A stretch of DNA of 64,000 bases from Haloarcula marina (GTDB taxonomy: Archaea; Halobacteriota; Halobacteria; Halobacteriales; Haloarculaceae): contig NZ_CP100404.1 of assembly GCF_024218775.1 (NCBI RefSeq), positions 124,001 to 188,000 on the forward strand. Direction: 5' to 3'. This document shows positions 1 through 64,000 of this stretch, piece by piece; position 1 is the stretch's first letter; every line of letters begins with the position of its first letter. The notes under the pieces are model-generated. The model saw only the letters and a program-made list of their open reading frames with translations. It did no database searches and was not told the DNA's origin. The position numbers and the translations under genes are program-made.

Positions 1-1
1 T

Positions 2-73
2 AGCGAACTGGATGTGACCGAGGAGTACACGAACCGAGTGCGTAGCGGACTGGCGAACGTATGCAGAACATAG
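2..73 (+). CDS. C-terminal tail of an upstream gene (partial)
   Basis: An open frame enters at the left edge and runs 23 codons to a TAG at 71-73, reading SELDVTEEYTNRVRSG and on. The residues are acidic and the codons high in GC3, as in neighbouring genes, so this looks like the end of a real protein whose body lies outside the window. It is too short to name. The next gene starts 28 nt downstream on the same strand. Confidence 0.4.
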   Translation, partial: SELDVTEEYTNRVRSGLANVCRT

Positions 74-101
74 CAATCCGTCGCCCGTTCGAGCCGTCTG
101 T

Positions 102-965
102 ATGGTGACCCACGCACCGGGAGTCTCGCGTCGAGAGGTACTGCTACTCGCTGCTGGCGTCCCGATAGCCGGGTGTACGGGCCTGTCGTCGTCGGGGCAA
201 GCCGGGACTACCGGGCAGGCGAACCAGCAATCGCCCACCGAAACCGGAACCGAAGACGACCAAGCGGAGTCGACCACCGGGGAGACGGTGCGAGCGTTCG
301 TCGGGTCGTATCACTGGGGATACTTCGTGCTGGACGCCGACGGGACCGAACGGGACCAGCTATCGCTGACGAACGGTGACGAACTGCGCCTCACGCTGTT
401 CAGCGTCGAGGCCGACGACGCCGTCGCGGCGCTTCCGCAGGCAGTCCGAAACGGCATCCCTGACTCGGCGGAGCGAGCGCGGCGAAACGAGCAGTCGATT
501 CCGACGCCGCAAGGCACGTCGCTCGAAACGCTACACGAGGCCGCCGAAGCGGCCTATCCGGACCACAGCCTCGCGCTCGTGTCCGACGAGTTTCTGCGCC
601 CCGGCGGGCCGGGACAGGGCGGCCCGGGGCAGGGCGGCCCGGGGCAGGGTCCCAGACAGGGGCCGCAGGGCTCGTGGGCCGGGCATCACGGCCCCCACGG
701 CGGGCCGTCTGGTCCGTACGGCCCCGGTTCCGGACAGGGAGGCGGCGGGATGTACGGCCCCGGGAGCGGGGGTGGCGGCTGCTGGGGACCCGCGTTCGGC
801 ACGCTCGCGCCGACGACGTACCTGTGGCATCATTCGACGGTGCCCGCAGAACTCGGCTTCGTCGTCGACACCGCGGGGTCGTTCGGCTTCGCGTGTACGG
901 TCTACTGTGGGTACGGCCACCCGTACATGGCGGAACCCGGGCGAGTCGTCGTCAGCGAGGAGTGA
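102..965 (+). CDS. Tat-exported lipoprotein with a CuA-type cupredoxin domain
   Basis: The 287-residue protein begins with a twin-arginine signal (SRRE, residues 9-12) and a lipobox ending in Cys25, so it should be membrane-anchored outside the cell. After a Thr/Gln-rich spacer, a cupredoxin fold starts near residue 64 (AFVGSYHWGYF resembles the QWYWEF strand of cytochrome c oxidase subunit II). The C-terminus holds C265-x3-C269-x3-H273-x2-M276, the spacing of the binuclear CuA site of subunit II and N2O reductase, and H243/H244 lies where the remaining CuA histidine is expected. Between the fold halves sits a Gly/Pro/Gln-rich insert (about residues 165-225) with GGPGQ repeats. No oxidase genes are adjacent. 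It may be a stand-alone CuA electron carrier or copper-site assembly protein (inference). GTG at 105 is an alternative start. Confidence 0.75.
   Translation: MVTHAPGVSRREVLLLAAGVPIAGCTGLSSSGQAGTTGQANQQSPTETGTEDDQAESTTGETVRAFVGSYHWGYFVLDADGTERDQLSLTNGDELRLTLFSVEADDAVAALPQAVRNGIPDSAERARRNEQSIPTPQGTSLETLHEAAEAAYPDHSLALVSDEFLRPGGPGQGGPGQGGPGQGPRQGPQGSWAGHHGPHGGPSGPYGPGSGQGGGGMYGPGSGGGGCWGPAFGTLAPTTYLWHHSTVPAELGFVVDTAGSFGFACTVYCGYGHPYMAEPGRVVVSEE
603..647 (+). repeat. Three tandem 15-bp units encoding GGPGQ
   Basis: Three consecutive 15-nt units (603-617, 618-632, 633-647) encode Gly-Gly-Pro-Gly-Gln. Units two and three are identical and the first differs at two positions. They lie in the flexible insert of the CuA-type lipoprotein and probably arose by slippage. 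Confidence 0.85.
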
Positions 966-975
966 CCCAGTCGGA

Positions 976-1299
976 TTAGCGTGACCCCTGCGCTGGCGGC
1001 GTTGTCTCCGTCGCCTCCGACCGGTCGGCCACCAGACCGTCTCGCAGACGGGACGACAGCGCCGTGCGTCCCGGTCGGGCGAGACTGCCGACGGCGAGGG
1101 CGACGACTGCGAGCGCCGCGGCGATAGCGAGCGGGGCGGTCAGGAGGCCGACGACGACGGCGTCGCGCAACTCGGAGAACGTCGCCGTGTGGTCGTCGGC
1201 CTCCGACAGCGCTCTGAGGATGTCGACCCGAGTCCCGTTCGAGAGGGCAGCGAACGCCTCGTCGGGGTCGGCGGCCTCGGCCAGTCCCACGTCGGTCAT
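976..1299 (-). CDS. Internally truncated ArsR-like HTH protein fused to a membrane segment
   Basis: The 107-residue product (ATG at 1299; an in-frame ATG at 1341 is less likely) starts with DPDEAFAALSNGTRVDILRA and continues to TFSELRDAV. This is the first half of the haloarchaeal ArsR-type winged helix. The recognition helix and wing that normally follow are missing. The chain passes directly into a hydrophobic segment of about 20 residues and a short basic/acidic tail. The simplest reading is an in-frame deletion of a longer HTH-plus-membrane regulator, so DNA binding is doubtful. It converges with the CuA lipoprotein gene (10 nt apart). Confidence 0.5.
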   Translation of the reverse strand: MTDVGLAEAADPDEAFAALSNGTRVDILRALSEADDHTATFSELRDAVVVGLLTAPLAIAAALAVVALAVGSLARPGRTALSSRLRDGLVADRSEATETTPPAQGSR

Positions 1300-1386
1300 G
1301 GCCGCTACGTGGAGCGTGGCGACCATAGAGGTGGCGGGCACCGGGATTCATGTCCGTTCGACGAGTGGACCGACGCGAAGCCCTCC

Positions 1387-2229
1387 ATGAACTTCGACAT
1401 CGACAGCGGCAAACTGCTGTACGCGCTGGGCGTGGTCTTCGCCGCGGCCGCGCTGGTGTACTTCGTCCGCGACGTGGTGTTCGGCCTCTCGATTACGGTG
1501 AAAGCTGTCCTGCTGTTCGTCGCCTTCGTCGTGTTCTTCCTCGGCGGCGTCAGCGTCGACCGGGACGTGTTGGACGTGGTGTCGTTCGCACTCGCCGGAG
1601 TAGCGTACGTCGTCTTCGTGGGCTACGTCGTCCTGCGGTACGCCCCCGACGAGAGTCGAATATTCATGTTACTCGCCATCTCGGCGGGCCTGTTCGTCAC
1701 GCTGGGATACCTTCTGCGCGAGCGAAATCTGGAAATTTCCGGGCGGACGGCTACCGCCGTCGTCGTCGCTCTGCTCCTCCTCAGCACCGTGTTGGTCGGG
1801 GCCGACGCCCTCGGTGGCGACGTGACCTACGACCTCCAGACGGAGTCCTCGGTGACCGTCGACCCCGCGGGCGACGGGCCGCCGGGCGGATACGTCGAGC
1901 GGCAACTGCCGGTCGGGACGCTGACCGCCACGAACGACTTCGTGTTCACGCGGGCACTGTCGTTCCCGCAGTTACGCGGGTGTCTCGTCGGCGTCGAGGA
2001 CGTGCCCCACAACGACGTGTGGGTGGCCTACGAGTTCCCGAGCTACGAGCGCCCGAGTACCATCGCCGGTGGGACGACCCGGTCGTTCGCCGTCGAGGCG
2101 AGCATCCCCGTCGACGTCAACGCGACCGAATCGCGGACCTACGCCATCGAGCGCGGGAGCGACTGTACGGTCGAGCGGGCGTCGCCGACCCTGCTTCTCT
2201 CCGTCGAGGACGAGTCGCGCCGGGACTAG
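1387..2229 (+). CDS. Polytopic membrane protein of unknown function
   Basis: The 280-residue protein has about six hydrophobic segments in its first 145 residues and then an extracytoplasmic-looking, Tyr/Val/Thr-rich domain of about 130 residues ending in an acidic tail. ATG 1387 was chosen because the sequence before it is not hydrophobic and not protein-like. I do not recognise the family. Its stop codon abuts the stop of the convergent zinc-ribbon gene, with no spacer. Confidence 0.7.
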   Translation: MNFDIDSGKLLYALGVVFAAAALVYFVRDVVFGLSITVKAVLLFVAFVVFFLGGVSVDRDVLDVVSFALAGVAYVVFVGYVVLRYAPDESRIFMLLAISAGLFVTLGYLLRERNLEISGRTATAVVVALLLLSTVLVGADALGGDVTYDLQTESSVTVDPAGDGPPGGYVERQLPVGTLTATNDFVFTRALSFPQLRGCLVGVEDVPHNDVWVAYEFPSYERPSTIAGGTTRSFAVEASIPVDVNATESRTYAIERGSDCTVERASPTLLLSVEDESRRD

Positions 2230-2553
2230 TCAGCCGCCCCCGAGTTTGTTGAGACACTGCTGGCAGTAGGTCACGTCCGAGCGGTTGCGCACCCCGCAAC
2301 TGGGACAGGCGACCGTTCCCTCGGGAACCGGGTCGTCGCCGGTCACCGCCGCCGTGACCGCCGTCGCGTCGAGTCGCCACTCCGACCCCGAGCCCTCCAT
2401 CCGCTGTGCGCGCTGTTGGGCGCGCTCGATGAGTTCGTCGTCCCGCATCGCTTCCAGGCCGCGCCAGAGGGCCAGGAACAGCAGCGTCGGCGCGACGATG
2501 ACGAACAGCCCCAAAGCGACCCTGAGAGCCAGCTCCAGCTGGCTGAGTGCCAT
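2230..2553 (-). CDS. Small membrane protein with C-terminal zinc ribbon
   Basis: This 107-residue protein has one N-terminal membrane helix (about residues 8-30), a charged helical stretch (DDELIERAQQRAQ), and a C-terminal C-x2-C...C-x2-C ribbon (CPSCG near residue 83, CQQC near 97). One-helix-plus-ribbon proteins are common in Halobacteria and mostly of unknown role. Function is not known to me. Confidence 0.75.
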   Translation of the reverse strand: MALSQLELALRVALGLFVIVAPTLLFLALWRGLEAMRDDELIERAQQRAQRMEGSGSEWRLDATAVTAAVTGDDPVPEGTVACPSCGVRNRSDVTYCQQCLNKLGGG

Positions 2554-2592
2554 ACCTTCACATGGGGCTGGAGCGACGAGAATCCTTCGCCG

Positions 2593-2964
2593 TCAGTAGT
2601 TGTACAGCGAGACGACGTAGGGGAGTTGGTTGTACATCCAGATTGCGAGGGGGATGCCGACGATGGTCAGCGTCAGCGTGTAGGCGACGCCCATCCAGAT
2701 GCCGCTGGCCCACCAGCCGACCAGCAGGAACCACACCGCCCGTATCAGCAGGGAGTGCTGTGTGCCGCCGTCTTCCTCGACGAGGGGGTCCCGACGCTTC
2801 AACGAGAGGACCAGCGGCACCTTGTTTATCATCTTGATTCCAAGCGGGATGCCGATGATGGTGACGTTCAAGAGCCACGCCACCGAGAGCCACAGGCCGG
2901 TCAGCCACCAGCCAACGAGGAGGAACCACACCGCGCGGACCAGCAGGGAGGGTTGATCGCTCAT
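2593..2964 (-). CDS. YccF domain-containing membrane protein
   Basis: The 123-residue product from ATG 2964 consists of two tandem copies of the YccF (DUF307) unit. Each contains VWFLLVGWW followed by a T(I)IGIPL turn and a N-x-(L/V)P motif. Two hydrophobic hairpins make it an integral membrane protein. YccF proteins occur across bacteria and archaea with no established biochemical role. The frame extends upstream to 3105, but that part is basic and without membrane character, so I reject it. Confidence 0.85.
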   Translation of the reverse strand: MSDQPSLLVRAVWFLLVGWWLTGLWLSVAWLLNVTIIGIPLGIKMINKVPLVLSLKRRDPLVEEDGGTQHSLLIRAVWFLLVGWWASGIWMGVAYTLTLTIVGIPLAIWMYNQLPYVVSLYNY

Positions 2965-3208
2965 ACCCCAACCTACCCGAGCGGGCGACATAAGCTTCCT
3001 GTCCGCTCCGGGGCGACAGAACGGAACGAGCGGTCCTGACGTGGGTGGCGACCGTTTTTTCACGGTCCGGTCGACGACGGTTCGATGGACGCGTCCCCGT
3101 TCCATGGGGTTCGAGACGAACTGCTACGCGCTGTCGCTCCGCCTCGAAGCCGTCGCCACCTCCCGCACCGTCCCCTGCCCGTCTTCGAGGCCCTCGTTCG
3201 GCGCCTCG

Positions 3209-4288
3209 CTATTCCTCGAACACGAACGTCCCGTCCCGCTGGACCACTTCGCCGTCCACTTCGATGTAGCTGTCCTCGCTCATGTCGACTATCATGTCGA
3301 CGTGGACGGCCGACTCGTTGCGCTCGTTCTCGTCGCCGACGGTGTCCTCGTAGGCGCGGCCGACCGCCATGTGGACGGTGTCGCCCATCTTCTCGTCGAA
3401 CAGCATGTTGTACGTGAAGCGGTCGATGTCGCGGTTCATGCCGATGCCGAGTTCGCCGAGGCGACTCGCGCCCTCGTCGGTCTCTAAGACCTCCGTCAGC
3501 AGGGCCTCGTTCTTTCCGGCGCTGTGGTCGACGACCTCGCCGTTCTCGAAGCGGAGGAACACGTCGGTGACCTCGCGGCCCTGGTGATACAGCGGTTTGT
3601 CGAACAGCACCTCGCCCTCCACGCTGTCGGCGACGGGTGCGGTGAACACCTCGCCGCCGGGAAGGTTCTTCTCGCCGTAGTCGTTCAGCGTCGGGTTCCC
3701 GGCGATTGACATGGTCACGTCCGTGGTGTCGCCCGAGACGATGCGCACCTCGTCGGCCGGGTCGAGGATGTCGACCATCTGGGACTGGTGTTCTCGCACG
3801 GCGTCCCAGTCCTTGTTCACGGCGTCCCAGACGAAGTTCTCGTAGCCCTCGGTGGACATCTGGGCGAGTTGGGCGTTCGCGGGTGCGGGGTACTGGGTGA
3901 GACACCACGTCTTCGAGAGGCGTTCCGAGAGGAGCGGTTGCTGGGCCTGCTGGAACGCGGCGGTCGTCTCGGGGTCGACGTCGCTGGTCTCGGTGACGTT
4001 GGCGCTGCCGCGGATGGCGATGTAGGCGTCCATCGCCTCGTACAGCGCTTCGAGGTGGCCGGGCGTCTCGAACTCCTCGCGGTTGCGGAGGAACGCGCGC
4101 TGATAGCGCTCGCCGAGGCGTTCCTGGACGACGAGGGGGTTCGCGCCGCGGTCGGCGGCCAGTTCGTGGAGCGCGACGACGAGGTCCTCGGAGACGGGGT
4201 GGGCGTCGATGACGATGTCGTCGCCCTCGCTCAGGTCGATGGAGTGGTCGACGATGACTTCTGCGTGTTCGCGGATACGCGGGTCCAT
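3209..4288 (-). CDS. M29-family aminopeptidase
   Basis: The 359-residue protein matches the thermophilic aminopeptidase T/AmpS family (M29) along its whole length. Visible features are the N-terminal helical region, the central GNPTLNDYGEKNLPGGEVFTAP stretch with the metal-ligand glutamate in GGEVF, the second ligand region near GKNEALL, and the C-terminal LGELGIGMN...(M/L)FDEKMGDTVHMAVGRAYED block with HMAVG histidine. These enzymes are cytoplasmic metallo-aminopeptidases that remove N-terminal residues from peptides. The length is typical. It is transcribed alone on this strand. Confidence 0.88.
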   Translation of the reverse strand: MDPRIREHAEVIVDHSIDLSEGDDIVIDAHPVSEDLVVALHELAADRGANPLVVQERLGERYQRAFLRNREEFETPGHLEALYEAMDAYIAIRGSANVTETSDVDPETTAAFQQAQQPLLSERLSKTWCLTQYPAPANAQLAQMSTEGYENFVWDAVNKDWDAVREHQSQMVDILDPADEVRIVSGDTTDVTMSIAGNPTLNDYGEKNLPGGEVFTAPVADSVEGEVLFDKPLYHQGREVTDVFLRFENGEVVDHSAGKNEALLTEVLETDEGASRLGELGIGMNRDIDRFTYNMLFDEKMGDTVHMAVGRAYEDTVGDENERNESAVHVDMIVDMSEDSYIEVDGEVVQRDGTFVFEE

Positions 4289-4331
4289 AGAGCAAACTCT
4301 GTCGACGGCCCCAAACCACTTTCGCCGACGG

Positions 4332-4502
4332 CTACTCCTTCTTGCTCTCTTGGAACCCTTCTTTGAACCCCAGCAGGGTGCGTCGGACCATCAGGTACAT
4401 GAAAAAGAAGAAGGCGAGCACCGCGGCGAGGAGGAGGTAGATGAACAGGTTGTTCATCTCGAGACCACCGAGTTGGAGCACGAGGGCGAGCGAACCAATC
4501 AT
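4332..4502 (-). CDS. Small single-helix membrane protein
   Basis: From ATG 4502 the product has 56 residues; an internal ATG at 4457 would give 41 residues starting MNNLFIYLLLAAVLAFFF. It has one strongly hydrophobic helix followed by a short positively charged tail (GFKEGFQESKKE), which predicts cytoplasmic C-terminus. Similar tiny proteins are conserved in Halobacteria without known function. The start is uncertain between the two ATGs. Confidence 0.6.
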   Translation of the reverse strand: MIGSLALVLQLGGLEMNNLFIYLLLAAVLAFFFFMYLMVRRTLLGFKEGFQESKKE

Positions 4503-4649
4503 AGCGGGGCGTTCCCCCCGGCGAGACAAAGAGGTTTCGCCACCCTGCCGTAGCAGGCCCAAAACAGGCGATTTCGAAGAGTAAAATCCGTATTTGAGCG
4601 ATATGTGTAACGTCTATCGTAGCTTGGGGAACACTCATAATCCCATAGT

Positions 4650-4667
4650 ACATACTCGTAGGTATGT
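4650..4667 (+). promoter_or_regulatory. Inverted repeat over the start of an ArsR-like gene
   Basis: ACATAC at 4650-4655 and GTATGT at 4662-4667 form a perfect 6-bp inverted repeat with a 6-nt spacer. It overlaps the ATG at 4664 of the downstream wHTH regulator and, for a leaderless gene, the transcription start. A TATA-like CATAAT lies about 25 nt before the ATG. The position suits an autoregulatory operator; this is inference. Confidence 0.4.
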
Positions 4668-5347
4668 CGTTGCTGCCTTCTCGGGACCCGGCAGTGCCCG
4701 ACGCAGAACCCCGAGTCATCGGGGTCGATAGCGAGGACGCGGACGACGTGTTGTCGGCGCTCTCCTCGGAGACGGCCCGCGAGTTACTGGCGGCACTCAA
4801 CCGCGAACCCGCGCCACCGGCGGAACTCGCCGACCGCGTCGACACCTCGCTCCAGAACGCACAGTACCACTTGAAAAAGCTCCGCAAAGCCGGTGCTGTC
4901 GAAGTCGTCGACACCGCCTACTCCGAGAAGGGTCGGGAGATGGACGTGTTCGCGCCAGCGAACCAGCCGTTGGTCATCTGTGCCGGTGACGAACAGGAGA
5001 CCTCCGGTCTGCGGGCGGCGCTGTCGAACCTCCTCGGCGGCCTCGCGGTGGTCGCACTGGCCAGTCTGTTCGTCCAGCAGGCGTTCGGCAACGGTCTCGC
5101 GATGCTCTTCGGCGGGCCGACGGTCCGAAGCGGGAGCGCGGACACCGGCGGCTCGGACCCCAGTTTCTACATCGAGAACGGGACGATAGCCGACGGCGGC
5201 GGGACGGAGACGGCGGTGGGAGTCGTCGACGCCGCCGCGCAGGGCGGGGCCGACGCCGCCGCGGTGCTCTCGCCCGGCCTCGCTTTCTTCGCTGGCGGCG
5301 CGTTCGTCCTGGCGATGCTCGCGGCCACGTGGTACGTCCGCCGGTAA
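4664..5347 (+). CDS. ArsR-like winged-helix regulator with C-terminal membrane helices
   Basis: Residues about 25-105 form a winged helix (VLSALSSETARELLAALNRE; recognition helix around LQNAQYHLKKLRKAG; wing EVVDTAYSEKGREMDVFAP). Two hydrophobic segments follow, near residues 120-150 and at the C-terminus (200-225), separated by a Gly/Ser/Asp-rich loop. This is a standard haloarchaeal design, a membrane-tethered one-component regulator that may sense envelope signals. The target is unknown, but the inverted repeat over its own start suggests autoregulation. Confidence 0.75.
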   Translation: MSLLPSRDPAVPDAEPRVIGVDSEDADDVLSALSSETARELLAALNREPAPPAELADRVDTSLQNAQYHLKKLRKAGAVEVVDTAYSEKGREMDVFAPANQPLVICAGDEQETSGLRAALSNLLGGLAVVALASLFVQQAFGNGLAMLFGGPTVRSGSADTGGSDPSFYIENGTIADGGGTETAVGVVDAAAQGGADAAAVLSPGLAFFAGGAFVLAMLAATWYVRR

Positions 5348-5480
5348 GTGTCAAACGAACCTTTCACTCACCAGTAAGCCCATTATCTACTCGTGCCAAC
5401 AGTTGACACGCGCCGTACCGCTCGGCGCGCGACGACCCACAGACAGACACTCCCAACTGGCATCTTCCGGTGACCAAGGG

Positions 5481-5502
5481 GGCTGGTCTATCTCCACCAG
5501 CC
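5481..5502 (-). terminator. Hairpin between convergent genes
   Basis: GGCTGGT (5481-5487) and ACCAGCC (5496-5502) form a perfect 7-bp stem with an 8-nt loop, ending at the stop codon of the YfcE-like gene. There is no clear T-run after it on either strand, so termination is only suggested by its position between convergent genes. Confidence 0.35.
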
Positions 5503-6011
5503 TATCGCTGTATCGTTCTCTCCTCGAAGGTCTCACCCGCTGGCGAGCGCAGTCGGACGCGCAGATTCGGTCCCTCGACCGTGAGTTCCGCGTGGGCCGG
5601 TCGGTAGCGACGGGGGTCCGCGTAACTCCCCGGATTGACGAGCGGTCGGCCGTCGAGGTCCGTGATTTCCGGCCGGTGCGAGTGACCGACGACGACCACG
5701 TCCGCGCCCTCCTGTCGCGCGAGCAGTCCCAGCGCCGTCGCCGTGTGTTCGTGCCCGTGGACGACGAGTAGTCGAACCCCGTCGTAGGTGAGCGTCGCGG
5801 CGTCGGTGAGTCGCTCTCGGAGGGCAGGCGGGTCGTTGTTGCCGTAGACGGCGGTGAGTTCGGTCGCTTCGGCGGCGACAGCGTCGAGAACCGTCTCGGT
5901 GATGAAATCTCCAGCGTGGACCACGTGGTCGGCGTCCCTGACCGCGTCGAGGGTGTGCCCATCCAGCCGGTGGTCGTCGGTCCCGTGCGTGTCGGAGATG
6001 ACGGTGAGCAT
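5502..6011 (-). CDS. YfcE/MJ0936-type metallophosphodiesterase
   Basis: The 169-residue protein carries the calcineurin-like phosphoesterase motifs in order: SDTHG (residues 6-10), HAGDF (about 32-36), YGNND (about 56-60), VHGHEH (about 85-90) and GHSHRPE (about 108-114), ending with the NPGSYADPR signature of the YfcE family. These are small cytosolic dinuclear-metal phosphodiesterases; the physiological substrate is generally unknown. The length is typical. Confidence 0.85.
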   Translation of the reverse strand: MLTVISDTHGTDDHRLDGHTLDAVRDADHVVHAGDFITETVLDAVAAEATELTAVYGNNDPPALRERLTDAATLTYDGVRLLVVHGHEHTATALGLLARQEGADVVVVGHSHRPEITDLDGRPLVNPGSYADPRRYRPAHAELTVEGPNLRVRLRSPAGETFEERTIQR

Positions 6012-6076
6012 ACCGGGCGTTCGGGGTCCGCACGTAAATCCAGAACCACTTTCCCCCAGCCTCGTGACGGGAGCGT

Positions 6077-7054
6077 ATGGCAGGCAGTAAATCAGTCGTC
6101 ATGGCCGCCCTCGTCGCCAACGGCGCCATCGCGGTGCTGAAGTTCTTCGGGTTCCTGCTGACCGGGAGCGCCGCGATGCTGTCGGAGACGTACCACAGCA
6201 TCTCCGACACCGGCAATCAGGTGTTCCTCCTCATCGGCATCCGGTTTTCCGGCCGCGACGCCGACCGGCAGCACCCCTTCGGCTACGGGAAGGCGCAGTT
6301 CTTCTACAGTTTCCTCGTCTCGGTGTTCCTGTTCGGCATCGCCGGATGGGAGAGTCTGAAACACGGCTACTCGCAACTCACCGCGGGCGGGCACGGCAGC
6401 GAGGCCGCGGGCGGTGCGGTGGAGTTCCTGTTCATCAGTTTCACGCCCCCGGCGTGGCTCGACCCGCTGTGGGTCAACTACACCGTCCTGCTGGGCGCGT
6501 TCGCCTTCGAGACGTGGGCGCTCGTGAAAGCCCGCGCGGAGATGCAACGACAGATGGACCGCAACGACTGGGGGAGCTATCGGGAGGCGTTCCGCAAGAC
6601 CAGCGACGTGACGACGCTCACGGCGCTGACCGAGGACACCATCGCGCTGGCCGGTATCGTCATCGCCTTGGTCGGCCTCTTTCTCGAACAGCAGACCGGC
6701 AACCCCTTTTTCGACCAGATTTCCGCCGTCCTCATCGGTATCATGCTGATGGGCTTCGCCTTGGCGCTGGCGTGGGAGAACAAGCGTCTCTTGCTGGGCG
6801 AGAGCCTGCCGGCCGACGAGGGCCAGCGACTCCGTGACATCATCCGCGCCGACGACAACGTCACCGAAATCGTCGACTTCCGGACCGTCTACTTCGGTCC
6901 CAACGAGGTCATCGTCTCTGCCGACGTGGCCTTCGATACGGGCTTAGACACCACCGAGATAGACGATATCATCACCGCCATCGAGTCGCGGCTGAAGGAC
7001 GCGAACGGCGACATCCGCACTGTCTACATCGAACCCGAGACGCTCTCCTCGTAG
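6077..7054 (+). CDS. Cation diffusion facilitator (CDF) family transporter
   Basis: The 325-residue protein begins with the CDF helix 1-2 region, where SAAMLSETYHSISDTGNQ carries the metal-binding pattern on TM2 (H/D-x3-D), then HPFGYGKAQFFYS in TM3. TM5 contains TEDTIALAG. The cytoplasmic C-terminal domain (residues about 255-320) ends in TVYIEPE. These transporters exchange divalent metals for protons; which metal cannot be told here. The gene overlaps the convergent lipoprotein gene by 31 nt. Confidence 0.87.
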   Translation: MAGSKSVVMAALVANGAIAVLKFFGFLLTGSAAMLSETYHSISDTGNQVFLLIGIRFSGRDADRQHPFGYGKAQFFYSFLVSVFLFGIAGWESLKHGYSQLTAGGHGSEAAGGAVEFLFISFTPPAWLDPLWVNYTVLLGAFAFETWALVKARAEMQRQMDRNDWGSYREAFRKTSDVTTLTALTEDTIALAGIVIALVGLFLEQQTGNPFFDQISAVLIGIMLMGFALALAWENKRLLLGESLPADEGQRLRDIIRADDNVTEIVDFRTVYFGPNEVIVSADVAFDTGLDTTEIDDIITAIESRLKDANGDIRTVYIEPETLSS

Positions 7055-7788
7055 ATACCCACGTCGTCGGCCCACCACGGCACGGGGACGCGGACGATTC
7101 CCGTCCTGACCGACATCACGAACACCATCGTCGACCCGTCGCTACGCCGCTCCCAGTGGTCGACGTACCGGACGACCCCTTGCCGGTCGACGTAGAGACG
7201 CGACCGGACGGCGACGGTCTGGTCGGGGTCCGCGCCGCTGATGGGGATGTCCGTGTCGTTCGACCCCACGACGGCGAGCGTCCGGCCGCCCCGCCTGACC
7301 GTTCCGAGGCGGTCGTACCCCTCGGCCGTCAGAATCCCCCGGATGACGCTCGCCCCCGATAGCGAGGAGACGTACGGGACCCGTCCGTCGCTCTCGGCCC
7401 GGACGTAGTCGGTGTCCGGGTCGTCACGCACGTTCCGGTACTCCACCCCGTCGGCGACGACCACGCCCTCGTTCAGCGGCCCGAACGTCTGCCGGACGCG
7501 GACGACACCGCCCTCCCGGTCCACCCACACGTCGTGGGTGTTCTGCGGCCCTTCGCGCTCGACGTGGCGGTGGAAGTTCCGGTCGGCCAGCACCGCCGCG
7601 TGCCGGTCGAGAATCCGGTCGAGGTCGACGTTTCCGTCGGCGTACGGGAGGTCGACGGCCGGTTCGGTCGTCTCCGGAACCGGGGCCGGAGTTACCGCCT
7701 TCCGGGAGGTGGCGGTGTCGCCGCTGGCGAGCAGTCCAGTGCACCCCGCGAGGGCGACGACGGCGACGACGAGGACCGGACGCCACAT
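7024..7788 (-). CDS. Secreted lipoprotein of unknown function
   Basis: The 254-residue protein has a short hydrophobic signal ending in the lipobox LAGC (Cys16), without a twin arginine, so it probably uses Sec and is lipid-anchored outside. The mature part is a beta-rich domain with paired Arg/Tyr/Val strands (VWVDREGGVVRVRQTF, RSRLYVDRQGVVRYVDHWE). The shape resembles the LolA-like haloarchaeal lipoprotein folds (inference). Its last 31 nt overlap the 3' end of the CDF gene in antisense. Confidence 0.7.
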   Translation of the reverse strand: MWRPVLVVAVVALAGCTGLLASGDTATSRKAVTPAPVPETTEPAVDLPYADGNVDLDRILDRHAAVLADRNFHRHVEREGPQNTHDVWVDREGGVVRVRQTFGPLNEGVVVADGVEYRNVRDDPDTDYVRAESDGRVPYVSSLSGASVIRGILTAEGYDRLGTVRRGGRTLAVVGSNDTDIPISGADPDQTVAVRSRLYVDRQGVVRYVDHWERRSDGSTMVFVMSVRTGIVRVPVPWWADDVGIYEESVSGSM

Positions 7789-7864
7789 ACTCCCATAGAC
7801 GGACCCCGCGTGGAAGTACCTGCTGGGCCGAACCCTTTTGCCCGAGAACGGCCAATCACTCCCC

Positions 7865-10045
7865 GTGGCGACGACCGACGACGGCTACCTCCGCTTTTTC
7901 CCGTACGACGAGCCGTACGACCACCAGCGCGAGGCGATGGCGACCATCTACGAGGCCCTAGACGAGGGCCGAGACGTGCTGTTCGAGGGGGCCTGCGGGA
8001 CCGGCAAGACGCTGGCCTCGCTCGTCCCGGCGCTGGAACACGCCCGCGAGACGAACAAGACGGTGGTCATCACCACCAACGTCCATCAGCAGATGCGCCA
8101 GTTCGTCGAGGACGCCCGCGCTATCACCGACCACGAGCGCCTCCGCGCAGTCGTCTTCCGCGGGAAGGGGTCGATGTGTCACATCGACGTGGACTACGAG
8201 GAGTGTCAGGCCCTGCGGGATACGACCCGCGAACTGGTCGACGTGGAGACGGACATCGCCGAGTTGGAACAGCGCGAGGGGGAACTGCTCGAAGCGGGCC
8301 AGTCGGGCAGCAGCGAGGCGATGGAGGCCCGCAACGCCGTCGTCGACGAACTGCGGACCTTACAGGAGGACTTGGAAGACCTGGAGACCGAGCGGTCGAC
8401 CTGCGACCACTACTACCGGAACCTGACCGTCGACACCACCGACTTCTACGCGTGGCTGTACGACGACGTGCGCACGCCCGACGACGTGTACGAGTACGCG
8501 GGCGACCGGGGGATGTGCGGCTACGAACTGCTCAAAGAGGGGATGGACGGCGTCGATTTGGTCGTCTGCAACTACCACCACTTACTCGACCCGACCATCC
8601 GCGAGCAGTTCTTCCGATGGCTGGGGCGGGACCCCGAGGACGTGGTCGCCGTCTTCGACGAGGCCCACAACGTCGAGTCGGCGGCCCGCGACCACGCCCG
8701 CCGCACGCTCACCGAGAACACGCTGGACCAAGCGTTAGACGAGTTGGAGACGAGCGAGGACGCCCGTGCGGAGTCGGCCGCGAACGTCCTCGAAACGTTC
8801 CGGGACGCCCTCGTGGAGACGTACGAGGACTCGTTCGGGTTCGGTGACCGAGAGGCCGTCGACGACCACTGGGAGGACGTGACCGTCGCCAACGACGACC
8901 GGAAAGACGACCTGACGCTCGCGTTCTTCCAGCACTACACCGGCCCAGGTTTCCACGAGGAAGTCGACCGAGCGCTGGACCTCGGCCGTGAACTGGACGC
9001 CGCCTACGAAGAGCAGTTCAAAGAGGGGGAACTCGACACCCGCAAGGAGTGTCAGACCCTGCAGGCGGCGGCGTTCCTCTCGTCGTGGCTCGCGGAATCC
9101 GACGAGGCCGGGCAGTACCCCGTGGTGAGCGTCCGCCGCGACGAGAGCACCGACGAGGTGTACGGCCGCGCGGAACTGTACACCTGCATCCCCGAGCAAG
9201 TGACCAGCGACCTGTTCGAAGACCTGCACGCGGCCATCCTGATGAGCGCGACCGTCCGCCCGTTCGACGTGACCGAAGACGTGGTGGGACTGGACGACCC
9301 CGTGACGATGGCCTACGGCAACCAGTTCTCGGAGGACCGGCGGCGGACCTACGCCGTCGACGGCCCCGCGCTCTTTTCCAGCGCCCGGGACGACCCCGAG
9401 ACACAGCGGACCATCGCTCGCACCTTGGAGGACGTCATCCGCTTCACGCCGGGCAACACCCTCGTCTTCTGCCCTTCCTACAGCGAGGCGAAGCGCTACC
9501 ACGACATGGTGGCGGTCAGCGGGACGCGCTATCTGGACGAACCCGGCAAGCAGGCCCGTGACCTCCGCGAGGCATTCACCGACGACGACGGCGGCGTCCT
9601 CTTCACGTCGCTGTGGGGCACGCTGGGCGAGGGGGTCAGCTACGACGGCGACGACGCCCGGTCCGTCGTCGTCCTCGGTGTCCCGTATCCCCATCTGGAC
9701 GACCGGATGGAGGCCGTACAGGACGCTTACGCCACGGCCTTCGGCGACGAGGACGACGACGAGGCGGGGTGGCGCTACGCCGTCGAGATTCCGACCGTTC
9801 GGAAGACCAGACAGGCGCTGGGCCGAGTCGTCCGCTCGCCCGACGATTTCGGTGCGCGCATCCTGCTGGACCAGCGCTACACCGAACGCGCCGAGATGGA
9901 GATGCGCGACTACGCTGTCCGTGGCTCGTTCCCACCGGAGGAACGCCGCGAGATGGTCGACATCGGCCCGGAGAAACTGAAGTTCGCGCTGTTGAACTTC
10001 TATCAGGACATGGACGCCTACGACGGACCGCCGCCGAAGCCCTGA
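7865..10045 (+). CDS. XPD/Rad3-family ATP-dependent DNA helicase
   Basis: This is a superfamily 2 helicase with Walker A GACGTGKT (residues 42-49), DEAH box FDEAHN (about 265), a TSLWGTLGEGVSY motif V, and motif VI QALGRVVRSPDDFG. Four cysteines between motifs Ia and II (C105, C114, C180, C218) can ligate the 4Fe-4S cluster typical of XPD. About 65 residues separate the second and third cysteines and contain charged heptad-like helices. XPD unwinds DNA 5'-3' in nucleotide excision repair. GTG 7865 is chosen because it is followed by sequence aligning with XPD starts; TTG 7838 is also in frame. Confidence 0.88.
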   Translation: MATTDDGYLRFFPYDEPYDHQREAMATIYEALDEGRDVLFEGACGTGKTLASLVPALEHARETNKTVVITTNVHQQMRQFVEDARAITDHERLRAVVFRGKGSMCHIDVDYEECQALRDTTRELVDVETDIAELEQREGELLEAGQSGSSEAMEARNAVVDELRTLQEDLEDLETERSTCDHYYRNLTVDTTDFYAWLYDDVRTPDDVYEYAGDRGMCGYELLKEGMDGVDLVVCNYHHLLDPTIREQFFRWLGRDPEDVVAVFDEAHNVESAARDHARRTLTENTLDQALDELETSEDARAESAANVLETFRDALVETYEDSFGFGDREAVDDHWEDVTVANDDRKDDLTLAFFQHYTGPGFHEEVDRALDLGRELDAAYEEQFKEGELDTRKECQTLQAAAFLSSWLAESDEAGQYPVVSVRRDESTDEVYGRAELYTCIPEQVTSDLFEDLHAAILMSATVRPFDVTEDVVGLDDPVTMAYGNQFSEDRRRTYAVDGPALFSSARDDPETQRTIARTLEDVIRFTPGNTLVFCPSYSEAKRYHDMVAVSGTRYLDEPGKQARDLREAFTDDDGGVLFTSLWGTLGEGVSYDGDDARSVVVLGVPYPHLDDRMEAVQDAYATAFGDEDDDEAGWRYAVEIPTVRKTRQALGRVVRSPDDFGARILLDQRYTERAEMEMRDYAVRGSFPPEERREMVDIGPEKLKFALLNFYQDMDAYDGPPPKP

Positions 10046-10090
10046 ACGGTCGGGCATCAGAGATGGGACCCTCGACGTGACTGTCGGTAA

Positions 10091-10100
10091 ATTTAAAATA
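10091..10100 (+). promoter_or_regulatory. TATA element for the 10126 gene
   Basis: ATTTAAAATA lies 26-35 nt before ATG 10126 in an otherwise GC-rich region. The spacing is that of a leaderless haloarchaeal transcript. Confidence 0.6.
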
Positions 10101-10125
10101 TCCATACTGAGATGTTTAGCACGCA

Positions 10126-10833
10126 ATGCGCCCTCCATCGTCCTCCCTCCGCAGTAGCTTCGAGACCGCCGTCGCGCTCGCCGTCGCCGCCCTCTCGTGG
10201 GTCGCCGCAGTGGCCCGCACGGTGACGGCGCGGGCGTGGAACGCCCTCCTCGCCCTCGCGGCGCGATTCCGGTCGGCCGCCCGAACCGGATTCGACCGGG
10301 GCCGTCGCCTGTTCGCCGGGCCAATCCGGGAGTTGGTCACCGGCCCGGTCCGAGACGCACTGTTCGGTCGCCGCCTCTCGCTCTCGCTGTTAGTGCTCCT
10401 GCTCACCGTACCGCTGGCGCTCGGGTCGGCGTGGTGGGTCGGCACGAACGTCGGCTACGGCACCCTCGTCGAACTGGTGTCGGGGACGTGGGACGGCACG
10501 AACCCCGCGCTCGGGGTCTTTCTCGCCGCCGCGGCGCTCGTGACTCTCGGTGCGGTGAGCGCCGGTGTGAACTCCGGTCTCCTCCCGACGAGCGTGCTGG
10601 TGACCGCGCCCGTCTTCGGCGCGGCGCTCACGCGATACGGCACCACGGTCGAGACCTACGGCGGGACGGGCGTGGTCTCCCTGCCCGAAGCCGTCGCGTA
10701 CGCCGCCTTCCTCGGCGTCACCATCGGTGTCCCCCTCGCGCTCTGTGGGTTCCTGCTCGGTGCTGGCTTCCGGCACGTCGGCCTCGTTCTCACCGACGGC
10801 GCTGGGCCGTCGCGACCGGCCGACCAAGCCTGA
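10126..10833 (+). CDS. Membrane protein of unknown function
   Basis: The 235-residue protein starts with an Arg/Ala-rich amphipathic region (residues 1-80) and then has four to five hydrophobic helices (LSLLVLLLTVPLALGSAWW, LGVFLAAAALVTLGAVSAG, LLPTSVLVTAPVFGAALT, VAYAAFLGVTIGVPLALCG). I do not recognise a family. It is preceded by its own TATA box and followed 84 nt later by serB. Confidence 0.65.
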   Translation: MRPPSSSLRSSFETAVALAVAALSWVAAVARTVTARAWNALLALAARFRSAARTGFDRGRRLFAGPIRELVTGPVRDALFGRRLSLSLLVLLLTVPLALGSAWWVGTNVGYGTLVELVSGTWDGTNPALGVFLAAAALVTLGAVSAGVNSGLLPTSVLVTAPVFGAALTRYGTTVETYGGTGVVSLPEAVAYAAFLGVTIGVPLALCGFLLGAGFRHVGLVLTDGAGPSRPADQA

Positions 10834-10917
10834 GTGGCGGTCGCCGGGAACGCGCAGCGACCGACTGTCCGACCGAAAAGGTGGGTTAGAAAACCCCCCA
10901 CGTAGAACAAGCGGCCA

Positions 10918-11550
10918 ATGCTAGTCGCGTTCGACTTCGACGGGACCCTTTCGGACTCCGAGATGACCGTCCTGCTGGGCAATCAGAACGGTACCGCCGA
11001 GGACATGGCCGACATCACGGAGCAAGCAATGAACGACGAAATCGAGTACGCCGAGAGCCTCCGCCAGCGCTGTGCGCTCTTGGAGGACCTGCCCGACGAA
11101 CAGGCCCAAGCCGCTTTCGACGAGGTGGAACTACGCCCCGGCGCGGCCGACGTCATCGCCGCCCTGCGAGCGGCGGGCGTTCACGTCATCATCCTCACCG
11201 GCGGGTTCGAACGCGGCGTCGAGGCCGCACTCGAAGCCGAGGGGGTCGAAGTCGACGCCATCGTCGCCAACCGCCTGCCCGTCGCCGACGGGAAACTCAC
11301 CGGCGCGGTCGAAGGGCCGCTCATCGAAGGGACGAAAGACGACGCCCTGGAGGTGGCGACGGCCATCCTCGGCGAGGACCGCGCCGACACCGTCGCCGTC
11401 GGCGACGGCGCGAACGACCTGCCGATGCTGGAAGTCGCGGGACTGGCCGTCGGGTTCGAACCGAAACCGGCCGTCGAACCCGCCTGCGATACGACGGTGT
11501 CGACGATGGCCGAACTGTCCGACCTGTTCGAGGAGAAGGGGATTCTCTAG
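10918..11550 (+). CDS. serB: Phosphoserine phosphatase (HAD family)
   Basis: The 210-residue HAD hydrolase has motif I DFDGTLSDSE (nucleophile Asp6 and Asp8), motif II LTGGF, a motif III lysine (GTKDD), and motif IV GDGANDLPML. The cap and the E-L-R-PGA segment fit the SerB subfamily, which converts O-phosphoserine to serine. serA, for the first step of the pathway, is in the same window at 35.6 kb but not in the same operon. Its 3' end overlaps the convergent membrane gene by 4 nt. Confidence 0.85.
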   Translation: MLVAFDFDGTLSDSEMTVLLGNQNGTAEDMADITEQAMNDEIEYAESLRQRCALLEDLPDEQAQAAFDEVELRPGAADVIAALRAAGVHVIILTGGFERGVEAALEAEGVEVDAIVANRLPVADGKLTGAVEGPLIEGTKDDALEVATAILGEDRADTVAVGDGANDLPMLEVAGLAVGFEPKPAVEPACDTTVSTMAELSDLFEEKGIL

Positions 11551-11852
11551 GCCCGCGCCGTCTCCGTGTCCCCGTGCCCGTACAGCGAGTAGACGAGCAG
11601 GCCGAATCCGAGCGCCGTCACCGACCGCTGGAGGAGGACGCCGCCGAGGAAACTCCACCCGAGCAGTTGGTGGACGCCGCCACCCAACAGGAGGCCGAGC
11701 GTCACGAGACCGAACCCGGCGGCGAAGTGGCGCATCACCCGGGACCCGTTTCGGCGGGCCGCCCGGTAGGCGAGGTGGGTAATCACGCCGCCGAGGACGA
11801 GGACCACGGCGCTCGTGAGTACCGCGAGCATCGTCAGGAGTGTCGTGTCCAT
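11547..11852 (-). CDS. Small polytopic membrane protein
   Basis: The 101-residue protein has three predicted helices (LLTMLAVLTSAVVLVLGGVI, FAAGFGLVTLGLLLGGGV, SVTALGFGLLVYSLYG) with Arg-rich loops such as YRAARRNGSRVMRH. Haloarchaea have a family of such small membrane proteins often beside HTH regulators; here the neighbour is serB. Function unknown. Confidence 0.65.
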   Translation of the reverse strand: MDTTLLTMLAVLTSAVVLVLGGVITHLAYRAARRNGSRVMRHFAAGFGLVTLGLLLGGGVHQLLGWSFLGGVLLQRSVTALGFGLLVYSLYGHGDTETARA

Positions 11853-11931
11853 CTGTCTCCCCGTGTACTGAAATCCGAATCGTGAGCGGAACCGCCGTCG
11901 CCGGACCGGCGAGCGGCGGCGGGCCCGTGTG

Positions 11932-12507
11932 TCACCCGAGGATGACGCGGAGCCACGCGTTGTTCTGCACGATGCCCAGTTTTTCGAGGTAGCTGTCGAC
12001 GCCGAGGATGCGACCAGCGCCGATGGCCCCGAGGCCGAACAGGAGCGCCGCGTAGACGACGTGGTCGTCGACGACCCAGCCGTGGGCCAGCGGGAGACCG
12101 GCCATGAGACCGCCCTGCAGGCTCGCCGCCCAGAACATCATCATCATGAGGGCGCCCCAGAACGCGTTCCAGCGGACGAACGCGCCGAGGATGAGGCCGA
12201 TGCCGGTCAGGGTGAGCCCCCACATCACGAGCACGTCGACGAGCGGATTCCCGGCCATCGCGGCGAACAACCCGGTGAAGGGGTTGCCCTCGGGGATGGC
12301 GTTGGCGAGGAAGCCCGCCGCCGTCCAGTTGTTCTCGGCGGTGGCGTCGAGGTACGTGACGAGTTTGGTGAGGCCGCCCTGCAACAGGACCCACCCCATC
12401 GTGACGCGAAGCGAAAGGATGGCGTAGCCGATCCAGTGCTCGGAGTACGCGAAGTCGGTCTCCCGGCCGAACAGTTCAACGTCGAGGTGTCGGGTGTCGG
12501 TGGACAT
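11932..12507 (-). CDS. DoxX family membrane protein
   Basis: The 191-residue protein has four helices and the DoxX/DoxD layout: LRVTMGWVLLQGGLTKL at helix 1, a helix-2 region with GNPLVDVLVMWGLTLTGIGLILG, and RWNAFWGALMMMMFWAAS. DoxX proteins relate to the small subunit of thiosulfate:quinone oxidoreductase; in haloarchaea most stand alone and the role is unsettled. It sits beside metY, a sulfur-assimilation gene, in the same direction, which is compatible with a sulfur or redox link (inference). Confidence 0.82.
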   Translation of the reverse strand: MSTDTRHLDVELFGRETDFAYSEHWIGYAILSLRVTMGWVLLQGGLTKLVTYLDATAENNWTAAGFLANAIPEGNPFTGLFAAMAGNPLVDVLVMWGLTLTGIGLILGAFVRWNAFWGALMMMMFWAASLQGGLMAGLPLAHGWVVDDHVVYAALLFGLGAIGAGRILGVDSYLEKLGIVQNNAWLRVILG

Positions 12508-12674
12508 GATTTGTTTCCTCTACAGGTAGTAGTCGGCGTGGAAAGGCCTTCAAGCGGAAGTACAGTTCTCAGGGAATGAGAACCGAATCCGGTCGAGTGG
12601 CCCGCTGTTCTCGCCGAACGGGAAACGGGTGGCGTACCCTGAGACGGGCCGGACCCCGGAAAATCGATGCGGCG

Positions 12675-13967
12675 TTACTCGGTCGCCTGCGCGATGGCTT
12701 GGTCGAGGTCGGCGATGATGTCGTCGACGGACTCGGTCCCGACGGAGAGGCGGACCATGTCGTCGGTGACGCCCGCGGCGGCTTTCTCCTCGTCGCTGAG
12801 TTGCTGGTGAGTCGTCGAGGACGGGTGGATGATGAGCGTCTTCGCGTCGCCGACGTTCGCCAGCAGCGAGGCGAGTTCGGTCGATTCGACGGTGGTGCGA
12901 GCGGCGTCGTAGCCGTCCGCGAGACCGAACGTAATCATGCCGCCGTACCCGCCGTCGAGGTACTTCGTCGCGTTCTCGTGGGTCTCGTGGTCCTCCAGAC
13001 CGGGGTAGGTGACCCACGACACCTCGTCGTGGTCGTCTAGGTGTTCGGCGACGGCCATCGCGTTCTCGCAGTGGCGGTCCATCCGCGTCGGGAGGGTTTC
13101 CAAGCCCTGCATCGTCTGCCACGCGTCGAACGGCGACTGCTGACACCCCAAGTCGCGCAGGCCGCGGGCGATGGCGGCGTAGGTGAACGCGGCGTCCCCG
13201 AACCGGTCGCGGAAGTTCACGCCGTGGTAGGCGGGGTTGTCGCCCGCGATTTCGGGGTATTTGTCTGCGTACTCGTCCCACGGGAACGAGCCCCCGTCGA
13301 CCAGAATCCCGCCGACGGTCGTGCCGTGGCCGTGAATCCACTTCGTCGTGGAGTTCCAGACGAGGTCCGCGCCGTGCTCGATGGGGTTACAGAGGTACGG
13401 CGTCGCGAACGTGTTGTCGACGAAGAAGGGAACGCCGTTGTCGTGGGCGATGTCTGCCAGTCGCTCGAAGTCCGGCGTCACCAGCGCGGGGTTGCCGATG
13501 GTCTCGCAGTGGACGTACGCGGTGTCCTCGTCGATGGCCTCCTCGTAGGCGTCGTAGTCCAGCGTGTCGACGAAGCGCGTCTCGACGCCGTTGCGCGGTG
13601 CGGTGTGGGTGTAGTAGGTGTAGGTCCCGCCGTACAGCGAGGAGGCGGTGACCACGTTGTCGCCCACGTCCGCCAGCAGGAAGGTGGCGAGGTTCAACGA
13701 CGCCATCCCCGAGGCGGTGGCGACGGCCCCGACGCCGCCTTCCAGTGCGGCCAGTCGCTCCTGTAACTGGGCGACGGTGGGGTTCATCAACCGCGAGTAG
13801 ATGTGACCCGGCTTTTCCAGCGCGAACTGGGCCGCCGCGTCGTCGGCGTCCTCGAAGACGTACGAGGTGGTCTGGTAAATCGGCGGGGCGCGCGCCCGCG
13901 CCTCCGCGTCCGGTTCTTCCTGTCCGACGTGTAGTGCGTCTGTCTCGAAACCGTGGTCGTCGCTCAT
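12675..13967 (-). CDS. metY: O-acetylhomoserine aminocarboxypropyltransferase (sulfhydrylase)
   Basis: The 430-residue PLP enzyme belongs to the Cys/Met metabolism class. Key parts are the N-terminal ETDALHVGQ, YSRLMNPT, the GTYTYYTHT region typical of MetY, and the PLP-lysine motif in NSTTKWIHGHGTT. The end is LSVGTESVDDIIADLDQA. The length (about 430) favours MetY over the shorter MetB/MetC. It makes homocysteine from O-acetylhomoserine and sulfide. metX, often adjacent, is not in the window. A TATA element lies 24-31 nt upstream. Confidence 0.88.
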   Translation of the reverse strand: MSDDHGFETDALHVGQEEPDAEARARAPPIYQTTSYVFEDADDAAAQFALEKPGHIYSRLMNPTVAQLQERLAALEGGVGAVATASGMASLNLATFLLADVGDNVVTASSLYGGTYTYYTHTAPRNGVETRFVDTLDYDAYEEAIDEDTAYVHCETIGNPALVTPDFERLADIAHDNGVPFFVDNTFATPYLCNPIEHGADLVWNSTTKWIHGHGTTVGGILVDGGSFPWDEYADKYPEIAGDNPAYHGVNFRDRFGDAAFTYAAIARGLRDLGCQQSPFDAWQTMQGLETLPTRMDRHCENAMAVAEHLDDHDEVSWVTYPGLEDHETHENATKYLDGGYGGMITFGLADGYDAARTTVESTELASLLANVGDAKTLIIHPSSTTHQQLSDEEKAAAGVTDDMVRLSVGTESVDDIIADLDQAIAQATE

Positions 13968-13990
13968 ACGGCCGCAAATCTACCGGGAAG

Positions 13991-13998
13991 GGCTTAAA
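13991..13998 (-). promoter_or_regulatory. TATA element for metY
   Basis: On the minus strand TTTAAGCC lies 24-31 nt before the metY start codon at 13967, which suits a leaderless transcript. The region between 13968 and 14130 is a divergent promoter shared with the histidine kinase. Confidence 0.55.
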
Positions 13999-14100
13999 CC
14001 CCAACTCCGCCGGAGAACGCCGCCACTCCTCCGAGATACCGGCGAATATCACGGCTCTCCCGAGCGGTTTCGACCTCGGACTGCCCGGGACCCTCGAAGA

Positions 14101-14108
14101 ATTATATT
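14101..14108 (+). promoter_or_regulatory. TATA element for the 14131 kinase
   Basis: ATTATATT lies 23-30 nt before ATG 14131, predicting a leaderless mRNA. Confidence 0.55.
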
Positions 14109-14130
14109 CCTCCACCGTGACACCTGTCGT

Positions 14131-15906
14131 ATGAACGTGCCGTCCGGGACGACACTCCTCTTCGTGGCCCCGGAACCGGATACCCCTCTCGGCCGGTCCC
14201 TGCGGGCCAGCGACGAGGTTCGCCTCCGGACAGCGACCACCCGCGAGACGGTCCGCAGTCGTGACCCCGCCTCGCTCGACTGCGTCGTCGTCACCGACGA
14301 CGTCCCCGACCCGTTCGCGGTCCTCGAACCGGTCTTCGAGGCGTCGACCCCCGTCGGGACGGTGCTTCTCGGCTACGATGGCGACCCGCGGGACGCCGCT
14401 CGCTGTCTCGAAGTGGGCGTCGACCGCTACGTCGTGGCCGACGAGAGCGAGGACGTTGCGGCCGCCGTTCGCGACGCCGTCGCCGAGGCCACCGTGGCGA
14501 CGACTCGGAACCACCACGAGCGACTCGTCGAGTACGCCTCCGACATCATCGCCGTCTACGACCCCAGGGGTCGAATCTCCTACATCAACGACGCCGTCAC
14601 GGACGTCTTGGGGTACGAACCCGAGGCGGTGACCGGAACAGACCCCATCACGCGGGTCCATCCCGACGACCGGGACGCCGTCCGCTCGTTCTTCGCGGCG
14701 CTCCGGGATGACGCCGAGGAGACCCGGCGACTGACCTATCGGCTTCGGGCCGCGGACGGCAGTTACCGGGTGCTCGAGTCCATCGGTCGGAACCGAATCG
14801 ACGACCCGGAACTCGGCGGCATCGTCATCAACTCCCGCGACGTGACCGAGCGCGAGGCCCGCAAGTCCGAACTCGAACTCAGGGAGTCCATCATCGAAGT
14901 CGCACCCATCGGCCTCCACGTCTTAGACGCCGACGATACCTTCCTCTGGGCCAACGACGCCTTCGCGTCCGTCTTCGGACGCACCCCCGAGGACATCGTC
15001 GGGACGGCGTATCTGGACCTCGTCGAGGCGGGGTACATCCCCGACGACATCACCGACTGGTACAAAACCGCGCTCCGTCGACTGCTCTCTACCGACGACG
15101 ACACCCAGACGCTTCGACGGGAGGCCGTACCGGTGGAACCGCCCGACGGAAACACCCGGTATTTCGACGTGTACCTCGCGCTGCTGCCGCTGGACGACGG
15201 CGAGTTCGCGGGGTCGGTCATCGCCTTCCGCGAAGTGACCGAACGGAACCGCTACGAACGCCGACTCGAAGAGCAAAACGAGCGCCTCGCCGAGTTCGCA
15301 AGCGTCGTCAGTCACGACCTGCGCAACCCCCTCAACGTCGCGTCGGGACGGCTCGCACTCGCCCGAGACGACGACAGCGCGACCGATTCCAATCTCGAAG
15401 CGGCGGAGACGGCCCTCGACAGAATGGAGCGCCTCGTCGAAGACATACTGTCGCTGGCCCGCGACGGCCGGGTCGTCGGGTCGCTGCACCCGGTCGAACT
15501 GTCCGGGGCCGCCCGCACCGCCTGGTCGACGAGCGCAACCGGTGACGCGACGCTGTCGGTCCGCGACGAACTCGGGGCGATTCGGGCCGACGAGACCCGC
15601 CTCCAGCAACTGTTGGAGAACCTGTTTCGGAACAGTGTCGAGCACGGTTCGACGAGCAATCGCCCGCGCGCGGATGCCACGGTGACGGTCACCGTCGGCC
15701 CCCTCGCCGACGGCTTCTACGTCGCCGACGACGGCCCGGGCATCCCGGTAGACGAACGGCCGCGCCTGTTCGACATGGAGGACGACGGTCGCTTCGGACT
15801 CAGTATCGTCGAGACAATCGCGACGGCCCACGGCTGGGACGTTGCCGTCACCGAGAGCGAGGACGGCGGCGCTCGCTTCGAGTTCACCGGCGTCGACGCC
15901 GTCTGA
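14131..15906 (+). CDS. Soluble PAS-domain sensor histidine kinase
   Basis: The 591-residue kinase has, in order, a receiver-like N-terminal domain (about 1-125), two PAS domains (about 130-255 with DIIAVYDPRGRISYIND, and 255-380 with LHVLDADDTFLWANDAF), a HisKA helix with phospho-acceptor His395 in VVSHDLRNPLN, and a HATPase with N-box LLENLFRNSVEHG and G1 VADDGPGIP. No membrane segment is seen, so it senses cytoplasmic or diffusible signals such as redox or light (inference). No response regulator gene is adjacent, which is usual in Halobacteria. Confidence 0.85.
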   Translation: MNVPSGTTLLFVAPEPDTPLGRSLRASDEVRLRTATTRETVRSRDPASLDCVVVTDDVPDPFAVLEPVFEASTPVGTVLLGYDGDPRDAARCLEVGVDRYVVADESEDVAAAVRDAVAEATVATTRNHHERLVEYASDIIAVYDPRGRISYINDAVTDVLGYEPEAVTGTDPITRVHPDDRDAVRSFFAALRDDAEETRRLTYRLRAADGSYRVLESIGRNRIDDPELGGIVINSRDVTEREARKSELELRESIIEVAPIGLHVLDADDTFLWANDAFASVFGRTPEDIVGTAYLDLVEAGYIPDDITDWYKTALRRLLSTDDDTQTLRREAVPVEPPDGNTRYFDVYLALLPLDDGEFAGSVIAFREVTERNRYERRLEEQNERLAEFASVVSHDLRNPLNVASGRLALARDDDSATDSNLEAAETALDRMERLVEDILSLARDGRVVGSLHPVELSGAARTAWSTSATGDATLSVRDELGAIRADETRLQQLLENLFRNSVEHGSTSNRPRADATVTVTVGPLADGFYVADDGPGIPVDERPRLFDMEDDGRFGLSIVETIATAHGWDVAVTESEDGGARFEFTGVDAV

Positions 15907-15944
15907 GGGAGATTCTGCGACCGAACGTCGACGAGACGGCGACG

Positions 15945-15969
15945 GGTTCGAGTGGAAACAGGGGGTGAA
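15945..15969 (+). other. Degenerate ORB-like sequence
   Basis: GTTCGAGTGGAAAC followed by AGGGGGTGAAG has the half-palindrome plus G-run layout of an origin recognition box. It lies in the gap between two convergent genes, about 5 kb from the origin. It is weaker than the origin copies. Confidence 0.3.
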
Positions 15970-16005
15970 GTGGTGAGTAGTTGAGGTGTCGAAGAGACAC
16001 GACCG

Positions 16006-16051
16006 AAAAACACGGACCGACCGCCAGCAGACCGCTCGCCAGTGGCGAGCG
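16006..16051 (-). terminator. Hairpin and T-run after the PolD small subunit gene
   Basis: CGCTCGCC (16033-16040) and GGCGAGCG (16044-16051) form a perfect 8-bp stem with a 3-nt loop. On the minus strand, TTTTT follows (16006-16010), just past the stop of the PolD small-subunit gene. Archaeal termination depends mainly on T-runs, so this is a plausible terminator. Confidence 0.55.
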
Positions 16052-16075
16052 CGAACTCCCGGGTGAAAACGGTCG

Positions 16076-17644
16076 TCAGGCGAACTTCCGGACCGTCATG
16101 TCCAGCGTGTCCAAGTCCAGAATCGGGGCGAATCCCGAGTCGGGGTCGATGTTGACGGACTTCTGGAAGTCGGTCTGGGCCTGCCAACACCCGGAGTTGA
16201 GCGCGAGGACGTTGTGGTACTTCCCCCATCCGAGTTTGTGCACGTGGCCGGTGTGGAACACGTCGGGGACTTCCTCCATGACGAGGTAGTCGCGGTCCTC
16301 CGGGGCGAGTCGGGTGTGGCCGCCGTACTGCGGGGCGACGTGGCGTTTCTTCAGGAGCTGGTACATCGCCTTGTGCGGTTCCTCGTAGCTGGCTTCCTCG
16401 TCGGGGAGTTCCGCGATGACCTCGTCCAGCGAGACGCCGTGGTACATGAGGATGGTGACGCCCTCGACGGTCACCAGGGCCGGGTTCGAGTGGACCTGCG
16501 CGTCGTGGGCCGTCATGATGTCGCGCAACTCCTCGTCGAACCCCGGTTGCGGTTCCGCGAGGCGGACGGCGTCGTGGTTGCCCGGAATCATCCGTATCTC
16601 CATGTCGCCGGGCACCTCCTTCAGGAACTCCGAGAACGCCTCGTACTGCTCGTAGATGTCGATGATGTCGAGTTCCTTGTCCTGTTCGGGGTACACCCCG
16701 ACGCCCTCGACCATGTCCCCGGCGATGAGGAGGTACTCGACGCGTTCGGCCTCGGGGGTGTGAAGCCAGTCGGCGAAGCGGTGCCAGGCGTCGGCCATGA
16801 ACTCGTCGCTCCCGACGTGCACGTCCGAGATGAGCGCCGCCTGCACGTGGCGGTCGGCCGTCGACGGCGAGTGGGTGCGGGGCACGTCGGGGAAGTACAG
16901 CGAGTCGACGAACAGGATGCCCGCGTCGTCTGCCAGCGTCCCGTCGACGGCGATGACCTCGTCCAAGAGGAGTTGCTGGACCAAATCGGCGATTGGCCGG
17001 TCTTTCATCACGAGACACGGGAACGTGCCGTTCGTGTCTTCGAGTTCGACCAGCCAGTGCCCGCTGGCGGTCGAACGGATGTCCGACACCATGCCGATGA
17101 GCGCGGCCTCGCTGCCCCCAGCCATGTTCTCGATGGTGTCGGTCGGCCGGTGGTTCACCCGTCCGCGGAGTTTGCTCGCGAGTTTCTCGTAGCGGTCCCG
17201 AAACACCGTCACGAAGTCCTGGTACTCGCCGGTCCCCGTCGAATGGCCGGTCATGTCGTTGGCGACTTCGATGGCGCGTTTCGAGAGGTCGACGGAGCGA
17301 GACCCCGTCGTTTCGGGTGGAACGTCCCCACCCACGTCTGTCGATGGGGAGGCGTCTGTTCCACTCGAAGTAGAGGGGTCGGAAGCGACCGTCGACGCTG
17401 GGTCAGCGTCCCGCTCGCCGCGTGGGCGTCCCCTCGCGTCGGCACGCGATTTGGACCGTTCGAGGACAGACTCGACGTGGTCCGCGGTGAGCTTCAGCGC
17501 GTCCTCGGGGAGCGTTTCCAGTGCACGGTCGAGCGCGGTTTCGGGGTCCGGCGCGTCGGCCAGTTTGGTCACCGCCGCGCGCTCGGCGTTGTAACCGCGG
17601 CTGGCGAGTTCACCGACGATACGGGCCGGGGTCGAAAGCGGCAC
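16076..17644 (-). CDS. polB: DNA polymerase D (PolII) small subunit DP1, 3'-5' exonuclease
   Basis: The 522-residue protein has an N-terminal helical domain (about 1-65), a low-complexity Asp/Ser/Thr linker (about 66-115), an OB domain, and the DP1 phosphoesterase domain with LISDVHVGSDEF, AGDMVEGVGVYP, PGNHDAVR, MYHGVSLDE and HTGHVHKLGWGKYH. These bind the metals of the proofreading exonuclease. DP1 partners DP2 (encoded at 41-46 kb here) as the euryarchaeal replicative polymerase. The start is GTG at 17644. The linker DNA contains sequences resembling origin recognition boxes. Confidence 0.92.
   Translation of the reverse strand: MPLSTPARIVGELASRGYNAERAAVTKLADAPDPETALDRALETLPEDALKLTADHVESVLERSKSRADARGRPRGERDADPASTVASDPSTSSGTDASPSTDVGGDVPPETTGSRSVDLSKRAIEVANDMTGHSTGTGEYQDFVTVFRDRYEKLASKLRGRVNHRPTDTIENMAGGSEAALIGMVSDIRSTASGHWLVELEDTNGTFPCLVMKDRPIADLVQQLLLDEVIAVDGTLADDAGILFVDSLYFPDVPRTHSPSTADRHVQAALISDVHVGSDEFMADAWHRFADWLHTPEAERVEYLLIAGDMVEGVGVYPEQDKELDIIDIYEQYEAFSEFLKEVPGDMEIRMIPGNHDAVRLAEPQPGFDEELRDIMTAHDAQVHSNPALVTVEGVTILMYHGVSLDEVIAELPDEEASYEEPHKAMYQLLKKRHVAPQYGGHTRLAPEDRDYLVMEEVPDVFHTGHVHKLGWGKYHNVLALNSGCWQAQTDFQKSVNIDPDSGFAPILDLDTLDMTVRKFA
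17301..17324 (-). other. ORB-like element inside polB coding sequence
   Basis: The minus strand matches the plus-strand origin ORB at 21 of 24 positions, including the 15-mer core GTTCCACCCGAAACG and the following GGGG. It lies in the codons for the disordered DP1 linker, 3.4 kb from the orc1 start. A weaker, oppositely oriented copy sits at 17357-17380 (16 of 24). Confidence 0.5.
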
Positions 17645-17776
17645 GTTCGGTACTCCGCGCGGGCGGGCAAAAATATAGCGGACCCAGCGGACCGGTGGAC
17701 GGCGTGACGGGTCAGCCGACGGCCCGCCCCGACGGACACAACATTGATTGCCCGATGCTCACAAACCGCGGTTGAG

Positions 17777-18406
17777 ATGGACCCCGACGAGCGAGACGGC
17801 GACCGCTCCCTCCCGGCGTCGGGACCCCAGCGGAGGCCGCCGCCCTGGGTGTACGTTCTCGATGTCGCGACGAGCGTCCTCGCCGTCGTGGTCGTCGGCC
17901 TCTTGCTGTTCGCGGTCAGCGGCGTCTGGCCGCCGCTGGTCGCCGTCGAAAGTCCGAGCATGACGCCGAACGTCGAAACCGGGGACCTCGTGTTCGTCAT
18001 GGAAGCCGAACGCTTCCCGGGGCCCGACGCGCGCCACGGCGTGGTGACGGCGGAAGCGGGCGGGGGCCCGGGGTACGTGATGTTCGGTCGGGCGGGTGAC
18101 GTTATCGTGTTCCGGCCGGACGGCGACCCCGGACGGACGCCCGTCATCCACCGGGCGATGCTGTACGTCGCGGCCGACGAGAACTGGTACGACCGCGCCG
18201 ACCCCGACGCCGTCGGGGACGCCGGAAACTGTGCGGCCTTGCGGAACTGCCCGGCCCCCCACGCGGGATTCGTCACGAAGGGGGACTTCAACGGTCGGTA
18301 CGACCAAGCGACGACGACGAGCACCGTCGTCCGCCCGTCGTGGGTCGTCGGGACCGCCGAGTATCGAGTGGGTGGTCTCGGTTGGCTGCGGCTTCGGACG
18401 CTCTGA
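17777..18406 (+). CDS. Type I signal peptidase, archaeal Sec11 type (copy 1)
   Basis: The 209-residue protein has an N-terminal cytoplasmic stretch, one membrane helix (about residues 28-50), and an external catalytic domain. Ser61 in VESPSMTPN is the nucleophile and His125 in VIHRAM replaces the bacterial lysine, as in eukaryotic/archaeal Sec11. The conserved FVTKGDFNGRYDQ block follows. It cleaves signal peptides of secreted proteins. ATG 17777 is chosen; upstream in-frame codons lack an ATG. A second, closely related copy follows at 18468. Confidence 0.87.
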   Translation: MDPDERDGDRSLPASGPQRRPPPWVYVLDVATSVLAVVVVGLLLFAVSGVWPPLVAVESPSMTPNVETGDLVFVMEAERFPGPDARHGVVTAEAGGGPGYVMFGRAGDVIVFRPDGDPGRTPVIHRAMLYVAADENWYDRADPDAVGDAGNCAALRNCPAPHAGFVTKGDFNGRYDQATTTSTVVRPSWVVGTAEYRVGGLGWLRLRTL

Positions 18407-18467
18407 CCGCGCGCGCAAATCGAACAACGGAACGTTGATTTGGGCGCTTCCAGTATCGTTGATAGGA

Positions 18468-19166
18468 ATGTCCGGTGAGGACCGTCCGTCGGCGAGCGAC
18501 GAGCGCGACGACGACAGCCCCGACTTGCTCGTGTACGTCACCGACATCGTCGGGAGCGCCGGTGCCGTCTTGCTCGTCGGTCTCCTGTTGTTCACGGTCA
18601 GCGGCGTCTGGCCGCCGCTCGTCGCCATCGAAAGCCCGAGCATGGACCCCCACATCGAGAAGGGCGACCTCGTGTTCGTCATGGAAGAGCACCGATTCCC
18701 GGGGCCGGATGCGCAGTACGGTGTCGTTACGGCCGACGACGGCGACGGGTACGTCCGCTTCGAACAACCCGGCGACGTCATCGTCTACGCGCCCGACGGG
18801 AACACTCGGGCGACGCCCATCATTCACCGGGCGATGCTGTACGTCGAGGCCGACGAGGACTGGTACGACCGCGCCGACCCAGGCGCCATCGGGGGCGCGG
18901 ACAACTGCGCCCAACTCACGAACTGTCCGGCCCCGCACGCCGGGTTCATCACGAAAGGCGACAGCAACGGCCGCTACGACCAAGTGGGCGTCAGCCCCAT
19001 CAGCGACCCCGTCAAGCCGTCGTGGGTCGTCGGCACGGCGGAGTGGCGCGTGCCCTTCCTCGGAGAGATTCGACTCGGGTACAATCAGGCCGCGACGGCG
19101 AGCGTGACAGAGAACGGGACGCCGGTAACCAACGCTACCCAGAACGCGACCGCCGCGGCGCGCTAA
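18468..19166 (+). CDS. Type I signal peptidase, archaeal Sec11 type (copy 2)
   Basis: The 232-residue protein shares most motifs with the copy just upstream: VSGVWPPLVAIESPSMDP (nucleophile Ser58), IIHRAMLYVEAD (His120) and the GFITKGDSNGRYDQ block. It differs in a longer C-terminal tail with NGT/NAT/NQN-type N-glycosylation sequons (ENGTPVTNATQNATAAAR). The pair is a tandem duplication with 61 nt between genes. Signal peptidase next to orc1 and PolD small subunit is a familiar haloarchaeal origin neighbourhood. Its stop abuts the stop of orc1. Confidence 0.87.
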   Translation: MSGEDRPSASDERDDDSPDLLVYVTDIVGSAGAVLLVGLLLFTVSGVWPPLVAIESPSMDPHIEKGDLVFVMEEHRFPGPDAQYGVVTADDGDGYVRFEQPGDVIVYAPDGNTRATPIIHRAMLYVEADEDWYDRADPGAIGGADNCAQLTNCPAPHAGFITKGDSNGRYDQVGVSPISDPVKPSWVVGTAEWRVPFLGEIRLGYNQAATASVTENGTPVTNATQNATAAAR

Positions 19167-20693
19167 TCAGTTGTCGAAGCGCGCCTGCACGAACGGTTGC
19201 ACGTCGTCGATGTCGCCGAGTCGAGAGTCAGAGAGCAACACCGCCTCCGTCTCGTCGGTCGGAACAGACAGCGAAATCTCCTTGGTCCGGCCGTACCGGC
19301 CCTTCGAGACGACGACGGCGTTGACGATACCGAGCATGTCCAACTCGGAGATGAGGTCCGTCACTCGGCGCTGGGTCAGGACGTCGGCGTCTATCTCCTC
19401 ACAGAGGTTCTTGTAGATGTTGAACACCTCGCCGGTGTTGATGTTTCGCACGCCGTTTTTCTCTAAGAGGATGATGGCGAACAGGACGATTTTCGACTGG
19501 GTCGGGAGCGTCCGGACGACTTCGACGACCCGGTCGAGTTCTATCTTCTCTTGGGCCTGCCGGACGTGGTCCTCTTCGACTTGATCGGTCTGGTCGCGTT
19601 CGGCGAGTTCCCCCGCCGTCCGGAGGAGGTCGAGCGCCCGGCGGGCGTCCCCGTGTTCCTGCGCGGCGAAGGCCGCACACAGCGGGATGACGTCGTCCGA
19701 GAGCGCGTCGCCCTTGAACGCGACGTTGGCACGGGCCTGGAGGATGTCCCGCAACTGGTTGGCGTCGTACGGCGGGAAGACGATTTCCTCCTCGCCGAGA
19801 CTGGACTTGACGCGGGGGTCCAGAAAGTCGGTGAACTTCAGGTCGTTGGAGATGCCCATGATGGAGACACGGGAGTTCTCCAGTTCGGAGTTCATCCGCG
19901 AGAGGTTGTACAGCGTGTCGTCGCCGGACTTCTCGACGAGTTTGTCGATTTCGTCGAGCATGATGACCACGACGCGTTCGTGGTAGTCGACGGCGTCGAA
20001 AAACGAGGAGTACACCCGGTCGGTCGGCCATCCGGTCATCGGGACTTCCTCGAACTCCTTCTTGTCCTCGGCGAGCGAGTCGATTTTCTCGTCGACGGCC
20101 GCGAGACTGTCGAACTGCGTGTCGGCCAGTTCGCTGGCGTCCTCGCGCACGCGAGACTCCAGCGCCTCCAGTTCGTCGATTCGGTCGTCGATGACCCCGA
20201 CGTTCTTGTTGATGAACTTGTTCGCGAGTTGGGCGAGGACCCGATACTGGGTGTCCGTCACTTCGCAGTTGATGTACTCGACTTCACACGGGACCTCGTA
20301 CTTCTGGGAGGTGGTTTCCAGTTCCTCGCTGACGAACTTCGCGCTCGCAGTCTTGCCCGTCCCAGTCTTCCCGTAGATGAGGATGTTCGACGGCGTATCG
20401 CCCCGGAGCGCCGTGACGAGGATGGTCGCCATGTTGTTTATCTGCTCCTCGCGGTGGGGGAGTTTGTGCGGCGTGTAGGAGGGGCGAAGCACCTCCTTGT
20501 TCTCGAATATCGGCTCGCCTTCGAGCAAGTCGTCGAACAGTCCGCGCGACGCCTCGTCGGAGTCGTCGCCACTCCCGGCGTCGAGGTTGTCGAGGACGAC
20601 GTCGTCGAGGTCTGGCATCGTCGACTCGTGCTGTGTCGACCGGTCGGTCGACGCGTCGTCCGTCGAATTCGGGTCGTGGCTTGGGTCGGTCAT
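19167..20693 (-). CDS. orc1: Orc1/Cdc6 replication initiator
   Basis: The 508-residue AAA+ ATPase has an acidic N-terminal extension (1-60), Walker A GKTGTGKT (108-115), a charged coiled insert (DDRIDELEALESRVRED, about 170-230), Walker B MLDEIDK, sensor 1 GISNDLKF, sensor 2 HGDARRALDLLRTAGE, and a C-terminal winged helix that ends near residue 480. The winged helix and the initiator-specific motif bind ORB elements. The gene faces away from the 1-kb non-coding region that carries ORBs, the standard arrangement of an active haloarchaeal origin. An in-frame ATG at 20618 would remove 25 residues of low-complexity N-terminus. Confidence 0.92.
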   Translation of the reverse strand: MTDPSHDPNSTDDASTDRSTQHESTMPDLDDVVLDNLDAGSGDDSDEASRGLFDDLLEGEPIFENKEVLRPSYTPHKLPHREEQINNMATILVTALRGDTPSNILIYGKTGTGKTASAKFVSEELETTSQKYEVPCEVEYINCEVTDTQYRVLAQLANKFINKNVGVIDDRIDELEALESRVREDASELADTQFDSLAAVDEKIDSLAEDKKEFEEVPMTGWPTDRVYSSFFDAVDYHERVVVIMLDEIDKLVEKSGDDTLYNLSRMNSELENSRVSIMGISNDLKFTDFLDPRVKSSLGEEEIVFPPYDANQLRDILQARANVAFKGDALSDDVIPLCAAFAAQEHGDARRALDLLRTAGELAERDQTDQVEEDHVRQAQEKIELDRVVEVVRTLPTQSKIVLFAIILLEKNGVRNINTGEVFNIYKNLCEEIDADVLTQRRVTDLISELDMLGIVNAVVVSKGRYGRTKEISLSVPTDETEAVLLSDSRLGDIDDVQPFVQARFDN

Positions 20694-20707
20694 AGTCGAG
20701 AGGTGAA

Positions 20708-20727
20708 CCCCCCAATTTCAGGTGGAG
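20708..20727 (-). other. ORB element next to orc1
   Basis: On the minus strand CTCCACCTGAAATTGGGGGG matches the ORB layout (half-palindrome then G-run). It lies 14 nt upstream of the orc1 start, so Orc1 binding here could also control its own gene. Confidence 0.6.
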
Positions 20728-20973
20728 AGGAAGGGACGCACCGAGAGAGAACCCCTGAAAACCCCGTTCGTGCCGCCGTGGGAGGGATTGCCGACTCTCT
20801 GGAGCGTCCAGTTGAACCACATGAACCCGTGGCTGATTAGATAATAAATATTACGATTAGATGTTCGCGGTGGAGTGGAAACCGACCCCGCGACTACGGA
20901 TCGTCATTTCGAAATTACGGGACAGAAAGTCTGATTCCCGCAAATACTCGAGTGGAATTGGTTTCTGGTCGGG

Positions 20974-20999
20974 ATTCCACGCGAACTCAGGGGCGGGTG
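20974..20999 (+). other. Degenerate ORB-like element
   Basis: ATTCCACGCGAACTCAGGGG followed by CGGGTG resembles the ORB in both halves with several changes. It lies inside the origin region. Confidence 0.4.
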
Positions 21000-21103
21000 T
21001 CAGAATCGAGGGAGTACGAGAGAAGGGTGTGTGAAGGGTGCTAGCGAGTGATACGACGGATTCTACCCGAAGGAATGGGAGAAGAACCCCTGCCACGACT
21101 GGA

Positions 21104-21132
21104 CCCCCCCACCCCCTCGTTTCGGGTGGAAC
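21104..21132 (-). other. Strong ORB element (left)
   Basis: The minus strand reads GTTCCACCCGAAACGAGGGG followed by GTGGGGGGG. It differs from the right element by only two bases over 28 positions and has the long G-string of a full origin recognition box. Its G-run points away from the AT-rich centre. Confidence 0.85.
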
Positions 21133-21160
21133 GACTGAAGAGGGTGGGAGGGGGGTCAGC

Positions 21161-21271
21161 AGTCTGGGATAGTCTGGTCTAGTCTAGGAAAGATTTAATA
21201 CGTATTGTATAAAACCAAATCCGCACTAGAGAGAAGAAAAGTTCTAGTTCTAGATAAGTGTCCTAGACTAG
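21161..21271. other. CTAG-rich, 10-bp-phased AT-rich tract (candidate unwinding element)
   Basis: Three AGTCT units start at 21161, 21171 and 21181, exactly one helical turn apart. Seven CTAG tetramers occur in 93 bp (21179, 21184, 21226, 21244, 21250, 21263, 21268), with another at 21041. CTAG is rare elsewhere in the window. Between them is AGATTTAATACGTATTGTAT, the most AT-rich part of the region. The tract lies between the two strong inverted ORBs. Confidence 0.7.
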
Positions 21272-21378
21272 CTGTAGAAGGCTCTACTACCCGGAAATCT
21301 CCAGTGTAGTTGCTGCGTCCCCTCCCAAATGGGCGTGTCTCCCCACGAAATCCAGCATCCGGGGGAGGCCGTTTGGCC

Positions 21379-21406
21379 GTTCCACCTGAAACGAAGGGGT
21401 GGGGGG
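21379..21406 (+). other. Strong ORB element (right)
   Basis: GTTCCACCTGAAACGAAGGG followed by GTGGGGGG is a full origin recognition box, inverted relative to the left element with 246 bp between them. The G-run points right, away from the AT-rich centre. Confidence 0.87.
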
Positions 21407-21685
21407 CATACCCCATCTGTTTCCGGTCCGTCCCGCCGCGGCCTATCCGAGACAATCCCCGTTCTCCGATTAGTCGACTGACTGATGTCCTGCCAGCCTC
21501 TGTCTGGTTCCCGTACGTCCCGCCAGGGCTTCGAGTCGAACTAACACTTCCGACTCTGGACCGGGAACGCTTCGTCTCGAAATGACGAAAAAATAACTAT
21601 TGTCTGACGTATCCTTAAGTGAATTCGCCTATCTTCTACGGGCAGAAGCCGCCAGACCGCCGAGTCCGGGCGGCAGGAGGATAGG

Positions 21686-22327
21686 ATGGGAATCTTAACA
21701 AACCTCAAAGATAGCATTTCGCGGGCAGCATCGACGCTGTTCTCCGAGGAAGACCCCAAGCGAATCGGCATCTACGGGCCGCCGAACGCGGGGAAGACGA
21801 CGCTGGCCAATCGCATTGCACGCGACTGGACCGGCGACGCCGTCGGTCCGGAGAGCCACGTCCCACACGAGACGCGACGCGCGCGTCGCAAGGAGGACGT
21901 CGAGATAGAGCGAGACGGGAAGAAGGTGACCATCGACATCGTCGACACGCCGGGCGTGACGACGAAAGTCGACTACACCGAGTTCTTAGAGCACGACATG
22001 GAGAAAGACGACGCGGTCCGTCGCTCGCGGGAAGCCACGGAAGGGGTCGCGGAAGCGATGCACTGGCTTCGCGAGGACGTCGACGGCGTCATCTACGTGC
22101 TCGACTCGGCGACGGACCCCTTTACGCAGGTGAACACGATGCTCATCGGCATCATCGAGAGTCAGGACCTCCCGGTGCTGATTCTCGCCAACAAGATCGA
22201 CTTAGAGGAGTCGTCGGTCCAGCGGATTCGTAACGCGTACCCACAACACGAGACCATCCCGCTCTCCGCGCTGGAGGGCGACAACATGGACGAGGTCTAC
22301 GACAAAATCGCGGAGTACTTCGGGTGA
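21686..22327 (+). CDS. oapA: Small GTPase OapA/ArvA
   Basis: The 213-residue GTPase has an amphipathic N-terminal helix (1-20), G1 GPPNAGKTTL (31-40), G3 DTPGV (87-91), G4 NKID and G5 SALEG, with an Era-like order. This is the origin-associated protein A of haloarchaea, recently shown in Haloferax to drive extracellular vesicle formation and renamed ArvA. A GGAGG lies 5 nt before the ATG, so unlike most genes here it seems to have a leadered mRNA; a GC-rich hairpin (GCCGCC/GGCGGC) precedes it. It heads a three-gene overlapping operon. Confidence 0.88.
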   Translation: MGILTNLKDSISRAASTLFSEEDPKRIGIYGPPNAGKTTLANRIARDWTGDAVGPESHVPHETRRARRKEDVEIERDGKKVTIDIVDTPGVTTKVDYTEFLEHDMEKDDAVRRSREATEGVAEAMHWLREDVDGVIYVLDSATDPFTQVNTMLIGIIESQDLPVLILANKIDLEESSVQRIRNAYPQHETIPLSALEGDNMDEVYDKIAEYFG

Positions 22328-22716
22328 CCAAGATGGCAGAAGTGAAAGACCCCGACGACGGCGTGCAGATAGACCTCATCAGCGGCGAGCGGATGGACGG
22401 CCTCGCCTCGATGGAGAAGATACGCATCATCCTCGACGGGGTGCGCGACGGCAACATCGTCATCCTCGAAGAGGGCCTCTCGCCAGACGAGGAGTCCCGA
22501 CTCATCGAGGTGACGATGACCGAAATCAGCCCCGACGAGTTCAACGGCATCGAGATTGAGACCTACCCCAAGTCCGAGGCCGCCGACGCGAGCATCCTCG
22601 ACCGAATCATGGGGAAGGAGTCGACGAAGAAGCTCACGGTCATCGGCCCGGCCAACCAAATCGAGACGCTTCACAAGGACGAAACCCTCATCAGCGCGCT
22701 CGTTTCCCGGAAATAA
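22324..22716 (+). CDS. oapB: OapB/ArvB family protein (DUF2073)
   Basis: The 130-residue protein is the DUF2073 family that follows the OapA GTPase in haloarchaea. Visible features are DLISGERMDGLASMEKIRIILDGV cut short of a long helix, EEGLSPDEESRLIE, and the C-terminal LTVIGPANQIETLHKDE. The GTG start at 22324 overlaps the oapA stop (GTGA), giving translational coupling; ATG 22333 is an alternative. It is expected to work with ArvA in vesicle formation; its biochemical role is not known. Confidence 0.85.
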   Translation: MTKMAEVKDPDDGVQIDLISGERMDGLASMEKIRIILDGVRDGNIVILEEGLSPDEESRLIEVTMTEISPDEFNGIEIETYPKSEAADASILDRIMGKESTKKLTVIGPANQIETLHKDETLISALVSRK

Positions 22717-23390
22717 TGCCCCACCAGTGTACGAACTGTGGCCGCGCGTTCGACGACGGGTCCAAGGAGATGCTCTCGGGATGCCCGGACTGTGGCGGCA
22801 ACAAGTTCCAGTTCCGACCCGACGGCGTCGACGCGTCGACCCCGCCTGAGTCCGACGCGGAACCGCCAGAACCGCCCGAACCGCCGGGCGGCGAGGGCGG
22901 CGTCGCGCGCACCGTCGGCAAGACGGCGGCGACGGTACGGGACATCGTCGGGGGCGGCCGCGACAACCCCGGCATCGGCGCTGAGGGGAACGGTTCCACT
23001 CGAAACGAACGCGACCCCGGCCCTGCCGGTACCGTCGACGCGCGCGCGGCCGACACCGAAGACGCGGCCCAAGCCAGCGCCCGTGCGGACGTGGTCACGC
23101 CTGACGAACTCCCGGACCCACAGGAGCAGGCCGACGCCGACGGCGAGCACCGCTTCGAGTCCGTCGGAGGCAAAGCGGACGCAATCGAGTCCGACACCGA
23201 GACGACCGACCGGCCGGACCTGAGCGAACTCCGCGAGGAACTCAACGACCAGTTCGAGTCCATCAAGGTGCTCGAACCGGGGCAGTACGAACTAAACCTG
23301 ATGGAACTGTACGACCGCGAGGAGTACATCGTCGCACTCCAAGAAGACGGCCGCTACTCCATTCAGGTCCCCGAGACGATTCGCGAGTAG
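22716..23390 (+). CDS. oapC: OapC/ArvC family zinc-ribbon protein
   Basis: The 224-residue protein starts with a zinc ribbon (C5-x2-C8 and C-x2-C near residue 24), followed by a long Pro/Glu/Asp-rich disordered linker (about 35-165), and ends with a folded domain containing LREELNDQFESIKVLEPGQY and LMELYDREEYIVALQEDGRY. It is the third member of the oap/arv operon; its ATG overlaps the oapB TAA (TAATG). The linker DNA at 22993-23007 contains the ORB core with one mismatch. Confidence 0.85.
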   Translation: MPHQCTNCGRAFDDGSKEMLSGCPDCGGNKFQFRPDGVDASTPPESDAEPPEPPEPPGGEGGVARTVGKTAATVRDIVGGGRDNPGIGAEGNGSTRNERDPGPAGTVDARAADTEDAAQASARADVVTPDELPDPQEQADADGEHRFESVGGKADAIESDTETTDRPDLSELREELNDQFESIKVLEPGQYELNLMELYDREEYIVALQEDGRYSIQVPETIRE

Positions 23391-23426
23391 TCGCCCGCTA
23401 TTTTTCGGGTCGGCCCGGCACAATCG

Positions 23427-23434
23427 TTATATAA
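23427..23434 (+). promoter_or_regulatory. TATA element for the 42-residue gene
   Basis: TTATATAA lies 26-33 nt upstream of ATG 23460, the right place for a leaderless transcript. Confidence 0.6.
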
Positions 23435-23459
23435 CGCGGTGTAGATGATTCGCACACGT

Positions 23460-23588
23460 ATGGGCCACCGAGAACACACGTCGTCGAACTCACACCTCGA
23501 GGAGTGGGCCTCACTGCTCGGTGCCGACATCGCCGAGGAGTCCCGCGCCGAGTGCGACGTGTTCGACGAACGTTCCGAGCGCGCCTGA
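23460..23588 (+). CDS. Small acidic protein, 42 residues
   Basis: A short frame reads MGHREHTSSNSHLEEWASLL and continues with ADIAEESRAECDVFDERS. It is acidic, with GC-rich third positions, and has a well placed TATA box, so a genuine leaderless gene is likely. No family is recognised. It lies between the oap operon and mdh (convergent). Confidence 0.55.
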   Translation: MGHREHTSSNSHLEEWASLLGADIAEESRAECDVFDERSERA

Positions 23589-23626
23589 CCGCGAGAAAAG
23601 ACCGCAATCGAGAGAACCGCGAGCCG

Positions 23627-24541
23627 TTATTCGATTTTGGCGTACTGGTCGGAGAGTTTCTCCGCCGCGTCGGCCATCAAGTCCTGCTCGTAGTCGTCCA
23701 GGTCCCACTCGATGATCTCCTCGATGCCGTCGGAACCGAGGCGGACCGGGACGCCGAAGGCGGTGTCCTCGTGGCCGAACTCGCCCTCGAGTTTGACGGA
23801 GGCCGGGAGGACTTCGCCCGTGTCGCGGACGATGGCTTCGACCATGTGAGCGACGCCGCGGGCCGGACCCCACTCGGTCGCGCCCTTGCGCTCGATGACG
23901 TCCATCGCCGACTCCTGCAGGTCGCCGAGAATCTCTTCGCGCTCGTCGGCGTCGAACTCGGGGTCGGTGCCGTCGACGCGGACCTTCGAGAAGGCGGGGA
24001 CCTGCGCGTCGCCGTGTTCGCCGAGGATGGTCGCTTCGACGTTCTGAACGGGCGAGTCGAAGCGCTCTGCGAGGACGTAGCGGAAGCGCGCGGAGTCGAG
24101 GCGGCCGCCGAAGCCGATGACCTGTTCGCGCGAGCGGTCGCCCGCCTCGTAGAGGTGGCGGTTGAGCAGGTCGACGGGGTTCGAGGTGGTCAGCGAGATG
24201 TAGTCGTCGTTGTGCTCGTCGAGCGAGGACTGGATGTCCTCCATGATGGGCGCGTTGTCGCCCGCGAGGTCGATACGCGTCTGGCCCGGTTGGCGCGGAA
24301 TACCGGCCGTGATGACGACCACGTCGGAGCCAGCGGTGTCCTCGTAGCCGCCCTGTCGGACCGTCGTGTTGGAGTCGTAGGCGATACCGTGGTTGGTGTC
24401 GGCGGCCTGGCCGATGGTGTCTTCTTCCTTATCGGGGATGTCGACGAAGACGACTTCGTCGGCGATGTCGCGAAGCGCGATGTTGTACCCAGCAGCGGCG
24501 CCGACCGTTCCGGCCGCACCGACTACGCTTACCTTTGTCAT
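23627..24541 (-). CDS. mdh: Malate dehydrogenase
   Basis: The 304-residue enzyme matches the Haloarcula halophilic malate dehydrogenase nearly throughout. It has the NAD-binding [15 protein letters not shown], the specificity loop with [19 protein letters not shown] (Arg residues that bind malate/oxaloacetate), [10 protein letters not shown], catalytic His in [11 protein letters not shown], and a highly acidic surface. It belongs to the LDH-like MDH group. It interconverts malate and oxaloacetate in the TCA cycle. A TATA element at 24569-24574 (TTTAAC on the minus strand) predicts a leaderless mRNA. Confidence 0.95.
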
Positions 24542-24568
24542 ACCATTCGAAACGCCACCCGCGCCAAC

Positions 24569-24574
24569 GTTAAA
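24569..24574 (-). promoter_or_regulatory. TATA element for mdh
   Basis: On the minus strand TTTAAC lies 28-33 nt before the mdh start, in a divergent promoter region of 118 nt shared with the Auto_anti-p27 gene. Confidence 0.5.
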
Positions 24575-24659
24575 CGTGTCGAAAGCCCCCTTCTCGTGGA
24601 CGTGAGTCGACGTTCGTGCAGCCGAAAGTTGTTTTCAGTTCCGTGGCGTCGATACGGAT

Positions 24660-25505
24660 ATGAGCGATTTCGATAAGGAAGCCGAACGCGAGAAGCTACG
24701 GAAGAAGTTCGAGAAAGAGGAACAGCGCCGCGAGACCACAGAGCAGATGAGCGAACTCCTGTTGAAGGGCGCGACCATGACCAACGCGCACTGCTCGGAC
24801 TGTGGCGACCCCATCTTCCGCTACGACGGCCAGGAGTTCTGCCCCACCTGTCAGAAGCCGATTTCTCGCGACCAGTCCGAGGAAGACGACGCAGACGACG
24901 CCGAGTCGGGTGCCGAGAGCGACGGGGCGGAAGCGGGCGATGGCGAGTCCGGCGAGCACATCGAGATGGCGAATCCGAGTAACGACGCGCGCATCCAGTT
25001 CGGCGGTGACGAGGTGGACGACGGTGAGGCCGTCGACGCCAACGCGGGCGACGAGGCCGCTGAACCTGCCGCTGACACTGCCGCGGACGCCGAACCCGCC
25101 GCCGGAAACGACCCGGCGGCGGCCGACGCCGCCCGACAGCCACGACAGGAAGTCCCGTCGGCGGACCCCGACCGGACTCCAGACGAAAGGCAGGGCGCGG
25201 CGCGCGGTGGGGCGGCGGCACCGGCTCGAACACCCGCCGACGGTGACGCGCGGCGTCGTGAAGAGACGGCGGGACACGATGCGGACCAGCAGTCGCCGGA
25301 TTCCGACCCCCGCGTTTCACCTCGAACCGCCGCCGGGTCGAACGAGAACGTGCGGACGGACCGTCGGGAAGCGGAGTCGTTGCTGGCGGCGACGGCACGG
25401 CGATTCGCGGAACGGGCGGCGGCGGCCGAAGACCCGCGTGAGGCGCGCGAACACCTCGCCGCCGCACGCGAAGCGGCAGAAGCGCTGGACGCCGTCTCCT
25501 TCTGA
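24660..25505 (+). CDS. Auto_anti-p27 (Sjogren antigen 1) family zinc-ribbon protein
   Basis: Residues 1-75 carry the family signature: a charged helix (EAEREKLRKKFEKEEQRR), MSELLLKGATMTNAHC, and a C-x2-C...C-x2-C ribbon (CSDCGDPIF, CPTCQKPI). A long acidic, Ala/Asp/Pro-rich disordered region spans about 80-240, and a C-terminal Ala/Arg-rich helix (ATARRFAERAAAAEDPREA) closes the 281-residue protein. The molecular role of the family in archaea is unknown. Its promoter region is shared with mdh. Confidence 0.82.
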   Translation: MSDFDKEAEREKLRKKFEKEEQRRETTEQMSELLLKGATMTNAHCSDCGDPIFRYDGQEFCPTCQKPISRDQSEEDDADDAESGAESDGAEAGDGESGEHIEMANPSNDARIQFGGDEVDDGEAVDANAGDEAAEPAADTAADAEPAAGNDPAAADAARQPRQEVPSADPDRTPDERQGAARGGAAAPARTPADGDARRREETAGHDADQQSPDSDPRVSPRTAAGSNENVRTDRREAESLLAATARRFAERAAAAEDPREAREHLAAAREAAEALDAVSF

Positions 25506-25506
25506 A

Positions 25507-25683
25507 TCAGGTATCGGCCCGGACTTCGTCGGCGACGTCGCGGTCGGCGGCGATGTCACTCGCCGAAAGCGTCTCACACCCCGTGCTCACGTTGTGTCGT
25601 TCGAACTCGAAATACCGGTCGCTCTCGGTCGACGAGTTCTCACCCGTGGTTCCCCCAGACCGCCACTGAGCAACACAGCTGTT
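25507..25683 (-). pseudogene. Acidic open frame without a usable start codon
   Basis: Between the convergent p27 and hef genes, the minus strand holds 58 open codons ending in TGA at 25507-25509. The last 40 read ENSSTESDRYFEFERHNVST, then CETLSASDIAADRDVADEVR and DT. Composition and third-position GC look coding, but there is no ATG, GTG or TTG near the beginning and a TGA lies directly upstream. It may be the remains of a small gene or a gene with an unusual start. Confidence 0.3.
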
Positions 25684-25730
25684 TCAACGTCCTATTCGTG
25701 TACTAAAGCCCGGACGAAGGTGGCTGACGC

Positions 25731-28187
25731 CTACGGTTCGTAGTCGCCGCCGACCACGTCGCGGATGCGCTCGGCGGTCACGTCGCCGATGCCCTCCACC
25801 TCCAGTAGGTCCTCGTGGTTGGCGGTCATCACTGCCTCGACGGTCCCGAAGTGGTCGAGCAGACTCCGAGCGGTCACGGGGCCGACCTCCGCCACCGAGG
25901 AGACGACGTACTCCTGCTGTTCGGCCAGCGTCTTCGACTGCTTCTCGCCGTGGACGCTCACCTCGCGGTCGCCCGCGTCCTGTTCGCGCTGGGCGACCAT
26001 TTCGAGGAGGTCGGCCGTCTCCCCCTCGTCGGCCGTTCGCAATACGCTCGCGCCGAAGTCGACGGCCAGCGAGGCCAGCGCGCCGTTGATGGCCTTGTGG
26101 TGGACGTTCCGCGCGCCGTAGAGGTCCTCGCCCTCGATGACGACGACGGGCCGCGCGTAGTGGCGGGTGGCGTCGCCCACCTGCTCGAACATCGAGCGGT
26201 CGCCGCCGGTCAGCGTGTCCAGGAAGTCCGCGACGGTCTTGCGCTCGACGACCACGCGGTCCGAGAGGACGTAGTCGCCGACGGCCAGCGTCTCCAGTCG
26301 CGTCTCGACGCCCTCGCGCGTCGAGAGGTCCCGGGCGATGGTCGAGTCGAGTTCGCGCTGGTCGGCGACGATTTCGATGCCGTCGTCGTCGGCGCGGGCC
26401 GTCGCGACGGTGCCGTCCAGTTCGTCGACACTGTGCCCGTCTTCCTCGGCAGCCACGTCCGTCCCGGCGAAGGCGTCGAGTCCGGCCTGTCCGTCGGCCT
26501 CGGTTCCGCCGTCGCCGTTATCCCTGTCGACCCCAGTTTCCGCCGGAGCGGGGGACCCGTCGCCGCCTTCCTCGGGCGAATCCCCACCTCCGGCGTCCTC
26601 GTAGTCGCCCAAGCCGGTCTGATTCAACTGGGCTTCGAGGTCCCCGGCGACGCTCTTTAAGTTCTGTAGCTCCTGTTTCATCCGCTTCTGGTCGTTGCGG
26701 GCCTTCCAGAAGTACGCCTCGTCGCGGGTGTCCTCGGCCAAGAGGACGACGACGCGGCCCTCGGCCTGTCGGCCGGTCCGGCCCTTGCGCTGGATGGCGC
26801 GAATCGCCGTCGGCACGGGTTCGTAGAAGAGGACCAGGTCGACCTCCGGTACGTCCAGTCCCTCCTCGGCGACGGAGGTGGAGACGAGCACCTCGAACTC
26901 CCCGGCGCGGAAGCGGTCTAAGGTGTCCTGTTGTTCGGTCTGCGTCATCCCCTCGCTGCCGTCGGTGTCGCTCTGCCCGACGAACTTCCGGGTCGAGAAG
27001 TGGTTCGAGAGAAAGTCGACCAGCGTCTCGGCAGTGTCTCGCGACTCGGTGAAGACGATGACTCGCTCGCCGTTCTCGATGCCGAGCGTCTCGGCGAGCA
27101 GCATTCGGGTCCGGCGGAACTTCGGGTGCAGGTCGTCGTATTCGCGGGCGGTCCGTATCGCCTGCCGAATCTTCGGTTCGCTGACGAGGCGCTGGTCGGC
27201 CTTCGACGCGCCCGAGGAGCGGGCGGCCTCCTTCAGGCGCTCGAAGTACCGTCGGACGGATTCGACGCTCTGGGTCTCGACGTAGGTGACGGCGGTCCGG
27301 AGCTTTCGAATCTCGGCGAGGAAACTCATCCCCTTGTACCCCTCGCTCTGGTCGTTGTTCATCAACTTCCGAAGTTCGGCCTGCATCCCCTGAATCTCCC
27401 GCTCGGAGAGGTCCGGCGACGTCTTGTTCGTGACGCCGAGTTCCTTCAGTTTCCCGAGGCGGTCCGAGACGACTTCGTTGATGGCGTCGCGTATCTCGAC
27501 GACTTCCTCGGGGAGGTCGATGCGCTTCCAGTCGACGCTGGTGTCGTGGGTGTACTCGGCCACGTCGGCGTCGTCTTCGGTCATCACCGCCACATCGCCC
27601 AGTCCGAGGTTCTCACAGACTTCGAGGATGGCCTCCTCGTCGTCGCCGGGCGAGGCGCTCATCCCGGTTACGAGGGGGTTGTCGGCGTCGGCGTGGTAGC
27701 GGTCGGCGATGTAGTTGTAAGCGTAGTCGCCGGTCGCGCGGTGACACTCGTCGAAGGTGCAGTGAGTCACCGCCGAGAGGTCGATGCGGTTACCCACGAG
27801 GTCGTTCTCGACGACTTGGGGCGTCGCCATGACGATGCGGGCGTCGCTCCAGAGGTCGGCCCGGTCGTCGGGGCGCACCTCGCCGGTGAACACCACTATC
27901 TCGTCGTCGGGGACGGTCAGGGCCTCCCGGTAGAACTCGGCGTGTTGCTGGACGAGCGGTTTCGTCGGCGCGAGCATGAGGGACTTCCCGCCCGCGTCGT
28001 GGAGGCGGCGGGCGGTCACCAGCAGCGAGACGGTGGTCTTCCCGAGACCGGTGGGGAGACAGACGAGCGTGTGGCCCCCCTCGGCGATGTCGGCGAGTTC
28101 GACCTGATACCGACGGTTCTCCAAGAAACCGTCGACCAACAGGGGGTGGGCGAGCGGGTCGCCGCCCTCGGCGTCGGTGGTCGCCAT
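25731..28187 (-). CDS. hef: Hef-type helicase/nuclease (FANCM-XPF family)
   Basis: The 818-residue protein joins an SF2 helicase to an XPF nuclease. Helicase motifs are Walker A CLPTGLGKT (43-51), the DECH box in TFDECHRATG, VFTESRDTAETL, and motif VI IQRKGRTGRQ (about 455). An acidic Gly/Asp-rich linker (about 525-590) follows. The nuclease core has GDYVLSDRVVVERKTVADFL, and two helix-hairpin-helix motifs end the protein (VGPVTARSLLDHFG, VEGIGDVTAERIRDVV). Hef processes stalled or branched replication forks. No frameshift or missing residue is visible. Confidence 0.93.
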   Translation of the reverse strand: MATTDAEGGDPLAHPLLVDGFLENRRYQVELADIAEGGHTLVCLPTGLGKTTVSLLVTARRLHDAGGKSLMLAPTKPLVQQHAEFYREALTVPDDEIVVFTGEVRPDDRADLWSDARIVMATPQVVENDLVGNRIDLSAVTHCTFDECHRATGDYAYNYIADRYHADADNPLVTGMSASPGDDEEAILEVCENLGLGDVAVMTEDDADVAEYTHDTSVDWKRIDLPEEVVEIRDAINEVVSDRLGKLKELGVTNKTSPDLSEREIQGMQAELRKLMNNDQSEGYKGMSFLAEIRKLRTAVTYVETQSVESVRRYFERLKEAARSSGASKADQRLVSEPKIRQAIRTAREYDDLHPKFRRTRMLLAETLGIENGERVIVFTESRDTAETLVDFLSNHFSTRKFVGQSDTDGSEGMTQTEQQDTLDRFRAGEFEVLVSTSVAEEGLDVPEVDLVLFYEPVPTAIRAIQRKGRTGRQAEGRVVVLLAEDTRDEAYFWKARNDQKRMKQELQNLKSVAGDLEAQLNQTGLGDYEDAGGGDSPEEGGDGSPAPAETGVDRDNGDGGTEADGQAGLDAFAGTDVAAEEDGHSVDELDGTVATARADDDGIEIVADQRELDSTIARDLSTREGVETRLETLAVGDYVLSDRVVVERKTVADFLDTLTGGDRSMFEQVGDATRHYARPVVVIEGEDLYGARNVHHKAINGALASLAVDFGASVLRTADEGETADLLEMVAQREQDAGDREVSVHGEKQSKTLAEQQEYVVSSVAEVGPVTARSLLDHFGTVEAVMTANHEDLLEVEGIGDVTAERIRDVVGGDYEP

Positions 28188-28247
28188 TGGCGTGGCGTAG
28201 TGCCCCTCGGCGGTTAAGGGTTCAGGTAGCGCGGTGAAAGTAAAGCG

Positions 28248-28844
28248 TTAGACGAGGAGCGTCGGCAGGAGGAGGCCCATCCACATCGCGGCGGCGGCGA
28301 GGACCGGAATCGAGAAGTTGTCGTCGACGACGTAGCCCGCGAGCCTCGGCTTGACACCGTCGGCGAACGTCGCGCCGATACCGCCGAGCACCGCCGCCAG
28401 CGGGGGGACGAACGGGGCCGCGAGCAGGGTGCAGACGCCGAACATCACCAGCAACACCCACGCCTGCTTGACGTTGCTCGCGTCCGCGGACCCGAGCAAG
28501 CCGCTGATGGGGTCGCCGATAGCCAGCATCAGCATGGCGGGGACGGCGATAGCGGTGGTTACCCCGTCGAGGCCGACGGCCCCGGCCACGAGCGCCATCC
28601 CGACGATATAGAGGGCGTAGCCCGCGGGGTTGTCCTGTTCGTACTCGCGGGTGAGTCTCTCGTAGATGGCCCAGTCCAGGCCCACCGACAGGCGGATGTA
28701 CTCCAGTACGACGACGATGAAGAGACAGACCGCCAGAAACGCCTGCACGACACGCCAACTCACGATGTCGGGGGCGAGCAAGTGCGCGAGGGGAACCGTC
28801 GCGCCGGAGACGTGTACGAGCCGTCGCGCCACCTCGTCGGCCAT
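28248..28844 (-). CDS. Dolichol kinase-like / CTP-transferase-like membrane protein
   Basis: The 198-residue protein has about six helices and the signature of the SEC59/farnesol kinase group: N-terminal RRLVHVSG, AIGDPISGLLG, and GGIGATFADGVKPRLAGYVVDDNFSIP near the C-terminus. Such enzymes phosphorylate polyprenols using CTP, feeding lipid carriers for N-glycosylation or isoprenoid salvage. The exact substrate cannot be read from sequence. It lies 1 nt downstream of the end of glyS in the same direction, so it is likely co-transcribed. Confidence 0.78.
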   Translation of the reverse strand: MADEVARRLVHVSGATVPLAHLLAPDIVSWRVVQAFLAVCLFIVVVLEYIRLSVGLDWAIYERLTREYEQDNPAGYALYIVGMALVAGAVGLDGVTTAIAVPAMLMLAIGDPISGLLGSADASNVKQAWVLLVMFGVCTLLAAPFVPPLAAVLGGIGATFADGVKPRLAGYVVDDNFSIPVLAAAAMWMGLLLPTLLV

Positions 28845-28845
28845 C

Positions 28846-30582
28846 TTACAGGTCGTCGAAGGTTCGGTCGCCGTCGGTGAGCGCGTCGACCGTCTCTGCG
28901 AGTCCGTCGATGGAGACGCGCTTCTGTTCGGTGGAGTCCCGTTCGCGGAGCGTGACGGTGTCTTCCTCCAGCGACTCGTAGTCGACCGTGACGCAGTACG
29001 GCGTGCCGATTTCGTCCTGTCGACGGTAGCGTCGGCCGATAGCGCCCGAGTCGTCGTAGGTGACGGCGTGACCCGCAGAGCGCAGGGCCTCGGCGATTTC
29101 GCGGGCGTAGTCGTCCATCCCGTCCTTGTCCATCAGCGGGAAGACGCCGACGGTGGTCGGGGCCTGTTCGGCCGGGAGGTCCAGATACGTGCGCGCCTCG
29201 CCGTCGACTTCGTCCTCGGTGTAGGCGTGGGCCAGCACCGTGTAGATGAGGCGGCCGACGCCGAAGGAGGGTTCGACGACGTGCGGACGGACGTGTTCGC
29301 CGTTCTCGGTGACCTCCTCGACACTGAAGTTCGTCTGCTCTACGGGGACGGTCACCTCGTCGCCGTCGATTTTGACGGTCACGTCTTCACTCTCGAACGC
29401 GCTGGGGTCTCGTTCGGCCAGTGCTTCGAGTGCATCGGCCACCGCCTGCGCGTCGCCGCCGAACTCGGGACCGAGGTAGCTCATCTCCGGGTCGACGGTC
29501 GGTCGCTCGACCGTCACGGGTTCGTCGTACTGCTTGAAGACGGTGAAGTCCTCGCCGGAGTGTTCGGCGTGTTTCTGCAGGTCGTAGTCGCCCCGGTAGG
29601 CGAATCCGGTAATCTCTATCCAGTCGCCGTCGATTTCGGCCTCGGCGTCCCAGCAATCGGAGGCGTAGTGGGCGAGTTCGCCGGGGAGGTGCTGACGGAA
29701 GCGGAACCGGTCCATGTCGATACCGATTCGCTCGTACCAGCCCTTGGCGATGCCGAGGTAGTAGGCGACCCAGTCGCTCGTGATGACTTCCTCGGCGACG
29801 GCGTCGCCGACGGTCATCTCCCTGACGCCGCCGTCGTCGGCCTGCTGACTCTCGCCCGAATAGAGGGGCAGAGTCACGTCTTCGACTTCCGAGAGCGGCG
29901 GTTCGTCTTCCTCGGGGTCGACGAAGTGTTCCAGTTCGGCCTGTGTGAACTCGCGCACGCGCACGAGGGACTTCCGCGGGGAAATCTCGTTGCGGTAGGC
30001 CTTCCCGATTTGGGCGACGCCGAACGGGAGTTGGTTGCGGGCGTACTCGGAGAGTTGCGGGAACTCCACGAAGATGCCCTGTGCCGTCTCCGGGCGGAGA
30101 TAGCCCGGCGACGAACTGCCCGGGCCGATGTTCGTCTCGAACATCAGGTTGAAGTTGTCGACGGGTTCGCCCGCGAGCGACGCGCCACAGGAGGGGCATT
30201 CGATGTCGTACTCGGCGATGAGGTCCATGACCTCCTCGTTGGGCAGGGACTCGGCCTCCTCGATGTCGGTGTTGTCCTCGACGACGTGGTCGGCCCGGTG
30301 GGTCGCGCCGCATTCGCCGCACTCGATAATCATGTCGTCGAAGCCGTCGAGGTGGCCCGACGCCTCGAAGACGGGTTCGGGCATCACGTCTGGGGCCGAA
30401 ATCTCCTGGTGGCCCTCGCGGAGGACGAACCGGTCGCGCCACGCGTCCTCGACGTTCGACTTCAGCGCCGCGCCCTGCGGGCCGTAGGTCCAGAACCCGG
30501 CCGCGCCGCCGTAGGCACCGGCGGCGGGGAAGTAAAAGCCGCGTCGCTTGGCGAGTTCGGTGAGTCGCTCGCCCTCGCTCAT
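28846..30582 (-). CDS. glyS: Glycine--tRNA ligase
   Basis: The 578-residue class II synthetase has motif 1/2 features of archaeal/eukaryotic alpha2 GlyRS: RRGFYFPAAGAYGGAAGFW, APDVMPEPVFEASGHLDGF, a zinc-type Cys cluster (CGECGATH and CPSCGAS), RPETAQGIFVEF, FTQAELEHFVDP and motif 3 VVEPSFGVGRLIY. The anticodon-binding domain is at about 470-560. It charges tRNA-Gly in the cytosol. Its start overlaps the stop of the upstream CBS gene by 4 nt (ATGA). Confidence 0.94.
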   Translation of the reverse strand: MSEGERLTELAKRRGFYFPAAGAYGGAAGFWTYGPQGAALKSNVEDAWRDRFVLREGHQEISAPDVMPEPVFEASGHLDGFDDMIIECGECGATHRADHVVEDNTDIEEAESLPNEEVMDLIAEYDIECPSCGASLAGEPVDNFNLMFETNIGPGSSSPGYLRPETAQGIFVEFPQLSEYARNQLPFGVAQIGKAYRNEISPRKSLVRVREFTQAELEHFVDPEEDEPPLSEVEDVTLPLYSGESQQADDGGVREMTVGDAVAEEVITSDWVAYYLGIAKGWYERIGIDMDRFRFRQHLPGELAHYASDCWDAEAEIDGDWIEITGFAYRGDYDLQKHAEHSGEDFTVFKQYDEPVTVERPTVDPEMSYLGPEFGGDAQAVADALEALAERDPSAFESEDVTVKIDGDEVTVPVEQTNFSVEEVTENGEHVRPHVVEPSFGVGRLIYTVLAHAYTEDEVDGEARTYLDLPAEQAPTTVGVFPLMDKDGMDDYAREIAEALRSAGHAVTYDDSGAIGRRYRRQDEIGTPYCVTVDYESLEEDTVTLRERDSTEQKRVSIDGLAETVDALTDGDRTFDDL

Positions 30583-31424
30583 AGGCCCTCGAGTAAGTCC
30601 ACGTCACGGACGATGCCGACGAGTTCGTCGCCCGCGACCAGCGGAATCTGCTCGATGTCGTGTTCGAGCATCAACTGGGCGATTTCCTCGGCCGTGCGGC
30701 GCTTGTTCACCGTCACGAGGTCCGGCGTCATGAACTCGCGGACGGGTTCGACCGGAATCTCGACGTTTCGGGTGGGCATGTAGCGGCCGCCGACGGCCTT
30801 GATGCCCTCCCAGGCCCACTCGTCGTCCTCGTTGGCGATGGAGTTGCCCGTGTCGTCCTCGCCCTCGACGACGCGGGCGACTTCGATGATGTCGACTTCG
30901 GTGAGCATCCCGGTCATCTCGCCGTCGTCGTCCAAGACGACGCCGTAGGGGACTTCGGCGTAGGAGAGTTCGCGTTCGGCGACGGTCAGCGGCGTCTCGA
31001 CGTAGATGCAGTTGACTTCGCTACTCGCGAGGTCGTTGGCCAGGGCGTCGCCGTCGACGGCCCCGTTAGCGATGGCGCGGACAACGTCGGTGACGGTGAT
31101 GATACCTTCGAGGTCGCCGTCGACGACGGGGATGCGGCGGTCACCCTCTGAGAGCATGAGGGTGGCCACGTCCTCGATGGTGGCGTCGGCGGTTATGGTC
31201 GGAACTTCTTCGACCAGCAAGGCGAGTTGGTCCTCGTCAGGTTGGTCGATGAGGGACTCCCGGGAGATGATCCCCCGGAACTCCTCGCCGTCGTCGGTCT
31301 CTTTGATGACGGGGACGGACGAGAACGCCCGCTCTTGGAGATACTCCAGCACGTCGTCACGGGTGCCCGGAATCTGGACCGTGACAACGTCCGAGCGCGG
31401 CGTCATGGCGTCTGCGACGTTCAT
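30579..31424 (-). CDS. Four-CBS-domain protein
   Basis: From ATG 31424 the product has 281 residues and four CBS repeats. Each has the pattern of a helix-strand segment ending in hydrophobic-G-hydrophobic (EEFRGIISRESL, DLEGIITVTDVV, GEMTGMLTEVDII, DELVGIVRDVDLL). CBS pairs bind adenosine nucleotides and regulate attached or partner proteins; there is no catalytic domain here. It is first in the probable operon CBS-glyS-dolichol kinase. An in-frame start at 31448 adds 8 unconvincing residues. Confidence 0.85.
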   Translation of the reverse strand: MNVADAMTPRSDVVTVQIPGTRDDVLEYLQERAFSSVPVIKETDDGEEFRGIISRESLIDQPDEDQLALLVEEVPTITADATIEDVATLMLSEGDRRIPVVDGDLEGIITVTDVVRAIANGAVDGDALANDLASSEVNCIYVETPLTVAERELSYAEVPYGVVLDDDGEMTGMLTEVDIIEVARVVEGEDDTGNSIANEDDEWAWEGIKAVGGRYMPTRNVEIPVEPVREFMTPDLVTVNKRRTAEEIAQLMLEHDIEQIPLVAGDELVGIVRDVDLLEGL

Positions 31425-31817
31425 ACTGCCAACAGTTCCGCCCCGCACATACTAAGTCCTTAACATCCGGGGGCCGACGCCGCTCTCGACGGCGGCTTTG
31501 GGCGGGTCGTCGACCCAGACGCGGCGGCGAGCGTCGCGTCACCAGTCAACGGTCCGCGTTACACCCACTGCCTACAAAAGTTCCGTGAATCGAAATTTTC
31601 ACATTGAGTATGATATCTGCGGTGAAAGAAGTTCGTACGATGAGAATGAGAAGCTTACCGCTATCGAAACCGAGCGACAGCGTTGCAACCGAATCGACCC
31701 TTCCGAATCCATATTCTGATAATCGGGGCCGTTTCGTCAGACAGATGGCTGACAGCGAACGGCGCGTAAGCCGAGGATTCCGCTACGTTTATATGTGGGT
31801 GTTACATATTATCATGC
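31425..31817. other. Non-coding, relatively AT-rich interval
   Basis: About 390 nt separate the CBS gene and a divergent small gene. The part from about 31600 to 31750 is much more AT-rich than its surroundings and uses A/T-rich trinucleotides. Short frames here have neither acidic composition nor GC3 bias. I see no RNA gene, only the TATA element of the next gene near its right end. Confidence 0.5.
31791..31796 (+). promoter_or_regulatory. TATA element for the 31818 gene
   Basis: TTATAT lies 22-27 nt before ATG 31818, following a T at the end of CTACGT. This fits a leaderless transcript. Confidence 0.55.
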
Positions 31818-31985
31818 ATGGAGCCGGATACGGTTGCACCAACGGAGGTTGCTGAGAACGTTGAAGTCATGGCCTCGATAGAGGAGGGGCAGACGGACAC
31901 GTTCATCATCGCAGATGTTTCGCAGGACGACGCGTATATGACACTCCCGTTGGTAGAGGCCGCCTCGCTTCCCGAGTGGCGGTAA
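31818..31985 (+). CDS. Small conserved haloarchaeal protein, 55 residues
   Basis: The frame reads MEPDTVAPTEVAENVEVMAS, then IEEGQTDTFIIADVSQDDAY and ends EAASLPEWR. The MEPDTVAPTE beginning and the EAASLP-W end recall a small protein family conserved in Halobacteria (DUF7556 as I remember it). It is acidic and without membrane segments. Function unknown. It is shorter than usual gene-calling limits but has a well placed TATA box. Confidence 0.75.
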   Translation: MEPDTVAPTEVAENVEVMASIEEGQTDTFIIADVSQDDAYMTLPLVEAASLPEWR

Positions 31986-32087
31986 CCGGCTCAGTGCGTT
32001 TCGACCCACAATCGACCCATTTTCGAGAGTCGCGTCGCGTAGCGTCCGCCCGCTTCGTCGCGGCGACGGCCGCGGCGCTCCCCTGAG

Positions 32088-35000
32088 CTATTCTCCGCGC
32101 TCGCCACCGCGCGCAACGGACAGGAGCGGAACCGCCGGGCGCTCGCTCTCGGCGGCCAACACCTCGGACTGTGTCACGCCCGCTGGGGTCAGCAGGTCGA
32201 CGACGTTCGACTGGAACTCGCTGGTGCGCCCGCCGAAGTCGGTGACGCTCCGCTCGGCCTCGATTACGGCCACGCCGCCGGGACCGGTCAGGGAGTTCCC
32301 CACGACCAGCGGAACGAGTTCCATCGTCGCTACGTCACCGAGAGCGTCTGCCGGGACGGACACCCACAGGCCGTCGAGGCCGTCGCGAGTCTCGACGGTC
32401 ACGTCCTCGGTGAGAACGGTACCGTCGGTCGCTTCGAGCGCAGTGGTCGTCCCGCTGGCGACGACTCGATAGTGGTACGTCGGGGCGATATCGGCCCCGA
32501 TACCCTCTCGGGCGGCGGTTCCGCCCCCGCTGGCGTCGGGGTCCCGGAGGTACACTTGCACGTGTTGTTTCCGTGACCCCCGCCGGTTCGTCTCGACGGG
32601 GCCGCGGAACCCGAACTGGAAGTGGTACCGCTCTTCTCCCGCGAAAACGCCGAACCGCGTGAGGTCCAGCGCCCCGTCGGGCCATCGCGAGGAGTCGGGA
32701 TAGGTGTAGCTTCCGGGGCCGTGGTCGTCGCCGGTCGGGTCCGTCCACGTCGCCACGGGGGCCGCATCCAGACGCAGGTTCCGGACCCCGGTCGACAGCG
32801 AGACCAACGGGAGTGTCGCGCCGGACCCGGACCGCACCGCAGATTCGTCGGTGAGTGGGCCGACGACTACATCCGCGACGTTCGACCCGCCGACCTGCGC
32901 AACCTCGCCCGGTGCGTCAGTATCGTACCCGGCCACCAAGGCCGTGAATCGGAGTTCTCGCGATTCGGCGGGCAGATACTCGCTCGGCACGGTCAGGCGT
33001 ATCTCGTCGCCGACGATTCGGGTGTCGAGGTCGGTCGGTCGTGTGCCGTCTGCCCGTTCGAGGACGGCATCCTCCGGGGTCCGAATCGCCCGGTACTGAG
33101 CGGATTCGGTCAGCGAGGCGTCGATGCCGTCGCGGGTGTCCGTCGTGCCGCCATCCGCGTCGGGGTCGCGCAAATATAGCTGAAGGTGCTGGTGCGCGCC
33201 GCCGTCCGGGAGGTCGGCGAACGACCAGACGAACTGGTGGGCGTCGTCGGTCTCGTACACGTCGAGGCCCCGCAGGTCGAGGGCCGCCGCCGGAACGCCG
33301 TCGGGGGCGGCGGCGTCTCCGCTCGGGTCGTCGTACGTCGCCACCCGTTCCCCGCGACCCGCCAAGCCGTCGGCCCGGAGCACGACCACCGAGTCGACGG
33401 TGACGCCGCCCGTCGTCCCCACACTGTCTCCGGACACCCGGTCCGTTCGCTCGACGGCGGGGTGCTGAGCCACCTCGACGGCGTCTTCGGCGAAGTTCAG
33501 GAGGACGTGGACGCGCTCCCCCTCCATTTCGCGTGCGTAGCCCGTCACGCGGTCGTTTCCGGGCGCGACCGAGAGCGGAATCACGTCGGCGTCCGACTGG
33601 AGCGCTCGCTCGTCGTGACGCACCGCGGCGAGGTTCCGGTAGAACGCGCGCAAGTCCTCGTCGGCCCGCTCCCAGTTCATCCGCTCGCGCATCCCGGTCA
33701 GCCCCGTCTCCTGTCCGTAGTACACCATCGGCGCGCCGGGGAGGGTGAAGGTCGCCGCCCCGGCGGCCATCTGGGCGGCCCGACTCGCGTCGGCGAGGTA
33801 GCGGTCGGTGTCGTGGTTCTCGACGTAGTTCAGGAGGCTCACGTGGTCGGGGTAGCCCGCGTCGCGCCGCCACTCGCACACGTCGCGGAGGGCGTCCGCC
33901 GACTCCTCCCCCGAACCGATTGCACCCAGCGTCTCGAAGAGGCCCTCGGCGTAGTGGAGGCCGAATTCGTTCTCGGCGAAGTCGGCGTAGTCGTCCTGCC
34001 ACGGGACGGCCTCGGCCAGCAAGAGGAAGTCGGGATGCTCGGCTTTGATTCGCTGACGGAACTCCTTCCAGAAACTGTGGGGCAGGCCCCACGCCACGTC
34101 ACAGCGGAAGCCGTCCACCACGTCGGCCCACTCCTCCGCGATGGCGAGGACCCACGACCGAACGGCGGGGTTGTCGAAGTCCAGAATGGGGATGCCCCGC
34201 CATCCGAAGTAGTACTGGGCGTCGCCGCCCTCCCAGCGGTACCAGTCCCGAAACGGGGCGTCCTCGCCGCCGGTCGCGGACTGGAAGTAGGGGTGTTCGC
34301 GGGCGGTGTGGTTCACCACGAGGTCGAAGATGACCTTGATGCCTCGCTCGTGGCAGGCGTCGACGAACGACTCGAACTGTGCCCGACTGCCCAGCGCGTC
34401 GGCCGTCTCGAAGTAGTCGATAACGTCGTAGCCGTGCGGCCCGCCGGGTTGGGTCTCGTCGCGGTGGCTGTGAGCGTCCAGAATCGGCGTCAGCCACACT
34501 GCGTCGGCCCCCATCGAGTCGATGTAGTCGACCGTCGATTCGAGGAAGTCGAAGTCCACGTCCGCGCCGAACCGCCGGACGAATATCTCGTAGACGACGG
34601 CGTCCTCGGCCCACGCGGGCGGGCCGGTCGGGTGGGTGGTCGTCCCGTCAGGCGCGATTCGGAGGGTGTCGGCGACGCTCCGCCCGGTCGCTCCGACGGC
34701 CGCCGCGTGGACGCGAACCGGCCCCGACAGGTTCTCCACCGAGAGACGCGCTTCGTGGCCGTCGACGGCGAGCGTCCCGTCCATAGCCTCGCGGTCCCGG
34801 TCGTCCACCAGAAACTCGACCGTGAGGTCGTCGTCGGACTCGTCGTTGCTCGCGGGCGCGCGTGCATCCGCGGTCAGCACTATCGAATCGTCTGCTTGCT
34901 CGCTCGAAAGCGTCAGCGTCGGTCGGGGGTCGCCCGCGGTCTGCCGCGGGAACGCCCGGACAGTCGTCTCGTGCGTGCCGTCGGGGGCGTCCAGTGCCAG

Positions 35001-35414
35001 CGTGTACGTGCCCGCTACGTCCGGTTCGAACTCGACGGCCGCGCCGTCGCCGACCGCCGCCTCGCTCTCGTCGGGAGCGTCGGCGACCGACCACGCGTAG
35101 GTCCCTTCGCGGTCGGGGTTCCGCGGGGCGAGGTTGCTCTCGACGCCCGAAAACTCTGGGGCGCGGATGGACTCGCCGACGCTCGTGAATACGGGCGGCC
35201 CGGGGGCGTGTGCGCCGCGAACCTCGGCCTGCGGGGCGTCGGCCACGGTCGGTCCCGTCTCGGTCTGAGTCTCGGTCGTCGTGGCAGTCGCCGCCGATTG
35301 GTCCGTCCCGGTCGAGGCGGAGTCGCTCCCGCCGCCGGGACATCCGGCGAGTCCCGACAGCGCCGCAGCGAGCAGAAGGTGGCGTCTGGTGAGTGACGTG
35401 TCGCCGCCAGTCAT
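32088..35414 (-). CDS. Tat-exported GH13 alpha-amylase-like lipoprotein with tandem glucodextranase-C domains
   Basis: From ATG 35414 the product has 1108 residues. A twin-arginine signal (TRRHLLL) ends in a lipobox with Cys25. A Ser/Thr/Asp linker and a PKD-like/beta-sandwich region precede the GH13 catalytic barrel (about 275-660). That barrel has DLVVNH, DGFRCDVAW (nucleophile Asp439), LLAEAVPW (acid/base Glu468) and VENHDTDR (near 534). Two C-terminal glucodextranase-C (DOMON-like) domains follow, each with QLYLRDPD or QVYLRDPD and AREGI/RDGI. It probably degrades or transfers alpha-glucan at the cell surface. Divergent from serA; a TATA element is at 35437-35448. Confidence 0.87.
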   Translation of the reverse strand: MTGGDTSLTRRHLLLAAALSGLAGCPGGGSDSASTGTDQSAATATTTETQTETGPTVADAPQAEVRGAHAPGPPVFTSVGESIRAPEFSGVESNLAPRNPDREGTYAWSVADAPDESEAAVGDGAAVEFEPDVAGTYTLALDAPDGTHETTVRAFPRQTAGDPRPTLTLSSEQADDSIVLTADARAPASNDESDDDLTVEFLVDDRDREAMDGTLAVDGHEARLSVENLSGPVRVHAAAVGATGRSVADTLRIAPDGTTTHPTGPPAWAEDAVVYEIFVRRFGADVDFDFLESTVDYIDSMGADAVWLTPILDAHSHRDETQPGGPHGYDVIDYFETADALGSRAQFESFVDACHERGIKVIFDLVVNHTAREHPYFQSATGGEDAPFRDWYRWEGGDAQYYFGWRGIPILDFDNPAVRSWVLAIAEEWADVVDGFRCDVAWGLPHSFWKEFRQRIKAEHPDFLLLAEAVPWQDDYADFAENEFGLHYAEGLFETLGAIGSGEESADALRDVCEWRRDAGYPDHVSLLNYVENHDTDRYLADASRAAQMAAGAATFTLPGAPMVYYGQETGLTGMRERMNWERADEDLRAFYRNLAAVRHDERALQSDADVIPLSVAPGNDRVTGYAREMEGERVHVLLNFAEDAVEVAQHPAVERTDRVSGDSVGTTGGVTVDSVVVLRADGLAGRGERVATYDDPSGDAAAPDGVPAAALDLRGLDVYETDDAHQFVWSFADLPDGGAHQHLQLYLRDPDADGGTTDTRDGIDASLTESAQYRAIRTPEDAVLERADGTRPTDLDTRIVGDEIRLTVPSEYLPAESRELRFTALVAGYDTDAPGEVAQVGGSNVADVVVGPLTDESAVRSGSGATLPLVSLSTGVRNLRLDAAPVATWTDPTGDDHGPGSYTYPDSSRWPDGALDLTRFGVFAGEERYHFQFGFRGPVETNRRGSRKQHVQVYLRDPDASGGGTAAREGIGADIAPTYHYRVVASGTTTALEATDGTVLTEDVTVETRDGLDGLWVSVPADALGDVATMELVPLVVGNSLTGPGGVAVIEAERSVTDFGGRTSEFQSNVVDLLTPAGVTQSEVLAAESERPAVPLLSVARGGERGE

Positions 35415-35436
35415 ACGGACGGGTCGGCACGCGACC

Positions 35437-35448
35437 TTTAATATTTTG
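35437..35448 (-). promoter_or_regulatory. TATA element for the GH13 lipoprotein gene
   Basis: On the minus strand AAATATTAAAGG lies 24-35 nt upstream of the start at 35414, as for a leaderless transcript. Confidence 0.6.
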
Positions 35449-35562
35449 TGAGAAGTTACACCAATTGTTTCAATCGAAATTCGGCGGCGAGCGGACTCCC
35501 CACGCGTGGCCGTACGCGGCAAGAAAACAAGCGTTATGCCGCCCCGGTAAGTTCGGTCCGGT

Positions 35563-37149
35563 ATGAAGGTACTCGTCACGGACCCCATCGCCGACGCCGG
35601 CCTCGACCGGTTGCGCGAGGCAGGCCACGAAGTGGAGACAGCCTACGACGTCGAGGGCGACGCGCTCTTGGACGCCGTCGCCGACGCGAACGCGCTCATC
35701 GTCCGCTCGGGGACGGAAGTCACCGACGAGGTGCTGACCGCCGCCTCCGAACTCGTCATCGTCGGCCGGGCCGGTATCGGCGTCGACAACATCGACATCG
35801 ACGCCGCCACCGAACACGGCGTCATCGTCGCCAACGCCCCGGAGGGCAACGTCCGCGCCGCCGCCGAACACAGCGTCGCGATGGCCTTCGCCACCGCCCG
35901 CTCCATCCCGCAGGCCCACGACCGCCTCAAAGAGGGCGAGTGGGCGAAGGGCGACTTCCTCGGCACCGAGGTCAACAAGAAGACGCTCGGTGTGGTCGGG
36001 TTCGGCCGCGTCGGCCAAGAGGTCGCCAAGCGTCTGGGTAGCCTCGGGATGGACATCGTCACGTTCGACCCCTACATCAGCGAGGAGCGCGCCAAGCAGT
36101 TCGGCGCGGAACTGGTCGACGAACTCGACGAGTGCCTGGAGAAAGCGGACTTCGTCACCATCCACACACCGCTGACCCCCGAGACGGAGAACATGATCGG
36201 CGAGGAGGAACTCGCCCAACTCGAAGGCGGCTACGTCGTCAACTGCGCCCGCGGCGGCATCATCGACGAACCCGCCCTCGCGGAGGCCGTCGAGGACGGC
36301 GTCCTCAAGGGCGCGGCGCTGGACGTCTTCGGCGAGGAACCGCTTCCGGACGACAGTCCGCTGCTGGGTGTCGAGGACATCATCGTCACGCCCCACCTCG
36401 GCGCGTCGACGGAGGCCGCACAGGAGAACGTCGCCACCTCCACCGCCGACCAGATTATCGCCGCGTTCAACAACGAACCGGTCGCCAACGCCCTGAACGC
36501 GCCGTCGCTGGACCGCGCGACCTTCGAGCAGGTCCGTCCGTACCTCGAACTGGCGAGTACCGCCGGTCGCATCGCCGTCCAACTGTTCGACGGCCACATG
36601 TCCACCGTCGAGGTTACCTACGCCGGTGACATCGCCGACGAGGACGTTGAGTACGTCACGGCAAGCGCCCTCGAAGGCGTCTTCGCCCCCTCGGACCTGC
36701 AGGTCAACGCCGTCAACGCCCCGCAAATCGCGAAAGAACGTGGCATCGACGTGACCGAGTCCAAGACCAGTTCCGCCGAGGACTACCAGAGCCTCATCAC
36801 CGTCACCGTCTCCGACGGCGAGGACTCGGTGTCGGTTTGTGGGACCCAGTTCGGCGGCGAGGAGTCCCGCATCGTCCGCATCGACGACCACCGCATCGAG
36901 GCGGTCCCCCACGGCCATATGCTCGTCGTCCGCAACAAGGACAAACCCGGCACCATCGGCTTCATCGGCACCGTCCTCGGCGAGTCCGACATCAACATCG
37001 CGGGGATGTTCAACGGTCGGGAGACCATCGGCGGGGAGGCCCTCTCCGTGTACAACTTAGACGAGCAACCGACCGCGGAGGTGCTCGACCGCCTGAACGC
37101 CGACGACCGCATCATCGAGACCACCTACGTCGCTCTGGGCGACGAGTAG
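35563..37149 (+). CDS. serA: D-3-phosphoglycerate dehydrogenase
   Basis: The 528-residue protein is the long form of SerA. It has the N-terminal substrate domain (KVLVTDPIADAGLDRL), the NAD-binding VGFGRVGQEVAKRL, catalytic Arg in NCARGGIIDEP, Glu in DVFGEEPLP and His in TPHLGAST, an intervening ASB domain (about 320-450), and a C-terminal ACT domain (VRNKDKPGTIGFIGTVLGE) for serine feedback. It starts the phosphorylated serine pathway; SerB is at 10.9 kb. Length and domain order are complete. Confidence 0.94.
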   Translation: MKVLVTDPIADAGLDRLREAGHEVETAYDVEGDALLDAVADANALIVRSGTEVTDEVLTAASELVIVGRAGIGVDNIDIDAATEHGVIVANAPEGNVRAAAEHSVAMAFATARSIPQAHDRLKEGEWAKGDFLGTEVNKKTLGVVGFGRVGQEVAKRLGSLGMDIVTFDPYISEERAKQFGAELVDELDECLEKADFVTIHTPLTPETENMIGEEELAQLEGGYVVNCARGGIIDEPALAEAVEDGVLKGAALDVFGEEPLPDDSPLLGVEDIIVTPHLGASTEAAQENVATSTADQIIAAFNNEPVANALNAPSLDRATFEQVRPYLELASTAGRIAVQLFDGHMSTVEVTYAGDIADEDVEYVTASALEGVFAPSDLQVNAVNAPQIAKERGIDVTESKTSSAEDYQSLITVTVSDGEDSVSVCGTQFGGEESRIVRIDDHRIEAVPHGHMLVVRNKDKPGTIGFIGTVLGESDINIAGMFNGRETIGGEALSVYNLDEQPTAEVLDRLNADDRIIETTYVALGDE

Positions 37150-37225
37150 TCGAGCACTCTCCCCGATTGTTCGAGGGGAATCGTTATCTTTCGCGCTCCA
37201 CACTGTCGAGTAACGAAGTGGTGGC

Positions 37226-39061
37226 ATGGGACAGGAGGAACAGCAGCACATCGAAGCGCTGTTCGCCGACGGTGGGGGCCGACTCGGTGAACTCGTCGCA
37301 CCGCTTTCTGACCACGGGTTCGAGATAACCCGCATCGACGACCCGGCGACGTTGGCGACGACGGCGACAGACGCGTACGACTTCGTCGTTGTTCCGCACG
37401 ACGAGACGACGGACCCGCCAGTCGACGGTGTCGCGGGCGTCGAGACGGCACTCGACCACGTCTCGGTCCCGGTCGTCCTCTACGCCGTCGGATTTCCGGG
37501 GGCCGACGTGGCCGTCGCCGCCCTCGACGCGGGGGCGGCCGACGCGGTGTACGTCCCGCCGGAGCGAGAGGAACTGTTGGCGCGGCGCTTTCGCTGTGCC
37601 GTCCTCGGGAACGATTTCGGGCCCCCCGAGCAACTGCTGGAGGACTTCTTCGCGCACTACCCCGCGGACGCCTTCGTCAAGGACGACCTCTCGCGCATCG
37701 CTATCGGGAGTCAGGAGACGACGCGGCCACAGGGGTACTCTCGCGACCAGCTAGTCGGGCTGACCGACTACGAACTGTTCCACCCGGACCTCGCGGACGC
37801 GCTGTACGAACAGGAGCAACGCATCCGCGAGGCGGACGACCCGCAGGTGAACGTCGTCGAACACTTCATCGAGGACGGCGAGGACCGCTGGGTGGCCTCG
37901 ACGAAGGTCCCGCGCTACGGCGAGGGGGGTGAGGTGACCGGTATCGTCGGCGAGACCCGCGACGTGACCCGTCTGCGCCGCCGCGAGCAACTCGTCGCCG
38001 CGCTCAACGAGGGGAGCCGCGACCTGATGCGGGCCGAGACGACGGCCGACATCTGCCGGGTGACCTTAGACATCGTCGAGCAAATCGGTATCCTCCCGTC
38101 GGTGGAACTCGTCCTTTACGACGGGACGACGCTCCGCCCGGCCGACATCTCCCGCGAGATGCCGGACGTGTTCGAGGCGTACGACAACTGGTTCCGGCGG
38201 GCCGTCGAGACGGGCGATCCGCAGTACGTCGCGACCGGGCCGAACGGGCGGAGAATCCGGACCGAGGCCGGTGACGCCGACGACATCGAGGCCGTCGTGT
38301 TACCGCTCGGCGACCACGGGGTGCTCGGGATGCGTCCCGCGGACTCCCTCGACGAATTCACGCTGGATTTGGCGAACGTGTTGGCGGCGACGGTCGAAGC
38401 CTCGCTGGACCGTGCCGAGCGCGAACGGCAACTCCGGGAGCGCGAGCGCGAACTTGAGACGCAGAACCAGCGCCTCGAAGCGTTCACGACGATGGTCAGC
38501 CACGACCTGCGCAACCCGTTGCAGGTGGCGGTTGGCGCGACGGACATGCTCGAGGAGCACTCCGAACACGTCGAGCGAATCTACACGTCGCTGGGGCAGA
38601 TGGACCGCCTCGTCGACGAACTGCTGACGCTGGCCCGACAGGGGGAGATTACCGGCGACCGCGTCGCTGTCGACGTCGCGGCGCTCGCGGGGGCGGCCTG
38701 GGGCGCGGTCGACACCGGCGAGGCGACCCTCGAACTCGACGACCCGCGGACGGTCGTCGCCGACGAGGACCGCCTCCGCGAACTCCTCGAAAACCTCTTC
38801 TCGGTGTTGCTCAAGCAGACGGCCGACGCGCCGACCATCCGGGTCGGCCACATCGACGCGGGTATCACTATCGAACAAGTGAACGGGGTCGCGACGGTCG
38901 ACGAGGCCCCGGTGACACGACCGCTGGATACGGCCGACTGGACCCACTACGGACAGTACATCGTCTCGACCATCGCCGAGGCGTACGGCTGGGAGGTTTC
39001 GACCGCCGACGAGGACGGCGAACACATCCGGTTCGAGATAACCGGGCTGGAGGTCCGATGA
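37226..39061 (+). CDS. Degenerate PAS-GAF histidine kinase (probable pseudokinase)
   Basis: The 611-residue protein has a receiver-like N-terminus (about 1-130), a PAS domain (135-250; LVGLTDYELFHPDLADALYE), a GAF-like domain (about 255-395), and a HisKA helix with His426 in MVSHDLRNPLQ. The ATPase domain has decayed: the N-box ends LLENLFSVLLKQT where kinases have a second Asn, the G1 motif D-x-G-x-G is absent, and the G2 region is HYGQYIVST in place of GYGLYIV. It therefore may be phosphorylated but is unlikely to bind ATP. Its stop overlaps the ATG of the intact paralogue downstream. Confidence 0.85.
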   Translation: MGQEEQQHIEALFADGGGRLGELVAPLSDHGFEITRIDDPATLATTATDAYDFVVVPHDETTDPPVDGVAGVETALDHVSVPVVLYAVGFPGADVAVAALDAGAADAVYVPPEREELLARRFRCAVLGNDFGPPEQLLEDFFAHYPADAFVKDDLSRIAIGSQETTRPQGYSRDQLVGLTDYELFHPDLADALYEQEQRIREADDPQVNVVEHFIEDGEDRWVASTKVPRYGEGGEVTGIVGETRDVTRLRRREQLVAALNEGSRDLMRAETTADICRVTLDIVEQIGILPSVELVLYDGTTLRPADISREMPDVFEAYDNWFRRAVETGDPQYVATGPNGRRIRTEAGDADDIEAVVLPLGDHGVLGMRPADSLDEFTLDLANVLAATVEASLDRAERERQLRERERELETQNQRLEAFTTMVSHDLRNPLQVAVGATDMLEEHSEHVERIYTSLGQMDRLVDELLTLARQGEITGDRVAVDVAALAGAAWGAVDTGEATLELDDPRTVVADEDRLRELLENLFSVLLKQTADAPTIRVGHIDAGITIEQVNGVATVDEAPVTRPLDTADWTHYGQYIVSTIAEAYGWEVSTADEDGEHIRFEITGLEVR

Positions 39062-40923
39062 GCGACGGCGCCGACGGCGAGGGCGATTCGCTGACGGTCG
39101 CCTGCGTCGACCCGGACGGCCGTCTGGACCCCGTCATCACCGCCCTTCGAGGAGCCGAGTCCATCGACGTGCGCGTCCACGAGGAAGCGGCGACCGTCGG
39201 GGCGGGCGTGGACTGCTGTATCCTGCTGCACGCCCCGAAGACCGAGACGCGCCCGGCCGTCGATGGCTTCGAGCAACTCGACGCGCTGTTGGACCGCCTC
39301 CCGGCGTGTCGAGTCGCCGTCTACGGCCACGATATCGGCTCGATGAGCACGACGACGCGACTGTTCACACACCGCGTCTTGGCCCACGGCGGCGAGACGG
39401 CGATGACGATGGACCCGAAGCGCACGGAACTCATCGTCCGCCGGGTCCGGCAGGCGGCGGGGAGCGAGCGCCACGCCGAATCCGACGCGACGCTCCTGCA
39501 CTCGCTGTTGGAGTCGTACCCCCATCAGATATTCATCAAGGACGACGTGGGGCGGTTCGTCGACACGAGCAGGGTCACCGCCAGCGAGTACGAGTTCGAG
39601 CGCGCGGAGATGGTCGGGCTGACCGACTACGAACTGATGCCCCACGGCCTCGCCGACGACCTGTACGAGGAGGAACAGCGGATTATGGCCTCGGGCGACC
39701 CGATGCTCAACAAGGTCGAACACTACGTCGACGCCGAGGGGCGGAGTCGCTGGGTCAACACGACGAAAGCGCCCCGATACGACCGGTCGGGGACGCCCAT
39801 CGGCACCGTCGGCGGGACCCGCGACGTGACCGAGGAGAAGCGCCAAGAGCACATGGTCCGGGCGGTCCACGAGGCCAGTCGCGACCTCGTTCGGGCGGGC
39901 GACCGCACGGAAATCGGCGAGGTGACCGTCGCCATCGCCAAGGACATCCCGGCCCTGCCGCGCGTGCAGGTCGCTCTCGTCGACGAGTCGACCGGCGACC
40001 TCGCCCCGGTCGACACCGAGGGGGGGTCCGTCTACGACCGCTACGCGGCGTGGTACGCCCGGGCCTACGAGCGCGGCGAGTCGCTGTTCGTCGTCGAGGA
40101 CGGCGCGGCGGCCGTCGCCGAGTGGGACGTGGCGAGCAATCCGGTCGCGGCGCTCCTCCCCGTCGGCGACCACGGTGTGTTCGGCATCACCACCGGCGAC
40201 GAGACGGTCGACGAGTTCACGGTTGACCTCGCGAACATCCTCGCGGCCAACGTCGAGGCGGCCTTGGACCGCGCGGAACGCGAGCGCGAACTCGAACACC
40301 AGAACGAGCGCTTAGAGGAGTTCGCCAGCATCGTCAGCCACGACCTGCGCAACCCGCTGAGCGTCGCCGACGCCTACGTCGAACTCGCCCGCGACGACCC
40401 CCAAGACGCCTATCTGGAGAAAATCGGCGACGCGCTCGAACGGATGGAGCAGTTGACTGACGAACTGCTCACGCTCGCAAAACGAGGTCAGACCGTCGGC
40501 GAGACGACCGCCGTGGACGTCGCGGACGCTGTCGCCGACGCCCGGCGGTCCATCAGCGACGACCGCCTCACCGTCGAGACGGAGGCGGTGGGGACCATCG
40601 AGGCCGACCACTCCCGACTGGTCGAACTGCTGGAGAACCTGTTCCGGAACGCCGTTGAGCACGGGGCGGGAGAGGACGACCACGTGACCGTCACCGTCGG
40701 CCGCCTCGCCGACGGCTTCTACGTCGCCGACGACGGTCCGGGCATCCCCGAGTCCGAGCGCGAGAACGTGTTCGACATGGGATACACCGACAGCGCGGAC
40801 GGGACGGGCTACGGCCTGTACATCGTCCAGACTATCGCCCAGGCCCACGGGTGGGAGGTCGCCGCGGGCGAGAGCGAGGACGGCGGCGCGCGCTTCGAGG
40901 TCACCGGCGCGGCCGTCCGATAG
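39058..40923 (+). CDS. PAS-GAF sensor histidine kinase (intact paralogue)
   Basis: The 621-residue kinase has the same domain order as the gene before it: receiver-like N-terminus, PAS (LVGLTDYEL is replaced by MVGLTDYELMPHGLADDLYE), GAF-like, HisKA with His428 in IVSHDLRNPLS, and a full HATPase (LLENLFRNAVEHG, VADDGPGIPESE, GTGYGLYIVQTI). No membrane helix. The ATGA overlap with the upstream gene implies coupled translation and probably a 1:1 heteromeric pair. No response regulator is nearby. Confidence 0.87.
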   Translation: MSDGADGEGDSLTVACVDPDGRLDPVITALRGAESIDVRVHEEAATVGAGVDCCILLHAPKTETRPAVDGFEQLDALLDRLPACRVAVYGHDIGSMSTTTRLFTHRVLAHGGETAMTMDPKRTELIVRRVRQAAGSERHAESDATLLHSLLESYPHQIFIKDDVGRFVDTSRVTASEYEFERAEMVGLTDYELMPHGLADDLYEEEQRIMASGDPMLNKVEHYVDAEGRSRWVNTTKAPRYDRSGTPIGTVGGTRDVTEEKRQEHMVRAVHEASRDLVRAGDRTEIGEVTVAIAKDIPALPRVQVALVDESTGDLAPVDTEGGSVYDRYAAWYARAYERGESLFVVEDGAAAVAEWDVASNPVAALLPVGDHGVFGITTGDETVDEFTVDLANILAANVEAALDRAERERELEHQNERLEEFASIVSHDLRNPLSVADAYVELARDDPQDAYLEKIGDALERMEQLTDELLTLAKRGQTVGETTAVDVADAVADARRSISDDRLTVETEAVGTIEADHSRLVELLENLFRNAVEHGAGEDDHVTVTVGRLADGFYVADDGPGIPESERENVFDMGYTDSADGTGYGLYIVQTIAQAHGWEVAAGESEDGGARFEVTGAAVR

Positions 40924-41097
40924 CTACTGTTCGGCCAACAGTTGCTCGTAGCGGTCAACGACCGCCTGTCGTCGCTGTCGTTCGCGGTCCAGTTCCTGCT
41001 CTAACGCGGCGATTTGGTACTCCAAAAGTGTCACTTCGAACCGTTCCATGCGGGCGGGGACGCCGCTCCGCTCGGGGTCGCTTGTTACCACTTGCAT
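40924..41097 (-). CDS. Small coiled-coil protein
   Basis: From ATG 41097 the product has 57 residues. The C-terminal 40 (VTLLEYQIAALEQELDRERQ and on to RYEQLLAEQ) form a clear heptad coiled coil. ATG 41049 would give a 41-residue version that is only the coil; the frame is also open to 41148. No family recognised. Its stop is adjacent to the stop of the convergent kinase gene. Confidence 0.55.
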   Translation of the reverse strand: MQVVTSDPERSGVPARMERFEVTLLEYQIAALEQELDRERQRRQAVVDRYEQLLAEQ

Positions 41098-41133
41098 GTG
41101 GCTTGGCGGCATGGATGCTAGTTGGTCCCACAC

Positions 41134-41187
41134 AGCAAAAACACCCATCGGACGGCCGTCACACGTCCGTCTTGCGGTGGTGCAAGA
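41134..41187 (-). terminator. Double hairpin and T-run after polC
   Basis: On the minus strand just past the polC stop are TCTTGC/GCAAGA (41170-41175 with 41182-41187, 6-nt loop) and CGGACG/CGTCCG (41149-41154 with 41164-41169), followed by GTTTTTGC (T-run at 41136-41141). This is a good candidate for transcription termination or 3'-end processing. Confidence 0.5.
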
Positions 41188-41199
41188 CCGCCGACGGCG

Positions 41200-44100
41200 T
41201 CACATGAAGTCGGCGATACCCGACTGTTTGTTGTGGTCGTTCTCGAAGACCGATTCGATGGAGCGCTCGAGAATCTTCAGGCGCTGTTTCGTGTAGTCTC
41301 TGGCCCCGAACTCGTCGGCGACGCGGATGGCCGTGTCGATGTACTTGTTGACCGACCCCTCGTGGACGGTGAGGTTCACCCGGCCGCCACACTCCCGGCA
41401 GTCGCCGGTCAGGGGCATCCGCCGGTACGACTCCCCGCAGTCCAGACAGCGCACCTCCTGTCTGGAGAAAGCCCGCAGGTTCCCGATGAGGTCCGGCAGG
41501 AAGTGGTACTCGATGATGCGCTCGGCCACGTCGGACTCGACGACGGCCCGCAGTTTCCGGGAGATGGACAGTTGGGCGTCCATCTTGTCCTCCATCGACC
41601 CGAGGGTCTTGTACGCCGAGAGGTCCGGCCCGGCCGCGAGGTCCGTCGTGTCGTGGGTGTGCCGGAAGTCGGTGTACTCGCGGTCGGTGCCCAGCGTCTC
41701 CTCGGCGATTTTCATGATGTCCTCCACTTCGGCGGGGTCGGCGAGTTCGCGGGTCGCCTCGTAGAACTCCCGCGGGTAGCGGTCCATGATATCCATGTTG
41801 TGGGCCTCGTCGTCGATTTCGCTGGGGTCGATGCGCGAGGACATGACGAGGGGGGCGTCCATCTGCCCGCCGCGCTTGTTGGGGAGGTAGGACTTCGAGA
41901 AGTTGAGCAGGCCGTCCATCAGGAGCATCACGCAGTCCTCGTCGCCGTCACACTGGCCGATAAATACATCGTTCGCAACGAGCGTGTGCGTGTCTTCGAC
42001 AGTTACGCAGTACGTGTGTGTTATGTCGCTCTCGACGTAGTCCACCGAGACTACTTCGTCGAGGAGCAAATCGCCCCCGTCGCCGAACAGTCGCTGTGAC
42101 CGTAATTCGACATCGTCGAGTGCACTAGTCAGCGTTTCCTGCTTCCGGTCGAGGTGAAACCCAACTCGGTCGGCAAAGCGGGCGGCAAACTCTGACGTGA
42201 GCTTGAGCACCGTCGTCTCGAAGCTCGGTGATTCGTCGTAGAACTCCGCGACCGGCCCGCTCTCGACGGTACGCCGTTCAGTGTAGGTCTTTGCCGCGAT
42301 TCCGAACCGCTTTAGCAGTGCGACAGTGTCCGAAGCCAGTTCGTCACTCACCGTGTGTGCACGTATCTCGATACGGTCCGTGGAAGCACTGCCGTCCCCA
42401 CTGAAGTATGCGGCGAGGAACGCGGCTGCCGCGTCATCCGTCCCAGAGACGATACAGTTCGGGATTCGTTTCGTCTCTGCCCGACAGCCAGCATCCAATA
42501 TATCCGCGAATAACGCGGCCACGAGGCGGCTCGACATCGTCACTTTCCACTCGTTTTCCTCGTAGGCGTCGATACCGAGTCCCTCGTCGACGGTTTCGAT
42601 GATGTGGTTTCGTGCCGTCTCGTCAGGCGTACAAATCGTCGTCTGGTAGCATTCTCCCGGCTCTCGACGGGTGAATCCTTCTGCGGCGTAGTATCCGAGG
42701 ACCGTTGCCATCGGCGTGTTCACGGTGAACTGCCGTTCGACGGTAGCCGTCTCTCGCCGTATCCCTAGGCTTACATCCGTGGGAACCTGCTCGACGACTC
42801 GTTCCCTTCCGAGCAACGTCGTGAGTACCGAAACGGGGATGCTGTCGCGTGAAACCCAATTATACACCGTTGACTGGCTGATACCGAGTTCGTCCGCCGT
42901 GGCCTTGCAGTAGCCGTCTCCCGGCGTCGCAGCAGCGAGGATGTGTTTCAACTGTTCGGAACCGATATCCCGGATAACGAGGTCATCGTTCGAGACGGAT
43001 TCGACGGCGAGGAATTCTTCGAGGAGGTCATACTCCGTTTGCTCCCCCTCGATTGATACGGAATCCGGGGCTGGGAGCGTATCGCCGACCTTGATTTCGT
43101 GCGCCCGAGCCGACTCGATGCCGTCACGCCAGCGCCGCATCTCGTGGTCCGGCGTGACCGTCAGTTCCCGTCCGCTCTGTGTTTCGATTCGCACGAGATG
43201 CTCGGGTGCCGGATGCTTCGATACTGCTTCAACTGACTGCACTGTTGGCGTACCATCCGCAGTAAGTGACGGAACGGATACGTTTCCATCCAATTCCTGT
43301 ACGAGGGTCCCGAAGTCGTCCTCCGTACCTGTGTCTGCGTCGAGTCGCTCCTCGACTAGTGTCGCTATCCGCTCGTAGTGGTGGCGACCCTCCTCGTCCT
43401 CGTACCAGACTTTCGTCTCCGGGTGGAAGCAGTTGCGCCGTTTCGCGGCGTGGAAGTACGGATGCGCGTAGCCCACCGCCGCAGAGGTAAAGCCGACGAC
43501 CCGACCCACGGTCGCCGCGGAGGTGTGGGGGGCCATCCCGAAGACGAGTTCGCCCACGAGGTCGTCGCGGTCGTCGAACTCGTAGTACGGCTCCAAGCCG
43601 TAGTACTGCGAGAGCAGGTCGTCGACGAACGCCGCGGTCTGTAGCATGTGTTCGGCCGCGCCGTCCGAGAGGACGATGTCCTGCACTTTCAGTTCGACCA
43701 GTTGGTCGGCGTGGGTCAGCGGGTCGCCGTGGATGTCCGTCTCGTAGCCCAGATGGCGCAGGCGCTCGGGTTCAACGTCGAGTTCGGCGGGGCGGACGGC
43801 GGTCACCGGCAGGTCGGTCATGTCGTAGCGGACCGTGCCGTCTTTGAACGCCGACACGTCGTGTTTCGCCCGGAGGATGCCCTTCTCCATCGGTTCGGGC
43901 AGTTTCTCCTCGGAGGTGAGCCCCTTGACCGCTTTCAGCGTGTCGAAGGCCGTCTCCCGTTCCTCGGCGTTCTCGAGGGCGTCCCGGTAGGTCTGCCGGA
44001 GGTCCAGCACCTTGTACTGGGTCGGCGAGGCCAGCGTCTCACACCGGGGACACTCCGCGCGGCCGGACTCGTCGGGTTCGACCTCGTTCTCGCAGTCCCG

Positions 44101-46308
44101 GCAGACGTACACCGTCTCCGCGAGGGCCTGACACTCCGGACAGCGGGCCTCGTGGGTCTCGGTCCCGCAGTCGGGACACCGCCGCCGGGCGACTTCCACC
44201 TCGACGTGGCCTGGCGTGTCGCTCATCGTGTCGGCGTGTTTGGTCGCGTCGGCGACGCTGCGCTGTGACCCGCCCGCCTCGCCGATGGGGTAGAGGGTGT
44301 GGACCGCGGGTGAGAGGTCCCGCCGTTCCGACTTCTCCGGGCGGCCCATCCGGTTGCCGATGCGGGTCGGGGCGCGCTCCCGGACTTCGAACGGCGAGAT
44401 TTCGTTGACCGCGAGGATGGCGTTCAGGCCGTCGCCCTCGTTGTCGGCTTCCACGTAGCCGATGGCGTCGGTGGACTCGCCCTCGCCGTAGGTGCAGGCC
44501 CGTTCCGAGAGGTCGTCGTCGGTCCACTCGCGCTCCAGCGACCGGGAGAAACCGAGGGTCCGCACCAGCGGGACCCAGTCGGGGACGACGAGGCGGTCCT
44601 CGTCCTGTGAGTGCTCGACCAGCGCGTGTTCCAGCGCCGTCTGCACGGCCTCGGAGCGCGGCAGGACGAGGTCGCCGTCGGCGGCGCTTCCCGGTCCCTC
44701 GACGACGGCCCCGTCGGTCTGGGCGACCTGTCCCGCGTCGATGGCGTCGGCCAGTGCGCACATCCCCTCGACGCTCACGTCGTGCCAGAGGTAGGTGTAC
44801 TTCGGGTGCAAGGGGGCGTCGTGCTCGCTGGCCCACTGCAGGGCTTGCTCGGCGCTGGGGTCCGCGAGGTCCACGCTCGGGTCGTCGGCCATCGCCTGCA
44901 CGTCGGCCCCGGCGGCGTCGAGGTCCTGTTCCCACCACTCGACGGTGTAAGAGGCGGGGGCGAGCGGATGGTTGTTCTCGACGAACTCGCCGTAGTTCAC
45001 GAGGTACTCGCCGAGGTCCAGAATCTTCTCGACGCCGTTGCGGACTTCCAGCGCCTCCTCGGCGTCGTCGATGCGGCGTACGTCGCCGTTGGCCAGTCGG
45101 ACCGTCGGCCCCTCGATGGTGTCGACGGGGACCACACCGGCGGCCTTCCCCGGTCGCTCGGTCTTTATCTGCGTCCCGGTCGCGAGGAAGTCGTCGACGA
45201 GATGCATCGTCGCGGGGTGGACCCCCGCCGTCGCGAACCCGTGGTTGCGCGCCCGGCCGTAGCGCAGGCGGAACCCGCCGGATTTCGAGGGATGTGAGAA
45301 GACCGGTCGTCCGGCGATGAGGTCCCGCAGGTACTTCTTCGCGGGGTCGACGCGGGGCGGTCCCGCGTGGTCGTCGTCGCTCTCCGTCTCGTCTCCGTCG
45401 TCAGTGTCACCCGCGTCGTCCGCGTCGTCGCCGTCCCCGCCGTCGTCTGTCTCGCCCCCGTCGTCTTTGCCGATAGTGCCGTCGATGAGGTCCTGTAGCC
45501 ACGGCCAGTCGACCTCGTCCAGATTCCGGGTGTAGCGCTGAATCTTCGGCGCTTTCAGGGCGATACCCTCCGCGAGGACGAGACACATCCCGCCGCGGGC
45601 GGAGTTGGAGTCGACGCGTTCGAGGTCCCGATACCCCGACACCTCCTCGTCGCCGGTCGCCTCCCCGTCGAGCATGATGGGCATGTGCTCGGCGATGAAC
45701 TTCGTCTCCTTCTCCTTCGGGGAGTACTGGAGGCCGGTGTCCTTGTCGTACAGCGCGATTTCCTCGGCGTAGCGCCCGATTTCCTCGTCTCGGGCCTTGT
45801 ACTCGTCGATGCCCAGCAGGGCGCGGGCGTAGTCGGCCACGAGGACAGAGAGGGCCTGTGCGGTCCCGCCCGCGGAGCGAATCGGTCCGGCGTAGTAGAC
45901 GTTGATGAACTCCGTCCCGTCGTCGTTTTCGAGCAACTCGACGCGGTCGATGCCCTCGATGGGGGCGGCGACGACGCCCTCGGTCAGGAGGGCGACGGCC
46001 GTCCGCACCGCGCCCTCGACTTTTCCCTCGCGGGTGTCGTAGTCCCCGACGTTGCCGTCGACGAAGTCGTCGACGAGTTCGAGGGCGGCCTCCTCGCGGG
46101 ACATCTGCCCCTCCAACTCGCGGACCCGTTCGGCGACGCCGTCGATGCCGAGGATGTTCTCGACGCGGTCGGCCATGTCCCGCGCGGTCGGAATCTCGAC
46201 TTCCGGTTTGGGGTCGCCGCCGCGTTCGCGGGCGCGTTCGGCGACGGACATCGCCGTCTCGAGTTCCGTCTCCAGCGTTTCGAAGTACCGTTCGTCGGCC
46301 TCGCGCAT
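41200..46308 (-). CDS. polC: DNA polymerase D (PolII) large subunit DP2, with intein
   Basis: The 1702-codon gene encodes a 1209-residue DP2 interrupted by a 493-residue intein. Exteins show the DP2 hallmarks: YYAGPIRSAGGTAQALSVLV, HPSKSGGFRLRYGRARN, zinc modules (CPDCGTETHEARCPEC, CRDCENEVE..CPRCE), the catalytic region AHPYFHAAKRRN/CDGDEDCVMLLMDGLLNFSKSYLP split by the intein, and a C-terminal CLDCGESYRRMP..CRECGG finger. DP2 is the polymerizing subunit of the euryarchaeal replicase with DP1 (16-17.6 kb). An acidic Asp/Gly-rich insert near residues 285-320 is typical of halophiles. polC lies 1 nt downstream of a PPC-domain gene. Confidence 0.95.
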   Translation of the reverse strand: MREADERYFETLETELETAMSVAERARERGGDPKPEVEIPTARDMADRVENILGIDGVAERVRELEGQMSREEAALELVDDFVDGNVGDYDTREGKVEGAVRTAVALLTEGVVAAPIEGIDRVELLENDDGTEFINVYYAGPIRSAGGTAQALSVLVADYARALLGIDEYKARDEEIGRYAEEIALYDKDTGLQYSPKEKETKFIAEHMPIMLDGEATGDEEVSGYRDLERVDSNSARGGMCLVLAEGIALKAPKIQRYTRNLDEVDWPWLQDLIDGTIGKDDGGETDDGGDGDDADDAGDTDDGDETESDDDHAGPPRVDPAKKYLRDLIAGRPVFSHPSKSGGFRLRYGRARNHGFATAGVHPATMHLVDDFLATGTQIKTERPGKAAGVVPVDTIEGPTVRLANGDVRRIDDAEEALEVRNGVEKILDLGEYLVNYGEFVENNHPLAPASYTVEWWEQDLDAAGADVQAMADDPSVDLADPSAEQALQWASEHDAPLHPKYTYLWHDVSVEGMCALADAIDAGQVAQTDGAVVEGPGSAADGDLVLPRSEAVQTALEHALVEHSQDEDRLVVPDWVPLVRTLGFSRSLEREWTDDDLSERACTYGEGESTDAIGYVEADNEGDGLNAILAVNEISPFEVRERAPTRIGNRMGRPEKSERRDLSPAVHTLYPIGEAGGSQRSVADATKHADTMSDTPGHVEVEVARRRCPDCGTETHEARCPECQALAETVYVCRDCENEVEPDESGRAECPRCETLASPTQYKVLDLRQTYRDALENAEERETAFDTLKAVKGLTSEEKLPEPMEKGILRAKHDVSAFKDGTVRYDMTDLPVTAVRPAELDVEPERLRHLGYETDIHGDPLTHADQLVELKVQDIVLSDGAAEHMLQTAAFVDDLLSQYYGLEPYYEFDDRDDLVGELVFGMAPHTSAATVGRVVGFTSAAVGYAHPYFHAAKRRNCFHPETKVWYEDEEGRHHYERIATLVEERLDADTGTEDDFGTLVQELDGNVSVPSLTADGTPTVQSVEAVSKHPAPEHLVRIETQSGRELTVTPDHEMRRWRDGIESARAHEIKVGDTLPAPDSVSIEGEQTEYDLLEEFLAVESVSNDDLVIRDIGSEQLKHILAAATPGDGYCKATADELGISQSTVYNWVSRDSIPVSVLTTLLGRERVVEQVPTDVSLGIRRETATVERQFTVNTPMATVLGYYAAEGFTRREPGECYQTTICTPDETARNHIIETVDEGLGIDAYEENEWKVTMSSRLVAALFADILDAGCRAETKRIPNCIVSGTDDAAAAFLAAYFSGDGSASTDRIEIRAHTVSDELASDTVALLKRFGIAAKTYTERRTVESGPVAEFYDESPSFETTVLKLTSEFAARFADRVGFHLDRKQETLTSALDDVELRSQRLFGDGGDLLLDEVVSVDYVESDITHTYCVTVEDTHTLVANDVFIGQCDGDEDCVMLLMDGLLNFSKSYLPNKRGGQMDAPLVMSSRIDPSEIDDEAHNMDIMDRYPREFYEATRELADPAEVEDIMKIAEETLGTDREYTDFRHTHDTTDLAAGPDLSAYKTLGSMEDKMDAQLSISRKLRAVVESDVAERIIEYHFLPDLIGNLRAFSRQEVRCLDCGESYRRMPLTGDCRECGGRVNLTVHEGSVNKYIDTAIRVADEFGARDYTKQRLKILERSIESVFENDHNKQSGIADFM
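41953..43431 (-). mobile_element. LAGLIDADG-endonuclease intein in polC, Gln-terminated
   Basis: The intein begins with Cys (CFHPETKVW) and ends FIGQ, followed by Cys+1 of the C-extein, so it spans 493 codons. Block B is the TPDHEM segment; the DOD endonuclease motifs are VLGYYAAEGF and FLAAYFSGDGS. A helix-turn-helix stretch (CKATADELGISQSTVYNWVS) lies before the endonuclease. The last residue is Gln, not the usual Asn, as also known for the PolII intein of Pyrococcus abyssi. Its codons are visibly less GC-biased than the exteins, a sign of transfer. The insertion is at the DP2 active-site CDGDEDC. Confidence 0.93.
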
Positions 46309-46309
46309 C

Positions 46310-46732
46310 CTATAGCTCCCAGAGGTCGAGGTCGGTTGGTTCGTCGTGTTCGCGTTCGAGGCGGGTATCGAACGCCCGGACGTACAGTTCCCCGGCCCAG
46401 ACGGTGCCGGCGTTCAGGTGGCCCGCGACGGCCTCGCCGTCGGGCCGCGAGAGCACGGCGTGGGTGTGGGCGAAGCGCTCCCCGTCCAGCCACGAGACGT
46501 TGCCCATGCACGCGGCGACTTCCAGCGGTTCGTCGAACGCGACGGGGTCGTACTCCTGCCTGTCTTGGTCGTAGAACCATATCTCGGCGTCCTGCACCGC
46601 GCCGAGGCCGTAGAAGAAGGCCGCGTCGATGTCCTCGTCGTCGGCGAACGCCTCGATTTCGCCGCGCCAGTCCGCGCCGTGGTCCAGTCGGCAGACGAAC
46701 TCCGAGGCGGTGTCGACCTCCCGATAATCCAT
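46310..46732 (-). CDS. PPC (DUF296) domain protein
   Basis: The 140-residue protein is a single PPC/DUF296 domain: FVCRLDHGADWRGEIEAF, AAFFYGLGAVQDAEIWFYD, GNVSWLDGERFAHTHAVLSR, GHLNAGTVWAGELYVRAF with conserved histidines in the HTHAVLS and GHL segments. Stand-alone PPC proteins form trimers and in other organisms accompany AT-hooks; the prokaryotic role is unclear. It lies 1 nt upstream of polC and is probably co-transcribed. Confidence 0.85.
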   Translation of the reverse strand: MDYREVDTASEFVCRLDHGADWRGEIEAFADDEDIDAAFFYGLGAVQDAEIWFYDQDRQEYDPVAFDEPLEVAACMGNVSWLDGERFAHTHAVLSRPDGEAVAGHLNAGTVWAGELYVRAFDTRLEREHDEPTDLDLWEL

Positions 46733-46786
46733 ACTGGAACGGGACGGCGGGGGACGGCAAAAACGTACCGTTGAGTTGCGGGATAC

Positions 46787-47323
46787 CTACGCGGGAAGCG
46801 AGACTCGCGTGACCGACTGTCCGCGTTCGGCGTCGTGAAAGCGTAATTCTTCGACGTTCCACTCGATAGGCTCGATTTCTCGGGCGCAGAGGCGGTCGGC
46901 CGCCGCCGGGTCGCCCCCGCGCGCGACGGTGACGTGGGGGACGTACGCCTCGCCTTCCATCCCGTCGACCGGGTCGAACCCCTCGCAGAGACGGTCGTGG
47001 AGCGCCCGCAGGCCCGGACTCTCCACCGCGAGGTACACCACCGGCGAGGGGCCGGTCACCGCCGTCTCGAACTGCTCGACGCCGGTGACGCGGACGGCGA
47101 ACGGGTCGGTCCCACGGAATGCGTCGCGGGCACGCGCCTCGATGCGGGCGTAGGCGGCGTGGTCGCCGCTCCCCAGTCGCTTCGCGACGAGGGTGTGTTC
47201 CCCGCGAGGGCGGGCCGCTGCCAGCGGGAGGTCGCGGGCCAACTCGCCCGCAAGCGAAGTGACTGCCGACGGGAGCGAGACGTTCAGGCTGTACACGGTG
47301 CTGTCGAGTGGGGCGGACGGCAA
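46787..47323 (-). CDS. 2'-5' RNA ligase / 2H phosphoesterase family protein
   Basis: The 178-residue protein has the two H-x-(T/S)-x motifs of the 2H superfamily: EHTLVAK near residue 42 and PHVTVARG near 130. These enzymes ligate or hydrolyse 2'-5' phosphodiester or 2',3'-cyclic phosphate bonds in RNA or nucleotides. Exact activity cannot be assigned. It runs in the same direction as the PPC-polC pair. Confidence 0.78.
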   Translation of the reverse strand: MPSAPLDSTVYSLNVSLPSAVTSLAGELARDLPLAAARPRGEHTLVAKRLGSGDHAAYARIEARARDAFRGTDPFAVRVTGVEQFETAVTGPSPVVYLAVESPGLRALHDRLCEGFDPVDGMEGEAYVPHVTVARGGDPAAADRLCAREIEPIEWNVEELRFHDAERGQSVTRVSLPA

Positions 47324-47339
47324 AAGCGGCGCGGTCGGC

Positions 47340-47528
47340 CTACAGGCGGCCGGTCAGGTACAGCACGATGAGGACGACCAGCGCCAACCCGAGGAGGGGC
47401 TGGAGCGGACCGAGCAACCACGCGAAGATGCCCAGTATCTCCCCGACGACTTCCAGCGCTATCCAGACGACGACGAGGACGAGCAGTACTTTCAGCAGCG
47501 TCTCGACTTCGATATCTCCTCGGTCCAT
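47340..47528 (-). CDS. Small two-helix membrane protein
   Basis: From ATG 47528 the 62-residue product starts MDRGDIEVETLLKVLLVLVV and has two hydrophobic segments separated by a short WLLGPLQP turn. An in-frame start at 47555 adds nine charged residues. Similar short two-helix proteins are conserved in Halobacteria without a known role. Confidence 0.65.
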   Translation of the reverse strand: MDRGDIEVETLLKVLLVLVVVWIALEVVGEILGIFAWLLGPLQPLLGLALVVLIVLYLTGRL

Positions 47529-47616
47529 GGACGCGGGTTCCCGCTTGCGGGACAAACCGCTTGTGGCCGTCCGCGGGCAACAAGCCCTATTGCCGACGAC
47601 GACAAACCGGCGGGCA

Positions 47617-48735
47617 ATGCGAGGAACTGGTCGCCTACTGGCGGTTCTACTGGCCGTCGCCCTCGTCCTGCCCGCGACGGCGGCGGGTGCGGCGTTCGGC
47701 GGACTGGCACAGCAGTCGGTCGACCCGGACGTGGTCCTGATGACCGCCGACGTGGAGGCCGACGGGGACGCCCAGTGGCGCGTCGCCTACCGAATCAGAC
47801 TCGACGACGAGAACGCGACGCAGGCCTTCGAGGAGTTGCAGGCGGACGTGCAGGCGAACCGCTCTGCGTACACCGACCGTTTCGGTGACCGGATGGCTCG
47901 GACCGCCCGCGCCGCCGAGAACGCCACGGGGCGGTCGATGACCGTCGAGAACGTCACCGTCACCGCCCGCGAGGAGACGTTCGGGCAGACGTACGGCGTG
48001 ATTACCTACCGGTTCCGGTGGACGAACTTCGCCGTCGCCGAGAACGGTCGCATCGAGGCGGGTGACGCGCTCGCTGGCCTGTTCCTCGACGGCGAAACGT
48101 CGCTGACCATCGCGTGGCCCGACGGCTACGCCGCCGAGCAGGTGACGCCGCAACCCGACGACCGGACCAACACTTCCGCGACGTGGCGGGGTCAACAGCA
48201 GTTCGGGACCGACGAACCGCGAGTGGTCGCGGCACAGGGTGGTGGCGGCGGCCTCAGTCCGGTGCTGGTCGGTGGGGTGGTGGTCGCCGTCCTCGCGCTC
48301 GCGGTAGCCGCGTTCACGGCCCGTCGTGACGGCCTGTTCGGCGGCGACGGCGATAGCGAGGGTGACACGGCGGATGCGGCGACGACTGCGGCCGCCCCGG
48401 ACCCGTCGCCAACCGCAGAGCAAGCGACCGGGAGCGAGTCGGCGGCCGATTCGACGACCGAGGCCGACCAGCCGCCAGCGGACCCGCCCGCGGACCTGCT
48501 GAGCAACGAGGAGCAGGTGCTGAAGCTCCTCCGGGAGAACGGCGGCCGCATCAAACAGCAACGAGTCGCGAGCGAACTCGACTGGACCGCCGCCAAGACC
48601 AGCCAGGTCATCGGCGGCCTGCGAGACGAGGGCGAACTGGAGACGTTCCGCATCGGCCGGGAGAACGTCGTCACGTTCCCGGATACAGACCTGACGGAGA
48701 CGGACGACCCGGACGGCGAGGACGACGCGGCCTGA
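47617..48735 (+). CDS. Membrane-anchored HTH regulator with an external domain
   Basis: From ATG 47617 the product has 372 residues: a Sec signal peptide (LLAVLLAVALVLPATAAGAA), an extracytoplasmic beta-rich domain (about 40-205; WRVAYRIRL, YGVITYRFRWTNF), one membrane helix (about 210-235), an acidic Ala/Thr/Pro-rich linker, and a C-terminal cytoplasmic winged helix (LLSNEEQVLKLLRENGGRIK, VASELDWTAAKTSQVIGGLR). Topology predicts a one-component transmembrane sensor. The following gene, a secreted coiled-coil protein in the same direction, may be its partner or target (inference). Confidence 0.8.
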   Translation: MRGTGRLLAVLLAVALVLPATAAGAAFGGLAQQSVDPDVVLMTADVEADGDAQWRVAYRIRLDDENATQAFEELQADVQANRSAYTDRFGDRMARTARAAENATGRSMTVENVTVTAREETFGQTYGVITYRFRWTNFAVAENGRIEAGDALAGLFLDGETSLTIAWPDGYAAEQVTPQPDDRTNTSATWRGQQQFGTDEPRVVAAQGGGGGLSPVLVGGVVVAVLALAVAAFTARRDGLFGGDGDSEGDTADAATTAAAPDPSPTAEQATGSESAADSTTEADQPPADPPADLLSNEEQVLKLLRENGGRIKQQRVASELDWTAAKTSQVIGGLRDEGELETFRIGRENVVTFPDTDLTETDDPDGEDDAA

Positions 48736-48840
48736 GTCCGATACCGCCGCTGTCGGGCGGTTTAATCCGCGTTAATCGTCGTTGAATCGGGCTGAGCGTC
48801 GACCGTTTATACGTGGGTCGGGGCACAAGGAGGGTGTACG

Positions 48841-49686
48841 ATGAGACGAGCCACTCTGGTCGTCGTCGCCGTCCTCGTCGCCAGCGTCTTGGCGGGCCTC
48901 CCGGCCGCCGCGATGGCACAGGAGACGGCGACCCAGACGCAGACCCAGACCGACCAGTCCAGCGCGAACGAGACGGTCGCTCCCGGCGCGCAACTCGCCG
49001 GAGCAGTCGGCGTGCAGGGCGCGGAACTGGAGGGTGAGGTCCAGTCCCGCGCGTTCAACGCCAGCGTCGACCGGGCGAGAGACGACGACGCCCGCGCGGC
49101 CGTCGTCGCCGCACAGAGCGGGCGTCTGGAGGAACGCCTCGCCGAACTCGAACAGCGCCGCGAGGCGCTGGAAGCGGCCCGCGAGAACGGGTCGATGAGT
49201 CAGAGCGAGTACCGCGCTCGGGTCGCCCAACTCCACGCGTCGAGTCGGGCGACCGAGCGACTGGCCGCCCAGACCGGCGAGAGGGCCGACCGACTGCCCG
49301 CGGAGACCCTCGAAGCTAACGGCGTGAACGTGACGGCAATCCGGTCGCTCGCTCAGCGCTCCGCGGAACTGACCGGGCCGGAGGTGGCCGAAATCGCCCG
49401 CGGCATCGCTGGCCCGAACGCCGGTGAGCGTCCCGGCCGCGAGCGGGCGGGCGGCCCGGCGGAACGCGAGGACCGCGGGATGGGCGCCGGTCCGGCGGAG
49501 CGCGGCGCTGACGCCAGCGAGGACGCCGCGAACCGAACCGCGAACGAAACCGACGACGGTGCCGACGAGGCGTCCGTCTCCTTCGGGACGAGCGAGGACC
49601 GACGGATTGGCAACGGGACGACGGCAAACGAGACCAGCAGGGCCGAGGGTGGCGCTGACAGCGACAGCGCCGACGGCAATTCGTGA
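48841..49686 (+). CDS. Secreted coiled-coil protein of unknown function
   Basis: The 281-residue protein has a signal peptide (ATLVVVAVLVASVLAGLPAAAMA) and Thr/Gln spacer, then a long helical region (about 55-180; RLEERLAELEQRREALEAAR, SSRATERLAAQTGERADRLP), and a low-complexity Gly/Asn/Asp/Thr tail. Such proteins often follow the membrane HTH genes in Halobacteria. There is no TM anchor at the C-terminus. A TATA-like TTTAT at 48806-48810 and AAGGAGGG before the ATG are present. Confidence 0.65.
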   Translation: MRRATLVVVAVLVASVLAGLPAAAMAQETATQTQTQTDQSSANETVAPGAQLAGAVGVQGAELEGEVQSRAFNASVDRARDDDARAAVVAAQSGRLEERLAELEQRREALEAARENGSMSQSEYRARVAQLHASSRATERLAAQTGERADRLPAETLEANGVNVTAIRSLAQRSAELTGPEVAEIARGIAGPNAGERPGRERAGGPAEREDRGMGAGPAERGADASEDAANRTANETDDGADEASVSFGTSEDRRIGNGTTANETSRAEGGADSDSADGNS

Positions 49687-49767
49687 GACGCCTTCTCGTG
49701 TGAACGGGCCCCACGGCCTTTCGAACACGGAAGCTATTAGTACGAAACCGACGGTAGCCACAGATAC

Positions 49768-49863
49768 ATGACGCGGACCCAGCCGACTGGCGTGCTCGCA
49801 CCGGCCAGTGAGGGGTCCGTTCGCTTTTCTCCCCGACGACGCCGACGACCGGGCCTCCGCTAG
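49768..49863 (+). CDS. Arginine-codon-rich leader ORF before argG (candidate)
   Basis: A 31-codon frame begins 5-6 nt after the transcription start expected from a TATA-like TATTAGTA (49734-49741). It has eight Arg codons, five of them consecutive (codons 23-27, CGA CGA CGC CGA CGA), and ends with a TAG inside a hairpin. It lies directly before the arginine genes argG-argH, as bacterial leader peptides do. The caveat is that GACGACGCCGACGAC is also a common haloarchaeal Asp/Ala run in another frame. No homologue is known to me. Confidence 0.35.
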   Translation: MTRTQPTGVLAPASEGSVRFSPRRRRRPGLR

Positions 49864-49932
49864 GCCCACTACTACTCCACACTTCGTTTCACGGTTCGTT
49901 CGTCTCACATTACCGCCGGTCGGCTGTCCGGC
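49786..49932 (+). promoter_or_regulatory. Three hairpins in the argG leader
   Basis: Stem 1 pairs ACTGGCGTG (49786-49794) with CAC and GCCAGT (49799-49801, 49804-49809), with a 2-nt bulge and a 4-nt loop. Stem 2 pairs GGGCCT (49851-49856) with AGGCCC (49862-49867) around the leader ORF stop. Stem 3 pairs GCCGG (49915-49919) with CCGGC (49928-49932). No T-run follows any of them. Together with the Arg-rich frame they suggest a cis-regulatory leader. Confidence 0.4.
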
Positions 49933-49983
49933 GTGTCATCGTAAATCGACAGTCACACCACGGAACCCGACGAGAACACATCC

Positions 49984-51246
49984 ATGCCAGAAGGAAACGG
50001 AACCGTCGCGCTCGCCTTCTCCGGTGGGCTCGACACGACAGTCTGCGTATCGCTGCTGAAAGAGGAGTACGGCTACGACGAGGTCATCGGCGTCACTGTC
50101 GACGTCGGCCAGCCCGACTACGAGTTCGAGGAGGCCGCGGAGACGGCCGAAGCCCTCGGTGTCGAGCAGTACGTCGTCGACGCCAAGGAAGAGTTCGCGG
50201 ACCTCTGTCTGAAGGCCGTGAAGGCCAACGCCGACTATCAGGGCTACCCCCTCGGCACCGCCCTCGCGCGCCCGGTCATCGCGAAGGCCATCCTCTCGGT
50301 GGCCGAGAAGGAGGGCTGTAACGGCATCGCCCACGGCTGTACCGGCAAGGGCAACGACCAACTCCGCTTCGAGGCCATCTGGCGCGATTCGGACCTCGAA
50401 GTCATCGCCCCGGTCCGCGAACTCGGCCTCACCCGCGAGTGGGAGAACGAGTACGCCGCCGAGAAGGGCCTGCCCGTCGAGGGCGGCGACGGCGGCCGCT
50501 ACTCCATCGACACGAACCTCTGGAGCCGTTCCATCGAGGGCTCGGAACTCGAAGACCCCTCGACAATCCCCGAGGACGACATCTACAAGTGGACCGAGAA
50601 CCCCTCCGGCAAGGACGCCGAACTCGTCGACATCGAGTTCGAGGACGGCGAAGCCGTCGCCGTCGACGGCGAGGAACTGGGCAAGGTCGAACTCATCGAG
50701 CAACTGAACGAACAGGCCGGGGCCCACGGCATCGGCCGTACGGACATGATGGAAGACCGCATGCTCGGCCTCAAAGTGCGCGAGAACTACGAGCACCCCG
50801 CGGCCACCGTCCTGCTGACGGCCCACGAGGCGCTCGAAGGCCTCGTGCTCACCCAAGAGGAACGCGCGTTCAAGAACCACGTCGACCAGCAGTGGTCCCA
50901 GAAGGCCTACGAGGGCCTCGTGGACGCGCCGCTGGTCTCCGCGCTGGAGGCGTTCATCGACGACACGAACGAGCGCGTCACTGGCTCTGTCACGGTGAAA
51001 CTCGAAGGCGGGCACGCCCGCCCGGTCTCCCGCGAATCCGAGTACGCCGTCTACAGCGAGTCGGCGGCGTCCTTCGACGAGGAGGACGTGACCGGCGGCA
51101 TCACCCAGCAGGACGCCACCGGCGTCGCGAAGTACCACGGCTTCCAGTCGCGTCTCGCCAACGGCATCTTGGAGAACGCGAAGAAGGGCACGGCCGTTCC
51201 CGACGGGAGCGGCGACGCCGTGACCGACGAGGCCTCGGAGGAGTAA
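49984..51246 (+). CDS. argG: Argininosuccinate synthase
   Basis: The 420-residue enzyme starts with the ATP pyrophosphatase loop ALAFSGGLDTTVCV and contains GCTGKGNDQLRFE, the citrulline/aspartate-binding YSIDTNLWSRSIEGSELEDP and DMMEDRMLGLKVRENYEHP. It joins citrulline and aspartate using ATP. argH follows after 4 nt, so the two form an operon that completes arginine synthesis. The leader before it holds an Arg-rich short frame and hairpins. Confidence 0.95.
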   Translation: MPEGNGTVALAFSGGLDTTVCVSLLKEEYGYDEVIGVTVDVGQPDYEFEEAAETAEALGVEQYVVDAKEEFADLCLKAVKANADYQGYPLGTALARPVIAKAILSVAEKEGCNGIAHGCTGKGNDQLRFEAIWRDSDLEVIAPVRELGLTREWENEYAAEKGLPVEGGDGGRYSIDTNLWSRSIEGSELEDPSTIPEDDIYKWTENPSGKDAELVDIEFEDGEAVAVDGEELGKVELIEQLNEQAGAHGIGRTDMMEDRMLGLKVRENYEHPAATVLLTAHEALEGLVLTQEERAFKNHVDQQWSQKAYEGLVDAPLVSALEAFIDDTNERVTGSVTVKLEGGHARPVSRESEYAVYSESAASFDEEDVTGGITQQDATGVAKYHGFQSRLANGILENAKKGTAVPDGSGDAVTDEASEE

Positions 51247-51250
51247 ACGG

Positions 51251-52750
51251 ATGCGCGAGGAGAGCGAGGCCGACCGCGACGGTGACGCAGACGCCGACGA
51301 GACGGTGGTCCGCCGCGACCGCTTCGCGGGCGGCCCCGCGCGGTCGTTCCTCTCCTCGCTGGCCGACGACGAGCGCATCTTCGCCGCCGACCTGGCGGTC
51401 GACCGCGCGCACGTCGTGATGCTCGCCGAACAGGGCATCGTCGAGGACGACATCGCGGGCGAGATTCTGTCGGCGCTCGATTCGGTCGAGGCGGCCGGAC
51501 ACGCCGACCTGCCCGACGGCGAGGACGTCCACGAGGCCATCGAGAGCGCGGTCATCGACCGCGTCGGGCAGTCAGGCGGGAAGATGCACACCGCCCGCTC
51601 GCGCAACGACGAGGTGGCGGCCTGTATCCGCTACCGCCTGCGCGAGGACGTCCTCGAACTCGTCGAGACGGTGGTCGGCGCGCGCGAGCAACTGCTCGCC
51701 GTCGCCCGTGAGGAGCGCGAGACGGTGATGCCCGGCTACACGCACCTCCAGCCCGCACAGCCGACCACCGTGGCTCACTGGGTGCTGTCCTACGAGCAGG
51801 CGCTCCAGCGCGACACCGCTCGCCTGTTGGACGCCTACGAGCGCGTCAACCAGAACCCGCTGGGGGCGGCCGCGTTCGCGGGGACGCCGTTCGACGTGGA
51901 CCGCGAGCGCACGGCCGAACTGCTCGGGTTCGGCGGCGTCGCCGAGAACTCGATGGACGCGTCGGCGACCCGGGACTTCCTCGTGGAGGTCACGAGCGCC
52001 GTCGCGACGCTGGCGACGACGCTCTCCGGTCTCGCAGAGGACGTGGTCGTGATGGCCAGTAAGGGTCACGTCGAACTCGACGACGACTACGCGTCGACGT
52101 CCTCGATAATGCCCCAGAAGAAGAACCCCGACACGCTGGAACTGGTGCGCGGTCGCACTGGGGACGCGACAGCGGGGCTGAACGGACTGTTGACGAACCT
52201 GAAGGGGCAACCCCGCGCGTACAACCGCGACCTGCAACGGGCGGGCCGCCACGCGTGGGACGCCGTCGACAGCGTCACCGAGAGCGTCGAAGTCGCCGCC
52301 GGGGCAGTGGCGACGGCCGACTGGCCCGCCGAGACGCTGGAAGCCGCCGCGAGCGAGGGCTTCGCCACGGCGACGGGCGTGGCAGACTTGCTGGCGATGG
52401 CGGGTGTGCCGTTCCGCACGGCGCACGAAGTGGTCGCGGAGGCCGCGGCCGGACTCGACGCCGACGACGACGCCCCGGACTACGAGGCTATCTCGGCCGT
52501 CGCGGAGGATGTCTTGGGCGCGCCACTGTCGGAGTTCGTCGAGCGCGAGGCCGTCGAGCGCGCGCTGGACCCCGCCGAGAGCGTCGCCATGCGCGACTCC
52601 CGCGGCGGCCCCGCGCCGAGCGCCGTCGCCGAGCAGTTGTCGACGGCCGAAGATGTTCTCGCGGCCCACCGCGCCGCGCTCGAATCGACCGCGGACGCCG
52701 TCGAGAGCGCGCACGGACGCCGTAGAGCGGAGGTCGACCGATATGTGTGA
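51251..52750 (+). CDS. argH: Argininosuccinate lyase
   Basis: The 499-residue fumarase/aspartase-superfamily enzyme has HTARSRNDEVA, the MPGYTHLQPAQPTTVAHW segment with catalytic His, and the signature SSIMPQKKNPDTLELVRGR. The N-terminal 18 residues are acidic and non-conserved. The C-terminal domain is somewhat longer than bacterial ArgH, as in other haloarchaea. It releases arginine and fumarate. It is co-transcribed with argG. Confidence 0.95.
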   Translation: MREESEADRDGDADADETVVRRDRFAGGPARSFLSSLADDERIFAADLAVDRAHVVMLAEQGIVEDDIAGEILSALDSVEAAGHADLPDGEDVHEAIESAVIDRVGQSGGKMHTARSRNDEVAACIRYRLREDVLELVETVVGAREQLLAVAREERETVMPGYTHLQPAQPTTVAHWVLSYEQALQRDTARLLDAYERVNQNPLGAAAFAGTPFDVDRERTAELLGFGGVAENSMDASATRDFLVEVTSAVATLATTLSGLAEDVVVMASKGHVELDDDYASTSSIMPQKKNPDTLELVRGRTGDATAGLNGLLTNLKGQPRAYNRDLQRAGRHAWDAVDSVTESVEVAAGAVATADWPAETLEAAASEGFATATGVADLLAMAGVPFRTAHEVVAEAAAGLDADDDAPDYEAISAVAEDVLGAPLSEFVEREAVERALDPAESVAMRDSRGGPAPSAVAEQLSTAEDVLAAHRAALESTADAVESAHGRRRAEVDRYV

Positions 52751-52882
52751 GCGACGACCAGCCCCGCGAGGGGTAATTATACCAGATTACTGATATCGAT
52801 TTCAGGCACGTGCGGTAATCGGGATATAGACGCCGTTAGACGGTAGTGTACGTTACTATTCTATTCTGATAAGTTCGAAGGC

Positions 52883-52888
52883 TTTAAG
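52883..52888 (+). promoter_or_regulatory. Promoter of the lysW-arg operon
   Basis: CGAAGGC-TTTAAG (TTTAAG at 52883-52888) lies 28-33 nt before ATG 52916 and has a purine-rich BRE-like CGAAG in front. The 165 nt between argH and lysW thus carry an independent promoter. Confidence 0.65.
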
Positions 52889-52915
52889 TGGATACGTCGG
52901 CGAGAGAGAGGTACA

Positions 52916-53080
52916 ATGGCAGACTGCATCGAGTGCGGGGCCGAAGTGTCCCTGCACGACGACCTGGAAGTCGGAGAGATTGTCGACTGTGCGACCTGCG
53001 GCGCTGAACTGGAAGTCGTCGCCACGGACCCCGTCGAGCTCGACAGCGCCCCCGAGCTCGAAGAGGACTGGGGTGAGTGA
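52916..53080 (+). CDS. lysW: Amino-group carrier protein LysW/ArgW
   Basis: The 54-residue protein has a zinc ribbon formed by C4, C7, C25 and C28 and an acidic body, and ends in EDWGE, the LysW hallmark whose terminal Glu gamma-carboxyl carries the glutamate/ornithine intermediates. It is the protecting group of the Arg pathway operating in haloarchaea, replacing N-acetylation. It is the first gene of the lysW-argX-C-B-D-E-F operon, and a strong hairpin separates it from argX. Confidence 0.95.
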   Translation: MADCIECGAEVSLHDDLEVGEIVDCATCGAELEVVATDPVELDSAPELEEDWGE

Positions 53081-53081
53081 G

Positions 53082-53150
53082 GTGTCCGCGGTGGCGCGGC
53101 GCACTGCGCCGTCCGTGACGCCTTCGTCTAGCGCCGCGACACGCGGACAC
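53082..53150 (+). promoter_or_regulatory. Long hairpin between lysW and argX
   Basis: GTGTCCGCG (53082-53090) pairs perfectly with CGCGGACAC (53142-53150), and inside it CGCGGCGC (53095-53102) pairs with GCGCCGCG (53131-53138). The stem starts 1 nt after the lysW stop and ends 15 nt before the argX ATG. There is no T-run after it. It may attenuate, process or protect the mRNA so that LysW is made in excess (inference). Confidence 0.6.
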
Positions 53151-53164
53151 GCCGAGGTGACACT

Positions 53165-54058
53165 ATGAAAGTCGGACTCCTCTACTCGCGCATCCGCCGG
53201 GACGAGAAGCTCTTGCTCTCGGAACTGCGCGACCGTGACCACGAAATCGAGAAGATAGACGTCCGCAAACAGCAGTTCAACATCAGCGAGGCCCCCGAGG
53301 CGTTCGAGGACGTGGACATCGTCGTCGACCGCTGTCTGGCGACCTCTCGCAGCGTCTACGCGACGAAGTTCGCGAAGGCCTACGACGTGCCCGTCGTCAA
53401 CGGCCCCGAGGTGGCAGAGACCTGTGCGGACAAGGTGAAAAACAGTCTCGCGCTGGTCGAGGCGGGCGTCCCGACGCCCGACACCGACGTGGCGTTCACG
53501 AAGGACGCCGCCCTCGAATCCATCGAGGACTTCGGCTACCCTTGCGTGTTGAAGCCCGTCGTCGGGTCGTGGGGTCGTCTGATGGCGAAGATCGACTCCC
53601 GCTCGGCCGCCGAGGCCATCCTCGAACACAAGGAGACGCTGGGCCACTACGAGCACAAAATCTTCTACGTTCAGGAGTTCGTCGACAAGCCCGGCCGCGA
53701 CATCCGCGTGCTGGCCGTCGACGGCGAACCCATCGCGGCGATGGTCCGCTCGTCGGACCACTGGCTCACCAACGCGGCGAAGGGTGCCGAGACGAACACC
53801 TTCGAACTGGACGACCGCGCGCTCGAACTGGTCGAGAAGGCCTCGGCCGCCGTCGGCGGCGGTCTGCTGGGTATCGACCTCATGGAAGTCGGCGTCGACG
53901 AGAACGGCGACCCGACCGATTACACGGTCCACGAGGTCAACCACACCGTCGAGTTCAAGGCGCTGAACGAGGTCAGCGACGTCGACGTGCCCGCGGAAGT
54001 CGTCGACTGGCTGGAATCGAAGGCCGCAAGCGAGGCGGACGCGGAGGTAACCGCATGA
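53165..54058 (+). CDS. argX: LysW-glutamate ligase ArgX (LysX family)
   Basis: The 297-residue ATP-grasp enzyme has the pre-ATP-grasp domain (KVGLLYSRIRRDEKLL), CADKVKNSLALVEAGVPTP, VLKPVVGSWGRLMAKI, YVQEFVDKPGRDIRVLAVDG and VHEVNHTVEFKALNEV with Mg ligands. It attaches glutamate to the C-terminal Glu of LysW. Haloarchaea make lysine by diaminopimelate, and the surrounding genes are arg genes, so ArgX is preferred over LysX. Its stop overlaps the argC start (ATGA). Confidence 0.9.
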   Translation: MKVGLLYSRIRRDEKLLLSELRDRDHEIEKIDVRKQQFNISEAPEAFEDVDIVVDRCLATSRSVYATKFAKAYDVPVVNGPEVAETCADKVKNSLALVEAGVPTPDTDVAFTKDAALESIEDFGYPCVLKPVVGSWGRLMAKIDSRSAAEAILEHKETLGHYEHKIFYVQEFVDKPGRDIRVLAVDGEPIAAMVRSSDHWLTNAAKGAETNTFELDDRALELVEKASAAVGGGLLGIDLMEVGVDENGDPTDYTVHEVNHTVEFKALNEVSDVDVPAEVVDWLESKAASEADAEVTA

Positions 54059-55092
54059 CCTACACCGCGAGCGTCGTCGGTGGCTCCGGCTTCACGGGCG
54101 GCGAACTCCTTCGCCTGCTCGACGGCCACCCCGAGTTCGAACTCGCACAGGCCACGAGTCGGTCCAAGGAGAACAAGACCGTCGGCCACCAGCACCCGAA
54201 CCTCCGCCACTCCGACCTGCGCTTTTCCTCGCCCGAGGAGTTGGAGTCGGTGGACGTGCTGTTCGCGGCGACGCCCCACGGCGTCTCGATGGAGCAAATC
54301 GACGAGTTCCAGGACGCCGCGGACACCATCGTCGACCTCTCGGCGGACTTCCGTCTGGACACCGAGGCACAGTACGACGAGTGGTACGACGGGCACATCC
54401 GCCCCGAACTGCTCGCCGACAGCGAGTACGCGCTGCCGGAACTGAACCGCGAGAACCTCGCGGGCGCGGACCTCATCGCCTCCGGTGGCTGTAACGCCAC
54501 GGCGACCATTCTGGGACTGCTTCCGCTGTTCGAACACGGCGTGCTCTCGGGCGACGAGCAAATCGTCGTCGACGTGAAGGTCGGGTCCAGCGAGGGCGGC
54601 GCTGGCGGCGGCGAAGCCTCCAGCCACCCCGAGCGTTCGGGCGTCGTCCGCCCGTACGCCCCGACGGGGCACCGTCACGAGGCCGAGATTCAGCAGTTCC
54701 TCGGCGTCGACGTCTCCTTCACCGTCCACGCGGTGGACATGGTCCGGGGCGCGAGCGCGACCTGTCACGTCTTCCCGAACGGCCCCGTCTCCAAGGGTGA
54801 CCTGTGGGGAGCGTACAGGGGCCAGTACGAGGACGAACCGTTCGTCGAACTCGTCGCGGGCGGCGGCGGCGTCTACCGCTACCCCGAACCGAAGGCCGTC
54901 GCGGGGACCAACAAGGCCGAAGTCGGCTTCGAACTCGACCCCGCGAACAAGCGTCTGGTCGTGTTTTCGGCCATCGACAACATGATGAAGGGGTCGGCGG
55001 GACAGGCGGTCCACGCCGCCAACGTCGCCCTCGGCATCGAAGAGACGGCGGGCCTGGAGTTCCAGGGACTCCACCCCGTCGGCGCACCGTAA
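54055..55092 (+). CDS. argC: N-acetyl/LysW-gamma-glutamyl-phosphate reductase
   Basis: From ATG 54055 (overlapping the argX stop) the protein has 345 residues. It has the NADP-binding SVVGGSGFTGGELLRLL, the catalytic Cys in ASGGCNATATILGLLPLF, KVGSSEGGAGGGE, HAVDMVRGASATCHVF and the dimerization C-terminus NMMKGSAGQAVHAANVALG. It reduces the acyl phosphate bound to LysW. Length is typical of ArgC/LysY. Earlier in-frame start candidates lie within argX. Confidence 0.94.
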   Translation: MTYTASVVGGSGFTGGELLRLLDGHPEFELAQATSRSKENKTVGHQHPNLRHSDLRFSSPEELESVDVLFAATPHGVSMEQIDEFQDAADTIVDLSADFRLDTEAQYDEWYDGHIRPELLADSEYALPELNRENLAGADLIASGGCNATATILGLLPLFEHGVLSGDEQIVVDVKVGSSEGGAGGGEASSHPERSGVVRPYAPTGHRHEAEIQQFLGVDVSFTVHAVDMVRGASATCHVFPNGPVSKGDLWGAYRGQYEDEPFVELVAGGGGVYRYPEPKAVAGTNKAEVGFELDPANKRLVVFSAIDNMMKGSAGQAVHAANVALGIEETAGLEFQGLHPVGAP

Positions 55093-55110
55093 CACCTGAA
55101 GAAACTTTTT

Positions 55111-55950
55111 ATGACAGTCGTTATCAAAGTCGGTGGCGCTCGTGCTGTTGACCCAGCGGGGGCGCTCGCGGATGTGGCATCACTCGCCGAACAGGGCGAA
55201 CAGGTCGTCGTGGTTCACGGCGGCTCGACCAAAGTCGACGAGACGCTCGAACGACTCGGCGTCGACCCGGAGTACGTCGAGACGCCGAGCGGCGTCGTCG
55301 GCCGGTTCACCGACGAGACGACGATGGAAGTGTTCGAGATGGCGTTCGGTCACCTCAACACCCAACTCGTCGCGGGCCTCCAGAGCGAGGGCGTCGACGC
55401 CGTCGGCCTGAACGGCGTGGACGGCAAACTGCTGTACGGCCCCCGGAAATCCGCGGTCCGCGTCGTCGAGGACGGCAAGAAGAAGATTCGCCGCGGCGAC
55501 CACTCGGGGACCATCAAGCAGGTCAACGGCGACCTGTTGCGGTCGCTGTTGGGTGACGGCTACACGCCAGTGGCGGCCCCGCCGATGGCCGGTGACGACG
55601 ACGGCGAAATCATCCCCGTCAACACCGACGCCGACCGTTCGGCGGCGGCTATCGCGGGCGAACTCGACGCGACGCTCGTCCTGCTGACCGACGTGGAAGG
55701 CGTCTACGCGGACCCCGACGACCCGTCGACGCTCATCGAATCGGTCGAGACGAGCGACGACTGGGCGGCCCTCGAAGCGGCCGCCGAGGGCTTCATGGGC
55801 CGAAAGATTATGGCCGCCGAGGAGGCCCTAGCGGGCGGTTCGCCCGAAGTGGTCGTCGCGGACGCCAACGCCGACGAGCCGATTCTCTCGGCGCTGTCCG
55901 GGAGCGGCACACACGTACAAGCGAGCGCGATTTCGGAGGAAGATACATGA
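55111..55950 (+). CDS. argB: N-acetylglutamate / LysW-glutamate kinase
   Basis: The 279-residue amino-acid kinase has VVIKVGGARAVDP, VVVHGGSTKVDE, VVGRFTDETTMEV, a glycine-rich VNTDADRSAAAIAGELDAT segment, LLTDVEGVYADP and GFMGRKIMAAEEAL. It phosphorylates the LysW-linked glutamate. It corresponds to LysZ/ArgB of the carrier pathway. Its end overlaps the argD start (ATGA). Confidence 0.93.
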   Translation: MTVVIKVGGARAVDPAGALADVASLAEQGEQVVVVHGGSTKVDETLERLGVDPEYVETPSGVVGRFTDETTMEVFEMAFGHLNTQLVAGLQSEGVDAVGLNGVDGKLLYGPRKSAVRVVEDGKKKIRRGDHSGTIKQVNGDLLRSLLGDGYTPVAAPPMAGDDDGEIIPVNTDADRSAAAIAGELDATLVLLTDVEGVYADPDDPSTLIESVETSDDWAALEAAAEGFMGRKIMAAEEALAGGSPEVVVADANADEPILSALSGSGTHVQASAISEEDT

Positions 55951-57074
55951 GCGGATTCGTCTTCAACGAGAAACCCATCCAGATAGAACGCGGCGACGGC
56001 GCCTATCTGTACGGCGACGACGGCACAGAGTACTTGGACATGGGCGCGTCCTACGCCTGTGTCCCGCTCGGCCACGGCCACGACGCGGTGCAGGAGGCCG
56101 TCACCGAGCAGTTCGAGAAACTGACCTACGTGCAGGCGTCCTACCCCAACGCCGAGCGGACGGCGCTGTACGAACTGCTCGCCGACACCGCGCCGGACCC
56201 GATAGACAAGACGTGGCTGTGTAACTCCGGCACGGAGGCCAACGAGGCCGCGCTGAAGTTCGCCCGGTCGGCCACGGGCGACTCCAAAATCGTCGCCACC
56301 ATGCAGGGGTTCCACGGCCGCACCATGGGGTCGCTCGCGACCACGTGGAAGTCGAAGTACAAGAAGCCCTACGAACCGCTCATCGGCGACGTGGAGTTCG
56401 TCCCCTACGACGACGCCGAGGCGCTGGACGAGGCCGTCGACGAGGACACCGCGGCGTTCATCGTCGAACCCGTCCAGGGCGAGGGCGGCATCAACCCCGC
56501 GTCGGCGGGCTACCTCGAAGCGGCCCGCGAGATAACCGAAGACGCTGGCGCGGCGCTCATCTTCGACGAGGTCCAGACCGGAATGGGGCGAACGGGCGCG
56601 CTGTGGAACTCCCAGCGCGCGACCGTCACGCCCGACATGATTACGTCGGCGAAGGGCCTCGGAAACGGCTTCCCCGTCGGCGCGACGCTGTGTCGCGACT
56701 GGATCGCCGAGAACTACGGGTCGCACGCCTCGACGTTCTCCGGCGGGCCGGTCATCTCCGCCGCCGCGGGTGCGACCGTCTCGACCATCGTCGAAGAGTC
56801 CGTGCCTGAGAACGCCGCGCGGATGGGCGACTACCTCCAGACCGAACTGGACGCGGCCATCGGCGACGAAGTGCGCGACATCCGCGGCGAGGGCCTGATG
56901 ATAGGCGTCGAAGTCGGCCGCGGCGCGAACACGGCGCTGAAGCAACTCGCGCTGAACCACGGCATCCTCGCCCTGCCCGCTGGCCGGACCGTCGTCCGCC
57001 TGCTCCCGCCGCTGACCATCGACGAGGACCACGCCGACGACGTGGTCGACGCGATGACCGAGGTGGTGGGATGA
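55947..57074 (+). CDS. argD: Acetylornithine / LysW-gamma-semialdehyde aminotransferase
   Basis: The 375-residue class III PLP aminotransferase has the NSGTEANEAALKFAR phosphate-binding segment, GFHGRTMGSLATTW, EPVQGEGGINPAS, FDEVQTGMGRTG and the PLP lysine in TSAKGLGNGFPVGA. It converts the LysW-bound semialdehyde to LysW-ornithine. It overlaps both neighbours by 4 nt. Confidence 0.94.
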   Translation: MSGFVFNEKPIQIERGDGAYLYGDDGTEYLDMGASYACVPLGHGHDAVQEAVTEQFEKLTYVQASYPNAERTALYELLADTAPDPIDKTWLCNSGTEANEAALKFARSATGDSKIVATMQGFHGRTMGSLATTWKSKYKKPYEPLIGDVEFVPYDDAEALDEAVDEDTAAFIVEPVQGEGGINPASAGYLEAAREITEDAGAALIFDEVQTGMGRTGALWNSQRATVTPDMITSAKGLGNGFPVGATLCRDWIAENYGSHASTFSGGPVISAAAGATVSTIVEESVPENAARMGDYLQTELDAAIGDEVRDIRGEGLMIGVEVGRGANTALKQLALNHGILALPAGRTVVRLLPPLTIDEDHADDVVDAMTEVVG

Positions 57075-58126
57075 GCGAAGCGGTCAGCGAGGACGCGGAC
57101 GCCGAGGCACGGCAACTGCTCGAAGACGTCGTCCGCATCCCCTCGGTCACCCCGAACGAACGCGAGGCCGCCGACCGCCTCGTCGAGTTCTTCGAGGCCC
57201 ACGACCGCGAGGTGTGGATAGACGAGGTGGGCAACGTCCGCGCGCCCGCCGACGACGGCGTCCTCCTCACCTCGCACATCGACACCGTACCAGGCGACAT
57301 CCCGGTCCGCGTCGAGGAAACCGACGAGGGCGACGTGCTGTGGGGACGGGGGAGCGTCGACGCGAAGGGGCCGCTGTGCTCGATGGCCGCCGCCGCCGCC
57401 CGCACCGGCGCGTCGTTCGTCGGCGTCGTCGGCGAGGAAGTCGACTCCCGCGGGTCGCGCTACCTCGTCGAGGACCGCGAAGAGGCCCCGGACGCCGTCA
57501 TCAACGGCGAACCATCCGGGTGGGAGGGCATCACGCTCGGCTACCGCGGCCTGCTCGCCGGAACCTTCGTGGCCACCAGCGAGTCCGGCCACTCCTCGCG
57601 GCCCGAGAACAACGCGATTCAGGACGCCATCGACTGGTGGTCGTCGGTCGAAGCCGAGTTCGACCCCGACGAGTGGGTCCCCGTCTTCGAGCGCGTCACC
57701 TGCAAACCCGTCGACATCGACGGCGGCATCTCCGAAGACGGCCTCTCCGTGGAGGCGACGATGAACGTCCAGTTACGGGTACCGCCGGAGTACACCACCG
57801 ACGAGATTCGCGAAATCGCCGACGGCTATCTGACCAACGGCACCGTCCACTGGGACGACAAAGTCGAACCCGTGATGCAGAGTCCCCGGACGAGCGTCGC
57901 CCGGGCGTTCCGGGCGGCTATCCGCCAACACGGCGGCGACCCCACGCTCCTTCGCAAGACGGGCACCAGCGACATGAACGTCTTCGCGAAGGCGTGGGAC
58001 TGCCCGATGGCGACCTACGGCCCCGGCGACTCGGACCTGGACCACGCGCCCAACGAACACATCCACCTCGCGGAGTACGACCGCGCGGTCGGCGTCCTGA
58101 CGGACGTCACCGAACGCCTGCTGTGA
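57071..58126 (+). CDS. argE: [LysW]-ornithine hydrolase (M20 deacetylase)
   Basis: The 351-residue M20 metallopeptidase has the metal-binding LTSHIDTVPG, WGRGSVDAKGPLCSM and GEEVDSRGSRYL motifs, a lid domain, and the last ligand His in LDHAPNEHIHLAEYDRAV. It is the LysK/ArgE enzyme that releases ornithine from LysW. It follows argD with an ATGA overlap. Confidence 0.92.
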   Translation: MSEAVSEDADAEARQLLEDVVRIPSVTPNEREAADRLVEFFEAHDREVWIDEVGNVRAPADDGVLLTSHIDTVPGDIPVRVEETDEGDVLWGRGSVDAKGPLCSMAAAAARTGASFVGVVGEEVDSRGSRYLVEDREEAPDAVINGEPSGWEGITLGYRGLLAGTFVATSESGHSSRPENNAIQDAIDWWSSVEAEFDPDEWVPVFERVTCKPVDIDGGISEDGLSVEATMNVQLRVPPEYTTDEIREIADGYLTNGTVHWDDKVEPVMQSPRTSVARAFRAAIRQHGGDPTLLRKTGTSDMNVFAKAWDCPMATYGPGDSDLDHAPNEHIHLAEYDRAVGVLTDVTERLL

Positions 58127-58128
58127 CC

Positions 58129-59022
58129 ATGCACCTACTCGACGTCGACGACCTCACGACCGACGAACTGACCGCCGTCCTCGACCGCGCGGCCGAAATC
58201 AAGGCCGACCCCGAGGCGTACCAGGACACGCTCGACCAGCAGACGCTGGGTATGATTTTCGAGAAGCCGTCGACACGAACCCGCGTCTCCTTCGAGACGG
58301 GGATGACGCAACTGGGCGGGCACGCCCTCTTCCTGGGTCCCGACGACATCCACCTGGGTCACGGCGAACCCGTCAAGGACACGGCCCGAGCGCTGGCCCG
58401 CTACGTCGACTTCGTGATGGCCCGCGTCTTCGACCACGCCGACGTGGAGGAACTCGCCGAGTACAGTGAGGTACCGGTCATCAACGCCCTGACCGACGAC
58501 GCCCACCCCTGTCAGACCCTCGCCGACCTCCTGACCATCCGCGAGAAGTTCGACGGATTCGACGTGGACGTGGCGTGGGTCGGCGACGGCAACAACGTCT
58601 GCCAGTCGTTCGTCCTCGGCGCGGCGATGACCGACATCGACCTCACCGTCGCCACGCCCGAGGGGTACGGCGTCTCCGAGGACGTTCTGTACCGCGCCGC
58701 CGCCGTCGGCGAGGCACCCGAGACGACCCACGACCCCGAGGCGGCCGTCGCCGACGCCGACGTGGTCTATACGGACGTGTTCGTCAGCATGGGCCAAGAG
58801 GACCGCCGCCACGAGAAACTGGACGACTTCGACGGCTTCCAGATAACTACCGACTTCCTCGGTGACCGCACGCTGATGCACTGCCTGCCCGCCCACCGCG
58901 GCGAGGAGGTCACCGACGACGTCATCGAGTCGGACAACGCCGTCGTCTGGGACCAGGCGGAGAACCGCTTGCACGCGCAGAAGGGCCTGTTAGCGTGGTT
59001 AGCGGAGAACCAAACGGCGTGA
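58129..59022 (+). CDS. argF: Ornithine carbamoyltransferase
   Basis: The 297-residue enzyme has the carbamoyl-phosphate loop KPSTRTRVSFE, the DAHPCQTLADLLT segment, WVGDGNNVCQSF and the ornithine-binding HCLPAHRGEEV. It makes citrulline. ATG 58129 is chosen; GTG 58123 would overlap the upstream stop as GTGA. It is the last gene of the lysW operon; argG and argH stand just upstream of that operon, so all arginine steps from glutamate lie in 9 kb. Confidence 0.95.
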   Translation: MHLLDVDDLTTDELTAVLDRAAEIKADPEAYQDTLDQQTLGMIFEKPSTRTRVSFETGMTQLGGHALFLGPDDIHLGHGEPVKDTARALARYVDFVMARVFDHADVEELAEYSEVPVINALTDDAHPCQTLADLLTIREKFDGFDVDVAWVGDGNNVCQSFVLGAAMTDIDLTVATPEGYGVSEDVLYRAAAVGEAPETTHDPEAAVADADVVYTDVFVSMGQEDRRHEKLDDFDGFQITTDFLGDRTLMHCLPAHRGEEVTDDVIESDNAVVWDQAENRLHAQKGLLAWLAENQTA

Positions 59023-59119
59023 CGTTCCTCGAAGTGACGCGGCGAGCGGAGTGAGTCGCGTCGCGGCCAAGCAGAACTGAGTCCGCGCTGACCGACGGTT
59101 AGCGCGGCTTTGCGGCCAC

Positions 59120-59389
59120 TCAGTCGCTGAGCGCCGCCGCGAGCGTTTCGAGGTCGGCCTTCCGGAACGGTTTCTCGGCGGCCTCGGCGTCGTCGGCCAG
59201 TCCGTCGACGTTCGCGCGGATGGCCGCGCGCATCTCGGACTTCGGCGGGAGTCGTCCCTCGCCCACCTCGTGGCCGACCGCCTCGCAGATGGCCGCGAGC
59301 GCCTCTTTCGTGAACGCCGTCGACTCGACGCGTTCGTACCGCCCGACTGCCTGTCGAATCTCGTTGCGCAGGTCGTGAACCGTCGCCAT
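59120..59389 (-). CDS. Small hypothetical protein, 89 residues
   Basis: From ATG 59389 the product begins MATVHDLRNEIRQAVGRYER and contains helical segments (AFTKEALAAICEAVGHEV, KSEMRAAIRANVDGLADD) and ends with KADLETLAAALSD. The mixed hydrophobic/acidic pattern suggests a small all-helical soluble protein. The frame is open to 59611, but that part (with Ser/Cys/His/Gln) does not look haloarchaeal and contains ORB-like repeats. No known family. Confidence 0.6.
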   Translation of the reverse strand: MATVHDLRNEIRQAVGRYERVESTAFTKEALAAICEAVGHEVGEGRLPPKSEMRAAIRANVDGLADDAEAAEKPFRKADLETLAAALSD

Positions 59390-59726
59390 GGTGGCACTCG
59401 CGCGCCCGACGGAGGTGTGACTTGCGGTCGGACTGTCTCCGTCGGCGGTGTCGCCCGCACCTGGTGGGGCCGTCGATTGCTGTCGGTTCCACCCGAAACG
59501 ATGGTCTTTCCGGTGCGTTTGAGAACTGTTGGCACAGCACCTCTCACCGAGGAACCGCGGAGTTCCACCCGAAACGGTACCCTTCTCGATACGTTCGGCA
59601 ACGTCGCTCACTTTCGCTCGCGGCCGGCGGGCGTCGGTCCATCGCCGACGAGGTATCGCCGACGATAGTGGGTGAGGCGGAGGTAACGACCCCGTTTATG
59701 CGTTCGGCACCCCTACGCGTCCGTAC
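59390..59726. other. Non-coding interval with two ORB-core repeats
   Basis: This 337-nt gap lies between the 89-residue gene and the TrmB-like gene. GTTCCACCCGAAACG occurs exactly at 59486-59500 and 59562-59576, in the same orientation and 76 bp apart, identical to the core of the left origin ORB. The long G-run of a full ORB is missing from both. A TATA element (TTTATG, 59695-59700) serves the next gene. Confidence 0.55.
59695..59700 (+). promoter_or_regulatory. TATA element for the TrmB-like gene
   Basis: TTTATG lies 27-32 nt before ATG 59727 and predicts a leaderless mRNA. Confidence 0.55.
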
Positions 59727-60113
59727 ATGGCTATCGACCCGTCACCCGACGCGTTCCGCGAACTCATGGTCGACGAGGAACCCGAACTCGACGAGGTGAT
59801 GGCCTGCGTCTTCGGCGTCCAGCGACACGAAGTGCGGACGTATCTCGCCCTGCTCGACGCGCCCGGAAGCACCGTCGAGGAACTCGCGAGCCACCTCGAC
59901 CGCGACCGCTCGAACGTCAACCGCTCGCTGTCGACGCTCCGGGAGAAAGGACTGGCCGAGCGCCGACGGCGTTTGCTCGACGGGGGCGGCCACGTGTATC
60001 AGTACACGGCGACGCCGCTCTCGGAGGCCCGCGAGTTGCTGCACGAGACGCTGGACCAGTGGACGGCGGCGGTCCACGACCGCATCGACGAGTTCGACAC
60101 CGACGCCGTCTGA
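59727..60113 (+). CDS. TrmB-like winged-helix transcription regulator
   Basis: The 128-residue protein is a single wHTH domain with flanking helices: FGVQRHEVRTYLALLDAPG, TVEELASHLDRDRSNVNRSL (recognition helix), LREKGLAERRRRLLDGGGHVYQYTATP (wing), then a C-terminal helix (ELLHETLDQWTAAVHDRIDE) for dimerization. TrmB-type proteins regulate metabolism in haloarchaea. There is no sugar-binding domain, so the effector is unknown. It precedes thrC by 82 nt in the same direction. Confidence 0.8.
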   Translation: MAIDPSPDAFRELMVDEEPELDEVMACVFGVQRHEVRTYLALLDAPGSTVEELASHLDRDRSNVNRSLSTLREKGLAERRRRLLDGGGHVYQYTATPLSEARELLHETLDQWTAAVHDRIDEFDTDAV

Positions 60114-60195
60114 CCGGCGAACCCGCTGCTCAGTCGCCGACGCTCCCGGACCGCAACCGTCCGACTTTTGCCCGGTGGGGCCATGGGCACGAACA

Positions 60196-61581
60196 ATGGC
60201 CGACCTGCAACTCACCGACGAGGTTCCGTCGGTGGCCGACGACGGCGTTTGGCTCGTGTGCATCGAGTGCGGCGAGTCGTTCGCTCCCTTCGACGAGGTT
60301 CGATACACGTGCGACCACTGCGACGGACTGCTGGAGGTTCGCTACGCCGACCTGCCCACCTTCGAGGACTTCGAGGGCGAGGGGTCGGGCGTCTGGCGCT
60401 ACCACGCCGCGCTTCCCTTCGACGTGGGCGTCACGCTCCCCGAGGGGAACACGCCGCTCCATCGGGTCCCGCGTATCGAGGAGGAGGTCGGCGTCGACAG
60501 CCTCCGGGTCAAACACGAGGGGATGAATCCCACCGGGTCGTTCAAGGACCGCGGCATGACCGTCGGCGTCCGCGTCGCCCAAGAGGTCGGCGTCGACCGA
60601 CTCGCCTGCGCGTCGACCGGGAACACCTCCGCGGCGCTGGCGGCCTACGGCGCTCGCGGCGGGATGGAGACGCTCGTCCTCCTGCCCGCCGGGAAGGTCG
60701 CCGCCGGGAAAATCGCACAGGCGGCCCTGCATCAGGCCCGCATCCTCGAAGTCGACGGCAACTTCGACCAGTGTCTCGACCGCGTGCAGGACCTCGCGGC
60801 CCGCGGCGAGGCGTACCTCCTGAACTCGCTGAACCCCTTCCGTCTGGAGGGCCAGAAGACCATCGGCCTCGAAATCATGGAGGAGCACTACGCCGACTAC
60901 GGCGAGTACCCCGACCGCATCGTTCTGCCGGTCGGCAACGCGGGCAACACCGCGGCGCTGTACAAGTGCTTCCGCGAACTCGTGAAAACGGGGGCAATCA
61001 CGGAAGACCAGGTGCCCAAAATCACCGGCGCACAGGCCGAGGGGGCCGCGCCGATGGTCGAAGCCATCGAGGAGGGTCTCGACGAGACCCGCCGCTGGGA
61101 GGAAGTCGAGACCCGGGCGACGGCCATCCGCATCGGCAACCCGGTCAACGCACCGAAGGCTCTCCCCGGTATCCGCGAGACGGGCGGCACCGCCGTCGCC
61201 GTCTCCGACGCGGAGATTACCGAGGCCCAGCGCGACCTCGCGGGCGAGGGCGTCGGTGTCGAACCGGCCTCCGCCGCCTCCGTCGCTGGCCTGCGGAAAC
61301 TCCGCGAACGCGGCGTCGTCGACGACGACGAATCCGTCGTCTGCCTGACGACGGGCCACCTACTGAAAGACCCCGATGCGGCCGCCGAAGCGGGTGCCGA
61401 ACCCGAACCGGTGCCCAACGATACCGACGCTATCTTAGCGCACATCGACGAGGGGCGCTCGGTCACCGAGACGGTCCGGAAACAGGCGTCGAAGGCCGCC
61501 GACGCGCCGCTGGTCCCGGCGCTCGTCGCCGGCGGCCTCGGCATCGCGTACCTCTACCGGAAACTTCGTTCGAAGGAGTGA
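60196..61581 (+). CDS. thrC: Threonine synthase
   Basis: The 461-residue PLP enzyme has an N-terminal zinc ribbon (CIECGESF, CDHC), PEGNTPLHRVPR, the PLP lysine in NPTGSFKDRGM, ASTGNTSAALAAYGARGG, VGNAGNTAALYK and the C-terminal CLTTGHLLKDPDAAAE. It converts O-phosphohomoserine to threonine. The last 40 residues (ending in a hydrophobic VPALVAGGLGIAYLYRKLR) look unlike usual threonine synthase and resemble a membrane segment. A relic of a thrC-type 3' end follows downstream. ATG 60196 fits family starts better than 60175. Confidence 0.92.
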   Translation: MADLQLTDEVPSVADDGVWLVCIECGESFAPFDEVRYTCDHCDGLLEVRYADLPTFEDFEGEGSGVWRYHAALPFDVGVTLPEGNTPLHRVPRIEEEVGVDSLRVKHEGMNPTGSFKDRGMTVGVRVAQEVGVDRLACASTGNTSAALAAYGARGGMETLVLLPAGKVAAGKIAQAALHQARILEVDGNFDQCLDRVQDLAARGEAYLLNSLNPFRLEGQKTIGLEIMEEHYADYGEYPDRIVLPVGNAGNTAALYKCFRELVKTGAITEDQVPKITGAQAEGAAPMVEAIEEGLDETRRWEEVETRATAIRIGNPVNAPKALPGIRETGGTAVAVSDAEITEAQRDLAGEGVGVEPASAASVAGLRKLRERGVVDDDESVVCLTTGHLLKDPDAAAEAGAEPEPVPNDTDAILAHIDEGRSVTETVRKQASKAADAPLVPALVAGGLGIAYLYRKLRSKE

Positions 61582-61591
61582 CCTCGGAGGG

Positions 61592-61726
61592 CGGCGACAG
61601 CGAGTCGGTCGCTTGACGGTGGGTCATCGGCCGACAGGCCTCGATGCGGCCGCCGAGGCCGGTACCGACCCCGACCCGGTCGACAACAGTGTCGCGGCCG
61701 TGGTGACGCATCTGTCCGAGAACTGA
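61592..61726 (+). pseudogene. Relic of a second threonine synthase 3' end
   Basis: Downstream of thrC, the DNA encodes DSESV, then after a frameshift LTVGHRPTGLDAAAEAGTDP and DPVDNSVAAVVTHLSEN with a stop at 61724-61726. This aligns with DESVVCLTTGHLLKDPDAAAEAGAEPEPVPNDTDAILAHI of thrC when split around the shift; the 15-mer CGATGCGGCCGCCGA is identical in both. There is no start codon or remaining N-terminal part. It is a partial duplication or the remains of an original C-terminus. Confidence 0.7.
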
Positions 61727-61779
61727 CCGCGCCCGCTCTGCGACCAATTCTTATCACCCTCGGAGACGGAAACAACGGC

Positions 61780-61842
61780 ATGGAGCGCCCCGCACACCCT
61801 CTCGTCCCGACCGCCCTCGCCGACTCACGGAGCCACCCATGA
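61780..61842 (+). CDS. 20-residue upstream ORF coupled to the DUF4166 gene (candidate)
   Basis: ATG 61780 opens 20 codons (MERPAHPLVPTALADSRSHP) whose TGA overlaps the ATG of the DUF4166 gene as ATGA. A TATA-like TTCTTATC at 61748-61755 lies 25-32 nt before it. If the transcript is leaderless, this short frame would be translated first and couple initiation of the next gene. It may be a leader rather than a functional peptide. Confidence 0.4.
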   Translation: MERPAHPLVPTALADSRSHP

Positions 61843-62504
61843 CCGGTGTCTACGAACGCGCCCTCGGCGACGCCGCCGCCGACCTCCACCCGAAGGTCCG
61901 CGAACGGTACAGCATCGGCCCCGAGGACGGCGTCACCGTCGGCCGGGGGGAGATGGACATCTCGCGGGGCACGCACGTCCTCCCGGCGCTGTACGCGATG
62001 ACGGGCCGAGAGATGCTGTTTCCCGAAGCGGGTCACGACATCCCGTTCTCGGTGACGACGGTCGGGTACGAACTCGACGGTCACGAGGCGATGACGACCC
62101 GTCGGGAGTTCGACTTCGGCCGCAAGCGGCGACGCTTCGACTCCGTGACCGTGTGGGACGACGACGGCGAGCGACTGCTCGACTTCCTCGGCCGTGGCGG
62201 CCTCGTCGCCACGGAACTGCATCCCCGGGTCGAAAACGGTGCGCTCGTCGTCGAGGCGGGCCGTCAGTGGGTCCACCGCGACGGCCGGTACTACCGCCTG
62301 CCCGGCCCCCTCGTCGCCGACGTGGAGGTGCGCGACCGCTACGACGAGACGGGGGAGTGCTACTACGTCCTCGCCACCGTCGAGAACGCGCTGGCGGGAC
62401 ACATCCTCAGCTACCGGGGGTCCTTCACGCAGGAACTGACCGAACGCGAGGAAATCGCGGACCTCCGCCCGCTCACCCGCCTGCGAACGCTCCCGCCGCG
62501 ATGA
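61839..62504 (+). CDS. DUF4166 domain-containing protein
   Basis: The 221-residue protein fits DUF4166: LGDAAADLHPKVRERYS, VGRGEMDISRGTHVLPALYAM, RREFDFGRKRRRFDS and HILSYRGSFTQEL at the C-terminus. In several bacteria this domain is fused to the C-terminus of the YndJ membrane protein. Here the two are separate genes with the DUF4166 gene first and an ATGA overlap. The function is unknown. Confidence 0.8.
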   Translation: MTGVYERALGDAAADLHPKVRERYSIGPEDGVTVGRGEMDISRGTHVLPALYAMTGREMLFPEAGHDIPFSVTTVGYELDGHEAMTTRREFDFGRKRRRFDSVTVWDDDGERLLDFLGRGGLVATELHPRVENGALVVEAGRQWVHRDGRYYRLPGPLVADVEVRDRYDETGECYYVLATVENALAGHILSYRGSFTQELTEREEIADLRPLTRLRTLPPR

Positions 62505-63481
62505 GCGACGCGGTCCGGTGGCCCGGAGACCGTCTCGGGGCCCGACCGACCGTCGCCGGGGTCGCCGTCACCGACGCCAGCGCCGCTGCGGGGTCCCTGC
62601 TCTGGGTCGCCACGGCCGTCCTCGGCGACCTCGGGCCGATCGAGCGCGCCCTGACGCTCGCACCCTTGGTCCTCGTCCCCCTCGGCGTCGGGATGGCCGG
62701 GACGCCGTCGTTCGACGGGGCTGCTGGGCGACTCGTGGCCCTGGCGACGTGGCTACAGCCACTGGGTGCGGTCAGCCTGACGCTCTCGCTCGTCCGCGCC
62801 GTCGACGGACCGACGGCAGCGGCGCTCGCCGCTCCGTGGCTCCTCGTCACCGGTCTGCTGGGCCTCGCCGCCGTCGTTCGAACGCGGGAGCGCGGTGGGT
62901 TCGAAACGGCGGAGACGGCCGTCGACACCGGACTGGCCTACGCCTCTGTCGGGGCGGTGGCGCTGCTGTTGTTCCATCTGGACCTGACGTTCTGGTTCGG
63001 ACGCACCATCGTCCTCCTGACGGCAGTTCACTTCCACTACGCCGGGTTCGTTCTCCCCGTCGTGACGGGGCTGACTGCACGCTGCGGGCCGGGAACGGAC
63101 GCCCGCTCGTTCCGCGCTCTCGTCGGCGTGATTCTGGTCGGACCGGCCATCATCGCCGTCGGCATCTCCGTCTCTCCGGTCGTCGAAGTCCTCGCAGTCG
63201 GGGGGTTCACCGTCGCCGTCGCGCTGTTCGGTGGCTACGTCGCGAGGCGTCTCGCCCCCACTCGCTCGCGTGCGCAGGGATTTCTGCTCGCCGGGTCGGC
63301 GGTGGCGCTCCCGGGTTCGATGGCGCTCGCGCTGGGTTACGGCGTCGCGACGTTCACCGGCCTCTCGCTCGGCCTCGACATCGGAACGATGGTGGCGCTC
63401 CACGGGTCGCTCAACGCCTTCGGCTTCGCGTTGTTGGGGGTGGTCGGGTGGCGCGTGGCAGTTCCGCGGAGACGCGATTAG
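62501..63481 (+). CDS. YndJ-family membrane protein
   Basis: From ATG 62501, which overlaps the DUF4166 stop, the protein has 326 residues and about nine hydrophobic helices. The conserved YndJ features are HFHYAGFVLPVVTGL in the middle and MVALHGSLNAFGFALLGVVGW at the end, both with membrane-embedded histidines. YndJ proteins are putative transporters without a known substrate. Co-occurrence with DUF4166 supports the call. Its 3' end overlaps the convergent gene by 4 nt. Confidence 0.8.
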   Translation: MSDAVRWPGDRLGARPTVAGVAVTDASAAAGSLLWVATAVLGDLGPIERALTLAPLVLVPLGVGMAGTPSFDGAAGRLVALATWLQPLGAVSLTLSLVRAVDGPTAAALAAPWLLVTGLLGLAAVVRTRERGGFETAETAVDTGLAYASVGAVALLLFHLDLTFWFGRTIVLLTAVHFHYAGFVLPVVTGLTARCGPGTDARSFRALVGVILVGPAIIAVGISVSPVVEVLAVGGFTVAVALFGGYVARRLAPTRSRAQGFLLAGSAVALPGSMALALGYGVATFTGLSLGLDIGTMVALHGSLNAFGFALLGVVGWRVAVPRRRD

Positions 63482-63738
63482 TCGCCAGTCAGCGCCCGCT
63501 CGCAGTGCCCGCACGTCTCGCGGTCGAGTGAGTTCGGCGCGCCGCCGTGGGGACAGTCGGGCCGTTCGGCCGCCGTCACACTGTCGAAGGAACCGCTGTA
63601 CTCCGGGAGGACGAACGTCCCGAGAACGAGCGCCATCACCAGTATCCAGCCGACCGGGCCGAGAAACAAGAGGCCGACGACGGCGACGGTGGCGAGGACG
63701 CCGATGGCGGTGACCGCGGTGGTCTCTGCGCGGTTCAT
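63478..63738 (-). CDS. Small membrane protein with zinc-ribbon-like tail
   Basis: The 86-residue protein has two hydrophobic segments (TAIGVLATVAVVGLLFLGP, WILVMALVLGTFVLPE) and a C-terminal tail with CPHGG and CGHC. The first half of the ribbon is C-x4, not C-x2-C, so metal binding is doubtful. Function unknown. Confidence 0.6.
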   Translation of the reverse strand: MNRAETTAVTAIGVLATVAVVGLLFLGPVGWILVMALVLGTFVLPEYSGSFDSVTAAERPDCPHGGAPNSLDRETCGHCERALTGD

Positions 63739-63760
63739 CCGGCGTGTTTCCGCGCCGCCG

Positions 63761-64000
63761 TCACTGCTCGGCCCGCTCCGGCTCCAGCCGGTAGCGCACC
63801 GTCTGCTGGCCGTCGAACTGGGGACCCGTCCCGGTTCGGGTAAAGCCGGTCGCCTCGACGGCGGTCTCGACCGCTTCGTTGCCTTCGGGGACCAGCAGTT
63901 CCACGGCCATGCGTTCCCGCTCCGCGAACCCGATTGGCTCCGAGAGCAGGCGCTCGCAGGCGTCCGCCGACCCGGCCAGTTGGGTGACGTGGACGGTCCC
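63761..64000 (-). CDS. C-terminal part of a GNAT-like acetyltransferase (partial)
   Basis: An open frame of 79 codons runs off the right edge and ends at TGA 63761-63763. It reads RERMAVELLVPEGNEAVETA and then VEATGFTRTGTGPQFDGQQT with VRYRLEPERAEQ. The helix followed by a GF-x-R-x-G strand resembles the end of GNAT acetyltransferases (N-E-A-x3-(Y)-x2-x-GF). The acetyl-CoA loop would lie outside the window, so the family is inferred. Confidence 0.5.
   Translation of the reverse strand, partial: GTVHVTQLAGSADACERLLSEPIGFAERERMAVELLVPEGNEAVETAVEATGFTRTGTGPQFDGQQTVRYRLEPERAEQ

Follow-up and report, generated by a model that had tools for sequence, protein, structure and literature searches.

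The closest described system to the one analysed here is that of Blow et al. 2016, who saw CTAGs clustered upstream of orc1/cdc6 genes in Haloarchaea, found the clusters to correlate with an orphan methylase and suggested that they act in replication (PMC4752239); the text of that paper prints the motif as CATG and the figure legend prints it as CTAG (PMC4752239, Fig. 6D). A role in replication was doubted by Ouellette et al. 2018, who saw the motif enriched in Hfx. volcanii near oriC2 only. The modification, m4C at CTAG, has been measured in Haloarcula marismortui, with 89% detected (PMC6606915), and the literature treats the function of the class-wide haloarchaeal CTAG methylation as unknown or as an open question (PMC6471742, PMC6606915). 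The system of Blow et al. and the present one are alike in the motif, the class, the cluster upstream of an initiator gene, the correlation with an orphan methyltransferase and the proposed control of replication. They differ in scale, since density was taken over 50-kb regions in that work (PMC4752239), whereas the present analysis maps the sites to the unwinding core, between the ORBs; 175 resolved origins are counted, and phylogenetic regression and site-level conservation are added. The link between CTAG clusters and an orphan methyltransferase at haloarchaeal origins is already published by Blow et al. 2016. What is new is the resolution to the unwinding core, the comparison with lineages that lost the methyltransferase gene zim, and a second core element, WAACMRDAYCCGYA, that is also retained in the absence of zim.

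The window is a 64,000-nucleotide stretch of the Haloarcula marina genome, and the feature under study in it is the core of oriC1, the primary origin of haloarchaea. An orc1/cdc6 gene on one side and a GTPase-oapB-oapC operon on the other make up the conserved haloarchaeal oriC1 setting, and between them inverted ORBs with G-strings surround an AT-rich core (Table 1). The elements are nested, from the outside inwards, as the ORBs, a G-rich inverted repeat and an 11-nt inverted repeat carrying pairs of CTAGs, together with the AT-rich core. The first-pass annotation had taken this stretch for an origin core, and the inverted ORBs, the G-rich repeats and the Orc1/Cdc6 and OapB/OapC genes bear that out. 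The H. hispanica oriC1 has the same inverted G-string ORBs, inner G-rich inverted repeat, AT-rich core and adjoining cdc6A-type initiator, and the left arm of our inner repeat matches the place of its enhancer repeat (PMC3936714). The two differ in that origin activity was measured in H. hispanica, whereas the origin in the window is known from sequence alone; the text of the H. hispanica paper makes no mention of CTAG (PMC3936714). Elsewhere in the window, at 17744-19166, two adjacent proteins resemble each other, contain an ESPSM motif like that of signal peptidase I and appear by eye to be a tandem duplication.

Table 1. Features of the oriC1 region, in coordinates of the window.
Feature	Position	Strand	Remarks
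orc1/cdc6 initiator gene of oriC1	19167..20693	-	NF001625 E=1e-197; Pfam Cdc6_C, Cdc6_lid
Left ORB with G-string	21105..21133	-	29-nt inverted repeat, 93% complementary; ORB pattern, 0 mismatches
Inner G-rich inverted repeat, left arm	21145..21161	+	
Three AGTCT units, exact 10-bp spacing (21161, 21171, 21181)	21161..21185	+	Not conserved in relatives
AT-rich core, presumed duplex unwinding element	21170..21259	.	33-35% GC vs 67% in window
Seven CTAG sites (predicted m4C)	21179, 21184, 21226, 21244, 21250, 21263, 21268; cluster 21179..21271	.	
Perfect 11-nt inverted repeat, left arm CTAGTCTAGGA, two CTAGs	21179..21189	+	
Second core element AAACCAAATCCGCA (class consensus WAACMRDAYCCGYA), CTAG 21226 directly after	21212..21225	+	
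AGTTCT direct repeat (21240, 21246), overlaps two CTAG sites	21240..21251	+	
Perfect 11-nt inverted repeat, right arm TCCTAGACTAG, two CTAGs	21261..21271	-	
CTAG invariant in ten of ten aligned Haloarcula-genus origins	21268..21271	.	Alignment
Inner G-rich inverted repeat, right arm	21311..21327	-	
Right ORB with G-string	21378..21406	+	Partner arm of 29-nt inverted repeat; ORB pattern
Small Era-like GTPase gene, oriC1 marker in Halobacteria	21686..22327	+	
oapB, origin-associated protein	22324..22716	+	PF09846 E=4e-42
oapC, origin-associated protein	22716..23390	+	PF09845 E=6e-29

Seven CTAGs within 93 bp (21179-21271), together with scarcity of the motif elsewhere, had been noticed at the outset, and both hold: 80 CTAGs would be expected in the whole window and 21 are present. 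When 21161-21271 was shuffled with its dinucleotides preserved, the mean count was 1.6 and none of 5000 trials reached seven, and the excess over the full ORB-to-ORB interval is likewise significant (P=0.001). Among the 4-nt palindromes, CTAG is the only one with a peak in the core. The whole 3.74-Mb genome was then scanned for three CTAGs with gaps of at most 30 nt; it contains only three such triplets, which overlap and all lie in the oriC1 core. All seven sites are in or around the AT-rich core, with none inside either ORB, and about 350 bp separate the orc1 start from the closest CTAG.

The genome encodes two DNA methylases of the PF01555 family. One of them, zim (G000:C1:1068256-1069281), aligns over 94% of its length with the methylase of plasmid pFZ1, at 48% identity. 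The gene of the pFZ1 methylase adjoins an MjaI-family endonuclease gene, and we take this methylase to be M.MthZI. Among CTAG homologues of the haloarchaeal enzyme, M.MthZI is the one characterised by experiment (PMC5867850). A family search of the genome found no MjaI-type endonuclease, and zim therefore looks like an orphan. It has no conserved partner gene beside it, being the only gene common to 20 of 20 neighbourhoods, with the next real gene in 6 of 20. The first-pass annotation had named a conserved CTAG methyltransferase, Zim, in Halobacteria, and this genome does encode it. Like the system of Blow et al. 2016, this one combines a CTAG cluster at an orc1/cdc6 origin, an orphan methyltransferase and a correlation of the two across genomes. 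The second PF01555 methylase is encoded at L001:1417-2808 (G000:C1:661310-662203).

The correlation was drawn from 392 Halobacteria genomes searched for zim, of which 59 have no convincing homologue and about ten a divergent one. Using the GTPase gene to locate oriC1, we fetched the locus from 216 genomes and recognised an ORB pair in 175. Enrichment at orthologous origins, which the idea of a methylation-linked element calls for, is found in genomes with zim and tracks the gene among these 175 origins. The interval between the ORBs holds a mean of 3.35 CTAGs in genomes with zim (two or more in 98/127), 1.6 where zim is divergent, and 0.18 in genomes without it (two or more in 0/38). As densities, these correspond to 14.9/kb between the ORBs and 0.73/kb outside with zim, and to 0.92/kb and 0.32/kb without. 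The ratio of observed to expected CTAGs in shuffles is 2.3-3.6 in the groups with zim and 0-0.44 in those without, and among 16 palindromes compared in this way CTAG alone tracks zim. A held-out set of 61 origins from named genomes, outside the counts of the 175, has a mean of 4.5 CTAGs. There are also 14 origins with zim that lack any CTAG.

These counts bear on two explanations that need no methylation. The CTAGs might be intrinsically flexible steps, prone to kinking, at which the core melts more easily; the TA step is weak, and the sites do lie in and around the AT-rich core. However, oriC1 cores without zim keep their ORBs and AT-rich core and have almost no CTAG, and no other TA-containing palindrome is enriched to the same extent in origins with zim, which makes this account rather improbable. 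Alternatively, CTAG might be purged genome-wide and merely survive in AT-rich non-coding DNA. The motif is indeed avoided elsewhere, but its count in the core is above the shuffle expectation and not just at it, equally AT-rich cores without zim are almost free of it, and its positions are conserved (see below); we give this explanation very little credence.

The genomes without zim belong mostly to family f4, many of them to Halorubrum, and f4 origins with zim have fewer CTAGs. The Halorubrum origins that have zim and a recognised ORB pair contain no CTAG, as if zim might have been regained later. GATC was considered as a substitute motif in origins without zim and rejected, Halorubrum having 17 against 12 expected and no cluster. 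Many Halorubrum-type genomes (g20; L012, L014, L017, L031) have no ORB pair upstream of the GTPase gene, and their oriC1 seems to be displaced or changed. A Halopenitus genome without zim (G017, genus code g23) has 16 tight CTAG triplets genome-wide and none at its oriC1 locus (L007), the reverse of the Haloarcula pattern.

Since shared descent could produce such an association, with zim lost mainly in one family whose origins were already poor in CTAG, the comparison was repeated by PGLS with square-root-transformed CTAG counts, using a tree of GTPase-OapB-OapC codons from 131 genomes. Under nearly full phylogenetic covariance zim has an effect of 0.64 ± 0.19 (P=0.0008); the estimate is 1.03 ± 0.23 (P=2e-5) when Halorubrum is left out and 0.39 ± 0.21 (P=0.07) when only family f4 is considered. 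Sister pairs scored for two or more CTAGs give about 2.7 in which the origin changed in the same direction as zim, 0 in the opposite direction and the rest tied, a sample (n=6) below the power of a sign test. With six independent sister pairs on supported branches, the association is strong but has few losses behind it. A non-causal association of this sort has in its favour the concentration of losses in f4 and Halorubrum, the lower counts of f4 origins that retain zim and the powerless sister-pair test. Against it are the PGLS result and two contrasts within genera that agree in direction. In genus g9 of family f1, to which the H. marina genome also belongs, a genome with zim (G228) has three CTAGs and one without it (G343, assembly 90% complete) has zero, with the remaining core recognisable; in genus g22 of family f4 the contrast runs the same way. 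The CTAG tetrads are also much better conserved than the DNA next to them. In the Haloarcula-genus alignment they are shared at the same position at 0.46, vs 0.17 for tetrads of equal GC, and in family f3 at 0.62 vs 0.09; in these alignments the tetrads hold their position while adjacent DNA diverges. We regard phylogenetic inertia as an improbable explanation of the association.

The core contains a second conserved element, in most genera situated some 65-80 nt inward of the left ORB. If up to one mismatch is allowed, WAACMRDAYCCGYA occurs in 51/72 genus representatives vs 1/360 shuffles, and in 48/61 of the held-out named origins. The exact sequence is found at only two places in the genome, one of them 21212-21225. 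It is retained in several origins without zim. A CTAG follows it within 10 nt in 39/88 origins with zim vs 0/9 without. In the literature examined we found no earlier description of this element, which is not proof that there is none, and we know of no haloarchaeal protein that binds it. In place it is comparable to the UBP-bound ucm element of the Sulfolobus oriC1 unwinding element, also a short conserved core element present in several origins (PMC12141716); the likeness is one of position.

A second replicon, contig C2, has an orc gene followed by a different inverted G-rich ORB-like repeat with an AT-rich core (L303:2754-2970). Three CTAGs (2785, 2829, 2835) lie between the repeats, in the AT-rich core, and WAACMRDAYCCGYA is present with one mismatch, between 2783 and 2941 of L303. 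A further orc locus (L302) has G-rich inverted repeats, and the AT-rich core and CTAGs are absent from it. The C2 origin is relevant to the proposal that the oriC1 cluster is an operator, its CTAG repeats binding a transcription regulator or lying in a promoter; methylation would then tune the transcription of orc1 or of the GTPase-oapB-oapC operon. In Haloferax lucertense, the regions upstream of start sites are enriched in CTAG (PMC11001535), and the core contains a TATA-like GAAAGATTTAATA that is largely conserved in Haloarcula. A bacterial promoter scan, not suited to archaea, returned no match. However, about 490 bp separate the cluster from the start of orc1 and 415 bp from that of the GTPase gene, the conservation is framed by two ORBs, and this other CTAG-bearing origin of the genome adjoins a different orc gene on a different replicon. 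A role as operator is thus unlikely, though we rate it a little above the flexible-step and inertia accounts.

Comparison of sequences demonstrates the location of the sites between the ORBs, their uniqueness in the genome, the presence of zim, the positional conservation of CTAG and its class-wide dependence on zim. On balance we lean towards an unwinding core of oriC1 that is dense in recognition sites for the orphan m4C methyltransferase Zim and that modulates re-opening through them. The core CTAGs would be methylated in H. marina and would turn hemimethylated once the origin fires; hemimethylation, or an effect of m4C on melting or on a core-bound protein, would then modulate when Orc1/MCM reopen the origin. 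This gating at the core CTAGs is what we infer. Methylation would be a non-essential fine control of the origin. Counting against this reading are the small number of independent zim losses, the 14 origins that have zim and lack CTAG, the negative searches for a SeqA relative and for a conserved neighbour of zim, and the normal growth of an Hfx. volcanii strain lacking HVO_0794 together with other RM genes; as the authors of that work remark, Hfx. volcanii can also grow without origins (PMC5867850), and a non-essential role would fit. The objection of 2018 is met here only by evidence from the wider class. A possibility that we consider more doubtful is an m4C licensing switch in Halobacteria, in which Zim-methylated CTAGs around WAACMRDAYCCGYA would be read by a protein unrelated to SeqA, or would act directly via melting, so as to block immediate refiring of a newly copied, hemimethylated origin; on loss of zim, the CTAGs would decay and the core element WAACMRDAYCCGYA would remain.

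The first-pass annotation drew a parallel to the GATC cluster of E. coli oriC. The part of it that stands is the dependence of the cluster on zim throughout Halobacteria, the behaviour to be expected of a methylation-linked element; as in the Dam/SeqA system, sites of an orphan methyltransferase cluster at the origin far above expectation and co-occur with the enzyme. The part that does not is a SeqA-type reader. The search for a SeqA-like binder found none, the family PF03925 being absent from the genome, and sequestration would be a putative feature here. The systems also differ in the modified base, m4C instead of m6A, and in that the CTAGs of this origin neither overlap the initiator boxes nor adjoin the start of the initiator gene. 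The dependence of individual core sites on zim, over 175 origins, strengthens the proposal made in 2016 and doubted in 2018 and names the exact bases, and the link between CTAG and zim at origins makes the proposed role of methylation in starting archaeal replication directly testable. If the gating is true, it would be a methylation control of archaeal origin firing with a modified base and readers unlike those of Dam/SeqA.

The sequence had also suggested a helically phased arrangement. The three AGTCT units 10 bp apart and the AGTTCT direct repeat are both present, and any 5-mer occurring three times at 10-11 bp spacing is seen in 0.05% of shuffles. The argument from phasing nevertheless fails, because none of the nine other origins of the genus Haloarcula that were compared has the AGTCT triple, and the seven clustered CTAGs have no periodicity of 10-11 bp (P=0.99). 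As a general trait, helical phasing of CTAG was rejected, being absent in Haloarcula and most families. Only family f3 shows it. There (e.g., L195, L212, L216), CTAGs recur in many genera at positions 34, 83, 103, 125, 135 and 166 from the left ORB, spaced by about 10.4 bp or multiples of it, and five of the six fit a 10.4-bp period; for these five the period is 10.2-10.4 bp, and P is 0.002 for periods of 10-11 bp and 0.019 when any period is allowed, in what is one lineage.
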